DNA of 64,000 bases from assembly GCF_033473495.1 (NCBI RefSeq), contig NC_088942.1, positions 1-64,000 on the forward strand, read 5' to 3'. The stretch is from Cercospora beticola (Eukaryota > Ascomycota > Dothideomycetes > Mycosphaerellales > Mycosphaerellaceae). The translations under genes were made by a program, and so were the position numbers. Position 1 is the stretch's first letter. Each line of letters opens with the position of its first letter. Below are positions 1 through 64,000 of the stretch, piece by piece. The notes under the pieces were generated by a model that saw nothing but the letters and a program-made list of their open reading frames with translations, ran no database searches and was not told the DNA's origin.

Positions 1-206
1 ACCCTAACCCTAACCCTAACCCTAACCCTAACCCTAACCCTAACCCTAACCCTAACCCTAACCCTAACCCTAACCCTAACCCTAACCCTAACCCTAACCC
101 TAACCCTAACCCTAACCCTAACCCTAACCCTAACCCTAACCCTAACCCTAACCCTAACCCTAACCCTAACCCTAACCCTAACCCTAACCCTAACCCTAAC
201 CCCTAA
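1..206. repeat. Telomere, (CCCTAA)n array
   Basis: About 33 uninterrupted copies of CCCTAA run from the first base, reading as TTAGGG toward the chromosome end. This is the standard telomere repeat of filamentous ascomycetes. The last unit has an extra C (positions 200-206), after which the sequence changes at once to RIP-mutated retrotransposon. The window therefore begins at a true chromosome end. Confidence 0.98.
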
Positions 207-960
207 ACTCTCTCTTATTATATAAGCCTATTAGTTTTAGGCTATTATAACTATCTATTAGTAAGAGAGTTAAGTTAGCTATTTCTTTAGTTATTCCTAG
301 CTTTATAAAGTTCTTCTAAATAAAGTATTCTTAATTAAGCTTTAGAGTTCTAGCTTATCTATCTCTTATTAACTTTATTCTAAGGATTTTCTCTAGTTCT
401 CTAAGATTTTTAATCTTAAATATCTTATCTAGCTATTCCTTAAACTAAAGTATATCTTCTAGCTTTAGTACTATAATTAGAATATTATCTATATAGGTTA
501 GGATTAGAATATTCCTTTCCTAGTAGATAAGAAAGTATAGGTCTACTTCTAATTATATAAACCTAATCTATTTTAACTTTAAAATATAGAGTTTATTCTA
601 GTCTCTTACTACTTACTTTAGTCTATATAAGCTTCTTAGGATTTATAGAACTATATTAGATAGAATTTTAACTCCTAATAGTAGAATTATAAAAATTTTC
701 TCTTAAAGTTTACTTTTAGTAAATATATTATTTATATTTACTTAGTAGAGTTCTAGATCCTTCTTATAAACTATAGCTATAAATACTTTTAAAGTATTAT
801 ATCTAACTATTAGTATAAAGATTTTCTAGAAATTAACTCTAAACTTCTAAAAGAAACCTTTTATAACTAGTTTTACTTTAAACTTCTTAATAGCTCTACT
901 AATTAATCTCTTTATATTAAATACTTACTTAGATATAATAAGGTTTACTTTTTTAGATAG
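207..960 (-). pseudogene. copia reverse transcriptase remnant
   Basis: Reading on the minus strand I see the ordered landmarks of a copia RT: a VFNIKR-like start, a KF-LV-KGF block, RYNTL, KDLEL, NNIF, SLYRLK (for SLYGLK), and the catalytic box as YIDNILI at 495-475 (normally Y-V-D-D). It continues as FKIKNL-EL-KIL-IKLIRDR, the usual region after the active site. The second catalytic Asp is Asn and numerous Gln/Trp codons are stops, each explicable by a C-to-T or G-to-A transition in CpA/TpG. It cannot be functional. Confidence 0.88.
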
Positions 961-1899
961 AATAACTTTTATCTAAGTATTATTACTTCTTAATATAGTT
1001 AGTTCCTTTTAGACTATATTCTTCTATATATATCTCTATTTAGAATTCTAAATTACCTTTTTATAGAACTTTAGAATAGATACCTCTTATCTCTATATAG
1101 AGACTTAAGAAGTAATTACTATAAATATAGACTTCTAGATCTCTAATAGAGTTTCCTAAATCTACTTCTATTCTTAGCTTTAGACTTAGCTTAGAAATAC
1201 CTTATAATACTTAGTACTAGGCTCCTCCTTCTATCTATATTCTCTCTATTTTTTCTAAAGTACTTATTTTATTACTATACTATAAGCTTTTAGCTCTAAG
1301 TCTAGTTCTTTATCTAAAATAGATCTTTTTCTTTTTTAGCTATAAGTTTAGTTTTAGTTCTTCTTCTAATCTCTATTTCCTTATAGGTCCTACTATATAA
1401 TATTTAATTCTCTTACTTTAGAATATAGTCTCCTACTAGTACTAGGACTAGCTTATCTATTAACTTCCTAGCTTAGCTTAGATAGTTTAGTAGTTCTACT
1501 TTTCTTCTACTAGAGTTATAGTTCTCTAGAGTTTTCTTCTTTTAGATCCTCTATTCTCTAGTACTTCTTCTTATTCTTTAGTAGAAGTAGTAACTATATA
1601 AAAAGTATTTAGTTAGGACCTATAGGTTTAGTTACTATAGCTATAGATATAGTAGCTATAGAAAGTATAACTACTATTTGCTTCTTTAGAAGTCTACTAA
1701 CTAGGTTTCTAATAGATATACTACTTACTTAATTAAGCTTAGGAATATTTAGCTCTATATCTTCTCTTTTCTTATACTTAAACTAAGTAGTAGTATTATA
1801 GACTTTAATAGCTCTTATATTAGGCTTCTAGAAGAGCTATATTTTAGTAGTATTAGAAATATACTTAATAAATATAGTATTTTTATCTCTATTTATTAG

Positions 1900-2430
1900 C
1901 TTATCTAATCTTATCTCTACTAGCTAGGACTTAGAATCTATATAGACTACTACTTTATAACTCTAAACTCTAAAGTATAATACTAAGAGTTAAATATCTA
2001 AAAAGGCTTCCTTAAGTAATACTTTAAATCTATTAATTTCTAGGCTATTAGGAAAGGAATTTCTAATAACTATATAGGCTACTAAGGCTTCTAGCTAGAA
2101 TTCGATAGATATATAGATATCTTCTAGTATTACTTTTATATAGTCTTTAGAAGTTTAGATTAACTTCTTAACTACTCTATTCTAGATAGAGTTATATACT
2201 TTAGTTATATAGAAGGAAATTCTATAGTCCTTCTTCTACTATTTTAGTATAGTAAGAAGCTCTCTTACTTTATTACTTCTTATAATCTAGAAGAGATTTC
2301 CTAATTATAGTTTAGCTTTTATTTTCTAGTTTCTAAAGATACTTAGTATATCTTCTTTAGACTTTATTAGGAAAGTCTATTTCTTTCTTAAGAAGTTATT
2401 AATAATTTTAAGCTACTATTTATATCCTAA
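1900..2430 (-). pseudogene. copia integrase core remnant
   Basis: In minus-strand order the segment shows a LLKSKDE-like helix (LIKSKEDILSIF), an IIRSNKVRE block where copia integrases have the second catalytic Asp (D to N here), and downstream VYNSI-NRVVKKLI and LEALVAYIVIRNSFPNSLE, which match the usual E-R-MNRTL and W-AEAV-TA-YL-NR-P-K-L layout. Stops are all TAA/TAG at places where Gln or Trp is expected, as RIP would produce. Confidence 0.78.
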
Positions 2431-3419
2431 TCTTAAAATAGATAAAGAACTATAAATATTAATAGAAACTAGAGATAACTTTTAGAGTTTCCTTTTAGTT
2501 TCTTTCCTTCTATATTTCTTTATTTTTACTAAGAAATATACTTTATAAGGTTAGTATTCCTTTAGAATAGAAATCTAAGCCTTTAAGTTAGATACTTTAT
2601 ATAAGTTTCTAAGAAGACTCTCTCTAAAATATATAAGTTTTCTATACTAAAGCTTCTACTATTCTTAGATCTTTTCTTAGGCTTTAAAGATATAGACTTT
2701 ATTCTTTTATTTTTAATTAAAGTATAATATTATAAGCTTCTATAATATATTATTAATCTTCTTAATAAATAGTACTCCTTCTAATAGTTTTATCTAGATA
2801 ACTAGTTTCCTAGATAATAAAATAAGTATAAATTTTAGTAGTTAAATACTATACTACTAGCTAAATTAGCTCTAAGAAATAAGATTTACTTCTAGACTAG
2901 ATATAAAGAGAATATTCTTAAGAATAATCTATTTTCCTCTTTTTCTATTTATTACTATATTTTCTATATATATAGCTATTAGATAGCTATTTCTAACTTT
3001 AATCTACTTTTTCCTCTAAAGAGATTTTAGTTCTCTAAAAAGTAATTCTTAGTTAGTTATATATAATAAAGTATAGGAGTTAAGTAGCTATCTTAATAGT
3101 ATATACTTATCTTTTACTTCTATAGTTAAGTATATAACTTTATTAATATTATTATTCTCTAATAGAAATTAAAATATATTAGATACTATAGAAGGTTCTA
3201 TATTTTCTTAAGTAGTATATATCTTCTTAGAAAACTTTCTTAAGATTTATTTTTTCTTAAAGAATTAGACTTTTAAGTTAAGTTTCTTTACTATTTCTTT
3301 TAATACTTCTCTATTTAGTAAAGATCTCCTTCTAAATATACTTTCTCTAAGTAGTATTCTTCTTTTCTCTACTCTACTAGCCTATTTTAAGTTAATAGTT
3401 CTCTTAGCTTTATTAAGAT

Positions 3420-3660
3420 ATAGATACTTAATAATACTTCTAAAATACTTCTTCTTATAGAAATAGTATTTTAGCTTTATACTTTAGATCTTTCTTCTTT
3501 TAGTAAATATTACTATTTCTTATAACTAGTATCTATACTATATTAACTCCTCTACTTTAAGAAGTTAAAGAATTTCTTTAGAGTCTAAGTTCTTCTAAGC
3601 TTAAATAGTCTACCTTATACTTTTATATTTAGCTAGAAGTATAAAGAGTAGATACTTAAT
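3420..3660 (-). pseudogene. copia gag-like remnant
   Basis: Minus-strand reading gives a LLFILLAKYKSIR segment followed by LDSKEIL-LLKVEEL, resembling the gag region of fungal copia elements (IL-LP--Y---------L---L--EE). It runs on into a Tyr-rich stretch (KYYFYKKKYF) and YLNKAKR. Tyr is what RIP makes from Cys (TGY to TAY) and His (CAY to TAY), so a ruined zinc knuckle is possible, but the spacing is not a clean CCHC. Confidence 0.45.
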
Positions 3661-4959
3661 CCTTATATTAGAAGTCTTATAGTATAACTCTCTCTAGTTA
3701 ATCTCTATAATTCTCCTTCTAAGATTACTAAAGTAGATCTATAATTTTCTAATTATATTCTCTAGTTCTATTTTAAAAGTTATAAATTCTTAGATAATAG
3801 CTATTATATATACCTATTAGACTTTACTATATTTTCTATATAGCTTTATCTAGATATTATATACTTTTATCTTATCTATTACTTTATCTTAGTTATCTAT
3901 ATAAAGACTTTCTATTAGAATATAGATTATCTTTATATTATTCTTCTACTATTTTAGGCTAAACTCTAAAAAGGTAGTACCTTTCCTTTTACTTAATAAA
4001 GCTTTAGATACTTTAGATTTAGCTAGAGTAGATACTAATAACCTCTTTAAGTCTAAGATTATCTAGAAGATTTCTTTTTCTCTAAGTATATTCTTCTATA
4101 GCTTAAACTATAGTTTCTAGTTCTCCTTTATTAGAATTAGTATTCTTCTTCTATCTAATTTACTTATTAAATCTATTTCTATAGAATTAAATAAATAAAT
4201 CTAAACTCTAGAAATATAAGCTCTTTTAATCTAATTAGTAGCTTCTAGATTTCTACTTTCTCTAGTTACTAAGACTTTTCTCTTTTAGCTAAAATATCTA
4301 AGAACTTTTCTCTTTTAGAGAAGTTAGTTAGATTCTTAGATAGAGAACTTCTAAAAGATCTACTTTTTTAGAAAAGTACTACTAGCTAGTTCTAAAGTAT
4401 TAGTAGTACTTAGTATTTAGGTCTAGTTTTATTTACTTAGATACTATAGTCTAAAGCTAATCCTTTCTTCTTTATACTTCTTTAGTATATCTTTCTTTTA
4501 AAGTAGAGTATACTTTACTAGACTTTTCTCTATCTTATCTATTCTTTAGAAACTTCTAGCTTATAACTAGAATCTTCTAAAGCTTCTAGATAGTATAGAT
4601 AGAATATACTTCTAGTTTCTCTTATACTCTTTTTCTACTTCTCTATCTAATTAATACTATAGGTTCTATAAGAAGTAATATATATTACTTTAAAAATAAG
4701 AAGACTAACTCTTACTACTTAGAGCCTTTCTATAAACTCGGGCTTATAACCTATCGAATTATATTCTCGTAGATACTTATTAGATAGATATAATATAGTA
4801 GAAGTAGAGATAATAAATAGGAACTAACCGAGTTAATTATATTAGTTAGTTATAAGTTATATTTTACTTCTAAGATAGATATTAGCTAGGTTATATAACC
4901 TAGTATTATATAACCTATATTATCTAATTCTAATTCCTAAAGTATCTCTTAGAATAACT

Positions 4960-6390
4960 AACTAGACTATACTTTCTAATAAGAAATAATAATATAAGTA
5001 TATCTAGGCTATAAAGTATAGTAGGCTAAATACTAGTAGAATAGAAAATAGAAAAGAAATAAAAAGAAAAGAAAAGTAAAAGTAGAAAAGAAATAACTAC
5101 TAGTATAGAAAACTACTAATTTCTTTATTATTAGACTAACTCTATATAAAGAACTTACTAAACTAGAGAGTATAATAGTTATACTCTTAAGAATAGAGTA
5201 TATTAGAATAAAGTAATACTTTACTAAAAGAAGAGTTCTAGATTTTATACTAGACTATAAATATAAATAGAGATATAAGATACTAAAATATATATATATA
5301 TTCTACTTAAAATAGAATAAAAGAAAATATATACTATTCTAAATAGAAATATCTATAAACTAGAAGAATCTAGCTAATATAAAAAGAAAGCTATATATAA
5401 TAGTAAAGTAGCTTATCTAAGAAGAAGTTCTAGACTAATTCTTATTTATAAAAGAAAAAGTATAGAAAAATAAAAGAAAAGAGAATAGAAAGAATAGAGT
5501 CTAGTAAAAGAAGAACTTACTAGATATCTAGTATTATTTAAAAGAAAATAGAAGTAAAGGAAGTAGCTATATAAGTTATAAATAAAAAAATATATAAAAG
5601 TTTTTTAAAGGCTTTTCTTTTAACCGAAATCTATAGAGTATACTACTTACTTTAGTTAAAAGAAGTAGACTAGTATATAAGAATTATCTATCTATTTATT
5701 AAACTATACTATAATTTAAAATAGACTCTCTAGCTCTATATTAAGTTAATATTAGTAATAGAAATAGAAAAAAAATATTAACTAAAGTATTATAATAGAA
5801 TATATATATAAACTTAACTCTAGTTTATATAAAGTACTTCTATTAATTCTAAATAGAATTTTATTATTTTTTTAAACTAGTATTTTTTATTTCTTTATTC
5901 TATATAATAATACTTTATAACTATACTAGATTCTTAGTATAAAGCTATTCGACTTTAAAAGTCTAGAACTATATAAAGTAGAGCTAATAAATAGAATAGA
6001 ATACTACTAAGTTAGTATAGTATTTTCTAATATAAATTAGAAGTATTTAGATTTATTATATTAGAAATTAATACTATTAATATAGAACTTATTATTATAG
6101 AATTATTAGTAGATAACTAATAGTATTTAACTTATTATTATTAGTAGTAACTACTATAATAATAGACTTTATCTACTAGTAATAGTAACTTTCTATAGCT
6201 TAAAAAGTATTTATTTCTATTTTAAACTAAAAATTAATAAAGATATCTAGATTATAAATAAGTCTTTATAGTATCTAGTTATATTTAGTTAATACCTATT
6301 TAGCTTTTATACTTAAATACTTACTTAGACTAGAATTCTACTCTATTATACTTTATAATTCTATTTTCTAGCCTATATATTCTATAGCTT
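4960..6390. other. AT-rich RIP-type sequence, no element recognised
   Basis: Composition is like the copia remnant (no CpA/TpG seen) but I could not find copia, gypsy or transposase landmarks in the frames I translated. It is probably another mutated repeat or the LTR and flank of the copia element. Confidence 0.4.
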
Positions 6391-6540
6391 ATATACTCGC
6401 TTACTATCCTACTATAATAACCTCGATTACTCCTCGGTAGTAATACGTATAGTAGCCTCGATTACGCTCTCGATCTTAATTCTAATTCTATCCTTAAATT
6501 ATACTATAATACTATAGTATAGCCGTCTCTTACGTAGTCG

Positions 6541-7975
6541 CATTCCTACCGTTGCTTCGCTCTAATACCGTCGTGTTAGCGCCTCGAGATCGCGAAGGCA
6601 TCGTAGTGCCGACTCGATAGGAGCCTAGGCAGTTTCGTCGTAGTAACCGTCGGAGGACGAGGTGTCGACGCGAACCCGCTCACAGGTTTTGATGATCTGG
6701 ATCGCTGACAGAGGGAGGTAGCGCGGCGAACGTTCGCCTTGTTCGAGGATGAGACCGCTGCTGGTGCTCATTTGGGTCGGTCGCGTCTTGCGATGTCGTG
6801 TCCGGAGCGCGCCATGTTGAAGGCGCACTCTTCACTGGGCCAAGGTCATGTGGACCTTACCTTCATTCTAGTATTCAGCAATCGATGACTGGAGGCCGAG
6901 AGGAGAAGGCTGGAGAATCGGCGGAAGAAGCACTCGAGCGTGAAGTGCGAAGTTTGCCAAGAAGCGACAGCTGGCCGATGCCAAACTCTCTTCTGCACAT
7001 AAGCCTCCTGTATTTGACTGCACCTGTTGCGGCAGAGCGAATTGCATCGGCTTTTGTTCGGCCCTATGCCTCTTACCATCTCCCTGGATCTCGTGAGGCC
7101 TGAGACAGACCATGACCAACCGGGTTCTCGGTCCTGCAAGAATGCACGCCTTTAGCAAGCATTAAGAGAGGGAGCGACCGGCCCATCTCTGCAATTCCGG
7201 ACACGAAGAACATGGAAGAAGCCCTTCTCCTACAGCGTGTCGGCAGTGCCAGTCAACCTTTCCAGTCAGCTCGAATGACACAGAATGTATGCCGAAGGTT
7301 CCATCGGACACGCAGGGACAACGGTCTTCGAAATTCGCGCGCACTATAACAGACAAGGTCCTCGCAATCTCAGGAACCCCAGCTCACACCATGCGAGCAT
7401 GCCGATAAGCTTTGCTTGGACGCTTGTTAGGGCCGGCAGACGAGAAAAGACAAAAATATCGACTCCTATCCTTCACTGTCTCACAAGGTTGCGGGAGCAT
7501 CGGATCTGGGTCTTTGGCCTTACACGACTCTCGAATAATCCTAGCTTCGACTGTGACGCTGCTATGCAGCGTAAAATTACAGTCATAGGACTGCCAGAAT
7601 TCTCGTCCCGGAGCTGAGCTGACCACTTAGCATATCATCTCACCTTATAACTTTTCCAGGTGTAGTAAGGCTTGCGCTGGCCCTCTCAGTGCGTCGTGCA
7701 TGGGATTGAAGTGTAGTGCGACCGTGGTGTGACGTTCACTGGTATTCTTCATCGAATACGAGTTCGGCCAATTTCTGACATGATCCAGGCTGACATGGTT
7801 CACTATAGTGCGATGCTTGTCGATGAAAGTCTATGCCCATGTTCTCGAATTCGAGGTCGCGAAGGGCATGTATAAGTATCACTGGGCACTTCAACACACC
7901 AATTCACATCTCAAATCAATCAACAGACTCTCGACCACCCACCTCCCCTTCACAACTTAGACTCTTTACTCTATC
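6541..7975. other. Gene-free transition and promoter region
   Basis: Base composition becomes normal. The short ORFs present (up to about 120 codons) overlap one another on both strands and show no signal peptide, domain or splice logic. I see no gene here. The distal end contains the promoter of the effector gene that starts at 7976. Confidence 0.5.
7871..7878 (+). promoter_or_regulatory. TATA-like element of the Ecp2-like gene
   Basis: TATAAGTA lies 98 bases before the ATG and is followed by a C/A-rich pyrimidine-leaning leader, a common arrangement in fungal promoters. Inferred from sequence only. Confidence 0.45.
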
Positions 7976-8574
7976 ATGCATTTCTCCACTGCTCTTACCG
8001 CCCTGGCCGGCGTCCTTGCCTACAGCTCGCTTGCTGCGGCCAGTCCACTCGCTGAACCACAGAACGCTGGCAGCGGCAACTCTCCAAGCAACAGATGCAA
8101 CACCCGGGCTGTGACAGGCAACCAGGTTGTTCAGGGAACCGCACCGACTTGGAACGATTGCTACACCCTTGCGTAAGTGAACGACAGCTCCAGTAGATGC
8201 GGATGGGAAGCTGACTCTTCGCAGCGATAAATTCCAGAACGAAGAGTTCTTCAGAAAGAGCATCAAGGTGGAGGGCAACTACAAGCAGACGTACGGAACC
8301 TGTGGCTTTTCTATAACAGCCAAGGCAGGAGACTTCCAGCTCGGCAAAGGTAAGACACCTCCTCCCTACCTAGAGCATTCACCATACTGACGCCATGGCA
8401 GATGATGCCGCCGACCTTATCAGAAGCACCGCTGGTGACCTTGGTGCCAAGAGTGGAGCATACCAAACTGGCCTTGTGTCATGCGACACTCCTGGAACGG
8501 CTGGAGGAGACCGCGGCCGCCAGACAGGATGGACCATCGGCAACTTGGACGCTCCAGGCCCAAAGCAAGGATGA
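7976..8574 (+). CDS. Ecp2-like secreted effector (Hce2 family)
   Basis: Three exons by frame continuity: 7976-8172, 8225-8349 and 8402-8574, giving 164 residues. Introns are 52 nt each with GTAAGT/GTAAGA donors and CAG acceptors. Residues 1-22 form a signal peptide ending in an Ala-rich site. The mature part has four cysteines, as in Cladosporium fulvum Ecp2, and the family landmarks W-DCYTLADKF, YGTCGFSI, GKDDAADLI, LVSCD and a C-terminal TGWTI. Ecp2/Hce2 proteins are secreted, apoplastic effectors that can trigger necrosis or host recognition. No break is visible. It sits about 1.4 kb from the RIP domain. A role in host interaction is inferred from the family. Confidence 0.85.
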
Positions 8575-9319
8575 TTGCATTGAGATACAGCTACAGAAGA
8601 CTGAGAGATCGTTGGTTCGGTCGCCTATTCAACTTGTACATTATATTTGCTACTCAGACAATGAACGCGTTCGCAGTGCCGACAATCAGAAAGAATCTCA
8701 CGGGAGCAGTGAATGCGTTTCTTGAAAGTGATCGAAGAGTCGTGCACAGGGCGTAGGATATTCAAGTCTCCTCCAAATTGTTGGCCACGCCAGTTCTTGA
8801 GGCTGGAAGTCGATGCATACGGCTTCCCTCGTGGTCCTGTGGTGAACTGGTCGTGCAACAACTGGAATGCGTCCACGGCTGCGTCTGCGCCAGTCTTCCC
8901 GCATGCCTTGCAGGTTTCGCAGTCCTTTCTCAGCCAGTACTGTGACGTTGTGCTAGCATTCGAAGTAGTGGTGATGATGCTGCTTTTTCAGAATGTCAAT
9001 GGTCGGAGGGTGCTTGCGCGGTGCTTATTCGCGGTGCTGCGTGGAGTGCAGAAAGCTCATCAGGTTGTGGCGACAGCATCTCGTTCTGCAGACCATCGCG
9101 ATCTACGCCAGTCTGCGCAGCGAACTCGGAGAAGCATTCGCTGCAGCCAGCCGCTGTTCTTGCATCCATCCGAGGTGACCTGAAGACCGCAAGCTCTTGA
9201 TAAGGATGCCGCAATGGTTGGACGGAACAATTGCTCTCTCGTGAATAACCCGCAATTCTGCCAGCAGGGACATCTCAGACTTGCAGCTTGCACTCTTTCC
9301 TCAACGTTTTTGACTTAAT
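8575..9319. other. Region without a confirmed gene
   Basis: Overlapping short ORFs on both strands. On the minus strand, two stretches (about 9214-8996 and about 8960-8720) have a coding-like residue mix with CxxC spacing (CETCKACGKTG), but they lie in frames I could not join with good splice sites and there is no signal peptide. Treated as undetermined. Confidence 0.3.
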
Positions 9320-9771
9320 ATGCCTCCTCCCATCGACTCGTCCACCGCAAGAACGTATCATGGTAACTGTCATTGCAAAGCGATTCAGTTCACAGTAACA
9401 CTCCCCGAGCCTCTGCATCCCGAAGGACCAGGCAAAGTGACACGTTGCAACTGTTCGATCTGTACACGAAATGGTGTGTATCTTTTCCCACGCCCACATT
9501 AGTCGTTGACCAGGCATGGGAAGCTCACAAACAATTCCGCTGCCCAGGCTACTTCTTGGTATATCCACTGCGCGAAGATGTCACATTCTTAAACGGCAGC
9601 GACAAGAGAATGAAAATCGATTCTGTCGAGAGTGCAGTAGCAGCATTCTCATCGACTTCCAGCACTCTGATGTAGGTAGGCAGCGGATGTATCTGGCTGT
9701 CAATGTACATTCTTCTCTCTGGCACGCGTTCCCCAGTACGCCTCGGCGCAATCGAGAGCAAGACTGACGGT
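9320..9771 (+). pseudogene. GFA/CENP-V-family protein, broken
   Basis: Exon 1 (9320-9473) encodes HGNCHCKAIQFTV and TRCNCSICTRNG, the zinc-binding CxC and CxxC motifs of the glutathione-dependent formaldehyde-activating enzyme (GFA) family. An intron to 9547 joins to GYFLVYP-REDVTFLNGSDK, also diagnostic. The next family block, FC-EC-SSILIDF, is present but lies in the +2 frame at about 9622, and the 8-10 residues normally between are missing. The C-terminal end is not recognisable. I read this as a decayed gene; an assembly deletion is the alternative. Confidence 0.6.
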
Positions 9772-10171
9772 GGTGCTGCGCTGCCCGAGTAGGCAGCGAT
9801 GTTTCAGGACTTTGATCCGAGTAGCGCGGACCTGAGACTCTTTGATGGGAGAAATCGACTGCAACCAGCATACGAGGCGTAGTCATTGGACGAAGAAAGT
9901 CTACCCAGAAGATACAAAACAACAAAAATCACAACTGTCATCAATCATCAATCATCCATCATCTCCTCCATCTTATCACTCGTACTTGTCACTCCGTCTC
10001 GCCGCACACTCAGGACTGGAACCAGCCAAATCCTCGAATGCGCAACTCACTGTTGCAGTGCCTCCAAAAGCCAAGCTGGAACGTCCTCAGCTGCAGCATC
10101 GCGTTCGATGAGGTAGGGTGCGACTTGCAAAGCATCACCCGCGACTTGCTCGCCGATGTCGAGAGCCTTGT
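9772..10171. other. Intergenic, nothing recognised
   Basis: The sequence between the GFA remnant and the 3' end of the repeat-peptide gene has an A/C-rich stretch (about 9910-10010) but no supported coding feature. Confidence 0.4.
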
Positions 10172-11090
10172 TCACCAGTGCGCATCACGCTTCTGCATCG
10201 CCTCCTGAAGCCACGCTGGGATCTCCTGATCGTTCACGCCGCGCCTGAGGATGATGTTGTCGATGGCGGTGTAAAGCGTCTTCCACCAGTTTGGGTCGCG
10301 GCGGTCTAGATCACCGACGTCTCGTCTGAGAATGAGGTTGTCAATGGTGGAGTAGAGAGTCTTCCACCAGTTGGGATCACGACGTGTCAGAGCATTGATG
10401 TCACGCCTGGTGTTCACACGCCCGAAGTCCAATGATAGTGGGTGGGAACGATAATAGCGCTGCATTACAAAGTCAGCAAAGGATACTGTTTTCATCTGCA
10501 CAAGCCGCGACTGGGTAAGGTCTTGAGTTGCGCGTAGAACGTAGACTCCAAGCCAGCTCCAAGACGAATTTGGTATTGTCTCTTACCTGAGCTTCCTGGT
10601 AACTGCGCTGTGCATCCTTGTTGTTCAGGTCAAGATCAAACGAGCCAGGGTCGGCAGATCGCTCATTGATACCAAGATGGTTTGCGATATCCTCGCCCCA
10701 GTCAAGCGCTCCACTGAAAACATCGTCGTACCAGTGTGGGTCTGGCACAGCAGATCTTTCATTAATGCCAAGATGGTTGGCAATGTCCTCACCCCAGTCC
10801 AGAGCGCCGCTGAAGACATCATCGTACCAGTGAGGATCAGGTCGGGCGGATCTTTCGTTGATTCCGAGATGGCCTGCGATGTCCCCGCCCCATTCTAGGG
10901 CACCTTGGAAGACATCGTCATACCAGTGTGGATCAGCTGCCCTCTTCTGATAGCTGCCAGCAGCTTCGAGAAGTTGGATGACATCGTCATTGCTGAGCGG
11001 TCGAGGACGAGCAGCAGGCAGGGCACGGACGGCTTCAGAAGAGGCCAGAATAGCCAAGGCCAGCTTGGAAGAAGTGGAAAGGGCACGCAT
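10172..11090 (-). CDS. Secreted precursor with two families of tandem peptide repeats
   Basis: Two exons: 11090-10587 and 10495-10172, 275 residues. The intron has a GTAAGA donor and GCAG acceptor and is phase 0. I chose the Met at 11090 because it starts a signal peptide (MRALSTSSKLALAILASS); an upstream in-frame Met at 11126 would precede it. After a KR site come three 32-residue repeats beginning DPHWYDDVF and ending LGINERSA-P. The second exon has two 27-residue repeats beginning DPNWWKTLY and bounded by RR, and ends in KR-DAHW. Paired basic sites suggest kexin (Kex2) cleavage in the secretory pathway, as for fungal kexin-processed peptides, pheromone precursors and dikaritin-type RiPPs. 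I recognise no family and no modifying enzyme (for example DUF3328/UstY) nearby. Function unknown. Confidence 0.75.
10217..10378 (-). repeat. Two 81-nt in-frame repeats (basic-bounded DPNW units)
   Basis: Units start at 10378 and 10297 on the minus strand. The first 19 residues (DPNWWKTLY--IDN-ILRR) recur with three conservative changes. Each is preceded by RR and ends in RR, so kexin would release near-identical 17-19-residue peptides. They share the D-P-x-W start with the exon 1 units. Confidence 0.85.
10647..10934 (-). repeat. Three 96-nt in-frame repeats (acidic DPHW units)
   Basis: Units start at 10934, 10838 and 10742 on the minus strand, with an exact 96-nt period. Units 2 and 3 encode the same 30 residues (the varying position is the residue before the terminal Pro) yet differ at many third positions. 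Unit 1 has four or five substitutions (for example Gln for Ser and Gly for Glu). Each unit looks like an acidic amphipathic helix with conserved Trp and Tyr. Confidence 0.9.
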
Positions 11091-13446
11091 TGTGTTTATC
11101 GGAAGTCGACCAGCGACGGATGACAAAAGAGAAGATGAAGGAGATGATGAACTTGATGATGATGATGATCGCTGAAGTGGTACGACGATGAGGCTATTTG
11201 TATTCCTCAGCAGTATTGGTGGCCAAACTCAATGCCCGCCACAAGCGATGCTATGACTTCGCGATGTGCTGGGACCTCATCGAAGCGCCGAGACATACTG
11301 CAGTTCGTGGATATCTTGTTTCCGAGCTTGATCGTGAGCGCTGTCACCGCATTGGTTGGTTTTACGCGGACTGAACCTCCGGCCATATGAACAAGGGCCG
11401 AATTCGCCGAAGCAGGAAAATAAGCTGTCCAAGCAGCCTCTTGGATCTTCAATCGGCATGCTCTACGAGGCTTGACATCTATCCCCGGTGACTTGGCGGT
11501 GATTCTGGACAGCTGCGTGGGTCACGCGCCTACAAGATTGGTTGAGTGCAGTCGACTGAGGGAGTTCTCCGAGTAGTCTGGCGACTCCAGCTATTCCAAA
11601 ACAGATTAGCTGAGGCTGATGAAACTCGAGCACGATCGATTTGCTGCCGAGCATTGCAGGAATACCTCCTCTGGTATATTTCGTACTCTCTCGAGAACAC
11701 TTCCAATCCATGAAATTCGCCGGAGCCGTGAACACTTCAGCAAGCAGTACGAGAGGTCGTCTACGCCATCAAGGTGTGGATCGTCGCTGCTCCGCACTGA
11801 GCTTTGATGCACGATAGTTTGCCCCCAACATAGGCAGTACGCGGTGTGGTCTTCGTGGCATTGATAGTGACAGCCTGTGCTTCAACCTGAGGCGAGGCTG
11901 ACGTCGAGAACAAGATTTGTCTCCAGGCTTGGCGACCACGTGGGTGATGAGACCGCAGTTCGCCCGAAGTTGTGACATGCCATTTGACGTGGCATGAACA
12001 ACAACAATAGCCATCCGGCTCGCCACAGTTCGCCTCCGCGGGACCGTGTACCTCTTTCCTGTACAAGATCCCCCTTGTGGCTAGAATCCGGAAAGAGACC
12101 TCGGCGAGATGCGAAAGGAGTACTGGGAAGTTGCCACTACTAAACGAGCAAGCTCTGTGCTCTTACAGAATCAGCTGTCGTGCAGCAACTCGTCGCCGAT
12201 ACAGTGGTAAGGTGGGCTGAAACTGCGTTGAATCTCAAAGACGGCGGTTTCTTGTATCATTTGGCCCGGCAACTTCAGCCTTTCGAAGATCTGCGACATA
12301 CTGTTGTTGCTGGCTGTACACAAGACGAGTCTCGGCGACAGGCAGCGGTCAGCTCGGATCTTCTTCCAGTGATTCAGACGGAGTTTGTCAATACCTATCA
12401 CAAGAACTCTGACCTCAAATGGCTATAGTCGTGCATCGACCCGAAGTCCCTCAAAAATCTCGTGAATCGTAGAACAGGCGTCTGGGCCAAGTTGATCGTG
12501 TCCTTGTAGTTCAAACTTGTTGGAGAGCCGTCTCACAGTATCGACTTGGATACTAGGAGCCTTCGGTACTGCAGCACAGATTCGCACGCATAGAGCGCTT
12601 TCGTCAACGTAGCTGGACACTTCGACCCACAAGACCTCTGCGCGGCAACACTGGTTCCGCGGCCATCTAGATTCCGCGGCGAAAGATATCACTGGCTGCA
12701 TTAATTAATTTGCGTGCGCTCCCTGCATATTGCTGCAGATCGTGAGCCTTCTTCGCCCTTGCCCGGGTGTGTCGACATGCCTACGGCCACTGATTACGGC
12801 AGTCGTCTCTGCGCATGATTGCAGAGAGTTATCGTCGCGAAGCTCATCTTCAAACCTCGTCTGAATGCACGCCTATACTCGAAACGACGCCTAGGCCTTG
12901 GCATAAACTCCATTGTACCACTACCCAGGAGGAACAGCGGAGGAACATCTTGATAACTCATCAAGCAGTGATGATACACACAAAGTTACGTTGAGAGCTT
13001 GCTGCAAGCTTCATATGTTCTTGGCGGAAAGCTCGGATGTTGAAACTTGTACTGGCCAAAGAAAATACACCTACGCCACGCCAAGACGATGCAGTGAAGC
13101 ATGCCGCATTGGTCGATTGCGCGACTTAGCCTGAGGCACAGACACTCTACGTCTATGTGACAGCAGTAAGTGGATTTCACAAGTTTCGACACCTCAGCCA
13201 AGGCTGGGAACAAGGGCGAGACCACGAGTTCAGCAGAAGATCGCTGGTTGAGCTGGCAGCAATACTCTATCAAAATGCGACGCCAAGTCAAACCTTTCGC
13301 ATCGACGATAGGAATGTCTACCTCAGTACTACCACTCACATTGGCAGGTATGTATATATTCATCCTTCAGCACTTGTGCTTTTCAAACTCAGCAAACCAC
13401 TCAATCATTCGCTTCCCACACTCATTTCACCAAGCCATCCTCGATT
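11091..13446. other. Long stretch without a supported gene
   Basis: About 2.35 kb between the repeat-peptide gene and the AA9 remnant. Short ORFs on both strands overlap and none shows a signal peptide, domain or consistent intron pattern. A Cys-containing minus-strand ORF (12066-11761) has no secretion signal upstream. The first 120 bases include the 5' leader of the minus-strand peptide gene (a TCATCATCATCA-type tract). Confidence 0.4.
13353..13360 (+). promoter_or_regulatory. TATA-like element upstream of AA9 gene
   Basis: TATATATT, about 90 bases before the ATG at 13447, in the position usual for fungal TATA boxes. Confidence 0.35.
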
Positions 13447-14609
13447 ATGTCGACCCGAGCACTGCTTCTCGCGACCGCGCTGCTGGCAGCGCCGCTCGTC
13501 CACGGGCACTACATCTTCTCCCAGTTGATCGTCAACGATAAACCAGTCGGCACCGATTACACCTACATCCGCAAGAACACCAACACCTACATGCCTTCCT
13601 TCACTCAGGACGTCATCAACTCGCCAAATCTCATCTGCAATGAGGGAGCTCAAAGGCGGCTTCTCAGACTTACGATGTCAAAGCTGGTGACAAGATCGGC
13701 TTCAAGCTCTAGTACAACGAGTTCATTGAACATCCTGGTCCAGCCTTTGTCTACATGTCAAAGGCACCAGGAGACGTCGCCAGCTATGATGGAACCGGCG
13801 ATTGGTTCAAAGCGTATGAGAATGGAGTTACCGGTTCTCCAAGCCAGGACACCAATTGGGGAACTTGGCAGAAGGACCGAATTGAGTTCACCATCCCAAA
13901 AGAAATTCCGGATGGCGAGTATCTTGTTCGCGTACGTGAAGTCTTCTATGATATTTGGCGTTCATGATCGATCAGCTAACGGTCCACAGCCAGAGCACAT
14001 CGCAATCCACGAAGGACACGTTGGTAAGGCGCAGTTCTACATGGAATGTGCTCAACTCCGCATTTCGGGCGGCGGAAACGGAACGCCGAGTCCTCTTGTG
14101 AAGATTCCAGGCCTGTACAGTGCCCAGGATCCCGGTATTGCTTTCAACAAGTGGGGTGGCAACGTTGGTAAGCTATGAACGAAATGGGCTACATGATCTC
14201 TTTCCCTTATACTAACGTGTACGTCTGCATAGGCAACTACGAAATGCCCGGTCCCGCTGTCTGGAGTGGTGGAGGCTCTGGCGGTAGCGCGTCGACCAGC
14301 TCGAGCGGCAACAATTCTACTGCCGAAGTGTCAGTTGGTGGAACTGGTGCTGCTACTTCGGATGCTTCTAGTCCTGGAGCCTCTACTTCTGGTGGCTCTA
14401 CTCCTGGTGGCTCTGCGGGATCTGCTGGTACTGGTGGCACGACTGGCACTAGTGCCGCCACTGGCTCGGCTGGACCAGCAAATGGTTCCTCTGGCTCCCA
14501 AGCTGGTTCTTCCGGCGGCTCGTCCAACACATGGGGTACCACTGCCGGACAGGCTCCATCTTGGGGCTCTTGGACTGCTGGTCGCTTCCGCCGCAGCTTC
14601 ATTGCCTAG
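13447..14609 (+). pseudogene. AA9 lytic polysaccharide monooxygenase (GH61), frame broken
   Basis: A signal peptide (residues 1-20) ends so that the mature protein begins HYIF, giving the N-terminal His of the copper histidine brace. The second brace His (FIEHPGPAF) and the axial-Tyr region (AQFYMECAQL) are present, so the fold is AA9, acting on cellulose or hemicellulose outside the cell. Two lesions occur in exon 1: a net -1 frame change between 13645 and 13658, and an in-frame TAG at 13710-13712 between KL and YNEFIEH. Downstream exons are clean: intron 13932-13989, exon 13990-14167, intron 14168-14232, exon 14233-14609. The tail is a Ser/Gly/Thr-rich linker without a CBM1. If neither lesion is an assembly error, this is a recent pseudogene. 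Confidence 0.8.
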
Positions 14610-14985
14610 GCATTGTGAGATATACGCGAATTGGGCGAGCGCAGAGGGAAGCGAAGCGGGACAAGGGACAGGCGACGGACTCAATCGACTGATGTGCTGG
14701 ACACTTAGGCTTATACATGACATACAAAACGAAGCTGGTTGCTCGAACAATTCTCTCCTTTCATTTTGCAAGCGAACCTGCCCTCAACTTTGGGGCAATT
14801 CATCCAGGCAGGAAATGATATATGGACAAGGGAATCAATGACATCGTCGTGTTGGTCCTTCAGGTATTGCGTTTCCCGTGGGCGAGCCTTGCGCAGTTGA
14901 TGCTTTCCACCTTTTGCAACAACTTGACCTGATCTCTCTAATGCATACCGCCTTCAGACATTACTTGTCCACCCTCGTTCCATGA
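14610..14985. other. 3' flank of AA9, nothing recognised
   Basis: No supported feature between the AA9 stop and the MITE. Confidence 0.4.
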
Positions 14986-14987
14986 TA

Positions 14988-15315
14988 CTGGGTTTCTCAA
15001 AACATAGCGGAATCTCGAAAACCAAACATGGACAGCCGAGACGCTGTTTACTAGTAAAATAACCTGCCGCCATCCCTGGTCTCGTGTAGGGTTAGGCTTG
15101 AATCCGATATTTCCTCCGGGCACGAATGTTCAAACACGATTGTAATGCAGAACACTCGCTATAGACAGATTTTCTCGCTGCGATCTGTCTTTACATACGC
15201 ATTACTACGCTACAGCCCTTAGTTTTCGCATTTCTACTGCGTTTCTCGGAGAATTAGGTGCGCATTGCCTCTCGAGCCCCTTCTTGGCGACTCCGCTATG
15301 TTTTGAGAAACCCAG
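14988..15315. mobile_element. MITE, 328 bp, 27-bp terminal inverted repeats, TA target duplication
   Basis: The left end (14988-15014, starting CTGGGTTTCTCAAAACATAG) is the reverse complement of the right end (15289-15315) with one mismatch in 27. TA flanks the element directly on both sides (14986-14987 and 15316-15317), the target duplication of Tc1/mariner-type transposons. The interior has no transposase-like ORF, so it is non-autonomous. It lies between two secreted-protein genes. No second copy was seen in this window. Confidence 0.85.
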
Positions 15316-15317
15316 TA

Positions 15318-15570
15318 ACTAATCACGACTCCACCCGAAATCTTTCCGCAGGCTATCTGGTAACCCACATTTTTCGCTGCTCTTTAGTCTGCTCGGATGC
15401 GGACAATGACCGGCATACTCGAGAAGTGCCACTGCTATCCTCATGCCAAGTTTGTGTTATCTTGTGCCAATTTGACTTGCAATAAGTATGTCTCACAGAT
15501 TTTTCTGGATGCGAAATTCTTGCACGGTCGAGGCGTCGAGTGCAGAGACCGATCGAGAGCGGCTGCTCGT
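15318..15570. other. Intergenic between MITE and small secreted gene
   Basis: Nothing recognised beyond the promoter of the following gene. Confidence 0.4.
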
Positions 15571-15580
15571 TATATAAAAA
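15571..15580 (+). promoter_or_regulatory. TATA box of small secreted protein gene
   Basis: TATATAAAAA lies 103 bases before the proposed ATG at 15674, a near-consensus TATA box in the expected place. It supports the existence of this otherwise easily missed gene. Confidence 0.5.
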
Positions 15581-15673
15581 GACTGTTCGATGCAGAGTAA
15601 GTGTAATCACTTTCGCGCCCTTGTCTAGTTGAAAGAGTAACCCGCATACCATAGCCTCGGTGAAGGGGACAAC

Positions 15674-16135
15674 ATGAGTAAGCACTAGAGCAGCCGTGTC
15701 CTCATGGTACTAACCTCAAGTAGAGTTCTTCCTACTCGTTCCACTCCTGGCCTCACTGCCTCTTGCCATTGCACGCAGCAAAAACAAGCCTGGATGTAGG
15801 TCGACCGCGATCTCACGTCATACAATCGCTTCGCGGAGCTAAACGATAAATTCGCTGAAGACTTCGATTACAACTGCAGCGACATCTGCGACTACGAAGG
15901 CGTCAAACGATGGATCAAGCAAGCATGCGAGGGCATTGGAGGTTCGAGCACAACAGAAAACGGAGCTTGGTATAACAGTAATGGCGGCATCATTGAAGGA
16001 CACGCTATCTGCCTTTGCGCGAGAGGACAAACCAGCCCGCATGACTATACCATCAGTGGCGACTATCCTGCCGGCACAGCTACGCTCAAGTTTGATGCTT
16101 CCAGGGGTCCCTATACGTGTCAGCGCTCGGGGTAG
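15674..16135 (+). CDS. Small Cys-rich secreted protein, possible frameshift
   Basis: Exon 1 is only ATGA (15674-15677). The intron 15678-15723 has GTAAGC, a perfect TACTAAC branch site and TAG. Exon 2 opens with a signal peptide (MKFFLLVPLLASLPLAIA). From about 15800 the coding frame is shifted by +2. It then runs open to TAG at 16133-16135 through DYNCSDICDYEG, IKQACEGIGG, AICLCARG and YTCQRSG, with six cysteines. The shift near 15795-15802 needs either a one-base loss or a weak intron (GTCGAC donor at about 15800, TGCAG acceptor), which would delete a coding-looking stretch. I recognise no family; effector candidate by size, secretion signal and Cys content. Confidence 0.55.
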
Positions 16136-16390
16136 CTATAGTCGGCTGATACGTAGCATTTGTGGCTGCTCTCAGGTTGCTGTCTGATTTGAGGACCCCA
16201 TAGACTGGAACTCTGCTCAATGGAGCCAGAAGTTCTCGATTCATGACGACTTCGGTCAGATGTTTCCGCAGTAGCAGCTCGTATCATGCTGATGCGTGTC
16301 CAAGGCACCAGTGGGAAAATGTCTTGAAACAGAAAGAGGCAACTCAAGCGCTCCACTTTCTGGGAAAAGCATCTAGCCGCGTGATGTCGA

Positions 16391-17716
16391 TCACCCATCT
16401 AGATAGCTATCAAAATAGTCCGTGTCGCCAACGACAAGCTTCGGAAAGTTTACTCGCGTTGCCCACCGAATGTTGGTCGAGTACGGTGTCTCGACCGAAT
16501 CGTTCCCGTGCGAACCCGAAATGTCAGACCAAGTTGACTTCGGTCCCGCAGGACGATGGTGATTGAACAGAGCAGGCTGCGGCGAAAGGCAAGTCATGAG
16601 ATCCCTTCCACTCACGCCGTCACAGAGAGCCCTGTACATCATATCAAGTGGGTCCGTGATCTTGTGAACACCGAACTCATACAGCATCTTGCGTGCTCCA
16701 TCTTGAGAGACCGCATAGGCCAGCGTGCAAGTATTCACGCGTGATCTTGCAACGACGCGTGTATGGTCCGGATACTGATCCACGAGCTGGGTATCTCCAA
16801 ACTCGATGTTGATGTGCTTTCTCGCAGGGACAGTTTCATCATCGGAAATGATAGCTCGTCCGATCGGAACATTCTTGTCCTCAGCCCATGGAAATCGGCA
16901 ACCGCAGTGTCCCAACCACAGCATTCCCCATCGACTGAGATCGCCGTATGGTGATGTCGTTCGCACAATAGTTGATGTCTCGTCATCGACCTCAAAACTC
17001 GGAGGCTCAGAAATCCATGAATCTGGCTGAGGCCAAGTAGGATCAAGATGTTCGTTGTCTGTACCGGACAGTGGCTGGATTAATAATCTTGAAGCTTTTG
17101 CGAAATCTCGCATCTGCCGTTTGATCCGGATGTCCCAATCTGCATCGTCTTCGAGTATGAGCGCGGAGGAGATATTCTGCTCCACGATGCTGCAAAGTGG
17201 ATCAGACGAGTACATGGCATTTTGAACGTTGATGCAACGCACGTTCTGATCACATTCAAATGAGATCTCCACGCTCCTGCACCGCCTTGATTGAGCTTCG
17301 TTTCTTTACCACCAGGCGGCCAAGCCTTCTCATTGACATGAGTGACAGCTTCAACAAATTCCACATCCAGTCCGGTGAGAGCAGCGGCGAGAGTACCAGC
17401 GTCCCTTCGATCCGTTCTTGTTGGGAGATTGATCATGAAGACTTTGTGGAACTTACGACAGAAGTCAGCACGTTTGGGGAGAAAGGAGGTGTGTCCTACT
17501 CACGCCAAGCGTGGCGTTCGAAATATCGTCCAGCGAATCATCTTGTTTTCCTTGTGCTGCACTGGCGATCGATGCCAGTCGATTTGTGATTGTAGCCTGT
17601 GCAGGCTGGAGATGAGCAGCATTGTAGTCGGCGAGAAGCAGGATACAAATTACTACCAAGGTCAGCCCTGCAGAGAGTGTCAATGCTCTACGCGAAACAA
17701 ATACGGAAGGAGACAT
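16391..17716 (-). CDS. Glycosyltransferase family 25 protein, type II membrane
   Basis: Three exons: 17716-17504, 17451-17243 and 17189-16391, 406 residues. An N-terminal cytosolic tail is followed by one membrane segment (about residues 11-30, TLSAGLTLVVICILLLADY), the topology of a Golgi glycosyltransferase. The GT25 start KVFMINLPTRTDRR follows, then GAWRSHLNVIRTIVE and the nucleotide-sugar/metal site LILEDDADWD. Later Trp- and Cys-containing blocks (LWLGHCGCRF) also fit fungal GT25 proteins. The donor of intron 2 was set at GTGCGT because only that join keeps the conserved frame. Likely substrate: a sugar-nucleotide, acceptor unknown. Confidence 0.8.
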
Positions 17717-17986
17717 TGGGAGCTCATAGCAACGAGAAGGTCGACACTGCAGGAAGAACTGCCTTTCGCAGAGGTAAGGGGTTGCCAAGGATGACTAGTT
17801 CTAGCCAGTCGCTGCTCCGCGCCCTCCCGTGCCAGTGACTTGACCCCGGAGTTTTGCCAGCTCTTGAATCGGGACCATGGGCTCATCATTTTGTATGTAC
17901 GCACCAAAGTACTTTGTGGCTGGTAGCCGCATTGTCACTTTGAGCATTGCGTGATCCATCGAGGAAGCGAGGCTTTCGCGCGATTC

Positions 17987-18537
17987 TCAAGCCCCGATGT
18001 CCACGTCTTCACTGTCTTGCTGTGGGGAATTTGCGGAACCCTCTCTCTTTTCACGCAAACTCTCCAACTTCTCGCCACATTGCTCAAATGTGGCCTTCAC
18101 TCGCTTCAAACAGCTAATCTCTCCTCCAGCCGTCCCTGTTCCTTCTCAAGAACAACTACCAATTGCTTGATCTCGGCACGCTGTTGGCGAAACTCTGCCT
18201 CGTCTGTCGCATACCATTCCTCATCTTTGGCCAAGGTCTCTTGCATATTCTGGTTGGCCCGATCCGCTTCCTCAAGCACGCGAGAGTGCAGTTCTTCAAC
18301 CTCTTGCTTTGTGAATGGAGGCCCGCGTTCAAGCCTGTCGGTACAGGACTGGATCCGGTCATGCGCTACACGATGCTCGACATCGACGACGGGAGGATCA
18401 GCTTACTTGGCTGACAGACGACTGCGGTTCTCTGATTGCCTTCTCTGGTCTGGGGTTGCCGCATGGAGCGAGGTCCTGTGCCTGAGCTGGGAGAGCACGA
18501 AGGAGGGCCTTCTGTGGCTCGTGCGAAGTGGTGGCAT
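17987..18537 (-). CDS. Coiled-coil protein of unknown function, single frameshift
   Basis: Exon 1 18537-18407 and exon 2 18334-17987, with a GTAAGC donor and GACAG acceptor. The N-terminal 43 residues are Arg/Ser/His-rich and could be a mitochondrial presequence or a disordered tail. From about residue 50 a Glu/Arg/Lys heptad-like coil (KQEVEELHSRVLEEADRAN onward) runs to the end. At about 18117, in a GGAGGAGAG tract, the frame moves by +2; adding one G restores the continuous coil to a stop at 17989-17987 (DSEDVDIGA end). Without it the protein stops at 18106. Either a real one-base deletion or an assembly slip in a GAG repeat. No family recognised. Confidence 0.5.
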
Positions 18538-18821
18538 CCCGCGTTGGTGTCTGGTTCTCCTTCTTGAACACGTGAGCGATGATGGTGCTTGCAGCTGAGT
18601 GCACCTTGGCGCACCAAGTTGCCTGCATCGTTGTCCGTGAAGCTCGCTGCCTCTGCTGGCGAAGCCTGGGCCATTGTCGGATGCGGAGTGAAGTTGACGG
18701 ATCAGTGGGGAGAATGATAAGGCGTGTGCGGGCCTGCTGTGTGACTAAGGCAGCAGGCAGTAGTGACGGCTTGACGTGGAACGCGCAAGTTACGCGTCAC
18801 GGTCGTGTACACACGACGCGA

Positions 18822-19439
18822 TCACTTCTGCTTGAGCCCCTTTCGCTCACTCGTGGCACTTGCAAGGGCCGTGTCCCGCACCCAACCGGGAAAGATGTGG
18901 CCTCCAAACATCATGCTCAGGCAATTGATATGAACGAATGCCGAAGTGAGGATGCTGAATTGCAAAAGGTTTCGTCTGGACAGAAGCGATCGCTCTGCAG
19001 GCTGATCGGCTGCTGATTGCCCTCCAGATAGGAGATCAAACGCGTTGAATACAACAAACACCAAGACAGGATGCAACGCACGAAGCATAGTCCAGAGCTG
19101 CTGCGACGCTATGCCCTCACCCTCAGGCTTGAGGTGCACCATGAGCACAGTAGGCAGAGCGTGTCCAACAAGAAGTGCGCAGCCAACGATCTTGTCCGGG
19201 CTGATGAGTCCATTCCATTCAAATTGTTTGTGGAGTGTAACGTGAGCGAGGACGACAATGGCGGCAAGCAATACAGCTGTCAGGTACCGCGTGGTTGACA
19301 TGGTTGCAGATACAATAGTCTTCCGGAACTCTGCACCCCTTGGAATTCTTTCGCCAGCTATATGTACTTCTTCGGGATTTTCCTTGCCTGTCCACCATGT
19401 AATCATGTTCACTAATCCCAAAAACTCCACGACCAACAT
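18822..19439 (-). CDS. Hypothetical multi-pass membrane protein
   Basis: One open exon of 205 residues from the Met at 19439. Four or five hydrophobic segments can be seen (for example YLTAVLLAAIVVLAHVTL, IVGCALLVGHALPTVLMV, LHPVLVFVVFNAFDLL and ILTSAFVHINCLSMMFGG). The frame stays open upstream to 19667, but those codons overlap the end of the RNase T2 gene, so I prefer the later Met. It starts 89 bases after the RNase T2 stop, on the same strand. I do not recognise a family. Confidence 0.5.
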   Translation of the reverse strand: MLVVEFLGLVNMITWWTGKENPEEVHIAGERIPRGAEFRKTIVSATMSTTRYLTAVLLAAIVVLAHVTLHKQFEWNGLISPDKIVGCALLVGHALPTVLMVHLKPEGEGIASQQLWTMLRALHPVLVFVVFNAFDLLSGGQSAADQPAERSLLSRRNLLQFSILTSAFVHINCLSMMFGGHIFPGWVRDTALASATSERKGLKQK

Positions 19440-19527
19440 TCTAATCTCAAGGTACCGGTAGGCCCAATTCGCGAGTACTAGGCAGGGTCCATTGCCGATT
19501 GAAGTCACCCCATTGTCCCAATTGCGA

Positions 19528-20614
19528 CTAGTCTGGCATCTCCTCTCCCATTCGTCGAACCGATTCCGGTGTACGCTCATAATACCACACTGCATTTTCA
19601 GCCTTCGCACAGCTAGTATTGCGGAATTGCTCAGTAGGCAACCAATCTCCATCCTGTGGCCTTCCATTCAAATAAAAGTAAAACCATACTTCATCAAGCA
19701 CCGTACGGCCGCTATCGTTCGATCCGGTCCCAGCCTCAGTTTCGTTAAATCTTGGCCCACTGCAACCGAGGAAAGGAGTCCCGCTGTACTGTGCACGCAG
19801 CGAATCTTCAAGGTCGCCAATTGTATACTGAGTCTCGTTCGAAGGCACAATCCCATCTTGTGCAAGCCATGACCACACTGGAAGACGTCGGTCGAAACGA
19901 ACAGTGTCCTCAAAGTACTCGATGTAGTCCTCGTGACCGGTATAATTTGGTCCATAGCACTGCGGATCATAAACAGAGAAGCACGTCGCATGCTTTGAGT
20001 GTTCATGAGTGTGGAGGATCCAGCTATCCTGACCTCTGCCGACCATATAGGTGTTCAAATACTCCAAAAGGTCCAGACGTCCAGTCGCTTCGAACGGCGT
20101 GAGATATGGCTCGCCCGTGTAAGGAGGAATTGACTCTCCATCTGGTTGGCCAGTTGTGGTATTAGGGCCTGGGAGGGGATCGGTCTGTCTGTTAGCGATG
20201 TCACAATATTCTGGATATGAGCCATCACACTTTCACCATGTATCAGCGCACTGTCAAAATCGCATATACTTTCAAACTCACATAATCGATCCAAAGCCCA
20301 TGGATCGTCCAACGGTTCCGCGGAAGCGATTGTCCCACCTCTTCTCGTCCAGTATGTGTCATCCAGTAATACGTCTGCAAGAACAGCCCACCATTCATTT
20401 CTGTGCAGCAAGTATCAACATTCGAGATGTTGGCGGCTTTGGAGCATGTAAGAAAAGGCGTTTTCATAACACATGTATGGTTCTGGTTTGACTTTTCGAA
20501 CAGTGGCGACTGTCGATGAGGAGAAGCATCTTCCCAGAACGACCCATTGCCTGTCGTATTCTGGCCCCGCGCGCTCGCGAGAAGTACACTTGCGATAATA
20601 CTAAGGTACCTCAT
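19528..20614 (-). CDS. Secreted ribonuclease T2
   Basis: Two exons: 20614-20282 and 20229-19528, 344 residues. The donor GTGAGT at 20281 and acceptor AAAG before TGT at 20229 give a phase-0 join into CDGSYPEYCDIANRQ. A signal peptide (MRYLSIIASVLLASARG) leads. The two catalytic segments of RNase T2 are present: WTIHGLW (CAS I, His) and HEHSKHATC (CAS II, the family's HE-x-x-KH-x-TC). Multiple Cys (TCCTEMNGG and others) fit the disulfide pattern. The enzyme cleaves single-stranded RNA extracellularly or in the vacuole. Length is within the fungal T2 range with a C-terminal extension. Confidence 0.9.
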
Positions 20615-21211
20615 GTTTGACGAGATGGAAGTCTAGCCGTGACATGTGAAGCGCGGACGAAGCTGCTTATACAGCCGCTCTCGCCCCGGAGTGATCATCA
20701 CCAACCACAAGATCGAAGCTTGTTTCCCGACATGTGGTCAACGCCTTACTGCATCAGGCAGGTCCGGCCAGGATCTGAAGGGTTTGCTAAGTCCAGTGCT
20801 TGGCAGAATACTGGGCAAGTGCTCTTGGCTCCAGGCTTGTCTGACACGTGGGCGAAGATCGATGTCCGAGAGGCTCAACACAATTCGCTGATAGTTCTAG
20901 AAGAGGTAGACACCCGAGACGCCGTTTCGTCAATGCCTTGACACTGCCACTCTTGTTCGTGCTGTAGATTGTCAACAAGTATAGGAAGTAGTATGGAGTG
21001 TGAGATGTATGGCGCAATTCTTGGTCTCATAACGTCTCTTCTCAAGAGTCGAAGTAATTACGATTAATGATCTCGCCAAATCAAACATTAGTACACGAGG
21101 AACAAAGCCTTCGTATCGATATTATCTTTCCCCCCTGGTCTTAGATCTCTGTCATGTGCACGGCCACTGTCCTACCCCCGAACGACGGTACACCTGCTCC
21201 ATCTGTGCTAA
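20615..21211. other. Intergenic, nothing recognised
   Basis: Upstream flank of the RNase T2 gene and 3' flank of the next minus-strand gene. No supported coding feature. Confidence 0.4.
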
Positions 21212-23228
21212 TTAGTACCACTGAGGATACCACGGATCTGTCAGATCGAAAATGACGACGGAATGTGGCTTGGCACCGCCATAAGTGTCTGCGAAAATGC
21301 TTGCGAAGTCAATGCTTCGGCCGAAGGAGAGTGCTCCGTTCGGGAGAATGTCGATGTACAGAATTCTATAGTCGGCAGGAGTGTTGACGACTCCTGGAAA
21401 GGATGAGTGTCAGCACTTATTACGGCAAAGAATGTATTTGGCTCTCATTGTACTCACCTATTGGCCCTGTCTGCACAAAGTAGTCGCAGACGACGAGATT
21501 CCTCTGATCAGGCGTCAATTTGAGATAGTGGGCTCCAACGACAGGTTGAATCTCGTATGGGTTATCGAGTCGAATGGGGTTTCGCAGATCGGTTATGTCT
21601 AGGGCAGCAATATGGTTACCAGTCGTGAATGTAACTAGCAGAAAGTGTCAGCGTCAGAAGGAAGGTTAAAAGACTGCCAGAGGATTCACAGTATGCGAAA
21701 CGACCATTCTTGCTGATCGTGCTGAAGACGGCGACGGTGTCACGATACTCGAACTGGTAAAATAGCTCCGCTACACCAGGCTTGCCATACTCGTCCAATC
21801 GGTAGGGATAAATGATCCAAACCTGACCGGGATGCACGGCGGTGCACAGAGCCGCTCCTTCGGGATTGCCGGGAATCTGACATAGTGTCAGGATTTGTTA
21901 ACGGTATAGTGAAGAGGCGACATACAAATTTGACATCCTGTATACCACCACCATCGCTGTCACAAGCAGTTAGTCTGCGATTCGGCAGAAGTCTTCTCCT
22001 CACAGTTGTTGCACCTACAGAATATTGATTGTGTTTATGATGGTGCGCGTTGCGAGGTCCCAAAGCCGAAGGGTCGAAGCCCTCTGTACTCCGTCGATGG
22101 TCGTGGAGACCGGCTTTAGCACAGTCAATGGCACCACAAAATCCCTGCGACTCGTCAGTACAAGTTCGTTGCAGTGCTTAAATTGGCAGCAAATACGATG
22201 TCAGAATAAGGCCTCTGTCAAAGTCGATGCTAAGTCCATGAGGCGAGAACTGTTGGCCGAGGATGTTCAACGTGCCATCGAGGTCTTCAGGCCATTGATG
22301 TATGATTTCGTATTCTGGACTGGTTTCAACCAGACGTCCTCAATGCGCATTAGCTGGAACACGCGAGGCCATTCACCACTGCATTTTACCAGGAGAGGTG
22401 CCCAGCAGCGAGTCCATGTAGGTGAAAAAGAAGCCACCTCCAGGTTTCGCGACGACTTCATCTGCAATGGAAGCGGAAGTCGCTCGGTCGGATTTCCAGT
22501 ACCTATTAGATGACGCAGACTGTCAGCAAACCTTTCGTTCACGATGAACTCTTACTTGAAGAGCTTACCGCGGGTTGTATACATCCGAAGTGTCGATGTA
22601 GATGCCTGTGTCCTGGGTCTTCAGCAGGGAGAGCAGACATCCGCCCCAAAACACCTGCCCGTCCAAAGAAACCGCTTCGAACGAGTCAGTAGCTGCGTCA
22701 AATTATCATGTGATTGGCTGCCCATCTTACCTGAATGATGTGGACTGCACCCGGAGAGGCCAATCTCGACGACCCGCAGCAATGTGCCGAAGGTATCGTC
22801 GTCCAGACTGAACGTTGCCTATGAAACGGTCAATCCAGCTTCTCCACAAGACAAGTGCCCCTCTGTCCACTAACGAGGAAGTCTGAATGCACATTGTCGC
22901 CCGCGGCGGTCCAGAAGTAGCCAATTTTTTGCGGACGAATATCACTGCCAAAATACCCGGGCGTGGTCAAGGGAGGTGTGGGCAGCTGCAGGATGGGCAG
23001 TGGAGGTGCTGCAGCATAAATGGGGTCTAGCAGTTCCAGTTTGGGAAGCAGTGGTGGGAGTGATAGGGACTCCTGCAAACCACGTGGTACCAACGGTGAG
23101 AAAGCATTCTCTCGTTTCGTGTGCTCCAGTAATGCTGCGGCTACTACAGGCGTCTGATCGATATGAGGAAGAGCAAATGTAAGTCGTACGCATGCCGCGA
23201 GGGCAGAGAGTGTCGTAGCCAGAACCAT
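21212..23228 (-). CDS. Selenium-binding-protein (SBP56)-like beta-propeller, secreted form
   Basis: Ten exons, all joins in frame: 23228-22875, 22818-22731, 22674-22569, 22502-22390, 22338-22197, 22144-22019, 21956-21926, 21876-21690, 21634-21458 and 21393-21212; 501 residues. Start chosen at 23228 because it opens a signal peptide (MVLATTLSALAACVRLTFA); a Met at 23339 would add 37 residues. The core has features resembling the SBP56/methanethiol oxidase family: FSPHGLSIDF, LRLWDLATRTI, GGGIQDVKF, an ALDITDL-NP blade, GAHYLKLTPDQ and a C-terminal GAKPHSVV with conserved His. SBP56 proteins bind metal and oxidise methanethiol, usually in the cytosol, so a secretion signal is notable. Family call from motifs only. 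Confidence 0.65.
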
Positions 23229-23339
23229 TCCGATCAACGAGCGCGGGCGGCTTACGCCAACAAACAGAGAGCGAGAATGAGAAAGAATGCGCAGTTTTCG
23301 TCGGCTTTGCGGACCAGGGTTGTGCGTACTTGAGGTCAA

Positions 23340-24558
23340 CTGTGAAGTTGCGCTCTCATCGTCCCTGTTCGAACAGCTTCACCATGTCTGTCTACTTCAT
23401 GACGCCCCAAATTGCGAATATGGCGTGTGATGGTTCGATCTTCCTCCCCAGAGCCATAGTAGCAGCATCAGTCCTATCCTCGCCTGCATTCGTTGCCAGG
23501 ATCTCGAATTCGATAAGTGACTTGGTTGCTGTCACGCAGCCTCGGAGCTGCGATCGAAATAAACAGCGCTACCCCGGACTGTCGTGTTCATACGGTGCCG
23601 AGACAATGCACCACCAGAAGCTCGATGGAGAGGCTGTATATTGCCCAAAAGAGAAGAGTTCTGCTAGGGTTGTGCTCACGCGACGTCTGTGCAGGATTGC
23701 ACCATCAACAAGCTTTCGACGTTGTCCGGCTTTATTTCGACGTACCCGAATGGCATCTCAGCGGACCTCGAGGTCGTCTAGATACTTTCGTGGTCTGCAA
23801 TGCTCCAAGTGAGCGTCGTCAATAGCAAATTGTTGATTTACAGGGAGGGTCCCTCTTGGAAATCATGGAAATTCAGCGCATCATGCTCGAAGGTCTCTCC
23901 AGATGCAGAAACCTCACACGTCGAAGATGCTTAACTGCACGGAAGATCCAGATCCTATTTGGATGTTCTACACACTGGAAGGAAGGGCGTGACCGGCATG
24001 GGTGCCAAAACGCCATCCCTATGGATCATTCATCATCTCGCGAAACGCACAAGAGAGTTGAGCATCCCAGCAGAATAGCCGCCAAGCGATAGAGTGGACC
24101 AACTGCGTCTCCAGAGGAACAACTCTGAGTTCGACAAATTTTGAGAAACTCGAGATCGCGTTTGGTGCCCTTGCTCCTTATTTGTTTGAGCGAGGGCTTT
24201 AAGGCCGCTGACTAACGACCTTGCCATATGAGGTACTTGAAGATCGCTTGCAGAAGAGTTCAGCCATTGGCCACCTGTCCAAGAATGCCATGTACAGAAA
24301 CGCTGTACGGTTGACACCCAAAGTGGAAGCCTGAAAGCAGTGGTATTGAAGTCTCATGGACCAGGCCCCTGAAGCTTCACCTATCCATGGTCCAGCCCTT
24401 GGAAGAGTATGGTCTAATCTCCCATTTGAAGTCGTGCGCAGCGAGGTCCAGGAATCAAGCCAATCCGATCAACAATAAAGTACGTGCCTGTGGTTGACGA
24501 GAGGTTTTGGGGTGTAGCTGTGTCTCGCTAGCTTGCCCACCTCCGAGCGTCCGTCAGC
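23340..24558. other. Divergent intergenic region, no gene supported
   Basis: Lies between the 5' ends of two divergent genes. Short ORFs up to 160 codons overlap in several frames without domain, signal peptide or splice support. It probably holds both promoters. Confidence 0.4.
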
Positions 24559-26450
24559 ATGATATCTCTTTCACTTTTCACGAGTGCTGCAGCGCTTCTG
24601 GCGTGTAATGCCGAAGCGAGACCGTTCTTTTCGGAAGCAGGCACTCAAGGCAGTCCGCAGCCTCAGGTGCTCAAGAACGCTTTCAATTACAAGCGCGGCC
24701 TTCCATCAACCTTGAGCTCAAAGCATCTGCGGCCAGTGCTTGAGCCAAGAGCTGAGCCAGAGCAGATCATATCTTCGAACGGGCCCAATGTCAATGTTCC
24801 AGGCTACTCATCGGACGAGTTCGCAAAAGGACAGCCGATCAGTTCCAAGACTGGGAAAGGAGCTCCACTGCTTGGTACGTTCCCGTTCGTACGGGATTCC
24901 TACTGCGCCTTGCTGACAGTGCCGACAGGAGGAACGAATAACATCATCGATGTTCAGAACCCAAGCAACCTGGGACAAGAGCCAACTGATCATGGTGTCG
25001 TGGTCAACTTGAAGTGGCGCTTCTCAGGCTCAAAGACAAACCTGTACAAGGGCGGCTGGGCTCGTGAGCAAGTGATCACAGACCTTCCGGCGAGTCAGGA
25101 TATCTCGGCCGCTCAACAACATCTGAAGAAGGGTGCTTTCCGAGAGTTGCACTGGCACAAAGTCGTGAGTACGGACAGTCCTCAAACAGAGATATGCTTA
25201 GCTGACTGTGCCAGTCTGAGTGGGCCTTCGTTTACGCTGGGCGGGTCGCCATATCGGCCGTAAATGAGCATGGTGAAAACCAATATGACATTTTGGGGCC
25301 AGGTGACATTTGGTTTTTTCCAAAGGGCGTGACACACGGAGTCCAAGGCCTTGACGCTGAGAATGAGGTATGTAGAAGGTCTCGAGCACAGCAAAGCATG
25401 CTCGGGGACTGACTGGGTGTGCAGCTTTTGCTCGTCTTCGACGACGGTGATTTTGACGCCACAGGTGTGACTTTCAACGTTGATGACTGGATTGCGCACA
25501 CTCCAAAGGATATTCTGGCAAAGAACTTCGGTGAGAAGCAGAGATCCATGCCGCTGTGATCGCACCACTGATCTCCGTGAAGGTGTGAGCGCTTCCCTCT
25601 TCGATCACGTTCCGACTGGAAATCCCAAAATACTGCCTGGCGAGTATCCCGCCGATGATCAAACAGTGGAGCATCCGTACGGGGACTTAAGCTCTTCCAT
25701 CAACACGAGTTACGTGATTCGATCCAAGGTGCGTACGAGTGACATTACACAAGGTCAAACATTCTAACCTCATAGACAGGATGTCGCACCGAAGGTTGCG
25801 CCAGGTGGAGGAGGCACTATCCAAGTGTTTGACTCCAGAAACTTCCCCATTTCCACAACGATTGCATCGTCAGTGGTGACCATCAAGCCTGGAGGTCTTC
25901 GTGAGCTGCACTGGCATCCCACGGTGAGCCAATCGCACCAGAAGTTAGGGACGCCCTCGCTGACATCTAGCAGGTGCAGGAGTGGGTGTATTTCGCCCAA
26001 GGCCAAGCGCGTGCAACGGTGTTCATGGGTATGGTCCACATGTGCAGGCTGAAGGTGATGCTAACTGTCCGATTTTTGCACCTCAGGCAACGAAGCTGCT
26101 CGAACATTCGACTTTGCTGCTGGTGATACCGCAGTCTTCCCAGACAACTCAGGTAAACATGGGTTCCAGGTGTGACTCGGCTCCCAGGCTGACTCGAAAC
26201 AGGCCATTATGTTGAGAATACTTCGCCGAACGAAGATCTGGTGTGGATCGAGATCTTCAAAGCCGACAGAGTAGCTGACATTTCGCTAACTCAATGGTGA
26301 TATACAATGAAATGCGACGACTGATGCGTGGCGGTGCTAATCTTGTCCAGGCTTGCATTGACACCAGCTCAATATGTCGCTGAAGCGCTTAATGTCTCGC
26401 TCGAGTTTGTGCATCAGCTGAAGAAGGAGAAGCAGTTGATCATTGCTTAA
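24559..26450 (+). CDS. Oxalate decarboxylase, bicupin, secreted
   Basis: Ten exons: 24559-24874, 24929-25164, 25215-25367, 25425-25530, 25583-25728, 25780-25923, 25974-26028, 26087-26152, 26203-26296 and 26351-26450; 471 residues. Introns are 50-58 nt; the first is a multiple of three and is hidden in the open frame. A signal peptide (MISLSLFTSAAALLACNAEA) is followed by two cupin domains, each with the Mn-binding set: RELHWHKVSEW then a later THGVQG His, and RELHWHPTVQEW then a later GHYVEN His. The reaction is oxalate to formate plus CO2. Fungi use it to manage oxalate acid stress outside the cell or in the wall. No lesions seen. Confidence 0.92.
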
Positions 26451-27421
26451 GTATCCATCGGGGCAGCGCATGCTTGACACAATGGCTTGGCGCGTTGATC
26501 TTTTGGCCAGGCGGAATGTAATGGGGTGTAGTTCTCTTCAGATTAGCCGTTTGCTGCCTCGACTCTCGTGTAGTCGCTTTAATTCAACCGCCTGGCAGGT
26601 GATCACCAAAATGCCAAGTCTCCAGCATTCCTAAAAGCTTCGCAGGCTTCGTGCTTGTTCTCTGATGCCATTCATCGCAAGTTTGAACGTCTTGTCAATC
26701 CACCGCGGGTGCTTGTTCTGAGTCTCATAGCCGTGTCGTCGCCTGCAGGCCGATGCATCACTGCAGCACAGACTGGTTGCCAATGCCATAACGAAACACT
26801 GCCCGCCACGATGAAGGCGTTGCTGGAAACCCGACAGATGGTGTATTTCCATACGGATGAAACGGACACTTTCGAGGAGGTGGAGTTGGAGATGCTTGGC
26901 ATTGTTGGCCCAAACTTCGGGTCGGATCGGAAAGCTCAACCTCGTTTCATCCACCACCTTCCGTCCAGCATCTTCCATCTTCATCGTGCAACATCTCGCG
27001 GCACTGAGAACCGCTTGCAGACCTCACTTGGTTGTCGGACAATTTATCGGCCCATCTTCGACATTATCAGTGTTCCACCGCCTTGATGGCCACGACATGC
27101 CCCCCGCATCTCGTGTCAATGGCACCCGCCATGCATATTCTTCCGGCGGCAGACAATTTGGACATCTGAGCGGGTTGGAGCACGACACAAGTCCTATGCC
27201 ACAGTCTGTTGGTCAGAAGAGCGAGTTCTAGGGAAGCATGACGCTCGATTGACGACGGAGTAGCATTGGTTTGCCACGCCATGCCCTCCCGCGGAAGAAA
27301 GCAGAATACACGGCAAAACGCGTGAATGTAGCCTCTATTCTTCCACCACCCAACTCAGGCATTGATCTACACTGATATTTGTCGCCCCGCATCGGAGCGA
27401 GGACGACAAATGCTGCTGAAG
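26451..27421. other. Intergenic, nothing recognised
   Basis: About 1 kb with overlapping short ORFs on both strands and no supported gene. Holds the promoter of the following gene. Confidence 0.4.
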
Positions 27422-27428
27422 TATATAG
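27422..27428 (+). promoter_or_regulatory. TATA-like element of glycosidase gene
   Basis: TATATAG lies about 80 bases before the ATG at 27502. Confidence 0.35.
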
Positions 27429-27501
27429 ATATCCACAGCACGAAAAGACCTTGAAAATGCACTGCTCAGGCTGAGACAACACATTCGAGGTGCAAGCTAC
27501 G

Positions 27502-30134
27502 ATGCAGCTTCGGGGAGTCTTTTGTTCAGGAGCACTGCTGCTTCTGCAAGCTGTAGCTATCAAGTTACCTTCGGAGTATGACACGATATGGACCAGCCAG
27601 AGCTTGAACTCCTCGGGATCGATGCCAGTGGGCGGCGGCGATGTCGGTCTCAATGTCTGGGTTCAAGACAACAACCTTCTGTTCTACATCGCCCAAAGCG
27701 GCGCTTTCGATGAGAACAATTCGCTTCTGAAGTTGGGCAGAGTCAACATTACGATGAACCCGAATCCATTTGCCTCCAATCGGAGATCCTCTTTCCGACA
27801 GCGTCTGAATATCAATGATGGCTACATCACGATTTCTGGTGGCCTCGGGACAGAGCTAAAGATCTGGGTCGATATGGACACTTCTGACATCCACGTGTCG
27901 TCGAGGAGCAGGGTTCCGATCAGATACACTGCCTCGCTTGAGTCATGGCGAACAGAAGGTTATCAAATGGTTCCTCCCGAGCAACGTAAGCTACACCATT
28001 GATCGCCACGAGTGCTCGCCTCCATGCTGAAATCTTCAGAGCAAACATCGTGGGGAGTGAGCGCAGTGCCACAGCTTCCTGTGCCATACCAACGCCCAGA
28101 TACTGTTGGCTTCACGGATAGTGGAGTGCTGAGCTATCACCACAACGATGACTTGCCACTCTGGGATGCTCAAGTGGCCGAACAAGATATTCAAGATCCA
28201 GAAAGTTTTTTTAACCCCATGAGAAACAACACCGTACGTCTTTCAGTTCTGCCGGAGTGCGCATTGCTGCAACTACTGACTACCCCAGTTTGGTCTCTTC
28301 ATGTATTCGCCAGACCTAAAGCGGACTCTGATGACCAGCGGCACATACATCAATACCAGCTACACAGGTTTTCAGCTGGCGTCAACTAAGGCATCTTCAA
28401 GGTTCTCCCTAATCATTGGGACTGATCAGCAGCAGACTACCGACGTCAACGCTTGGAAACAAGCATTGATCGCAAAGACCAAGGCCGGCTTGTCGAAAAA
28501 TCAGGCCAGCACCATTGCCTGGTGGAACGCGTACTGGGACCGGTCACACATCATCATCAATCCTGCCGCAGGTAACTCAGATCCAGGCTTTCAAGTCGGC
28601 AAAAATTACCAGTACTTCCGATACATGATGGCGTGCAATGCCAAGGGCCAGTATCCGACGAGGTTCAACGGAGGGCTTTTCACATTTGATCCGGTGCTGA
28701 CAGATCCGGAAGTTCCATTCACGCCCGATTGGAGACGATGGTCCGGAGGAACATTTACAGCTCAGAATCAGAGGCTTCTGTATTGGCCTTTGTTGAAGAC
28801 TGGCGACTTGGACATCCTCACTCAGGGCATCGACTTCTACGGAAATACATCTCCGAACCATCGCAAACTGGGCCAGCAGTACTTCGGCCTGGATGTCGCA
28901 CTGACAAGTGAGCAGTTGGACAATACTGGGCTGCCAAACATCTATGAATACAATGCGAGAGCTTTCGGCGATGATTCGGAGGAACGCACAGATCTCTATC
29001 CGCCTGGTATTGACTTCAACGATTGGCTGAGCTGGCAGCAAGACACAGCGAATGAGTTTGCGGACATGGCGATCATGGCTCGCTCCGTCTACGGCGAAGA
29101 TGTCTCCAAATGGGTGTCGTTCGTCGAATATCAACTCGCGTGGTTCGACGAATTCTATCGGCAGCGCAACGGCCTGAACTCGTCCGGAGAGCTCATCATA
29201 TACCCTGCATCAGGTGCTGAGACTTACAAGCTTGCACTCAATCCATCCTCAACTGTATCTGGCCTTGTCAGAGTCATTACCGATCTTCTGGACAGCGATG
29301 TCTCTTTGGTCAAGGGCAACACGACGTACTACGAGCAATACCGTGCGCGAGTACCCAAGACGCCGCTGCACCAATGTCCTGGTGCGACAGGTGGGTTACT
29401 CACGAGGTGCTATCTTTGACTGAGCCAATGCTAATCAGAACTCCCAGAACTTACATGCATCTCGCCCGCAACGAACTACTCTTTCGCGCAGAACACGGAA
29501 CCTTCGGCAATGTATGCCGTCTTCCGTAAGCCTATACTGACCTAACCCATGTTCAGGATTGTTGCTGATGCAGATGCAGCTTGGAGCGAATATGGTCTTG
29601 GACAACCTACAAATCTGAGCTTCGCCATCCACACCTACTTCAATGACAGTCAGGCAGCCACTTATCGCGGCAATACGTAAGCTGTTGAGCCCTTCTCTCG
29701 TTGTTACACATCACTGATGATTGACCCGCAGCGGCTGGCGACAAGACCAGATCTGGTTTGCACGAATGGGACTCACCGACCTGGCAACAGAATACATCAC
29801 AGATCGCCTCTCTGACAGCACACGATACAGGTTCTCGGCTTTCAAAGGTCCCAACTACGACTGGTCGCCCGACATCAATCACTATGGATCTGCTGCAATC
29901 GGCTTGCAAGAGATGGTGATGCAGACTTTCGCACTGAACAATACGCAAATTCGACTTCTTGGTGCTTGGCCAGCAGACTGGTCTGGTTCTTTTAAGCTTA
30001 CGGCTCCTCAGCAGACCGTGGTCCAAGGCAAGATCTCAAATTCCGAAGTCGAGAATCTGGTCGTCACCCCTTCCAGCAGGTTACAAGATGTTGTATATGG
30101 CCTGGAGAAGAGTCAACACCCGAGTTTTGACTAG
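27502..30134 (+). CDS. DUF5703-type six-hairpin glycosidase-like protein, secreted
   Basis: Six exons: 27502-27985, 28040-28233, 28289-29390, 29439-29525, 29574-29676 and 29732-30134; 790 residues. Start at 27502 gives a signal peptide (MQLRGVFCSGALLLLQAVA); an in-frame Met at 27490 adds four residues. The N-terminal block IWTSQSLNSSGSMPVGGGDVGLNVWV is the hallmark of the DUF5703 N-terminal domain found with (alpha/alpha)6 six-hairpin glycosidases. The long third exon (NYQYFRYMMACNAKGQYPTRFNGG) fits that barrel. Substrate unknown; carbohydrate hydrolysis outside the cell is inferred. No break seen. Confidence 0.8.
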
Positions 30135-31379
30135 TCGATTCTGACGGACGCCACGCATATGCAACTTTTGTCAGACCAAGGACTGGTAGCATTCGCGGTA
30201 AACCTGGCATTGTGATGATTCACGACACGATATGAAGCGAAGGATTTCGGTTTTCACAAGTGTACACAGGAAAAGAGCCAATTTGCTGCACCTGTCAGCG
30301 ATCTATTCGCATATTCCCGGATATATGTAAACTGCACTTCCAGCAGCACATAGTCTTTCGTTCCTCAATTTGCCAGTCCGACTGATGGCCACAAAGCTGT
30401 CCTCGCCCTTGAGCCGACTGTCAAGACCGAAACACATGAGCGCATGAAACTCGGAACTAGAATTTTATCCTTGCTATCACCTTGGTCGGAGATCGCAGAA
30501 AGAGGTCCGATGATTGCTGACTACAAAGCACCAGCGCTCCACGCAAAGTCCTCCACAACGTGCGTAAATACCGTTCATTTGAAATTGTATTGCTACACTA
30601 TATGATTCTGACGAGAGGAGGCCCAGGCCGACTATCTTCATGCTCAGCATTGTAGATAAGTCTGACCTGCCTAGGAATCGCCATTTGAAATCATCTGTTG
30701 CGTCGTCACTAACCCAATATCTGCATAACATATCGACCAGATGACGCAACTTCGGCCCGTGGTGGAGCAGATCGGTACATGACCACCGATGCCTCTACGC
30801 GTCGAACAAGCTCTTTTCAGATCCTGGATTACAGCACTGCACTATCCAACATGGTCAGGCGCAGCATGTGGTCCTGCTCACCTCAGTTGTGGGCCCTGAA
30901 ACCAGCGGCTCGTCCTTCGCTGGAGCTTGGCCATGCTTCGAAAGCTTCTCACGGCCTCGTTCGGCCCCCGAGCACGAGCGATGCACAATTGCATACTCGT
31001 GGGTTCTCTCATATTGATGTTCTCACAGACCCAATGCTCTGGCTCCAAGGACCCTATGACGTTGCCTCTACGATCCCATGCATGCACATATGCACGCACA
31101 AGATATCTCCCACTGCTCAAGTCCACCGGTCTCCATAGCCTATATGTCCGACGCATTGCCACACAAGAGCTCTACCTCCAGCTCATCATTCCGCATTGAT
31201 GCCGACAGCATGTCGACGCAGCATATCGCGCAAACGCGTCATACCGGCCGAACATGGCTCGTTCATATAATACCCACGCTTTGTTAGAGAGTCATTAACA
31301 TTGACCATTTGCTTGCATTCTAATCCACGCTTCCTATTATTACTTGCAACTACACTTACTGATACAAAACTAACACAAG
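30135..31379. other. Intergenic, promoter of NRPS-like gene
   Basis: No supported coding feature. A CATATAAT element at about 31264 is about 115 bases before the ATG at 31380, in an otherwise A/C-rich leader. Confidence 0.4.
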
Positions 31380-34300
31380 ATGACAGTAGGATACTTCGAC
31401 AACGACTCAACGAACGACAGAGAAGTCAAATCTCTGCCACTGGTTGTCGATGAGCTCGCTCGCGAATACTCCGATCATGTCTGGATGAAATTGCCCAAAG
31501 ATGCAGAGCTCACCACAGGCTGGCGAGACATCACATATAAAGAGCTTGGAAATGCCGTCGATGGAATGGCAAGATGGATGGGACGGGTATTCGGCATTGG
31601 ACGAAGAGCTACAGACGTTGCTGCATACATCGGGCTGAACGATGTACGATATGCTGTCGCTCAAGTGGGCTTGATCAAGGCTGGATACATGACCCTTCTG
31701 CCCTCGCCTCGAAACTCGCAAGAGGGACAAGCATCGCTGTTCTCAACCACGAAGTGCAAGTACCTTTTGTACAGTGAGGGAGTGGATGCGTACGTGGAGA
31801 CAATAAAGTCTGCTGTGCCAGGTGTGCAAGCTGTCCGTATTCCCTCCTTCGATGAGCTGGTCCAACAAGGAGCGAAGGCGACAACACCCTACCCAGGAGC
31901 ATATGGGAACCGAGTTGATGACAAGGTACTCATTCTACACACTTCCGGGTCGACTGGATTGCCCAAGCCCATTTATCACACAAACGGATCCATCGATACG
32001 CTGGGCCAGCTTCGAAACGTTCCAGCACCAAAAGGTCGACAGAACAATATGAACGCACTATTCGCAACCGAAGAACTGCTGTTCGCCATGGCACCATTCT
32101 TCCACATGATGGGCACCGTCGTAGTATGGACCTCACTACTGTGCAGACGGCCAGTCTGCTATGCACCTCCCACGAAGCCACCGACCCCAGATCTCATCAT
32201 CAAATGCTTGAATCAGACGAAGCCTGATGTCGCACTGGCTCCTCCATCGGTGATCGAAGAAATCGTCGAAGCCCCAGGAGGCTTAGACGCCATCAGCCAC
32301 CTCAAATTCGTGTTCTACGGCGGCGGCCCATTAGCCAACGGCACCGGAGACAAAATCAATCAAGTCAGCCGCGTCGTGGCAGTGATCGGATCCACAGAAG
32401 CAGGACTCGTGCCTGCACGAATTACCGAAGACAAAGATGATTGGAACTACTTCGAGTGGTCACCGGGCTGTGGCGTCGACATGGAAAAGGATGGCGAAGG
32501 TCTGCATGAGATGACGATCAAGCCAGCAGACAAGCGAGTGCAGGCAATCTTCCATACCTTCCCAGATATTTCGGAGTGGCGTACCAAAGACCTCTTCGAA
32601 GAACATCCCAAGCGAAAAGGTCTTTGGACTTATCGGGGCCGGAAAGATGATGTGCTCGTCTTGAGTAATGGAGAGAAGTTCAATCCTGTCGGGTTTGAAA
32701 AGACGCTAGAAAGCTATGCCGCAATCAAAGGAGCACTAGTGGTAGGCCAAGCACGGTTCCAGACAGGTCTGATCATTGAGCCTGAGTGGCACTTGGTAAA
32801 GCACGATGATCCAGCCGAGTTAGTGGACGAGCTCTGGCCGCTCGTTGAACGAGCCAATGCTGCCGCACCAGCACATGGGCGCGTCTGGAAATCCAAGATC
32901 GCGATCACGAAGAGGGAAAGACCATTCAAGCGTGCACCGAAAGGGTCGATCGTCCGCCGACAAACCCAAGAACTGTACAAGAACGAGATCGACGCTCTCT
33001 ACTCGAACGAAGGCAGCGATAATGAGCTTGGGCCATTGAGCAGGGACGTAGATGCTGCAGGAGCGAAGGAATATCTCCGTCGAGCATGCAAGGCTAAAGA
33101 CTTCGCGATTCCGGAAGATGCCTCTGACGACACAGACATCTTCAGCTACGGCATCGACTCGCTCCAAGTGATGGCACTGTCCTCGACACTCAGTCACGCC
33201 ACGGGAACTTCAGTCTCGCCTCGGGTCATATACAGCAATCCTACGATCAATGGTCTTGCCCAGTACCTGAGCCACGGAAATGACGGAGATGCGCTGGCTG
33301 GAGCTCAACAGACGAGTCGTGAGGAGATCATGGAGAAGATGATACAGAAGTACACGTCTGATCTGTCGGCCGAATCAGCTCGTGAAAGTGTTTCACGTCC
33401 TGACAAACACACCGTCGTCCTCACCGGCTCGACTGGCTCACTTGGCAACCACATTCTACAAGAACTCATTGCCTCTCCCGACGTCGCACACATCTACGCT
33501 CTCAACCGCTCAGAAGACGCCGGTTCCCGACAAGCCAAGCAATTCGAAGATCGAGGAATCGCAGCAGACTTCAGCAAAGTCACCTTCCTCGCCACAAACT
33601 TCGGCAAAGACCACTTCGCCATCCTAGATTCCACCTACAACGAAATGCTCCAAAGCGTTGACATTTTCATCCACAACGCCTGGGCCGTAGATTTTAACAA
33701 AACCCTCCCAACCTACGAAGAAGCCCACATAGCCGGTACCCGTCGCGTAATCGACTTCAGTCTCGCCTCAACCCACAACGCCCACATAATCTTCATCTCC
33801 TCCATCGCAAGCGTAGGAAATTGGTTCGCCAGCAACCCCAACGATAAACTCGTGCCCGAACGACTCTCCTCAACACACTCCGTCGCCCTCCCCCAAGACT
33901 ACGGCGAATCCAAACACGTCGCTTCCACGATCCTCGCCCACGCAGCCGAGACCACTCATACACCAGTAACAATCGTCCGCGCAGGCCAACTGGCGGGTTC
34001 AGCAAAAAGCACATCCCCCTGGAACCGCCACGAATGGCTCCCAAGTCTAATCCTCACCTCTTCATCCCTCAACCTCATCCCCTCAACCCTCGGAACTCAA
34101 GATACAATCGACTGGGTCCCAATGGACTTGGCCGCGAAATCAGTCTTCGAAATATCCACCACCTCCTCTTCAACCACCTCCTCACTAACTCAAGTAACCC
34201 ACCTCGTCAACCCCCACACCTCAACCTGGCAAACCTCCCTCCTCCCAACAATCCACTCCCGCCTTTCCTCCGCAAAAATAGTCCCATATTCAGACTGGCT

Positions 34301-34517
34301 CGAGAATTTGAAAGCAACTCCAGTCACTCCCGAAGAACTCGAAAAGAAACCAGGACTCAAAATTCTAGATTTCTACGAAGCGTTACAAGCAGAAGGAGGA
34401 GGTGGACTACCACCGATGGACACAGTCGAAACACAGAAAGTGAGTGAGACAGTAAGAACGATGCCGGCGATTGATGGGAAAATGATGGAGAAGTGGTTGG
34501 GGGAGTGGGGACTCTAG
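31380..34517 (+). CDS. NRPS-like adenylation-thiolation-reductase enzyme
   Basis: A single exon of 1,045 residues with three domains. Adenylation (about 20-540) has LHTSGSTGLPKP (A3) near residue 183, YGGGPL, GSTEAG, YRGRKDDVLVLSNGEK near 418 and the catalytic-Lys region APKGSIVRR near 525. Thiolation (about 570-640) has the phosphopantetheine site FSYGIDSLQ with Ser near residue 592. Reductase (about 680-1040) has the NAD(P)-binding TGSTGSLG and YGESKHVAST (Tyr-x-x-x-Lys). Such enzymes activate a carboxylic acid, load it and release it as aldehyde or alcohol. No condensation domain is present. Neighbours offer no other biosynthetic genes, so the product cannot be guessed. Confidence 0.92.
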   Translation: MTVGYFDNDSTNDREVKSLPLVVDELAREYSDHVWMKLPKDAELTTGWRDITYKELGNAVDGMARWMGRVFGIGRRATDVAAYIGLNDVRYAVAQVGLIKAGYMTLLPSPRNSQEGQASLFSTTKCKYLLYSEGVDAYVETIKSAVPGVQAVRIPSFDELVQQGAKATTPYPGAYGNRVDDKVLILHTSGSTGLPKPIYHTNGSIDTLGQLRNVPAPKGRQNNMNALFATEELLFAMAPFFHMMGTVVVWTSLLCRRPVCYAPPTKPPTPDLIIKCLNQTKPDVALAPPSVIEEIVEAPGGLDAISHLKFVFYGGGPLANGTGDKINQVSRVVAVIGSTEAGLVPARITEDKDDWNYFEWSPGCGVDMEKDGEGLHEMTIKPADKRVQAIFHTFPDISEWRTKDLFEEHPKRKGLWTYRGRKDDVLVLSNGEKFNPVGFEKTLESYAAIKGALVVGQARFQTGLIIEPEWHLVKHDDPAELVDELWPLVERANAAAPAHGRVWKSKIAITKRERPFKRAPKGSIVRRQTQELYKNEIDALYSNEGSDNELGPLSRDVDAAGAKEYLRRACKAKDFAIPEDASDDTDIFSYGIDSLQVMALSSTLSHATGTSVSPRVIYSNPTINGLAQYLSHGNDGDALAGAQQTSREEIMEKMIQKYTSDLSAESARESVSRPDKHTVVLTGSTGSLGNHILQELIASPDVAHIYALNRSEDAGSRQAKQFEDRGIAADFSKVTFLATNFGKDHFAILDSTYNEMLQSVDIFIHNAWAVDFNKTLPTYEEAHIAGTRRVIDFSLASTHNAHIIFISSIASVGNWFASNPNDKLVPERLSSTHSVALPQDYGESKHVASTILAHAAETTHTPVTIVRAGQLAGSAKSTSPWNRHEWLPSLILTSSSLNLIPSTLGTQDTIDWVPMDLAAKSVFEISTTSSSTTSSLTQVTHLVNPHTSTWQTSLLPTIHSRLSSAKIVPYSDWLENLKATPVTPEELEKKPGLKILDFYEALQAEGGGGLPPMDTVETQKVSETVRTMPAIDGKMMEKWLGEWGL

Positions 34518-35047
34518 AAGAGTGTTCGGTAAGTAGATGGCGATATTTGAGAAATGAACGACATTGTGAAAGGTTCAACATTTTACATCTTTATCAGTCA
34601 CTACTTGTAACACCATTTTGAAAAGCATTGTGGTACGGCATGCAGTGTCCCGAGGCAGCAAAAATTCAGGGAGAGATCAATGGAAGCTGAAAGGTAAGAT
34701 CATATACACATCTGTTTCAATCTCTGTCGTCAAATACATAGCAGCATAGCATTAGCACTACCAAAACAAGCAATCAGCACAAAAAACCCATCATCCCAAC
34801 CAGACAGGTATCTCAACCCACCAAAAGCCGCCAAGAAACCAAGGTGTCGCGCAAACCAGACGCATCAAACAGATCGCACTTCATCATTCCATCATCAGTG
34901 TCATATACTCTCTCACAACTGATTCGCATCCCGCCAAGTATTCCACGAGGCAGTCCTCGAAACCTGCCGAAACCTCTCTTGCGCTTCGACAGCCCTCCAA
35001 GCTGCGTTGCGATTCTCTTGACGTTCCTTGTCTTCTTCAAGGTCTTT
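34518..35047. other. Convergent 3' intergenic region
   Basis: Lies between the ends of the plus-strand NRPS-like and the minus-strand eisosome genes. The ORFs here are extensions or shadows of those genes. Nothing else recognised. Confidence 0.5.
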
Positions 35048-36131
35048 CTAAGACGCCAAAGCAGCATTCTCCGTCTTGGCGGGAGTAGGCACATCAGCAG
35101 TTGTGGTAGTCTCCTCTTGAGCTCGCTCCAAAGCCTCGACGCGCTGAGCGTCGCTCAAGCCTTCAGTTTGCGGAGCAGTGGTGGTGCGGTCTGGCAGGCT
35201 CTGTGTGGCCATGGCGTTGGAGCCGAGCTTGCCGGCGGAGGCAGAGTGGACGGGCTCGACGGAAGGCGACCAGCCGCGGAGGGCAGCCTCGGCATCGTTG
35301 AGGATATCGCGGCCCTCTTCGGCGTGGGCGTAAGCTGGGCGCTCTTCACCTGGAACAGTTGGAGTGTCATCGAGCAGGTTGATGAGGCGGCGAGCCTGCT
35401 GGGCGAGGAGGATTTGCTTCTCGGCGCGCTCGATGACGGCGGCGGTGTGGAGGTCGTAGGCTTCCTTGAACTTTTGGCGAGTGATGTTGGTGAGCTGAGC
35501 ATCGGCGACCAGGCTCTGTGCCTCAGCACGGACAAGCTCCTGCTCGAGGGTGACCAGCTTGGTCGACTCTGGCTCTTTGTACTTGAGCTTCTGAATCTCA
35601 TCTTGGATCTGCATTGTCGTGTCAGCCTGCACCCCACTTCTCCACGACCGCAAAGACTCACCTTCTGCTTCTGCGTCCTCGTCGGCTGCACGCTCGCCTC
35701 AGTGTTCCTAATCTGCTTCAAGACACCTCTGCTGTCCTCCAGGTTCTGCGCATACAAGTCCTCCTGCTCCGCAATCTCGGCAAGCAGCACGCCCAACTTG
35801 TCGCTGACATCGCTGAGGGCCTCATCCTCTGTGCTTTCACCCCATTCGCTCAGCTGCGAAGCAATGCTCTGCGACTCTTTGCCTGCCTGCTCAAAGGCGC
35901 CAATGGCGTGGTTCTGGGTCTTGATCAAGGTGCGGAGCTTCTTGGAGAGCTCGGGCTGGCCGACGCCGCGCAGCGACGACATGGCGAAGCGGTGCTTGTT
36001 GCCCGAGTCATTCTGCTTGTGGCGGAGCGATCCTTTGCGTCCGATGTTCCTGTTTCTGTTAGCATTGTACTGTGATTGTTGTCGCGGGCCAGAACATGGC
36101 GGGGAGCAGGGATAACTAGTGCGGCGTACAT
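35048..36131 (-). CDS. Eisosome core protein, PIL1/LSP1 family (BAR domain)
   Basis: Exons 36131-36130 (AT of the start codon), 36049-35662 and 35608-35048, 316 residues. The start is unusual: the splice GTACGC...AACAG joins AT to G, making the Met of MNIGRKGSLRHKQNDSGNKH. The exon could instead continue further upstream in frame. The body MSSLRGVGQPELSKKLRTLI, then SQLSEWGESTEDEALSDVSDKLGVLLAEIAEQEDLYAQNLEDSRGVLKQIR, is typical of the Pil1/Lsp1 BAR domain that scaffolds eisosome/MCC plasma-membrane furrows. The tail is acidic, Thr/Ala-rich and disordered. No damage seen. Confidence 0.88.
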
Positions 36132-36714
36132 GGCGGCGATTGTTCGGCTGTTTCCGAGGTTCGTTTGGGAGAGTGAGATCTGTTACAACAAGTCGTTCAG
36201 ACGCTGTTTCAAGAGAGGGCGATAGAAAGACAAGCGAACAGTCGGTCAGTCAGGATCTGCGCGGTCGATGGCAGTTCCACGAGCGTCCGAGGAGAGCTGG
36301 ATGACGTCTATGCAGCATGACGTACATGTCGTTCGCAGGCACGACCATCTGACACCCACACGGCCCAACTCGGACGACAAAGAAGGCCTACTGCACACAT
36401 TCCACAACTTTGTGCCAGTCACACGTGCAAAGAGGTGCAATATGGGTAGATCTACCACTTTCGGACACAATTGTCTCGGAAGTCTGGAAGCTGGAGACAG
36501 CAGCGAAAAGACAATGTTCAGCTTGTGAAAGCATGGCATATCTTCAGTACGACCGAAATATATCAGTACCCGTCGCATAACATATCATGTATGCCCCAGT
36601 CCCAGCAAACCGCCCAAGTGTATCCCATCATAATCTCATAGCATCATTCACACCCATTTCACTTTCTCCACTTCACACCACGCTGCCCCTCTCCAACAAT
36701 CTTTCTCCTAACAA
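36132..36714. other. Upstream region of eisosome gene
   Basis: Probably 5' UTR and promoter of the PIL1/LSP1 gene plus the 3' flank of the small ORF at 36715. No coding feature supported. Confidence 0.4.
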
Positions 36715-36939
36715 TCACCTCACATAAGTCCTACTCGTCCTCTTATACACCACCCTCTCCCCACTCCTTCTCGGCTCATGGTAACTGCTCCGACTGACCC
36801 TCTCCACCGGAACCACGCTCGTCCTCCTGTATACAGATCTCGAGCTGCTCCTCGGTCCTCCGTGATAATTGCTCACAGGACGCGGCGGGACATCTCTCCC
36901 CCGGACCACAACCTCTTTCTTTGGAGTGACCAGACACAT
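36715..36939 (-). CDS. Small Arg/Ser/Tyr-rich hypothetical protein
   Basis: An open frame of 74 residues beginning MCLVTPKKEVVVRGR and ending in repeated R-x-S-R-x-Y elements (YRRTS, YHEPRR, YKRTSRTYVR). The strongly biased Arg/Ser/Val/Tyr composition, with nothing comparable in the flanking frames, suggests real coding. I have seen similar MC---PKKE starts in short uncharacterised fungal proteins, but no function is known to me. No introns needed. Confidence 0.45.
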   Translation of the reverse strand: MCLVTPKKEVVVRGRDVPPRPVSNYHGGPRSSSRSVYRRTSVVPVERVSRSSYHEPRRSGERVVYKRTSRTYVR

Positions 36940-37935
36940 GTTTTATTTGTGTGTTGTTCTCCTTCTGTTCGCGATTCAAGAGCGGGATGATGAAGAGGTG
37001 TGGTGTGTGGTCGTGAATCGATGATGGCGTAAGCTGTAGCCTTGAAGTCGCGAAAGCGTGTCTTATATCGTCGGGCTCGTTTCGATATATTCCTCGCCGT
37101 GCTCGTATCGCTGCGCGTATTGGTCTCGTATTCCTCGACTGCTGCCTGCGTCGTATCCTCAAGAGGGCAGCTGCCTTCTTCCCTCAGAGTCGCAAACAGA
37201 TATGCAGTCCTGTCTCTCAGAGTCCAATCCCTCGTATCTCCAGAAAGAAATCGAAAGGAATCAAGTGAGCAGCTGAAACCAACAAGAAACAAGAAAGAGA
37301 CGAGTACCCACCATCATCTTCACTTACCCCCCAAACGAAAGCTACTATATTTGCGACACCTCAGCTTCTCAGCAGCAGGAACGAAAACCCTGACGACTGC
37401 CAGGCGGCCTCAAGACTCTCTCGCTCCGCGGACAGCCTAGACCCTCCTCAGCAGCAGCACTTCCCCAGCCATCCCGGGCAAGCGATGGCGCGGCGTCAGT
37501 GACGACATAGAGCCAAGCAAATGCAGACGACGACGGAAGTATGATGATGATGACTGGACCTCCGTTTCAGTCGTCGGATGTGAGGGGATGCGCAGGCTTC
37601 CGTAAAGAGAGAGGTAGAAACTCAGAACATTGTATACCGCAAAGTGTAGAGAAAAGAAGATGAGAGCGAGGACATGGCCACGCAACTGCTCGTCAACTGC
37701 CAAAACTTCGGCGATGCGCTGGCTGCCAAGAGACAACAAGAGCACATTGATTCCACGAGTTCAGCTTCAAATCCGTACAAATAAAAGACAATATTGTTAT
37801 ACTGTATATAATATACTCTTCATGTTCGTAGAATGTCATAAAAAGTCATGCTCGCCTCAACGCATTTCACTCATTTCAGCAGAATTGAAACCATACCAAC
37901 CCAATCCTCAAACACAGCACCAATCAGTCAAATCA
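36940..37935. other. Intergenic, nothing recognised
   Basis: Upstream of the small Arg-rich ORF and 3' flank of the giant gene. ORFs up to 139 codons overlap each other without support. Confidence 0.4.
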
Positions 37936-40900
37936 TCAAAATTCCGACCCCCCTTGCGCCTCACTAATCAAGCTCCGATTGCTCTGTCTGCTTCGAATCG
38001 GCTCATCAATCTCCATAGCGCCACTCATCACCCTCACAATTTTCTTGTCCCTCCCTCCATCGTTATGCACCAGCACCTGCGCCGGGCAAACCACAATTTC
38101 ATCATCTCCTTCCCCAACATCATCGCCTTTTTTGACGACGAGCGGGAAGAGAACAATCTTGACGACCGCATGCTTTGCGGCCAATTCTTCGTTGGAGCTG
38201 AAAAGCCCCGAGCGCTCATTCATGAGCGAGGAGTTGAAGTACACTTTGCGAACCAGGTCCCCATTAGTGTCATACTCGGGCTGCAATGGTGGCAGCATAA
38301 TGTACTCTGCGCGTTGCGTGCGCATCTCGATTGCAAGATCCACTGCGATGCGGAGCACCTTTTGTAGAGATGCTTGTAGTTGACTTCTCGAGCTTGAGGG
38401 CGGTGGCAATAGCATGCACAAGATCTCGAAGATCTCATGTGCAACTGCTTCAGTGTCGAGAGCGCATTGTGAATCGAACTGAGGACGCTTGGAGAGAAGC
38501 GTCAGTGTTGTTGCGCGCCAATGAGCCACTGCGCGAGGTGGTCCAACTTCTGCGAGGAGCTTTTCGAGAGCTTTGAGTTTCTGTCGCTGCTCGCGGTCCA
38601 TGCCGAAGAGGTATCGTGTAAAAATGTACTCCCAGACCATAGTCATCACAACTGACATGAACACGTCCCGCCTGCGAACGCGGTCGCCAAGCAGCTTGTC
38701 CACATCAGAGCCGTCCAGGACTGCATTGTCCAGACGAGCCTCGATCTTATCGTCGTTCAAGTCGGTCGAGAGGCGGCACACGCGGTTGTCCGACATCTTG
38801 GAGAAGCGCAAGACCCATTGCTGCACATGCTGGCACAGCTTCTGGCACGCGCCATCGAAGTAATCTTCGTCTCTCTGTACGAGGAAATCTGATGACTTGG
38901 ACGATTGGATCTGAACTTGCAATGCCCGGATCTGCTCAGCGGCAATGTCAAGCTGTTCGCGCAGTCGGAGAATCTCCGCATTCTTGTCGGCCAACGAGCT
39001 CGCGATTTCAGCTTCCACGATATCTCGCATGCCGGAGGTGATCCTGCCATGTTCGCTGCGCATCCCTTCCAGTTCCTGTGCTGTTTCCTGCCATTTGCTG
39101 TGAGCTTCGGCATGCTCGGCCTGGAGGGTGGCATAGCGTCCATTCGTGTCGTCGACGAGGTTGCGGTTGGCCTCAGTCAGGCCGTTGCTCAGTTCCGTCA
39201 GACGGGCCACTTCATCCTGCAAAGGTTGCAGCATGGCCTTGATCTGGTTGATCTCGGCATCTTTGGCCTGGAGTTGAAGGTCACGTGCTTCAAGTGCTTC
39301 CTGCAATGACCCGTCGCCCAGTCCGCGGGCACCTTCACTGGCTTGTCGGGCTTCCTGGAGTGCGCGGTTCTCGGCCACCAGGAGATCTAACCGCGTCTCC
39401 AGGTCGTTGATGTGCATGCTCTGTCGCTTTCGCACGCTTGGCGGACGCGTCGGCGAGACTTGCGACCGTTGCGCGTCGCCATATCCTTGCTGCGTGCTGT
39501 TAGTGTTGTCCTGACGATTACTTGAACCTGCTCTACTCACAAAAACATCGTCCGAGGTGTCCATTGCGCGCGAGGCGCCTCCGTGAATCAGCTCATCGTG
39601 CTCGAGCGGTGGTGTCGGCGGTGGCTCAAAGGCAATGGTCGAAGGTGAGGCTCTAGCGCCAACGGCCGATCCCGCAAGCGAGCCATTCAGCGAGCCGAGA
39701 TCAGATCCGCCCCGCTTGCTTGCCGCCCGAAGATCGCCGGACAGGCTGGTGCGGCGGAGCGAGGGCGTGGAGCTGCTGTTGCTGTTCCGGCTGTAGGAGC
39801 GCATCTCGTGAGGAGACTTGAAGTGGTTCCCGCTGACATTCGAGCGGTCGCTCAGCACACTGGCAGAGCGCAAGTCGGGCGTCAGAGGGCCATTTCGTGG
39901 ACGAGATCGATCGAGCTGCACGGTCTCGTTCTCTTGGTCCACCGGTGGCCATGGCAAACGGTTGAAGACTTCGTCCGAGGTACTGGTAGGACTGCTGACA
40001 GATCTCATGCCACCGCTACCAGAGGATCGATGGCGACGGTTCGACGGCGAAAGAGCTTCTTCTTGTGCCCGAATTGCTTTGGGCGTCTCCGTCCTTCGGA
40101 CTGCCTTGATGTTTTCTGGTCCGCCAACCTCAGCTCTTGCCTTGCTCCTCTTCCGCGAGTGCTGGCGGCGAGCATGCTCTTCGGGTATGGCATCGAGAGG
40201 AGCTCGTGGTGATGTCGGTGAGAAGGCAGATCTGTCGCGATTGCCATCCCAGCTAAGTGCCGGACTGTGCTCTGCGGGGACAGATGCAGACTGTGCTCTG
40301 GTGTGATTTGTGCTGCTGGGCTTCTGAATAGGTGATGGCTGCTCTGGAAGTTGTGATGGGGAAAGCGCAGCTTCTGCGAGAGGGTCAGGGGGGGATTGGA
40401 AGAGATAAGACGCGCGGTTCTTACTTGTGGGCTCGAGAGGGGTGTTGTCGCTCAACTTGCGCTCGTGGTGGGGAACGTCTCGTGCACTGTCGTTGCCACG
40501 TCTCTGCTTCGGCGTGTGAATGTCCCAGTCCGGGCTTGTTGGCGTCGAAACACGCAGCGGTTCAAGCGAGCGTCGCTGTAGCAAGCTATCGCGGGAGGAG
40601 CTCGTGCGTACGATTTGTGGCACCTCAGCACTTGAGCGGTCGGTTTGCTGTGAGGAGCGCTTCGCAGTCTCATAGCCACTGTCACGAACAGTTCGGTCTT
40701 GAGCATCTTGCTTGGAAGGATCAACAAAAGCCTGGTCATCGCCTCGAAGCGCAGCAAATGACCAGGACGACTCTTGCGATGGCAGTGAGCGATCTTGGGA
40801 CCCTTTGTCTTGCCCTGCAGCGCTGGCAATGCCCACGCCGGCAGCGGCCAGACCTGCCGCTAGTGCAGGCAACCCGGAGGATTGATCTGTCGACTTGGTG

Positions 40901-43900
40901 GGTGACCGCGGGACTTCCGTTGGCAAGTTCTGGGACACTTCGGAAGTGTGCATCAGGCCGCGTGATCCGGAATCATGGCTTGCCCTGCGGTCCTGTGACT
41001 TGCCATCTGCGTTTGCGCCTGCAGGCGGTGCACGACGCTTGATGCGCTCCAGACCTGGAAAGACAGATTGCACGATGCTGTTGGAGCTGGTGGCGCTGCC
41101 AGGGCTCTTCACTGTAGGTTGCACATCTTTGTCCTGACCAGTCACCTCATCCTTCGTCAGCTCAGCGACTGCCTTTGCCGATGTGTCCTCGGCTTCAGAC
41201 ATGATTGCAGATCGCTCGGTATCGTCCACGGCACTACTTTCAGGGTTGTCCGATGTGCCGCCAGATCTGGCCTTCAGCTTCTTTTGTTGTCGCTTGTTCT
41301 TCTTGTATGCTTTGTAAGCCTTGTCCATCGCATCGACGTCCATCTCATCTTGTACCATCCAGCTGTGCTCATTATTGTCGGTCGCAGCCACTGGAAGTGG
41401 AGCTGAAGGCTCTTCACGTGATGCCTCTGCTGGAGCATCGGCGTCCATCTCTTCGACCTGAGTAGATCGAGCTTGTTCAGCAGACTTCTTTGCCTCCTCA
41501 TCCTCTGCCACTGCCGTCTTCTTGCCTTTCTTGCCCTTCTTACGCTTGGTTGTGGTAAAAGCGAATTCGGACTCGGGTTCAGCTTCTGTTGGAGACTGCT
41601 CCCTGCTGGCCGCCATAGCCTTCTCTAGAAGCGTTGCATCGAAGCCAGTACTTGCGAGTGTCTTGTTCAGAATGTCATCGACATCGCTTCCCGCTTTTGG
41701 CTGTTCATCGGCAGTCTCAACAACAGGCGGTGACTCAGAAATTGTCTGGCTCTTCTTTCCCTTTTTCTTCCTCTTGCTGACGGTGGTTGAAAAGATGTCC
41801 TCTTCTGGATCAGCCTCAGCAACTCCAGTAGGTGATGCTCTCCGCTGGAATGCGGGATCATTGATGACCATGTCTGGATTGAAGCCGCTATCGGCCAGTC
41901 CGGCAGCGACCGTAGCTGTAAAGTCGACATCGCTACCGGCGGATGCAGATGGCAGTGTCGAGTTCAGGTCTCTTGTCTCTACTGGCAACGCAGAGACTTC
42001 GCGTGAGCTGTCTAGCAGCTGTCCAGAGGTAGCGGCTTCTTCAACTCCAGGATCATGGGCGGTCGCGATTTCCACGGCATCGTCGATCGTTCTTGAGTTC
42101 TGCGCATCCTCTGTCGCAACAGACTGCTCTGCTTGAGGCACATCTTCAATTGTCGGTGCTGGGTCCTGCTCGAGTGGAGCTGCAGGAGTTGCGCTGCCAC
42201 TCTTCCGAGCCTTCTTCTTATCCTTTTTCGACTTCTTGGTGGAGACTGCGCCCCAGTCATACACATCCGACGTAGTAGCGGCCTCTTTGTCTTCTGTCGA
42301 AGCGGTAGCTACGGCGATAGCAGCGGCAGCAGCAACAGCGCCCGCGGCAGCCTCGGCGAACTCAGCGCCGTCGCTGCGCTCCGACTTGGTTGGCTCGTCA
42401 GCTACAGGCTCTTCAACGGCACGTTCGACGCCCTCGGACGCCACATCCACTTCTCTTGATGCATTTTGATGGTCAGCTGGTTGCTCGAGGGGATGAATGG
42501 GTGCTTCTGCGATACGCTCTTCAACTTCACGCTCTGCAATCGCTTCGGTGGAGTTGCCTTGTGCTGTTTCGGGTTGCTCATCATTCAGATCTGCTGGGAC
42601 GACAGAGGGCTCCTCGATTGCTAGCTCCGCATCGCGCTTGGCTTTCTTTCCCTTCTTGCTCTTTTTCCCTGTGCTTGGTACAGCCCACAAGTCGTCCGCA
42701 TCTGCTTCGGTCGACGGCTGCGCATCGCTTGTGCTCGTCTCAGCCTCTGGTCGCGACTCCAAGCTTTCAGCCTGAGATTCGGCCTGGGATTCAGCCCGAA
42801 GATTCTCTGCAGCAAGCTGTTGAAGCTTTTTGGCCTTCTTGCCTTTCTTGCCCTTGATTGGAAGTGCCCAGACGTCTTCTGACTCGGCTTCTGTTGCTTC
42901 TTGGGAAGTCGTTGCTGTTGACTGTGGGACAGACACATCTTGGAAGGTTTCCTCCAACACTTTCGGCGAGTCTGTCGGTGGTTCGGAAATATCTTCAGAA
43001 ACCGATTGCTCCCCTTTCTTGCCCTTTTTGCCTTTCTTCTTGCTACTGGAAACAGTGAACAAGTCGTCGGCCTCCTGAGTAGTAGGCGGATCAACAACTT
43101 CCGGAGCGATGACATCCTCGCCCTGCGCTTCAACCAGAGCTGGGTTCTCGGCAGGTAGTAGTTCTGAGGGCTTTTCGCGAATAGGGGCCTCAGCAGGCTG
43201 ATCAACATCGATTGTCTCCGTCACTGCAGTGTCTGTGGCTTTTACATCTGGCTGAGAGGATTCCACATCCGTCTCTGCCGTTCGATCATGGATCTCTTGG
43301 GTCAACGATTCGGTTGCGATTTCGGGCTCCAATTGAGCGTCTGGCATCAGCTCATCTTGTTGCTCGGACGTGCGAGCTTCTTCGGCGGTTCCGACATCGC
43401 CCACCACGATTGGCGTCTCTTCAAGCGAGACCTGCTTCGATTTCTTTCCCTTTTTGGCCTTCTTGCTCGACTTGCTCGATGGAGTGAACAAGTCATCTGT
43501 GTCAGCTGTTTGTGAATTCAGCGCATCGTCTGCATTTGCTGGCTCGATCTTTTCTGGCTGTGCTGCAGGTTGTTCCTCAACGACGACATCTTCGACGGTA
43601 CGGAGCTCTTCGTTGGCAGTCAGCTCGGGAGTCTCCACATCTCGACTTGGCTCGGTGATTCTCTCGCTGTTCGTCTCGGTGGCAGCAGACTTGTTCTTCT
43701 TGCCCTTCTTCTTCTGCTTTTTGGATGATTGCGGCGCAAACCAGTCATCGCCATCTTGTACAGGTTGGGCATCCTCAGGGACCTGTCCAGCAAGATCTTT
43801 GGAAGGTTCCATCTCTTTAGTCGCATCGGGCGTCGCTGCAACCTCCGACTTTCCGATCATGGACTCGTTCTCAGACTTCTCAGTAGTTTCGTGCTCGAGG

Positions 43901-46900
43901 ACAGCATCCTTCACTTCTGCGCTGGTAAGGCTGTCGGACGGATTAGTGTTGTCGCCACGTTCCTGGTCAAAGTCAACTGCACCACTCTCTTCGGCCTGCT
44001 CCAGGACAGCACGCTCAACGGTCTCCTCTGCGGGTAATTGCTCGCTTGCACCAGACTTTTGCTCTTCACTGGCCTCGAATGTCTCGGCCAGCCGATCAAG
44101 TCCCTCCACTGCCGGCGTTACAGTTCCTGACTTCTTGCCTTTCTTGCCCTTTTTCTTCTTGCCGGTAGTCGGGGTAGCCCACAAATCGTCTGTGGTCGCG
44201 GTGGGTTCTGCTGTCGTTGGTTCTGGCGCGATTGCAGACTCTTCGGCCAAAGGCAGTTCGGCTGTTGGCTGAGCGGCTGCATCGGCTGGTACATCTTCTG
44301 ATTTCTCGATTGTCTCGAGTGTGGTCGATTCATCAGCTTTTGGCTCATCCATGTCGAAAACGCCCGACTTTCTGCTTTTCTTGCCCTTTTTCTTCTTGCC
44401 CGCGGTGGGGACATCCCAGATGTCGTCTGCTGCTGCTTCGACAGGTTCGGCAGGAAATGCCTCCGGTACCACTGTAATATCATCCGTTGCAGGCTGCTCG
44501 TCCACAAGCTGTTCGGCGGTCTCAGCTGGCGGCTCCGTGCTCTCGACAGGTGCATCTTCCAGCTTCTCATCCGCTTTGGGCTCATCGACCTCAAACACAC
44601 CAGATTTCCTTCCCTTCTTGCCCTTTTTCTTCTTGCTCGAGGTAGAAGGGGCCCAGAAGTCCTCGGATGACTCGATCGGCTGCGTCTCGTTTAATGACTC
44701 CGCAGGCATTGGTTCAAGAGATGCGGGCTCGTCCACTGGCTTGTCAAGGCTGTCAGCGGGAAGCTCGTCGCCGGCTACCGTCTTCGAGTCGGTAATTTCG
44801 AGAGGCATTGCAGAGTCTTCCATCTTGGCTTCTGCAACGTCCAACGCAGCAGATTTCTTCCCCTTTTTGCCCTTGTTCTTCTTGCTGGAACCCGATGTAG
44901 CCCAGATGTCTCCCTCAATGGGCTCGACCGATGGCTGCTCATTTGACGGGTCGGATACAGCGGCATTTTCTTCGGGCGACTTGTTGAACGTCTCAGCTGA
45001 AGGATCTTCGATATTGACAGCCTCCTCTATTGATCTTTCGGACGTCCCCACTAGAACCTCCTCGTCTTTGGGCAGCGCGGAAGTCTCAGACGAAATGGCA
45101 GCATCGACATCAGGCTTGGCTTCTTCGATGTCAATTGCGCCAGACTTACGGTTCTTCTTGCCCTTCTTCTTCTTGCCTGAGGTAGGAGTGGCCCAGACGT
45201 CTTCTGTCTCGGCAGTTGGCTCGACATCAGCCAATGGACCCGTCACGAGTGGTGTAGCCTCCTCGCTCAGCGTAGGCTCTTCCTTCGGCGCCTCCGGTAT
45301 CTCAGCAGACGTCTTTTCGTTCGGAATTTGCTCATCCTTGGGTTGATCGGCTGTCTCGAACGCAGTTGACGCATCCGTACTCGCGGCAGCCTCATCCATC
45401 GCCCAGATATCAGATTTGCGGTTCTTCTTGCCCTTCTTTTTCTTAGAGGTCGTGAAACTCGCGAAATCATCTTGCTCGCCCGCAGGTGTCTCGGGCGCAG
45501 CCGTTGAAACGTCTAATTGAGGCTCGGGCGCGTCTGTGTGAGACACCTGGACGTCTTTCGGAGTAGTCGAATCTACCGGCTCATCGGTCTTGTCTGCTTC
45601 TTTGGATGTAGACTCCTCGACTTCGAACAAGGCGGACTTGCGACCCTTCCTGCCCTTCGTTTTCTTGGAAGTAGAGAAGCCGGCGAAGTCGTCCTCAGCA
45701 ACAGGCAAATCGGTGGTAGGAGCAGACCTCTCCGCATCGGCGTCTTTGAATTGCTCTTCGACAGCCAGATTCTTCGACAAATCTGCGTCGGTCGCAGGCT
45801 CGGTGATCGGCTCAGGGGTGGGGAGCTCGACGGCTTGTCCAGCAATGCTCTTGTCCTCGAGCTCCGCCACGTCCGGCACCGCGGCCTGGTCGGTCTCCTT
45901 TGCGGTCTCAGAAGTTGCGACTTCGTTCGCTGTTTCCCTCGCCGCCTCTGGCACCTGCTCGACAGGCGTTGCAAGACCGGACTTCTTGCCCTTCTTACCC
46001 TTTTTCTTCTTCGAAGATACAGTAGTGCCCCAGAGATCTTCAGGCTCTTCGGTCGGTAAAGGCGCTGAGTCGGTTACATTCACAGGGCCTTCACGAGTCT
46101 CGTCGGCCGACTGCTCAATTGCTGGCTCGGGCAAAGCTGGCTCCATGCCGGTGTCAGGAATAAGATCGCCACTGGTCTCGGGCAATGGGGTCGAATCAGG
46201 CTGAGCTTGTAATTCATTCTCTTTCTCTTCAGTCGCAGGGATAGATTTGGAGCCCTTCTTGCCCTTTTCGCCCTTTCGCTTCGATCCGGATGCCCACGAA
46301 AGGTCATCTGCAGTCTCATCCACTGGCGTGGAGGTCTCCTCTGTCACGATGTCGCGCGCGGTCTCTTCAACAGGCTCTTTGACGAGTTCCGCCGATTGCT
46401 GAGCTGGTGCTGAATCAATGTCGGGCACGGTTTCACTGGCCTCATTGAGTGGCTTAGTTGTCTCGAGGTTCATATCAGGCTCGTCTTTCGCAACTTCCAG
46501 TTCGGGAAGTGCTTCAATAGCAGACTTGGATCCTTTCTTGGACTTTTTGGCCTTCTTCTTCGATGCGGTAGGCCACGCGAAATCGTCCGTGGTTTCCTGC
46601 ATCGGCGTTGAAGTTTCAGTCTCGACTGACGTCTCGGGCAGCGTCGAGCTGGCCAAGAGTCCGGCAGCCACAGTGGCGCCCCCGATGGCAAGAGCAGGTT
46701 CATCAGAAGGTTCGACGCGAGTAGTATCATCGGTTTTGAGATCCTCATTGCGATCCAGCGACTTCTCTTCCTCGTTGCTCGCAGGTATTTCGGTGACGGA
46801 CTTTTTGTTTTTCTTCCCCTTCTTGCTCTTCTTGGAAGCCGGCGCCCAGGAAAAGTCAGCGTCCTCGTTATCGACGCTGGCGGCAACATCCTGCTGGTCT

Positions 46901-49900
46901 GCCTTCGCAGTTTCCTCATTGGACCTTTCAAACTCAGGCAAGGGAGTCTCTGCGTCGACTTTGGGCTTCTCTTGGTCATCCTGTGCGCGTTCTGTGACCA
47001 CGTCCTCTGCTGCGCCTTCAACCTTCACTTCCGATGGTTCAGCTGGGTCGCTGAGGGCTGCATGGTCATCACTGGGGCCTGCGGCTTCTGTGACCAAGTC
47101 GATGGACTTTTCGCCAGCGAACTCAGCAGTCTCATCCTTGTTCTGCACTTGCTCCGAATCGGGGACGTGGGAAGTGGTGTCTTTGTCTAACGGAGGTTCT
47201 TCGGTGTCCTGTGGAGTCTGAGAGCCGGATTTCTTGGCCTTCTTCGCTTTCTTCTTATCCTTCTTCGACAGTGGAGCTGCTGTAGAGACCTCTGGCTCCT
47301 CTGCAGCAGGCATCGGGGTTTCTTGCTCCTTGGCTGCCTCGACGTCGGCTGAAAGGATGTCTGTGCTGGCGAGATCATTGGAGGTAGGGATGGACCGCTC
47401 TGCCTCGACTACATCTTCGGTCTTTGAAGGAGACGTCTCTTCAACCAGGTCTTGGGTCTCGGGCGTTAGGATGGACTCGTCCGATTGCTGCGACTTCTTG
47501 CCCTTTTTGCCCTTATTCTTCTTGCTCGATGGTGCCCAAAAGAAGTCATCCGTCTCTGCAGTCGCAGTTTCGTGGGCAGGCGCAGGATCAGCAACGACAT
47601 CCTGAGCATCATTTGCCGGGGGCTGGATATCTGCTGGTGCATCTGAAGTGACGATCTGCTCTTCCATTGCTGTTTCAGTATCCTTCAAGAGAGGTGCCTC
47701 GTCACTGATATCCTTGGCTTCGGAAGACTTTGCAGGCGTCTCGCTGGGTTGTTCGTGTTGAGGGGATTCCACGTCCAGCAGAGCGGACTTATCGAGAACA
47801 TCTTCATTTGGCGGCACTTCAACCTTCTCAGGTTCCCCGGGCGTCTCAAACGCTGTGGCATTAGCAACAGCAGGCTCAGAGGGAGAGCTCTTTGCAGGTT
47901 CAGGGATTATCGGCGCCTTCGAAACAGACTTCTTGCCCTTTTTACCCTTCTTGCCACCCTTCTTCGAGGTGCCAAGCGACCACTCTGCAGGATCTCGCGG
48001 TGTTGGATCGCCAAAAGCATCCATGTCCTCAGAAGCTCGCTCAGGCTCGAACTCAGCGCCACGGTCAGGCATGATCTCGCCATGATTAGCTGGCTTTCCC
48101 TCAGGAGTGGAGCTGAAATCAGCTGCATCAGAGGCAATTCCAAACACATCGTCGACCAAGTTGTTTTGCTGAGATGAGGTCTCGTTAGTGTCGGCGATGA
48201 CGGTCGCAGTATCGTCCATCATATCGGCCCAAGATTCTTGAGCAGGCTCTACCGCTTGTTGATTTGAAGCAGTCATTTCGACCTCCTTGTCGGCTGCCGC
48301 TGGCGTCGCCTCGTGGAAATTGTCCGCTGTCGGAGTCGACTCTGCGGCAGGTACTTCAGCAGGCAGAGAAGCCTCCTCCGCATCATGCCAAGAATCAACA
48401 ACAGGTCGAGCCTCGAAGAAGTCTTCAGCGTCATGGAAGGAATCATCGGGAGTCTCAGTAGGCTGCGGTACTTCGTCCTCCGCCGCGCGGTCAGCCTGAT
48501 GAATGACTTCACCGGCAGGATCGCTGGCAGCTGGAACGGTTCCCAAATCAGCTTCCAGAGTCTCAACCGAAGGGTCGTCCTCGACCTTTGGCTCCTCTTC
48601 CACTTGCAACGAGAGCGACTTCTTTTTCTTCTTGTCCTTTATGCTCTGCTTGCGGGACAATGTAGGCTTCTCCCCGTCCACGGATTGGGCGGTACTCGAA
48701 TCGACATTCTGCTCACTACGTTCGATGGCAGCTTCGGGCGTAGCAATGGCGATATGTAGATCTTGCTCGGTGGGTGCATCTCCAACATCATTTTGTGGCG
48801 CAGCTTCGGGCGTTGTTTCCTTTGGTTCTTCCCAATCAGAGGTCTTGCTCTTGCGCTTGTCTTTCTTGGACTTCTTCTTCGAGACCGGAGCTCGCCATGC
48901 GTCATCAGCTTGTGGCTCAGCCGTGTTGTCTAGTGTAGATTGAGGCTCGTCTTGAGCAGGAGTATCCTCGTGAGATGCGAGTGCGGACGCAGCAACGGCT
49001 CCGGCAGCGGCTGCTGCGCCTACAGCGAGTGCATCGGTCTTGCTGAAAGCCTCTTCAGCAGATTTGTCGGTCTTGAGCGCGGTATCATCCCGAGTCTCCT
49101 CAGGAATCGCAGTATCTGCTTGTTCTGGCTCCCACGACGAGTCAAACTGCTTCTTGTTCTTCTTGCCCTTTTTCTTCGTGCTTGGCTGGGAGAAATCGTC
49201 TTCTACGAGTTCCTTTGAAATCCCTGTAGCATCTGCTGGCGTCTGAGCGGCTTCTGTGGCCGCCTCTGGCTGCGTCGTTTCTGTCCCAACGTCAGGTTTT
49301 ACGACCGGCACGTCAAGCTTAGGCTCTGCAGCGTCTACAGGAGGCTGGTCCTCAAGCTCGAGCGACTTCTCAGCTGACGCGTCGATGTCTACGTTGCTTA
49401 GTGCTTCTGGTTTCGGTGCTTCTATAATGCCATCTTGACTGGCAGGAGTTTCGTCGGGCTCATCCCATGAAAGCGTCTTGGACTTCCGCTTATCCTTTTT
49501 GCTCTTCTTCTTAGACGTGGTAGGAGCCAATTCTTCAATAATAGGCGCGGCGCTGTCTGTTGGGATAATGTCGGAACGTTGTGCAGTCTCCTCAATCGAC
49601 ATCGCTGCCTCTTCAGCAACAAGGTCCTGTAGAATACCTGTCTCAATCGCCTTTGACTCAGTTGCATCACCCTCGAGACCTAAAGCATCCTCAGAAGGCT
49701 TCTCCGACTCGTCGAGAGACACGGTCTTCGATTTGCGCTTCTCCTTTTTGCTCTTCTTCTTGGAGGAAGCGGCAGGCACATCTTCAACCGATTCGAGATT
49801 ATCAGCGGTTGGACTTGCTTCTGGGACAGTCTCCTGGGGAGCGGGCTCTGCAGCAGGGGCCACATCGACAAATCGATCTTGCTCCTCTGTGGCCTCTGGG

Positions 49901-52900
49901 ATGGCATCAGGCTGAACTTCTTGCTCATTCTCGCCGGCTGCCTCAGCAACAGCTTCCCCAGCAAGTGCCTTCTGCTTCTTCTTCAACTTCTTGCTTTTCT
50001 TGGTAGACACTTCGGGGAAGGAGTCATCGGCAGGTTCAGGGTCTGGTATTGCGGTCTCTACAGCATCCTTGGTGTCTGGTACAGACTCAACGAAACCCCC
50101 GATTACTGAGGCATCGTTTGAAATCGTTGGCTGGGAAGTATCGACTTCGAGCAACGGAGCTGATGAGCCCTCGATGGGTTCAGCGGCAGTCGGCAACGAG
50201 TCGGCGATTCTCTCTGTGCTCTGTAAGGATTCGGATCCGGCTTCGGGCGCATCTACGGCAACGCCATGGCTCTTCGAGTCTTGTTGTTCCGCAGTTTCCG
50301 CTTGCGCAATCTCAACTTCGGGCTCAGCGGGCATGGAAAGTCGCTTCTTCTTGTCCTTTTTCGACTTCTTCTTCGACGTCGTCGGAGCGGTCCAGTCATC
50401 GTCGATTGGAGTGATTGCAGTGGTCTGCTCAGCCTGGAGATCTCGAATTGGCTCAGGCTGAGTGTCCTGAGCTGGCTCGATAGGCTGCTCTGGCTCTACT
50501 GTAGCATCAACAGACTTCTCAAGATCTTGAAACTCGCCTGACTTCCCCTCGACTTCTGGCAAGACGTCAAAGGTAGAGCTCTGCTTGCTTTTCTTCTTGC
50601 CCTTCTTAGATTTCTTGCTCGAGATTGGCTCAAAGACCTCCTCAGTGGTCTCTGCGGGCTTTTCGGCGACTAGAGGATCGGTAGACTCAGCATGGACTTC
50701 GTTTGGCATTTCATGCGTCACCTCCTCGGGCTTGTGCTCGGATTCATGAACACTCTGCATCGATTTTCGGAAAGCATCTGCTTGTGAAAGACCCCAGCCA
50801 ATAGCACCACCAGCAGCAACTGCACCGAAGTCAGACAAGCCAAAGTTTGACGAAGCAGGCGCATCGGCGTCTTTGACACCTCTATCGGCATCTTGCACTG
50901 GAAGTGAGCTGGACTCTGTCAACGGCAAGTCATCAGCAACACTCGCTTTCGGTTCATCTTCAAATATCGAAGTCCTCTTGGCCTTTTTCTTGTCCTTCTT
51001 CGACTGCTTGCGAATGAGCTGGGGTGCCGGGTTGACCTCGACGATTTCAGCTGGCGGTTCGACCTGGACATTTCGTTGCTCAATCACAAGAGGAGCAGGC
51101 TCAGACTTGAGGCCAGGGAGTTTGTAAGGCTCCGGAGCTGGCTCCTGGTCTCCGACATTGCGACTCGTCTGGACCGGATCGTATACTGGCATCGAATGCG
51201 CAGCTGCAGAAGCGAAGTATCCAGGATCGGGCTGTTGCGTATCGCCATGAGCTTGGAGGGCTCTCTCCTTCTCGGGCGAAGGCTCCGTGAACTCGATCGC
51301 AGGCACGACTGGGATTGTGTGTGCTGCAGCCGACGGAAACATGATTGGATCTTGAGTGTCATCCTTCTGCGGCGTAGGCTCGACAGATCTCTCAGTGACT
51401 GCATCGTTAGGCGATGCAATCTGTTCCGGCGTCTCAACTTGCGACTTCTTGCCCTTTTTGCCTTTCTTCTTTGACTTCTTTGATGTGGTGACAGGCTCAA
51501 ACGCCTCTTCAAGCTTTCGTGACGACTCTGCCTCGGCCGAGCTTGTCTGCTGAGCAATCTGCTCAGGCTCTGGCGTTGGCACATAAGGAAGTGGATAGCT
51601 ATGGGCAGCAGCAGAAGGTAGAGGCTCATCTCGTTTGGCCTCTGCAGCACGCTCTGGAGATCGATCGTTGCCCTTGTGAGCAGCATACACCGCAGCAGTG
51701 CCCAACATGGCAGCAGCAGCCAGCGCCTTTGCCTTTGACGGAGATGCCGATCGACTTCGTGACGTGTCCACAAGCAGAGCGGAGTCCTCCGGCGCGATAG
51801 TGGTAGCAGCATCGGCATCGACACCTCTTTCCTGCTCATGCAGCCTCTCGTCCTGGGCGAAATCTTCCCAGGTGTAGAACTGTGGTTGTTGCTTCTCCTT
51901 CTTCTCTCCAGAACCGGAAGCTATCGGCAAAGCCCAGGGTATCGCGGTTTGTGGCCACTCGCTAGCCTTGGGTGTAGTTTGTTCGGAGCCCAGAATGTCT
52001 CCGTCAGAGCGGAAGTTGTTCGCTCCAATGGTGTCCAAAGTCAAACTGCGGCTGCGAGTCCGGTCAGGCGAAGTTGCAACACTGTTCGCAACGCTGAACT
52101 CCTCTCTGGCTGACTCATACTCGTCACTCCCTTGCACGCTCGAAGCTCTGCTGGATGGCTTGCTTGATGGCAAGCTGGGCAAGGTGTCTTCAACTTCTTG
52201 CACAGGTCGGCTGCGTTCAACCAGATAGAGCGGCATGATCCCCGACTTGATCTCGGACGAATGAGGTCGACTCTGCCTGGACCTAGAAGAACCTGGTGTG
52301 GCAGGAGACGTGACACTGGATCCGCCAGGCGCGGTCATCAATGGCGAGCTGAAGCTCTTTGCTCTCTCTTTGCCGCCAGGTGTGGTCGGCGCGTGGCCCG
52401 GTAGTCTCAAGGGCACAGCAGTAGACGATCCTGGTCGCCCGATACTGACAGGCCGAGCTGGCTTCTCGAGAACCGGTGCAGGAGTCTGTGGTGAACTATC
52501 CTCCTCTTCAATGACCGCCCTCACTTCCTCATGCTCAGGCACATAGGGTAGAGTGAAGCTATGCGCAGCAGCGGATGCCAATGGCACAGCTTGCTCGATA
52601 GTTTGCTCAATGTTCTGTTCCTCCTCTTGCACTTCACGATTCTTCTTCCCTCCCTTCTTCCCCTTCTTGCCCCGCGACAACGCACTCGCAGCGACACCAA
52701 CTGCCAAACCGGCAGCAGCAGCAGTCACCAACCCAGTCCCGGATCCAGCCTCGAGTGGTCTGCCTTCCTTCCACTCAACAGCTGTATCCGGAGAACCTGA
52801 GCGACTAACGGGTAGAGGCGGCAGATCCTCTACCCGACTCCCTAAAAAAGACTGATCTCGTGAATCGTACTTGTCTTCATCAGTTCGTCGTCTGTGGTGC

Positions 52901-55900
52901 TTCGGACGGTCTCCGTATTCACTTTTCGATTCGTGCGAGCGATGTCTCGACAAGCTTTCTCCGCTCTCGTCAGTTCTGCGACGGCGGTGGTGTCGAGATC
53001 CCGGCTCGCTGTACTTGTCATCGTCCTCGTGTGTGCTGCGACGGCGTCGCTCACGACTGTCATTGTCGTCCTTCTCGTCGGTAGAGCGATGGCGACGGCG
53101 GTGAGACTCAGACTTGACACTGCGTGTGTCATCGTCATCATCGCCATACTCAGAGTCTCTGTGCTTCTTCTTGCGTCGGCGGCGTTCTTCGTCATCCTCA
53201 TCTCTGGAGTCCTTCAACGTAGGAACAGTCTCGGACGACTTGCGGCCGAAGAGAGAGCCAAATATGCCTTTCTTCTCCTTCTTCGCCGTGGGCGACTCTT
53301 CCTTCTCCCGGCGCGAGCGGCTGGATGTTACAGAACGAGTATCATCGTCATCGTCTAAGTGCCTAGACCGACGACGGCTTGAGCTGACAGACATGGTATC
53401 GTCATCTTCATGCCTCGATCGCCGCTTGTGCTTCTTTCTGTCGTCGCCATCGGCAGGCTCAGATGAAACCGTGGACTGCGCCTCGTATGCATATTGCGGT
53501 TGCTCGTAGTAGTCGCTAGCCCGTCGAGCCTCCTCTCTCCGTGACTTGCGCCGACTTTCCTTGTCAGCGTCTGCTGAGTTGACAGATCGCGCGTCTTCGG
53601 GAGACACGTCACGAGGACTTTCGCTGACACGAGGCCCGGCATCGTAGAACTCGTCTTGTGTAGAAGACTGTCGCGAATCTTTGGTATCCTCGTTCGATCG
53701 TCGCTCGATCACAGTAATCGGATCGCTACGGCCGGCTTCGCTCTCAACCTTGTCGCCATTCATGCCGACATAGTCGTCCCAGGCGACTTCGGATCGAAGT
53801 GGTGAGCTGACCTGCGGTGTGCTGTCGAACGCAACACTACTCCTCTTGCCCTTTTTCTTGTTCTTTTTGCTCGAGGACGTAGGCTCGAACCATTCAGAAC
53901 CAGGATCCGTCTCTGCTGCAGCGACTGGCTCTGGAGCACTCTTCGACACGTCAATCTCGCGGGACTGATCGTAGAGCGGATCACCAGTGCTCTCTTTCGT
54001 GGCTTCGGCACTCTCAGGCGAGGACTTGCGCTCTGGAGTATCCCATCCTCCCGGCATACCACTTGGCGCATCACGCGGATCATCGTACGACGACTCGCCG
54101 AGTTTGGACTTGCGCTTTTTCTTCTTGTCCTTTTTGCTTGAGCCAGACGGAGATTCTTCTGCGCTGTCGTTCAACGTCGCAGCCGCAGCAGCTACTCCAC
54201 CAGAAGCAAGTATGGTATCAGTGACATCAGCAAAACTGAAGGCAGACTTCTTGCCCTGCTTGTCAGCCTTGCGCTGCTCAGACTTGCTCAGTTCGGGAGA
54301 CGGCGGCTTTGCTGTCACATCGCTAACGACAGTATCACCGCTCCACGAAGGCATACTGATGGCGGATTGTGTGCTTGCGATTCTTCGGAGACCGTCCTCA
54401 AACTGGCTGGCTTTCTGGTCTTTGCTGCTCGTGCTTGGGAAGTACTCGTTCGCTTCTTCGATATCGGCCTTGGGAGATTCGACCACGGGCGTTGGCTCTT
54501 CGCTGTAAGTAGGGTCGATGCCAGCCTTCTTGGCAGCCTTCTCGCGCTTCTTGCGCTCTTTGGCCGAGAGGGGTGGTTCCCAGTTGTCCGTCTCAGCTTC
54601 GCGTTCGACGACGGGCGTCACAGGGTCTTCATCGAAGGTCACGCTGGCGCGCTTGGCCTCCTTGTCCCGCTTCTTCTTCTCTTTGGCTGAAAGTGGAGGT
54701 TCGAAGGCAGGCTCTTCTGGTTCTGCGACAGCTGCTGGTGGCTCCACGTCGAAAGAGGCACTGCTCGCACGCTTCGCCTCTTTCTCGCGTTTCTTCTTCT
54801 CCTTGGCTGAGAGTGGGGGCTCCACGACTGGCTCATCGCGCTCTTTCGCTGGAGTGGACGGCTCGCTGCTGTCAAAAGTGCCACTGCTCGCTCGCTTGGC
54901 TTCTTTCTCGCGCTTCTTCTTCTCCTTTTTGCTGAGCGGTACTTGAGCCGCGGTCTCTTCTGCAGCGACATGACGGCTTGCGCCAGTAGATGTATCATTC
55001 TGCTCGTCGTCGAAGCCACCGGGGATGCGGGATCTCTTCTCCTCGACAGGTGTGCTCTCCTTGACCTCTCCCTCGATGAAACCGCGTACAGGTGGAGCTC
55101 CTTCAGTGCCAGGGGAATCCGCAGCACGGAAGCCAGAGAAGTCAGAGACGGAGTCGAAGAATGGCTGTTGATAAATAGGATGAGGAAGTGTGCCGGGTGA
55201 TGCGCCCTCTGGCGTTCGCATAGTCTCCTCAACGCCATTCTGGCGATCACGCTCGTTGTCCTTTCGGGTACGCGAGAATTCCGTCTCTTTGTACGGCACT
55301 TCAGTACCGCGCTCCGGTGGCACGTCTTCGTAAGCTGTAGAGGTCTTAGCTTTCTGGCTGAGCTCATCCAGAAAGCTGGAATCAGCATCGTCGGCGTTGG
55401 ACTTGGAACCCTTCTTGGACTTCTTCTTGTCCTTCTTGCTCTTCTTGCTTGAGGCTGTTGTGAAGTCTTCATCCTTATAGGTCTTGGTCTTGTCGCCCTC
55501 TTCGACCACAATGTCATGCAAAGCTGCGCCAGCAACCGCTGCGCCTGCTGCAGCCGCGACGCCCTTCCCAATGTTGTTGAGATCAGGACTGGTAATGTAA
55601 GACTCCCTGTCTTTCTCCTGGAAGCTCTCCGGAGTCTGCACATCGTAGACATTGACTTCGTCCTCGCCCCAAGATATACTGCGGGAACGATCAGACTTGC
55701 TGTCTTTGCCGGAGTCAGGACTCCGCTCAGCGCCACCATCAGCAGCCTTGCTCAGCGGACTGCTCGGCACGCTGCCTTTCGTGCTGGTAGTACGGCTACC
55801 AGGAGGCGGCGTAGGAGCGATGACATTGAGTCTCGGCACACCATAAGGAGCATGCTTGCTCTTGCCTCCAAAGTCGTTGCGCAGAGCGAAAGGTGGCATC

Positions 55901-58900
55901 ACGCCGTCTTCTTCAACATGATAGACCTGGACGTCAGAGTCGGGCTGAATGTTTCGTTCCTTCTCACCAGGTTTCTTGGCCAGCACATCTTTAATCTCGT
56001 CTGCGAAGAAGTCGGCATAATTTTCCTTTGGTCTGCTGTCCGGACTATAAGCTCGGGCACGCTCAGCAACGACTTTGTCAGCAGCCTTGCGTGCAAGCTC
56101 TTCGTGTCGGGCACGATCAGCGGGAGAGTGCTGTGACTGCATAAAGAAATCCGGATTGAAGATGTCGTCGTCCATGATCGGCTCTCCTTGCTCATCACTG
56201 CCAGGCTTAATCTCTGTGGCAGCATAACCATTCTTGCGCTCCACGTTCCCACGAGAAGCTTGGCCATACTGGTTGCGAGCTTGACGATCAAGTTCAGCTT
56301 GTTCTGCGGCTTCTCGGTCGTCTGCAAAAGCATCGGCATTCCAATCGACACTCGTACGTGGAGGTCGACGACTGACAGGAGAATCGTCAGTGCTATCGCT
56401 CTTGCCCCGCTGGCGACGCTTTTTCGCGTCACGATCAGCCATTACGGCGCCAACACCAGCCGCAGCGGCAGCACCAGCAGCAACAGTAGTCCAGCCAGAG
56501 GACTGCTTGCGGTTAGGCTCGTCGGTTCGTCGACCACGAGGATCCTCTTGGTAGTCACGGGCGGACCCATTGCGAGCGGATTGCTGGTATTCCCTGGCAT
56601 ATCTCTCTGCGTCCCATTGCCGTCTCTGCTCGTCTTCGCGTCTGGCCTCTTCGGCGAGCTCATATTGCTGCCGTCGCAAAGCCTCCTCGCGCTCGCGGGT
56701 TTCTCGCTCGACCTCCGCCTGTCGACGTTCTGCTTCTTCGCGAGCCAATCGCTGCCTCTCGAACTCAGCAGTCGCAGCTGCGGCAGCTGCTTGACGATCG
56801 GCCGCCTCCTTCTCAAGTCGCTCAATCTCCCACTGTCGCTCTCGTTCTTCGTGGGCACGCTTTTCGGCCAGTACTCGAGCTTCTTCCTCCGCCTTGCGCT
56901 GTTGCTCGCACTCAAGGTCGAGACGTGCCTGAGCACGAGCTCTGTTCTCTGCTTCACGGGCGCGGAGCACTTCTTCTTGTCGTGCCTCCTTTGCAGCACG
57001 CTCCGCTTCCTCCTTGAGTGCGCGGGTACGATCGGCACGGCGGCGCTCTTCGTCAGCCTTCTTGTCTTCCTGGCGTGTAGAACGATTCTCCTTTCGCTCT
57101 TGTTCATCAGTAAGACCAAAGCGCACATTCGACTGCGAGTCACGAGCCTTGCGACCAGATGATAAGGCGGACCCAGCGATGATAGCACCAGCGCCCAACA
57201 CGCCCGCGCCGATCATTGCAGCATCCTGACCCCAAGTGGACTGGACCGGGCTCGACTGCGAGCGGCGAGGAACCGGTCTTCCATCGGTTGCGCCTACTGT
57301 GGCAGTATAACCTGCATCTGCTCCAGGTTGTGTGAATGCTGGGCGAGCTGGAGACATGGGCTGGGGATGTTGCACAACACCGGGACCAGGCCTATAAATT
57401 GGTGGGTCCTCTGTCTCGAACGCGCCGGGCATCGACTGCACACGTGTAGGAGTGCCGAATGCCCCAGAAACGGACTGCTGCCTTGGCGTGCCAGCATCGG
57501 AGACTGGCTTCGGGTCGATGTACTGTAGAGGCTGGGAAGACGCCCCGCTTGTGGATGATCTGGCATCAACGCTGGGAAGGGGACGTCCAGTGTCGTCCAG
57601 GTATACAGTCCGATTTGGCTGGACAGGTCTGGAGGTATCGAAGACAGAGCCAGCCGCTGCACCAGCGGCGATTCCAGCGCCAATAGGCCCGGCCGCTGAT
57701 CCGTACTCGCTCGGTGGGTAAGGTAGCTCGCCAGAAGTCGATCTTCGAGAGTTGCGCTTCTTGTCCTTGCCGCCCCATCTCCAACCCCAGGCTCCAAGAC
57801 CCCCAGCGGAAGACTGAGAAGCGACGCTCTCGAGACTTTGTCGACCAGAGAGATGTTTGCCACCATAGTCACCGAAAGCGAGACCATCGTTGCTGGATGC
57901 ATCGTCAGAGGGGAGTTCGTCTTCCCAGCCTTCTTCGTCCGATGATCCGGGAGAGCCATGTCGATGATCGCCGACCACATGCTGCTTCACGTGTCTCCGA
58001 GCACCCAACTCGGGTCGACTGGTGCGCTTGGTTATTCTGTGGCCTGCTTTGGCAGCGCCAAGGGCGGCAGCAGTGGCGCCAATACCTGCGAGGGTGGCGG
58101 CAAGGTGCTGATCCGAGGATTTGCGTTGCGGACGTCCTCGAGTTGATCGTCCAGAGGAACGTCTGGATAAACTGGCCTTGCTTTCTTTGCGACTCAGCGC
58201 ACTTCCCCCAAATGCAAGGTCAGAATTCGACGAAGATGCCGAGCCGTTGCTGAAAGTGAAGAAACCCGCACGTTTCTTTTCATGCTCGCGTGACTCCCTG
58301 CGCTGCTTTCGTGGAGGTGAGAAGAAGTTGCCAAATATGCCTCCTCCACCTTCTTCAGACTGGCGTCGGTCGTCACGGTCGTAGCGAGAATATTCGGATT
58401 GTCCAGAAGACACACGTCCCGATCTCCTCCTGCGCTCTCTACTTGAGGACCTGGACCTGTGACCGGCAGCCAGACCCGCAGCGCCTAGTGCAGCACCAGC
58501 AGCTACAGCTGTACCCATCCCAAGACCGGATTTGCGGCCTCCAGATCCTGATCTCGACCGGGCCACTCGTCTGTGCTCAATAGTTCCATCCTTCCTTCGA
58601 ATCGTGACGTTTGCAAATTCGTCACGGCCAGGACGAATGGTGCCGTATTGAGATTGTCGCCTCTTCTCTCGACTGGAGCTTCGACTGCGTCTGCGTACAG
58701 CTGAGCTTTCACGATGGCCAGATTTAACGCTGTAGGTGTCGTCGAAATTCTTGCCGCCGTTGAAAAGAGCGTTGGCCGCAAGACCAGTGCCTACAGCCGC
58801 GAGACCAGCACCGGCAAGGCCCATGCCCGAATTTCTCTCTTCGCGTCTGCGGCGGCTGGAGTCTGATGCATAGTACCGACTCTCCTTGTCCACTCGCTCA

Positions 58901-60870
58901 TAGCTGGTCTTGTGTTGGAGTCTATCTTTGCTCACACGTCGACGCAATGATTCAAACGAGTCACGTCGCTTGTGGTAGTGGTGAACGCGAGGCGCATCCC
59001 AGGCTGAAGTGCGAGGATCAAAGCAGTATTTGCAGACACCAATGTACTCGGTATACATCTCCATCTTGGCCACGTCTTCTGGAGTGGAGATCAGGTTCAG
59101 CAGACCATCCTTTAGCTTCGTCATTGGTCCCTTGTGCTCGTGATAGTGGCCTTGTTGCATCATGCCACCGCTGTTGTTGCCGTTTGGTGGGTAGTAGCCT
59201 CCAGAGAATCCTGCCGGTCGTGGTGAGCGCGGTGGTCCTTGACCGTTCCCGCCGTAGTCGCCCGCGACAGCCGTATTCGAGTCGTGTCGTCCGTGCTTGT
59301 GTTGGTTCTGATAAATCCCGTAGGCTGCTGCGCCGGCCGCCGCGGCGCCTGCTGTGTAAAGTCCTGCGTTAGAATGATTAGTAGTCTTACCTGGTACATT
59401 GCCGGTTCCGTAAGTGTTCTCGTAGCTCGGTCCGTATGCGCTCGATCCAGCGATGGAGGCTCCGGCGCCGTTCGAGCCATGTGAAGTCGTCGCATAGTAG
59501 ACGTTCCCGTCAGAGGAGTGGCGCGATGGTCGGGATTGCGAAGTCATGGAAGGCAGCGTGGGTGGATAGTCGCTTGGACGCGACTGGTAAGAGCTTGATG
59601 TCGTGTACTCGGATTGTGAGTGGTGGTGTGAGGATGAAGTCCTGCCGTTCTTGCCAATCTTGTTCACCGCAGCAGCACCCGCAACGCCTGCCAAGCCTGC
59701 AGCAACGGCGGTGCCTGAAGACGTGCGCGATGGTTTCGATGTCTTCGAAGGTTTGGATGCGCTCGAGGATGATTGCTTTCCAGGTTTCGCTGTTGGACGT
59801 GCTGGTGTGACGGGCGCAGAATAAGAGGTGGTGTCGTTGTAGAAATCGGCTGCACTTCCATTGCCTGTGTCTTGCGCCGGCACGGGAACGCTAGAAGCAG
59901 CCATCAAATGGTGGTCGGGGTTGACGAGCATGTTTGGTGTGCTGGCACGGAAACCTGGCTGGAAGGCGACCGACTGGCCTTCATCCAAGTAGTAGTCGGC
60001 GGCGTGGCCGTAGCTGTCAGCGCGAGAAATGCCCAACTGCGGCGCGGGTTGTTCGTAGGGTGCGGGATGATCTTGACCAGGAAATTGTGACTGAGGCACG
60101 ACATTTGGCAGAGCACCAGACATGGTATATTCGGGCTGCTGGTGCTGGCCCATGACTCCTCCGCCGTACTGTCCAGGAAATTGCTCAAAACTGCCCATGG
60201 CGGGAATGGCTCGCGAACTGTCCGTCACCAATTCTGGCTCACTTCGACGTGACGATGACTTGTCTTTGGACTTCTCACTGCGCGTCTTGTCTTTGCGCTC
60301 GCGACTCGAGCTGCGCTTCCTCTCTTTCTCTTTGCCACTGCTCTTGCGCCTCTTCTCTCGCTCGTCGCTCGGGCTGCGCTTCTTCCGCCTGCGCTCGCTC
60401 TTGACCGTCTTCTCGTCGTCCTCCCAGTCATCCTCGTCCCCATCGTCGTCTGGGAGCATGCGTAATGCACTTGCGGTGAGCGGTCTCGTCTCTCCACTCA
60501 CGCGACTCGTTGGCGCAGTGGCGTACGAGCCCGATCCCGGACTCGCATAACTCATAGCACTGCCATACACGGACGGAGGGCCACCAGAGTAGTACGAACT
60601 GTCCTGCATGCGATCGCGATCATCGTCTTCATATCTCGAGCTGCTCTTCACGCGATCATCGTCATCGCCGTATCGCGAGCTGCTCTCGTGGCGGCTACTC
60701 CTGTGTCGTCTTGACGTCCCGCTCATCACACTGCCAGTATCATCGACATCTCCGCGCGTGCTTCTACTGCTCTTCTTGCGCCGTACTTCCGAGCGGCCAG
60801 ATGTACTTTGTGTGTCTCGCTCTCGGTCGCCGCCCTTCTCGCTGCGTCCGGTAAACGCTGCTTTCCACAT
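37936..60870 (-). CDS. Giant Lys-rich-repeat protein, leashin/involucrin-repeat type
   Basis: One frame open for 7,644 codons. At least two in-frame introns appear hidden in it (39490-39540 and 40374-40424, both 51 nt with good donors and CAG acceptors), so the protein is about 7,610 residues. Order: a Ser/Arg/Tyr-rich disordered N-terminal third with Gly/Ala hydrophobic patches and a CKYCFDPRTSAWDAPR segment near residue 612; a charged Glu/Arg/Ala coil (about 1263-1430); some 40 Lys-rich modules separated by acidic Pro/Thr/Glu spacers (about 1800-6530); a coiled coil starting MHINDLETRLDLLVAENRAL (about 7150-7330); and a folded C-terminal region. This matches proteins annotated as involucrin-repeat and, in Neurospora and Aspergillus, leashin (LAH), which tethers Woronin bodies to the septal pore. 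The LAH identity is inference. Confidence 0.8.
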   Translation of the reverse strand: MWKAAFTGRSEKGGDRERDTQSTSGRSEVRRKKSSRSTRGDVDDTGSVMSGTSRRHRSSRHESSSRYGDDDDRVKSSSRYEDDDRDRMQDSSYYSGGPPSVYGSAMSYASPGSGSYATAPTSRVSGETRPLTASALRMLPDDDGDEDDWEDDEKTVKSERRRKKRSPSDEREKRRKSSGKEKERKRSSSRERKDKTRSEKSKDKSSSRRSEPELVTDSSRAIPAMGSFEQFPGQYGGGVMGQHQQPEYTMSGALPNVVPQSQFPGQDHPAPYEQPAPQLGISRADSYGHAADYYLDEGQSVAFQPGFRASTPNMLVNPDHHLMAASSVPVPAQDTGNGSAADFYNDTTSYSAPVTPARPTAKPGKQSSSSASKPSKTSKPSRTSSGTAVAAGLAGVAGAAAVNKIGKNGRTSSSHHHSQSEYTTSSSYQSRPSDYPPTLPSMTSQSRPSRHSSDGNVYYATTSHGSNGAGASIAGSSAYGPSYENTYGTGNVPGKTTNHSNAGLYTAGAAAAGAAAYGIYQNQHKHGRHDSNTAVAGDYGGNGQGPPRSPRPAGFSGGYYPPNGNNSGGMMQQGHYHEHKGPMTKLKDGLLNLISTPEDVAKMEMYTEYIGVCKYCFDPRTSAWDAPRVHHYHKRRDSFESLRRRVSKDRLQHKTSYERVDKESRYYASDSSRRRREERNSGMGLAGAGLAAVGTGLAANALFNGGKNFDDTYSVKSGHRESSAVRRRSRSSSREKRRQSQYGTIRPGRDEFANVTIRRKDGTIEHRRVARSRSGSGGRKSGLGMGTAVAAGAALGAAGLAAGHRSRSSSRERRRRSGRVSSGQSEYSRYDRDDRRQSEEGGGGIFGNFFSPPRKQRRESREHEKKRAGFFTFSNGSASSSNSDLAFGGSALSRKESKASLSRRSSGRSTRGRPQRKSSDQHLAATLAGIGATAAALGAAKAGHRITKRTSRPELGARRHVKQHVVGDHRHGSPGSSDEEGWEDELPSDDASSNDGLAFGDYGGKHLSGRQSLESVASQSSAGGLGAWGWRWGGKDKKRNSRRSTSGELPYPPSEYGSAAGPIGAGIAAGAAAGSVFDTSRPVQPNRTVYLDDTGRPLPSVDARSSTSGASSQPLQYIDPKPVSDAGTPRQQSVSGAFGTPTRVQSMPGAFETEDPPIYRPGPGVVQHPQPMSPARPAFTQPGADAGYTATVGATDGRPVPRRSQSSPVQSTWGQDAAMIGAGVLGAGAIIAGSALSSGRKARDSQSNVRFGLTDEQERKENRSTRQEDKKADEERRRADRTRALKEEAERAAKEARQEEVLRAREAENRARAQARLDLECEQQRKAEEEARVLAEKRAHEERERQWEIERLEKEAADRQAAAAAATAEFERQRLAREEAERRQAEVERETREREEALRRQQYELAEEARREDEQRRQWDAERYAREYQQSARNGSARDYQEDPRGRRTDEPNRKQSSGWTTVAAGAAAAAGVGAVMADRDAKKRRQRGKSDSTDDSPVSRRPPRTSVDWNADAFADDREAAEQAELDRQARNQYGQASRGNVERKNGYAATEIKPGSDEQGEPIMDDDIFNPDFFMQSQHSPADRARHEELARKAADKVVAERARAYSPDSRPKENYADFFADEIKDVLAKKPGEKERNIQPDSDVQVYHVEEDGVMPPFALRNDFGGKSKHAPYGVPRLNVIAPTPPPGSRTTSTKGSVPSSPLSKAADGGAERSPDSGKDSKSDRSRSISWGEDEVNVYDVQTPESFQEKDRESYITSPDLNNIGKGVAAAAGAAVAGAALHDIVVEEGDKTKTYKDEDFTTASSKKSKKDKKKSKKGSKSNADDADSSFLDELSQKAKTSTAYEDVPPERGTEVPYKETEFSRTRKDNERDRQNGVEETMRTPEGASPGTLPHPIYQQPFFDSVSDFSGFRAADSPGTEGAPPVRGFIEGEVKESTPVEEKRSRIPGGFDDEQNDTSTGASRHVAAEETAAQVPLSKKEKKKREKEAKRASSGTFDSSEPSTPAKERDEPVVEPPLSAKEKKKREKEAKRASSASFDVEPPAAVAEPEEPAFEPPLSAKEKKKRDKEAKRASVTFDEDPVTPVVEREAETDNWEPPLSAKERKKREKAAKKAGIDPTYSEEPTPVVESPKADIEEANEYFPSTSSKDQKASQFEDGLRRIASTQSAISMPSWSGDTVVSDVTAKPPSPELSKSEQRKADKQGKKSAFSFADVTDTILASGGVAAAAATLNDSAEESPSGSSKKDKKKKRKSKLGESSYDDPRDAPSGMPGGWDTPERKSSPESAEATKESTGDPLYDQSREIDVSKSAPEPVAAAETDPGSEWFEPTSSSKKNKKKGKRSSVAFDSTPQVSSPLRSEVAWDDYVGMNGDKVESEAGRSDPITVIERRSNEDTKDSRQSSTQDEFYDAGPRVSESPRDVSPEDARSVNSADADKESRRKSRREEARRASDYYEQPQYAYEAQSTVSSEPADGDDRKKHKRRSRHEDDDTMSVSSSRRRSRHLDDDDDTRSVTSSRSRREKEESPTAKKEKKGIFGSLFGRKSSETVPTLKDSRDEDDEERRRRKKKHRDSEYGDDDDDTRSVKSESHRRRHRSTDEKDDNDSRERRRRSTHEDDDKYSEPGSRHHRRRRTDESGESLSRHRSHESKSEYGDRPKHHRRRTDEDKYDSRDQSFLGSRVEDLPPLPVSRSGSPDTAVEWKEGRPLEAGSGTGLVTAAAAGLAVGVAASALSRGKKGKKGGKKNREVQEEEQNIEQTIEQAVPLASAAAHSFTLPYVPEHEEVRAVIEEEDSSPQTPAPVLEKPARPVSIGRPGSSTAVPLRLPGHAPTTPGGKERAKSFSSPLMTAPGGSSVTSPATPGSSRSRQSRPHSSEIKSGIMPLYLVERSRPVQEVEDTLPSLPSSKPSSRASSVQGSDEYESAREEFSVANSVATSPDRTRSRSLTLDTIGANNFRSDGDILGSEQTTPKASEWPQTAIPWALPIASGSGEKKEKQQPQFYTWEDFAQDERLHEQERGVDADAATTIAPEDSALLVDTSRSRSASPSKAKALAAAAMLGTAAVYAAHKGNDRSPERAAEAKRDEPLPSAAAHSYPLPYVPTPEPEQIAQQTSSAEAESSRKLEEAFEPVTTSKKSKKKGKKGKKSQVETPEQIASPNDAVTERSVEPTPQKDDTQDPIMFPSAAAHTIPVVPAIEFTEPSPEKERALQAHGDTQQPDPGYFASAAAHSMPVYDPVQTSRNVGDQEPAPEPYKLPGLKSEPAPLVIEQRNVQVEPPAEIVEVNPAPQLIRKQSKKDKKKAKRTSIFEDEPKASVADDLPLTESSSLPVQDADRGVKDADAPASSNFGLSDFGAVAAGGAIGWGLSQADAFRKSMQSVHESEHKPEEVTHEMPNEVHAESTDPLVAEKPAETTEEVFEPISSKKSKKGKKKSKQSSTFDVLPEVEGKSGEFQDLEKSVDATVEPEQPIEPAQDTQPEPIRDLQAEQTTAITPIDDDWTAPTTSKKKSKKDKKKRLSMPAEPEVEIAQAETAEQQDSKSHGVAVDAPEAGSESLQSTERIADSLPTAAEPIEGSSAPLLEVDTSQPTISNDASVIGGFVESVPDTKDAVETAIPDPEPADDSFPEVSTKKSKKLKKKQKALAGEAVAEAAGENEQEVQPDAIPEATEEQDRFVDVAPAAEPAPQETVPEASPTADNLESVEDVPAASSKKKSKKEKRKSKTVSLDESEKPSEDALGLEGDATESKAIETGILQDLVAEEAAMSIEETAQRSDIIPTDSAAPIIEELAPTTSKKKSKKDKRKSKTLSWDEPDETPASQDGIIEAPKPEALSNVDIDASAEKSLELEDQPPVDAAEPKLDVPVVKPDVGTETTQPEAATEAAQTPADATGISKELVEDDFSQPSTKKKGKKNKKQFDSSWEPEQADTAIPEETRDDTALKTDKSAEEAFSKTDALAVGAAAAAGAVAASALASHEDTPAQDEPQSTLDNTAEPQADDAWRAPVSKKKSKKDKRKSKTSDWEEPKETTPEAAPQNDVGDAPTEQDLHIAIATPEAAIERSEQNVDSSTAQSVDGEKPTLSRKQSIKDKKKKKSLSLQVEEEPKVEDDPSVETLEADLGTVPAASDPAGEVIHQADRAAEDEVPQPTETPDDSFHDAEDFFEARPVVDSWHDAEEASLPAEVPAAESTPTADNFHEATPAAADKEVEMTASNQQAVEPAQESWADMMDDTATVIADTNETSSQQNNLVDDVFGIASDAADFSSTPEGKPANHGEIMPDRGAEFEPERASEDMDAFGDPTPRDPAEWSLGTSKKGGKKGKKGKKSVSKAPIIPEPAKSSPSEPAVANATAFETPGEPEKVEVPPNEDVLDKSALLDVESPQHEQPSETPAKSSEAKDISDEAPLLKDTETAMEEQIVTSDAPADIQPPANDAQDVVADPAPAHETATAETDDFFWAPSSKKNKGKKGKKSQQSDESILTPETQDLVEETSPSKTEDVVEAERSIPTSNDLASTDILSADVEAAKEQETPMPAAEEPEVSTAAPLSKKDKKKAKKAKKSGSQTPQDTEEPPLDKDTTSHVPDSEQVQNKDETAEFAGEKSIDLVTEAAGPSDDHAALSDPAEPSEVKVEGAAEDVVTERAQDDQEKPKVDAETPLPEFERSNEETAKADQQDVAASVDNEDADFSWAPASKKSKKGKKNKKSVTEIPASNEEEKSLDRNEDLKTDDTTRVEPSDEPALAIGGATVAAGLLASSTLPETSVETETSTPMQETTDDFAWPTASKKKAKKSKKGSKSAIEALPELEVAKDEPDMNLETTKPLNEASETVPDIDSAPAQQSAELVKEPVEETARDIVTEETSTPVDETADDLSWASGSKRKGEKGKKGSKSIPATEEKENELQAQPDSTPLPETSGDLIPDTGMEPALPEPAIEQSADETREGPVNVTDSAPLPTEEPEDLWGTTVSSKKKKGKKGKKSGLATPVEQVPEAARETANEVATSETAKETDQAAVPDVAELEDKSIAGQAVELPTPEPITEPATDADLSKNLAVEEQFKDADAERSAPTTDLPVAEDDFAGFSTSKKTKGRKGRKSALFEVEESTSKEADKTDEPVDSTTPKDVQVSHTDAPEPQLDVSTAAPETPAGEQDDFASFTTSKKKKGKKNRKSDIWAMDEAAASTDASTAFETADQPKDEQIPNEKTSAEIPEAPKEEPTLSEEATPLVTGPLADVEPTAETEDVWATPTSGKKKKGKKNRKSGAIDIEEAKPDVDAAISSETSALPKDEEVLVGTSERSIEEAVNIEDPSAETFNKSPEENAAVSDPSNEQPSVEPIEGDIWATSGSSKKNKGKKGKKSAALDVAEAKMEDSAMPLEITDSKTVAGDELPADSLDKPVDEPASLEPMPAESLNETQPIESSEDFWAPSTSSKKKKGKKGRKSGVFEVDEPKADEKLEDAPVESTEPPAETAEQLVDEQPATDDITVVPEAFPAEPVEAAADDIWDVPTAGKKKKGKKSRKSGVFDMDEPKADESTTLETIEKSEDVPADAAAQPTAELPLAEESAIAPEPTTAEPTATTDDLWATPTTGKKKKGKKGKKSGTVTPAVEGLDRLAETFEASEEQKSGASEQLPAEETVERAVLEQAEESGAVDFDQERGDNTNPSDSLTSAEVKDAVLEHETTEKSENESMIGKSEVAATPDATKEMEPSKDLAGQVPEDAQPVQDGDDWFAPQSSKKQKKKGKKNKSAATETNSERITEPSRDVETPELTANEELRTVEDVVVEEQPAAQPEKIEPANADDALNSQTADTDDLFTPSSKSSKKAKKGKKSKQVSLEETPIVVGDVGTAEEARTSEQQDELMPDAQLEPEIATESLTQEIHDRTAETDVESSQPDVKATDTAVTETIDVDQPAEAPIREKPSELLPAENPALVEAQGEDVIAPEVVDPPTTQEADDLFTVSSSKKKGKKGKKGEQSVSEDISEPPTDSPKVLEETFQDVSVPQSTATTSQEATEAESEDVWALPIKGKKGKKAKKLQQLAAENLRAESQAESQAESLESRPEAETSTSDAQPSTEADADDLWAVPSTGKKSKKGKKAKRDAELAIEEPSVVPADLNDEQPETAQGNSTEAIAEREVEERIAEAPIHPLEQPADHQNASREVDVASEGVERAVEEPVADEPTKSERSDGAEFAEAAAGAVAAAAAIAVATASTEDKEAATTSDVYDWGAVSTKKSKKDKKKARKSGSATPAAPLEQDPAPTIEDVPQAEQSVATEDAQNSRTIDDAVEIATAHDPGVEEAATSGQLLDSSREVSALPVETRDLNSTLPSASAGSDVDFTATVAAGLADSGFNPDMVINDPAFQRRASPTGVAEADPEEDIFSTTVSKRKKKGKKSQTISESPPVVETADEQPKAGSDVDDILNKTLASTGFDATLLEKAMAASREQSPTEAEPESEFAFTTTKRKKGKKGKKTAVAEDEEAKKSAEQARSTQVEEMDADAPAEASREEPSAPLPVAATDNNEHSWMVQDEMDVDAMDKAYKAYKKNKRQQKKLKARSGGTSDNPESSAVDDTERSAIMSEAEDTSAKAVAELTKDEVTGQDKDVQPTVKSPGSATSSNSIVQSVFPGLERIKRRAPPAGANADGKSQDRRASHDSGSRGLMHTSEVSQNLPTEVPRSPTKSTDQSSGLPALAAGLAAAGVGIASAAGQDKGSQDRSLPSQESSWSFAALRGDDQAFVDPSKQDAQDRTVRDSGYETAKRSSQQTDRSSAEVPQIVRTSSSRDSLLQRRSLEPLRVSTPTSPDWDIHTPKQRRGNDSARDVPHHERKLSDNTPLEPTSKNRASYLFQSPPDPLAEAALSPSQLPEQPSPIQKPSSTNHTRAQSASVPAEHSPALSWDGNRDRSAFSPTSPRAPLDAIPEEHARRQHSRKRSKARAEVGGPENIKAVRRTETPKAIRAQEEALSPSNRRHRSSGSGGMRSVSSPTSTSDEVFNRLPWPPVDQENETVQLDRSRPRNGPLTPDLRSASVLSDRSNVSGNHFKSPHEMRSYSRNSNSSSTPSLRRTSLSGDLRAASKRGGSDLGSLNGSLAGSAVGARASPSTIAFEPPPTPPLEHDELIHGGASRAMDTSDDVFVSRAGSSNRQDNTNSTQQGYGDAQRSQVSPTRPPSVRKRQSMHINDLETRLDLLVAENRALQEARQASEGARGLGDGSLQEALEARDLQLQAKDAEINQIKAMLQPLQDEVARLTELSNGLTEANRNLVDDTNGRYATLQAEHAEAHSKWQETAQELEGMRSEHGRITSGMRDIVEAEIASSLADKNAEILRLREQLDIAAEQIRALQVQIQSSKSSDFLVQRDEDYFDGACQKLCQHVQQWVLRFSKMSDNRVCRLSTDLNDDKIEARLDNAVLDGSDVDKLLGDRVRRRDVFMSVVMTMVWEYIFTRYLFGMDREQRQKLKALEKLLAEVGPPRAVAHWRATTLTLLSKRPQFDSQCALDTEAVAHEIFEILCMLLPPPSSSRSQLQASLQKVLRIAVDLAIEMRTQRAEYIMLPPLQPEYDTNGDLVRKVYFNSSLMNERSGLFSSNEELAAKHAVVKIVLFPLVVKKGDDVGEGDDEIVVCPAQVLVHNDGGRDKKIVRVMSGAMEIDEPIRSRQSNRSLISEAQGGSEF
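39490..39540 (-). other. Probable in-frame intron (51 nt)
   Basis: Minus strand: GTGAGT donor, ACTAAC branch site 8 nt before a GCAG acceptor, total 51 nt and no stop, so it is invisible to ORF calling. Removal joins the DDVF and QGYGD coding segments. Confidence 0.75.
40374..40424 (-). other. Probable in-frame intron (51 nt)
   Basis: Minus strand: GTAAGA donor, a pyrimidine-rich run with CTGAC, and a CTCGCAG acceptor. It is 51 nt with no stop. Removal keeps the frame (A|AA codon, Lys). Confidence 0.65.
41270..55460 (-). repeat. About 40 Lys-rich modules in the giant protein
   Basis: Within the coding frame, a short module of the type S-[KG]-K-K-K-x-K-K-x-[KR]-K-S recurs roughly every 70-150 residues. 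Many are preceded by an acidic-Trp sequence such as DDLWATPTSG or DIWATSGSS. I counted about 43 by eye. Spacers are Glu/Asp/Pro/Thr/Ala-rich. Copies at about 44100-46300 are the most alike (GKKKKGKK-RKS), suggesting recent local duplication. On the opposite strand the modules create long false ORFs. Confidence 0.85.
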
Positions 60871-61770
60871 GGTCGTCGTTAGGGAATTGGTGCTGAAAGT
60901 CGCGTCTCGGTCCTGTACCTCTCGAGTACTGTGTTCCCAGGATCCTAAGCGCGCGTGCGTCGTGGCAATTATCGTAGCTCTCGGTGAGCTCGTGGTGTCG
61001 TCGTCGTAGTCGGTCGTGTCGCGTAACGGCTGTCGGTGAATGTTCGCAGCTGTACAGCATATACAGCGTGTCGCGTTGACTGTACAATGTTCATGAACGA
61101 CTTATCGTCGTTCATTCACGGCGACACGTCCATCGTTTCTAATTCGTCCACACGGTCGGTCGCTGTGTTGTTCATGCAGCATAAGTGTGCCGAGTGGGTC
61201 AACCCTGGCCAAAACAAGCTCGGATGTGGCTGGGGCATCAACCACAAACTTTGTACCTCCGATCTCTCAGCTGCCACGGACATGCACGGTTGACTTGAAG
61301 AACTACACTTTGAACAGTACATTCGAATCCATACAGGTGAAAAACACGTGACAAAAAGTGGTTTTCGCATTCTCTGATCGTTCCGACTGTTTGGGCAGCA
61401 ATACCACATCAGTCTTGATCTACGGACGTCATTCGGCCAATCTTCGCTTCTCCATCTGTGCTCCGTCTCGGTTGCTCGATGGCGCGGGTCGTGCGCCATA
61501 CTCCTTGCAAGCTTCACCGCAACATGTTCTGCGATTCGAACACATTTGCTAGTGTGGATCGCGTTGCTCTGTGCTACGTTTTGAAAAGCGCTGCGTCTCT
61601 ACCAGACATCCTTGCTGGCCTGGCGTAGCGCTGGTTCGTTTGAAAGCTGGACGCGACGAAAAGTCGAAGTAGTAGAGTGTGGGAAGCCTCCGGCACCCCT
61701 GTCTGCAGCTCACGGTAGTGTGAGACGTGTCGGTGTTCTGTGATAAACCATCTTTCGCGCATTGCAGCGT
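60871..61770. other. Promoter region of the giant gene
   Basis: About 900 bases between the start of the giant gene and the 3' end of the CstF-64-like gene. No coding feature supported. Confidence 0.4.
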
Positions 61771-62843
61771 TCAGACCGGTCTGCCGTACGCCGCTCGCAG
61801 GTTGATGATTTGTTGCCGCATGGTGGGCTCCAGTGCCATGACCGTCTCTCTGGGCATCGTAAACAGTGCTTCAAGCTGTTCCGGAGATATGCCTGCTGGA
61901 GCAGCTGGGGCGGGCTGAGCTGGAGGAGCCTGTTGCGGCGGAGGCTGATACGCAGGTTGCTGAGGTGGGGTGGGTGCATAGCCAGGCTGCGCACCATATC
62001 CTGGCGGGTAGCCTTGCGGAAGGGGCGGCATTGGGGGTTGACCTTGAGGTGGATAACCTGCTTGATATTGGGGCTGCGGAGGATATCCTGGTGGCATTCC
62101 TTGTGGTGGCATCGCAGGAGGGGCTTGCACTGGCGGTGCATGTGCAGACTGAGCGGCCTGCGGAAATGTCGCGATGAGTTGCTGCACGACATTGGCATCG
62201 ACCAAGTCAAGAAGCGTCAAAGCTTGAAAGGTGGCGTAGGCAAGCTGAGGTGCTTGTGTGAAGAGCGCGCTGGCTTGGCCTGGATTGGTATTGCAGAGGA
62301 CCTTGGCCTGGCTGATGAAATCGATGAGGTTTTGCGTCGGGTAGGCTCTCAAAGTCTGACTGATGGCATCGAACGCAGTGACTCCAGGCGGCAGGTCCGT
62401 TCCTGGCGGGAGCGGAGGAAGCGCAGATGGATCAGGTCGCGGCGGTGGCTGACCTGCGAGTTGTCAGTTGACGCGGCCGAGATGGGATTACAATGGAAGG
62501 GCTTACCGTTCATGTTGAAAGGTGGAGGGGCGCGGTTGTTGTCTTGATTCTGGTTCTGATTGGAATTATTCGTGCTCCGGTTGTCGTTGCTGTAGTCCAC
62601 CCGCAGCGTCCTCCCTCCTAGATCATACTCGTTCAGATTCCGCACTGCAGATGCCGCCGCATCTGTGTCTGTGTACTCCAAAAACCCAAAACCCTTCGGT
62701 TGGCCCGTCTCCTTATCATAGACCAAGCGGAAGTTGACGACCTGCCCCGCGCGCCCGAAGATGTCCATAATCTGCTCTTCACTTACTCCATATGGGATGT
62801 TTCCGATGAAGACGACACGGCCGCCTTTCTCTCGTTGCGCCAT
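61771..62843 (-). CDS. Cleavage stimulation factor subunit 2 (CstF-64/Rna15) homologue
   Basis: Two exons: 62843-62507 and 62453-61771, 339 residues; GTAAGC donor, CTCGCAG acceptor. Residues 8-85 are an RRM with RNP2 (VVFIGNIPYG) and RNP1 (KGFGFLEY). A short Asn/Gln-rich linker follows, then the hinge (AISQTLRAYPTQNLIDFISQAK--...LLDLVDANVVQQL), a Pro/Gln/Gly/Tyr-rich stretch, and a C-terminal three-helix domain (ISPEQLEALFTMPRETVMAL--...QQIINLR). This is the domain order of CstF-64 and yeast Rna15, which bind the GU/U-rich or A-rich element during mRNA 3'-end cleavage and polyadenylation in the nucleus. Complete, no lesions. Confidence 0.93.
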
Positions 62844-63749
62844 GTTGTCGCGTGCGCCGTTGCGCGCAGCTTTGTCGGGTGGGAACTCGCAGCCGTTCAG
62901 GAATCGGGATGGAGGTGGTGCAGATCGATTCGCTTGATGGCAAAGGGTGCTGCGTCGTTCGGCGCAAGGTGTTGTGGTTGTGGCAGGAAAATGGAAATGC
63001 GATGTCGAGCCTGCCGCAACCAGAAGTCCGGCAGTGAACGCGAAGTCAAAGCTTCGATGCCAAGCTTTCCGCTGCTCTCACTTCGCGATGTCACGAGCGC
63101 TGCTCTGCTCTCTCACCTCCTCCTGTGACACTTGCATGCAATGTGACGACCATAGCCTCCGTTTGCGTTATACTCGTCACAGTCACGTCCAGCTCTGTCA
63201 TGGAACCAGCACTGTCGCGTCCAGTATGCAGCTCCGGTCTGCTACGAACAGTCTCCGAGGCTCTGTGGATGAGGTCTACTCCAAGCAGTACTACTCGAAG
63301 CAGCACTTGACGCGTCGGAGTGCAGCATGAATGCGAGTTCACATGGCGCGCTGATTACGTCTGCACCGAAAGACAGCAACCCGGTCGTCATGCAGGTACA
63401 GATCTACACGTTCGTCGAACAACCAGATCTACCCGCACCCTTCCCTCCAGCGCCTCCGATGTCAGCTAGCTGCTGCACGACTCGCTGGTCTGCCATTCCC
63501 TCGACCTGGAACCAGCGGCACTCACACTGCCCATGACCCGTGTAGCACCATGAGCAGCTGGATCTCTGCACGCTGCTGCCCAAATCAGACAACATGCTGC
63601 AGGAGTAGTCTGCTGTCACTGACTCGAGCGCCGCCGTCAACCACATCGATCTCCGCTCTCCTACGTCATTCATCACTTATTTCTACACCATTTGAGATCC
63701 CTCACTTACCTAGCTGACCCATTGACAGCTGATTTAGGCGCGTTTCCCC
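62844..63749. other. Divergent promoter region
   Basis: Lies between the minus-strand CstF-64-like gene and the plus-strand dehydrogenase. Overlapping short ORFs only, nothing recognised. Confidence 0.4.
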
Positions 63750-64000
63750 ATGCCTTCTTCTTCTACTTCGAAGGAGTCTTCCACGTCTCGCAAGCCTAAA
63801 TTTGAAGAGGTCTTGACTGAGAAGCTCACCAAGGTACAACAGAAAATGTCTACCCAGAAAGTCCTCAGGCTTGCTTCCAAGGGTGCTGGCTACGAAGCGA
63901 TCACAGAGGAAGCTGAACCCATCCCCAAGGCACATTCTCACGAAGTCGTCATCAAAGTGCACGCGTCGGTAAGAAATCTCGAGTTCGACCAAGCTGAGTG
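63750..64000 (+). CDS. Zinc-type (MDR) dehydrogenase, 5' part, cut by window end
   Basis: Exon 1 (63750-63968) encodes 73 residues. A Ser/Lys-rich N-terminal stretch is followed by KVLRLASKGAGYEAITEEAEPIPKAHSHEVVIKVHAS, the opening strand and HEV-IKVHA start of the GroES-like domain of quinone-oxidoreductase/zinc-alcohol dehydrogenases. A GTAAGA donor follows at 63969. The catalytic and NADP-binding parts lie beyond the window, so the class cannot be refined. Confidence 0.65.
   Translation, partial: MPSSSTSKESSTSRKPKFEEVLTEKLTKVQQKMSTQKVLRLASKGAGYEAITEEAEPIPKAHSHEVVIKVHASVRNLEFDQAE

What the first reader, a model, noticed from the sequence alone, without database searches (positions are those of the whole stretch)
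10172..11090. Undescribed-looking kexin-type repeat peptide precursor
A signal peptide, a KR site, three 32-residue DPHWYDD units, then two RR-bounded 27-residue DPNWWK units and a final KR-DAHW. All units share D-[PA]-x-W. It resembles precursors of fungal pheromones, kexin-processed repeat peptides or RiPPs, but I recognise neither the sequence nor any modifying enzyme nearby. Candidate secreted signal, toxin-like or antimicrobial peptide system.
Basis: partly seen in the sequence, partly recalled or inferred. Interest (0 to 1): 0.85.

Follow-up and report, generated by a model that had tools for sequence, protein, structure and literature searches.

The report
Fungal precursor of trimmed repeat peptides
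Near a chromosome end, a leaf-spot fungus carries an intact gene for a secreted protein that appears to be cut and trimmed, much as yeast makes its mating pheromone, into two kinds of small tryptophan-rich peptides whose set differs between sister species; their job is unknown.

Summary
The gene is on the minus strand (11090-10172, one 127-nt intron), about 10 kb from a telomere, and encodes the 263-aa hypothetical protein CB0940_10039 of Cercospora beticola. It has a signal-like N-terminus, a KR-ended pro-region, three 32-residue units and two RR-bounded 17-residue units. Repeat copies are saturated at synonymous sites yet nearly identical in protein (31 of 32 residues in one pair), so the peptide is under selection. 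New here: the shared D-[PA] looks like a Ste13-type trimming spacer. Cut points are followed by X-Ala/X-Pro dipeptides (13 against 1.9 in shuffles), and a C. zeina relative has KR-DA-EA-HWW. Long units lack dibasic separators but end in I-N-E-R, which fits a relaxed Kex2 motif. Relatives were found only in C. berteroae (2 long, 3 short units) and C. zeina (1 long, 4 copies of a different peptide, 1 short). No UstYa match lies within 250 kb, so a dikaritin RiPP is unlikely. Best reading: an alpha-factor-like precursor of linear secreted peptides, a variant of the known Kex2-repeat-protein kind. Expression, cleavage and role are inferred.

The parts
10172..11090 (-). whole gene: two exons (11090-10587 and 10459-10172), 263-aa secreted repeat-peptide precursor
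   Evidence: spliced translation identical to CB0940_10039 Cercospora beticola
11022..11090 (-). signal peptide (aa 1-23), cut expected after V-R-A
   Evidence: hydrophobic core LALAILASSEAV; same layout in two relatives; cut site by the -3,-1 rule (recalled); no SignalP available
10941..11021 (-). pro-region aa 24-50, ending in KR
   Evidence: sequence; similar in the C. zeina relative
10935..10940 (-). spacer Ala-Ala, followed by Asp-Pro of unit L1: Ste13-type X-A/X-P dipeptides
10839..10934 (-). long unit L1 (aa 53-84); predicted core HWYDDVFQGALEWGGDIAGHLGINE(R)
10743..10838 (-). long unit L2 (aa 85-116)
10647..10742 (-). long unit L3 (aa 117-148); 31 of 32 aa identical to L2 despite 20 nt differences
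10460..10586 (-). intron, 127 nt (GTAAGA...TGCAG), between the two arrays; in-frame alternative acceptors exist (91- and 76-nt introns)
   Evidence: chosen form agrees with the public model
10328..10378 (-). short unit S1 (aa 196-212), DP + core NWWKTLYSTIDNLIL, bounded by RR
10247..10297 (-). short unit S2 (aa 223-239), DP + core NWWKTLYTAIDNIIL, bounded by RR
10175..10192 (-). C-terminal KR-DA-HW (aa 258-263)
1..202 (+). telomere repeat (ACCCTA)n: the window starts at a chromosome end

Best explanation
This is an intact secreted pre-pro-protein processed like yeast alpha-factor. After signal-peptide removal, Kex2 cuts after KR/RR and, inferred, after the relaxed site I-N-E-R. A Kex1-type carboxypeptidase (not searched for here) trims basic residues. 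A Ste13-type dipeptidyl aminopeptidase removes the X-Ala/X-Pro spacers (AA-DP, SA-RP-DP, SA-VP-DP, DP, DA). The products are linear peptides of two kinds: acidic, about 25 aa (HWYDDVFSGALDWGEDIANHLGINE), and neutral, 15 aa (NWWKTLY(S/T)(T/A)IDN(L/I)IL). Both begin with aromatic residues; the short one is clearly amphipathic as a helix. They most likely act outside the cell in biotic interaction, as effector-like or antimicrobial peptides, with turnover of cassettes between species. Shown by sequence: gene structure, repeats, selection on the peptides, spacers, relatives, presence of kexin-type and DPPIV-type genes. Inferred: expression, actual cleavage, activity. I put production by Kex2/Ste13-type processing at about 0.8 and the biotic-interaction role at about 0.4.
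For: Gene intact, public model identical. Codon differences between copies are mostly synonymous: L2-L3 18 against 1 (dN 0.02, dS beyond calculation), S1-S2 8 against 3 (dN 0.07, dS 1.65). X-[AP] dipeptides after cut points: P0001 13 against a shuffled mean of 1.86, 0 of 20,000 shuffles as high; P0002 12 against 1.96, 0 of 20,000; P0003 7 against 0.88, 2 of 20,000. Over 23 distinct sites A or P stands at +2 in 16, at +1 in 1, at +3 in 1. C. zeina has KR-DA-EA-HWW and, at the corresponding end of the long unit, NE-KR instead of INER. INER has aliphatic P4 and Glu at P2, both accepted by Kex2 per PMC8528282; of 12 single Arg in P0001 only four fit that motif, the three INER and one in the pro-region. 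The genome has one proprotein-convertase P-domain match and five DPPIV_N matches, two of them strong. Unit numbers differ between sister species: 3 long + 2 short against 2 + 3. Short-unit helical moment 0.47-0.48, 1.1-1.3% of shuffles as high.
Against: No transcript, peptide or phenotype data were available; all evidence is sequence. The NER sites were added to the spacer test after seeing the pattern, and tandem copies are not independent. On dibasic sites only, a hand count gives A/P at +2 in 12 of 19 distinct sites (1 of 19 at +1 and at +3); two of the 12 precede linkers or tails, and the 7 without it are six linkers or tails and one degenerate core (C. zeina KR-EILDFFG). D-P could instead be a helix N-cap, and S-A-x-P-D-P an ordinary linker that leaves the long array uncut as one chain of 135 residues. 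Ste13-like runs are not confined to this gene or to pheromones: an unrelated Cys-rich ORF of the same genome has AR-DA-EA-EA-DP (L046), and PMC6339444 reports such signatures in non-pheromone KEPs of other phyla. Only 4 of the 7 dibasic sites of P0001 have the aliphatic P4. The acidic long unit is only weakly amphipathic (3.9-13.5% of shuffles as high). In Coprinopsis, knockout of KEP genes gave no detectable phenotype (PMC9769878 abstract). The role outside the cell has no direct support.
Confidence: 0.6

Rival explanations
1. Pheromone-like or self-signalling peptide precursor: the mature peptides are ligands of a fungal receptor (Ste2 or another GPCR), and the species-specific cassettes are a recognition code.
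For: [quoted passage not shown] The 15-aa short core lies in the 9-24 aa pheromone size class. A Ste2 receptor gene is present. Three exact patterns for a two-Cys alpha pheromone hit 26 distinct places; 25 were read in context and none is a small secreted precursor with repeated cores.
Against: No Cys in P0001 and no PYGxPxG, the two alpha-pheromone types reported for Dothideomycetes. Two different core types in one precursor. The missing canonical pheromone rests on guessed patterns, read in one frame without introns.
Confidence: 0.2
2. Surface-active cell-wall peptides like the repellents released from Ustilago maydis Rep1: amphipathic peptides that coat hyphae.
For: Kex2-released Rep1 peptides that form fibrils on hyphae and repel water are known (PMC8528282). 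Short units are amphipathic.
Against: Ste13-type trimming is not known to me for repellents (recalled). The long unit is strongly acidic and only weakly amphipathic. Relatives found in one genus only, which does not suggest a basic hyphal function.
Confidence: 0.2
3. The long array is not processed: it is a secreted helical repeat protein, and only the RR-bounded part is cut.
For: No dibasic site between long units; D-P is a common helix start (recalled); the model draws helices over the units.
Against: C. zeina has KR at the corresponding unit end followed by NA. INER fits the relaxed Kex2 motif. X-A/X-P dipeptides follow all three INER of P0001 and both of P0002. The model has mean pLDDT 38.2, so it supports no fold.
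Confidence: 0.25
4. Dikaritin-type RiPP precursor (UstYa-cyclised).
For: Signal-like N-terminus plus Kex2-bounded repeats with Tyr/Trp.
Against: Nearest UstYa match on the contig at 262094 (63 matches genome-wide, none in the window) and nearest tyrosinase match at 400316 (25 genome-wide, none in the window); no ustiloxin- or phomopsin-like core.
Confidence: 0.04
5. Pseudogene, non-coding repeat or annotation artefact.
For: Subtelomeric position beside a 6-kb AT-rich, RIP-like tract.
Against: Open frames, similar proteins in two other species, purifying selection between copies, no RIP-like dinucleotide bias in the gene.
Confidence: 0.02

Closest known systems
KEX2-processed repeat proteins (KEPs; Le Marquer 2019, Umemura 2020)
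   Same: Works like one: signal-like N-terminus, repeated units, KR/RR sites. The C. berteroae and C. zeina relatives meet the three-repeat rule in a simplified re-run.
   Different: The C. beticola copy has only two similar dibasic-bounded fragments and fails that rule. Two core types in one precursor, reported for 77 of 1193 KEPs (and three types for 2). Long units bounded by monobasic INER.
Ascomycete alpha-factor pheromone precursors
   Same: Kex2 sites followed by X-A/X-P dipeptides; aromatic residue near the start of the core.
   Different: No two-Cys or PYGxPxG core; two peptide kinds; the long peptide is about 25 aa.
Ustilago maydis Rep1 repellents
   Same: Kex2-released repeat peptides of a plant pathogen.
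   Different: No sequence comparison made here; Ste13-type spacers in the present case.
Candida albicans Ece1 (candidalysin precursor)
   Same: Works like it at most: one Kex2-cut precursor giving different peptides, one of them amphipathic.
   Different: No sequence comparison made; no evidence of membrane activity here.
Dikaritin/ustiloxin-type RiPP precursors
   Same: Secreted Kex2-bounded repeats.
   Different: No UstYa or tyrosinase match in the window or within 250 kb.

Membership tests
KEP | signal peptide, no transmembrane segment | tested here: inconclusive
   Hydrophobic N-terminus; highest 19-residue mean hydropathy elsewhere 0.37; SignalP and TMHMM not available
KEP | at least four KR/RR fragments of 2 aa or more | tested here: met
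   8 fragments in P0001, 9 in P0002, 9 in P0003
KEP | at least three similar fragments between dibasic sites | tested here: not met
   P0001: 2 similar fragments. P0002 (3) and P0003 (4) meet it. Simplified re-run: cut after residue 23, similarity by local BLOSUM62 score of 35 or more instead of FIMO, last fragment kept
KEP | Kex2 cleavage in vivo | not testable with these tools
   needs peptidomics or a Kex2 assay
alpha-pheromone precursor | Ste13 X-A/X-P dipeptides after the Kex2 site | tested here: met
   13 against 1.86 in shuffles, NER sites included; 12 of 19 distinct dibasic sites over three species by hand count
alpha-pheromone precursor | known Dothideomycete core (two Cys, or PYGxPxG) | tested here: not met
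   no Cys and no such motif in P0001 (motifs)
dikaritin RiPP | UstYa (DUF3328) gene close by | tested here: not met
   nearest match on the contig 251 kb away; 63 matches in the genome at E <= 0.001
any Pfam family | match over the curated cut-off | tested here: not met
   four weak matches, best E 0.0092 at 16.9 bits against a cut-off of 25

The most novel reading that the evidence does not exclude
A Cercospora-specific, pheromone-style cassette precursor: a conserved leader and flanking cassettes frame an interior whose peptides are lost, gained, amplified or swapped between species, giving each species its own blend of Ste13-trimmed peptides that act as a species-specific signal to the fungus itself or to its host.
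Probability: 0.2. Interest if true: 0.75.

Novelty: new variant of a known kind. Interest (0 to 1): 0.52.

Why it matters
If true, an ascomycete plant pathogen uses the alpha-factor maturation line (Kex2, Kex1, Ste13) for peptides that do not look like mating pheromones, and changes the peptide set between sister species by turning over cassettes in one precursor. It also shows how surveys limited to dibasic sites and three repeats can miss such genes: this copy fails the published rule in a simplified re-run while its two relatives pass. The predicted 15- and 25-residue peptides are exact, cheap targets for peptidomics.

Tried and rejected
Paralogues: P0001 and P0003 searched against the own genome found only this locus (2 and 5 matches, all inside the gene). 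The C. zeina interior peptide has no match elsewhere in the genome; one weak match (P0003 53-95, E 0.001, 47% identity) runs from unit L3 six residues into the tail (GSFDLD), so that peptide might be an amplified form of the tail; this was not tested further. Wider relatives: three protein searches gave 2, 3 and 3 proteins at E <= 10 among 1862, 7997 and 7991 scored candidates, all Cercospora. The tool needs shared 5-residue words, so distant relatives can be missed; itself missed the C. zeina protein. Structure: AlphaFold2 mean pLDDT 38.2 on a two-row alignment; no fold search was run because the model is meaningless. PDB by sequence: one hit at E 0.79, noise. Canonical alpha pheromone: three DNA patterns gave 9, 10 and 10 hits at 26 distinct places; 25 were read in one frame, one on C10 was not fetched; none is a small secreted precursor with repeated cores. 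The control patterns gave 3, 2 and 5 hits. The patterns come from recalled pheromones, so this is weak. RiPP: rejected on UstYa and tyrosinase distance. Papers: searches; none listed a paper with the locus tags, and the two KEP surveys do not name Cercospora in the main text; their supplementary lists could not be read.

Papers, what I saw: PMC6339444 abstract, sections 4, 17, 24 and passages; PMC7329392 abstract, sections 3, 13 and passages; PMC9769878 abstract and section 7; PMC8528282 first of three parts of the text. Other papers: search listings only.

Full report
WHAT IS THERE. The window begins with a telomere repeat, (ACCCTA)n at 1-202, then an AT-rich tract to about 6.2 kb with GC 0.22. 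The gene is on the minus strand: exon 1 11090-10587, intron 10586-10460 (GTAAGA...TGCAG, 127 nt), exon 2 10459-10172. Its product equals CB0940_10039, a 263-aa hypothetical protein of Cercospora beticola (Mycosphaerellaceae), letter for letter. In-frame alternative acceptors exist, so the exact splice is a model. The window lies at the start of contig C8 of a 36.07-Mb, 10-contig assembly, and no second copy was found there.

ANATOMY. Residues 1-23 look like a signal peptide (hydrophobic core LALAILASSEAV); residues 24-50 are a pro-region ending in KR. Then come three 32-residue units at 53, 85 and 117; a tail; two 17-residue units at 196 and 223 between RR sites, separated by the linker DVGDLD; and a C-terminal KR-DAHW. 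The long units have no dibasic separator; each ends in INER.

SELECTED AS PEPTIDE. The long copies are 73-79% identical in DNA. Codon differences are 16 synonymous against 5 nonsynonymous (L1-L2), 13 against 5 (L1-L3), 18 against 1 (L2-L3) and 8 against 3 (S1-S2). Among codons for the same residue, the number that differ is near that expected if codons were drawn at random: 16 against 16.4, 13 against 16.4, 18 against 18.7, 8 against 9.2. So synonymous sites are about saturated while the protein is kept. Placing the same number of changes at random preserved as much protein in 0 of 20,000 trials for each long pair and in 27 of 20,000 for the short pair (crude model, half transitions). These look like old copies held by selection on the peptide, not recent slippage.

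RELATIVES. Searches with the sequence and then with its two-member alignment found C. berteroae CBER1_11672 and C. zeina BST61_g11553 (E 4.9e-22 in the profile search, 1e-17 in a pairwise comparison); a third search with all three found nothing more. C. berteroae has 2 long and 3 short units. C. zeina keeps the leader, one long unit and one short unit, but its middle is four copies of a different peptide, NAFDFFGL(D/N)D(D/N)LKFNGGYDDKK, each between KR sites. The C. beticola genome has no separate match to that peptide; a weak match (E 0.001) runs from unit L3 six residues into the tail GSFDLD, so it might be an amplified form of the tail. Interior cassettes thus turn over while leader and end cassettes persist. 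The direction of change is not known, and I had no DNA of the two relatives.

A TRIMMING SIGNATURE. After the cut points come dipeptides ending in Ala or Pro: KR|AA-DP|HWY, INER|SA-RP-DP|HWY, INER|SA-VP-DP|HWY, INER|SA-DP|GSF, RR|DP|NWW (twice), KR|DA|HW; in C. zeina KR|DA-EA|HWW, KR|NA|FDFF, RR|DP|SVW. The sum of such dipeptides is 13 against a shuffled mean of 1.86 in P0001, 12 against 1.96 in P0002 and 7 against 0.88 in P0003, with 0, 0 and 2 of 20,000 shuffles as high. Over 23 distinct sites Ala or Pro stands at +2 in 16, at +1 in 1, at +3 in 1. Limits: I added the NER sites after seeing the pattern, and copies are related. Dibasic sites only, counted by hand, give 12 of 19 at +2, 1 of 19 at +1, 1 of 19 at +3. 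The 7 without it are six linkers or tails and one degenerate core in C. zeina (KR|EILDFFG); two of the 12 with it are linkers or tails (DAADMQ, DADEQE in C. berteroae). The E-A in C. zeina where D-P stands here fits a dipeptidyl aminopeptidase better than a helix cap. PMC6339444 says such signatures are generally only dedicated to alpha pheromones in Ascomycota, but reports them in other KEPs of Basidiomycota and Glomeromycotina. An unrelated Cys-rich ORF of this genome also carries AR-DA-EA-EA-DP (L046), so the run is not unique to this gene.

THE MONOBASIC SITE. PMC8528282 describes Kex2 as accepting aliphatic P4 and, at P2, Arg, Thr, Pro, Glu or Ile besides Lys. INER has Ile at P4 and Glu at P2, and the C. 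zeina relative has NE-KR at that place. Of 12 single Arg in P0001 four fit the motif: the three INER and one in the pro-region; of 7 dibasic sites four have the aliphatic P4. Cleavage at INER is thus plausible, not shown. The genome has one P_proprotein (kexin-type) match and five DPPIV_N matches, two of them strong. Kex1 was not searched for.

PRODUCTS AND ROLE. Predicted peptides are of two kinds: about 25 aa, charge -5 to -6, weakly amphipathic (3.9-13.5% of shuffles as high), and 15 aa, charge 0, amphipathic (moment 0.47-0.48; 1.1-1.3% of shuffles as high). The structure model of the precursor is uninformative (mean pLDDT 38.2). Given a subtelomeric place, relatives found only in one genus of plant pathogens, and cassette turnover, I favour a role in biotic interaction (effector-like or antimicrobial, about 0.4), ahead of signalling (about 0.2) and surface coating (about 0.2). 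None is shown. A Ste2 receptor is present and my patterns found no canonical alpha-pheromone precursor (25 of 26 places read), so the signalling reading stays open.

NEIGHBOURS. No RiPP-type enzyme was recognised: no UstYa match in the window (nearest 262094; 63 in the genome) and no tyrosinase (nearest 400316; 25 in the genome). Pfam scans covered 29 of 30 ORFs of 150 aa or more outside the gene and the giant ORF (28577-29209 left out), 10 shorter ORFs near the gene, and the giant ORF; 36 ORFs of 150 aa or more that overlap the giant ORF were left out and small exons can be missed. Hits: AA9 LPMO, ribonuclease T2, DUF5703 (two ORFs), an adenylation-thiolation-reductase protein, Pil1 (two ORFs), CSTF2 hinge, RRM; below cut-off, a glycosyltransferase-25 and a GFA match.

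WHAT IS KNOWN. KEPs are a known class, widespread and mostly of unknown function: 7878 in 1345 of 1461 strains (PMC7329392 abstract); 1193 in 226 species, 77 of them with two motif types and 2 with three (PMC6339444). The C. beticola copy fails the three-repeat dibasic rule in my simplified re-run; its relatives pass. So I say that it works like a KEP and is a relative of proteins that meet the rule, not that it meets it. Whether the supplementary lists of those surveys hold the Cercospora genes I could not see. KEP-derived linear peptides have been detected by mass spectrometry in mushrooms, though KEP knockouts in Coprinopsis showed no phenotype (PMC9769878), so the peptide test is practicable and a knockout may be silent.

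VERDICT. The new points are the Ste13-type spacers on cores unlike the known pheromones, the monobasic unit ends, and the cassette turnover between species. A new variant of a known kind, with function open.

Noticed in passing
window 200-6200: AT-rich subtelomeric tract (GC 0.22) with (CpA+TpG)/(ApC+GpT) of 0.00 to two decimals and TpA/ApT 1.74: practically no CpA or TpG left, an extreme RIP-like state; the stretch 6200-9300 is normal (1.21).
   Followed up: partly
window 37936-61101 (-): A single open frame of 7721 aa without a Pfam match at E <= 0.01, rich in Ala, Ser, Glu, Asp, Lys and Pro, with KKGKK-type stretches.
   Followed up: partly
window 31374-34517 (+): Adenylation-thiolation-reductase (NRPS-like reductase) ORF 20 kb from the peptide precursor.
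   Followed up: no
G000 C1:1635735-1636640 (L031): A Ste2-type pheromone receptor is present, yet three exact patterns for a two-Cys alpha pheromone found no precursor-like gene at 25 of 26 places read.
   Followed up: partly
L046 (G000 C5:1803914): A Cys-rich, probably secreted ORF carries AR-DA-EA-EA-DP-KYY, another Ste13-like run outside any obvious pheromone.
   Followed up: no
P0003 (C. zeina BST61_g11553): Its four interior peptides (NAFDFFGLDDDLKFNGGYDDKK) have no separate counterpart in the C. beticola genome; a weak match to the tail after unit L3 hints at amplification of that tail.
   Followed up: partly
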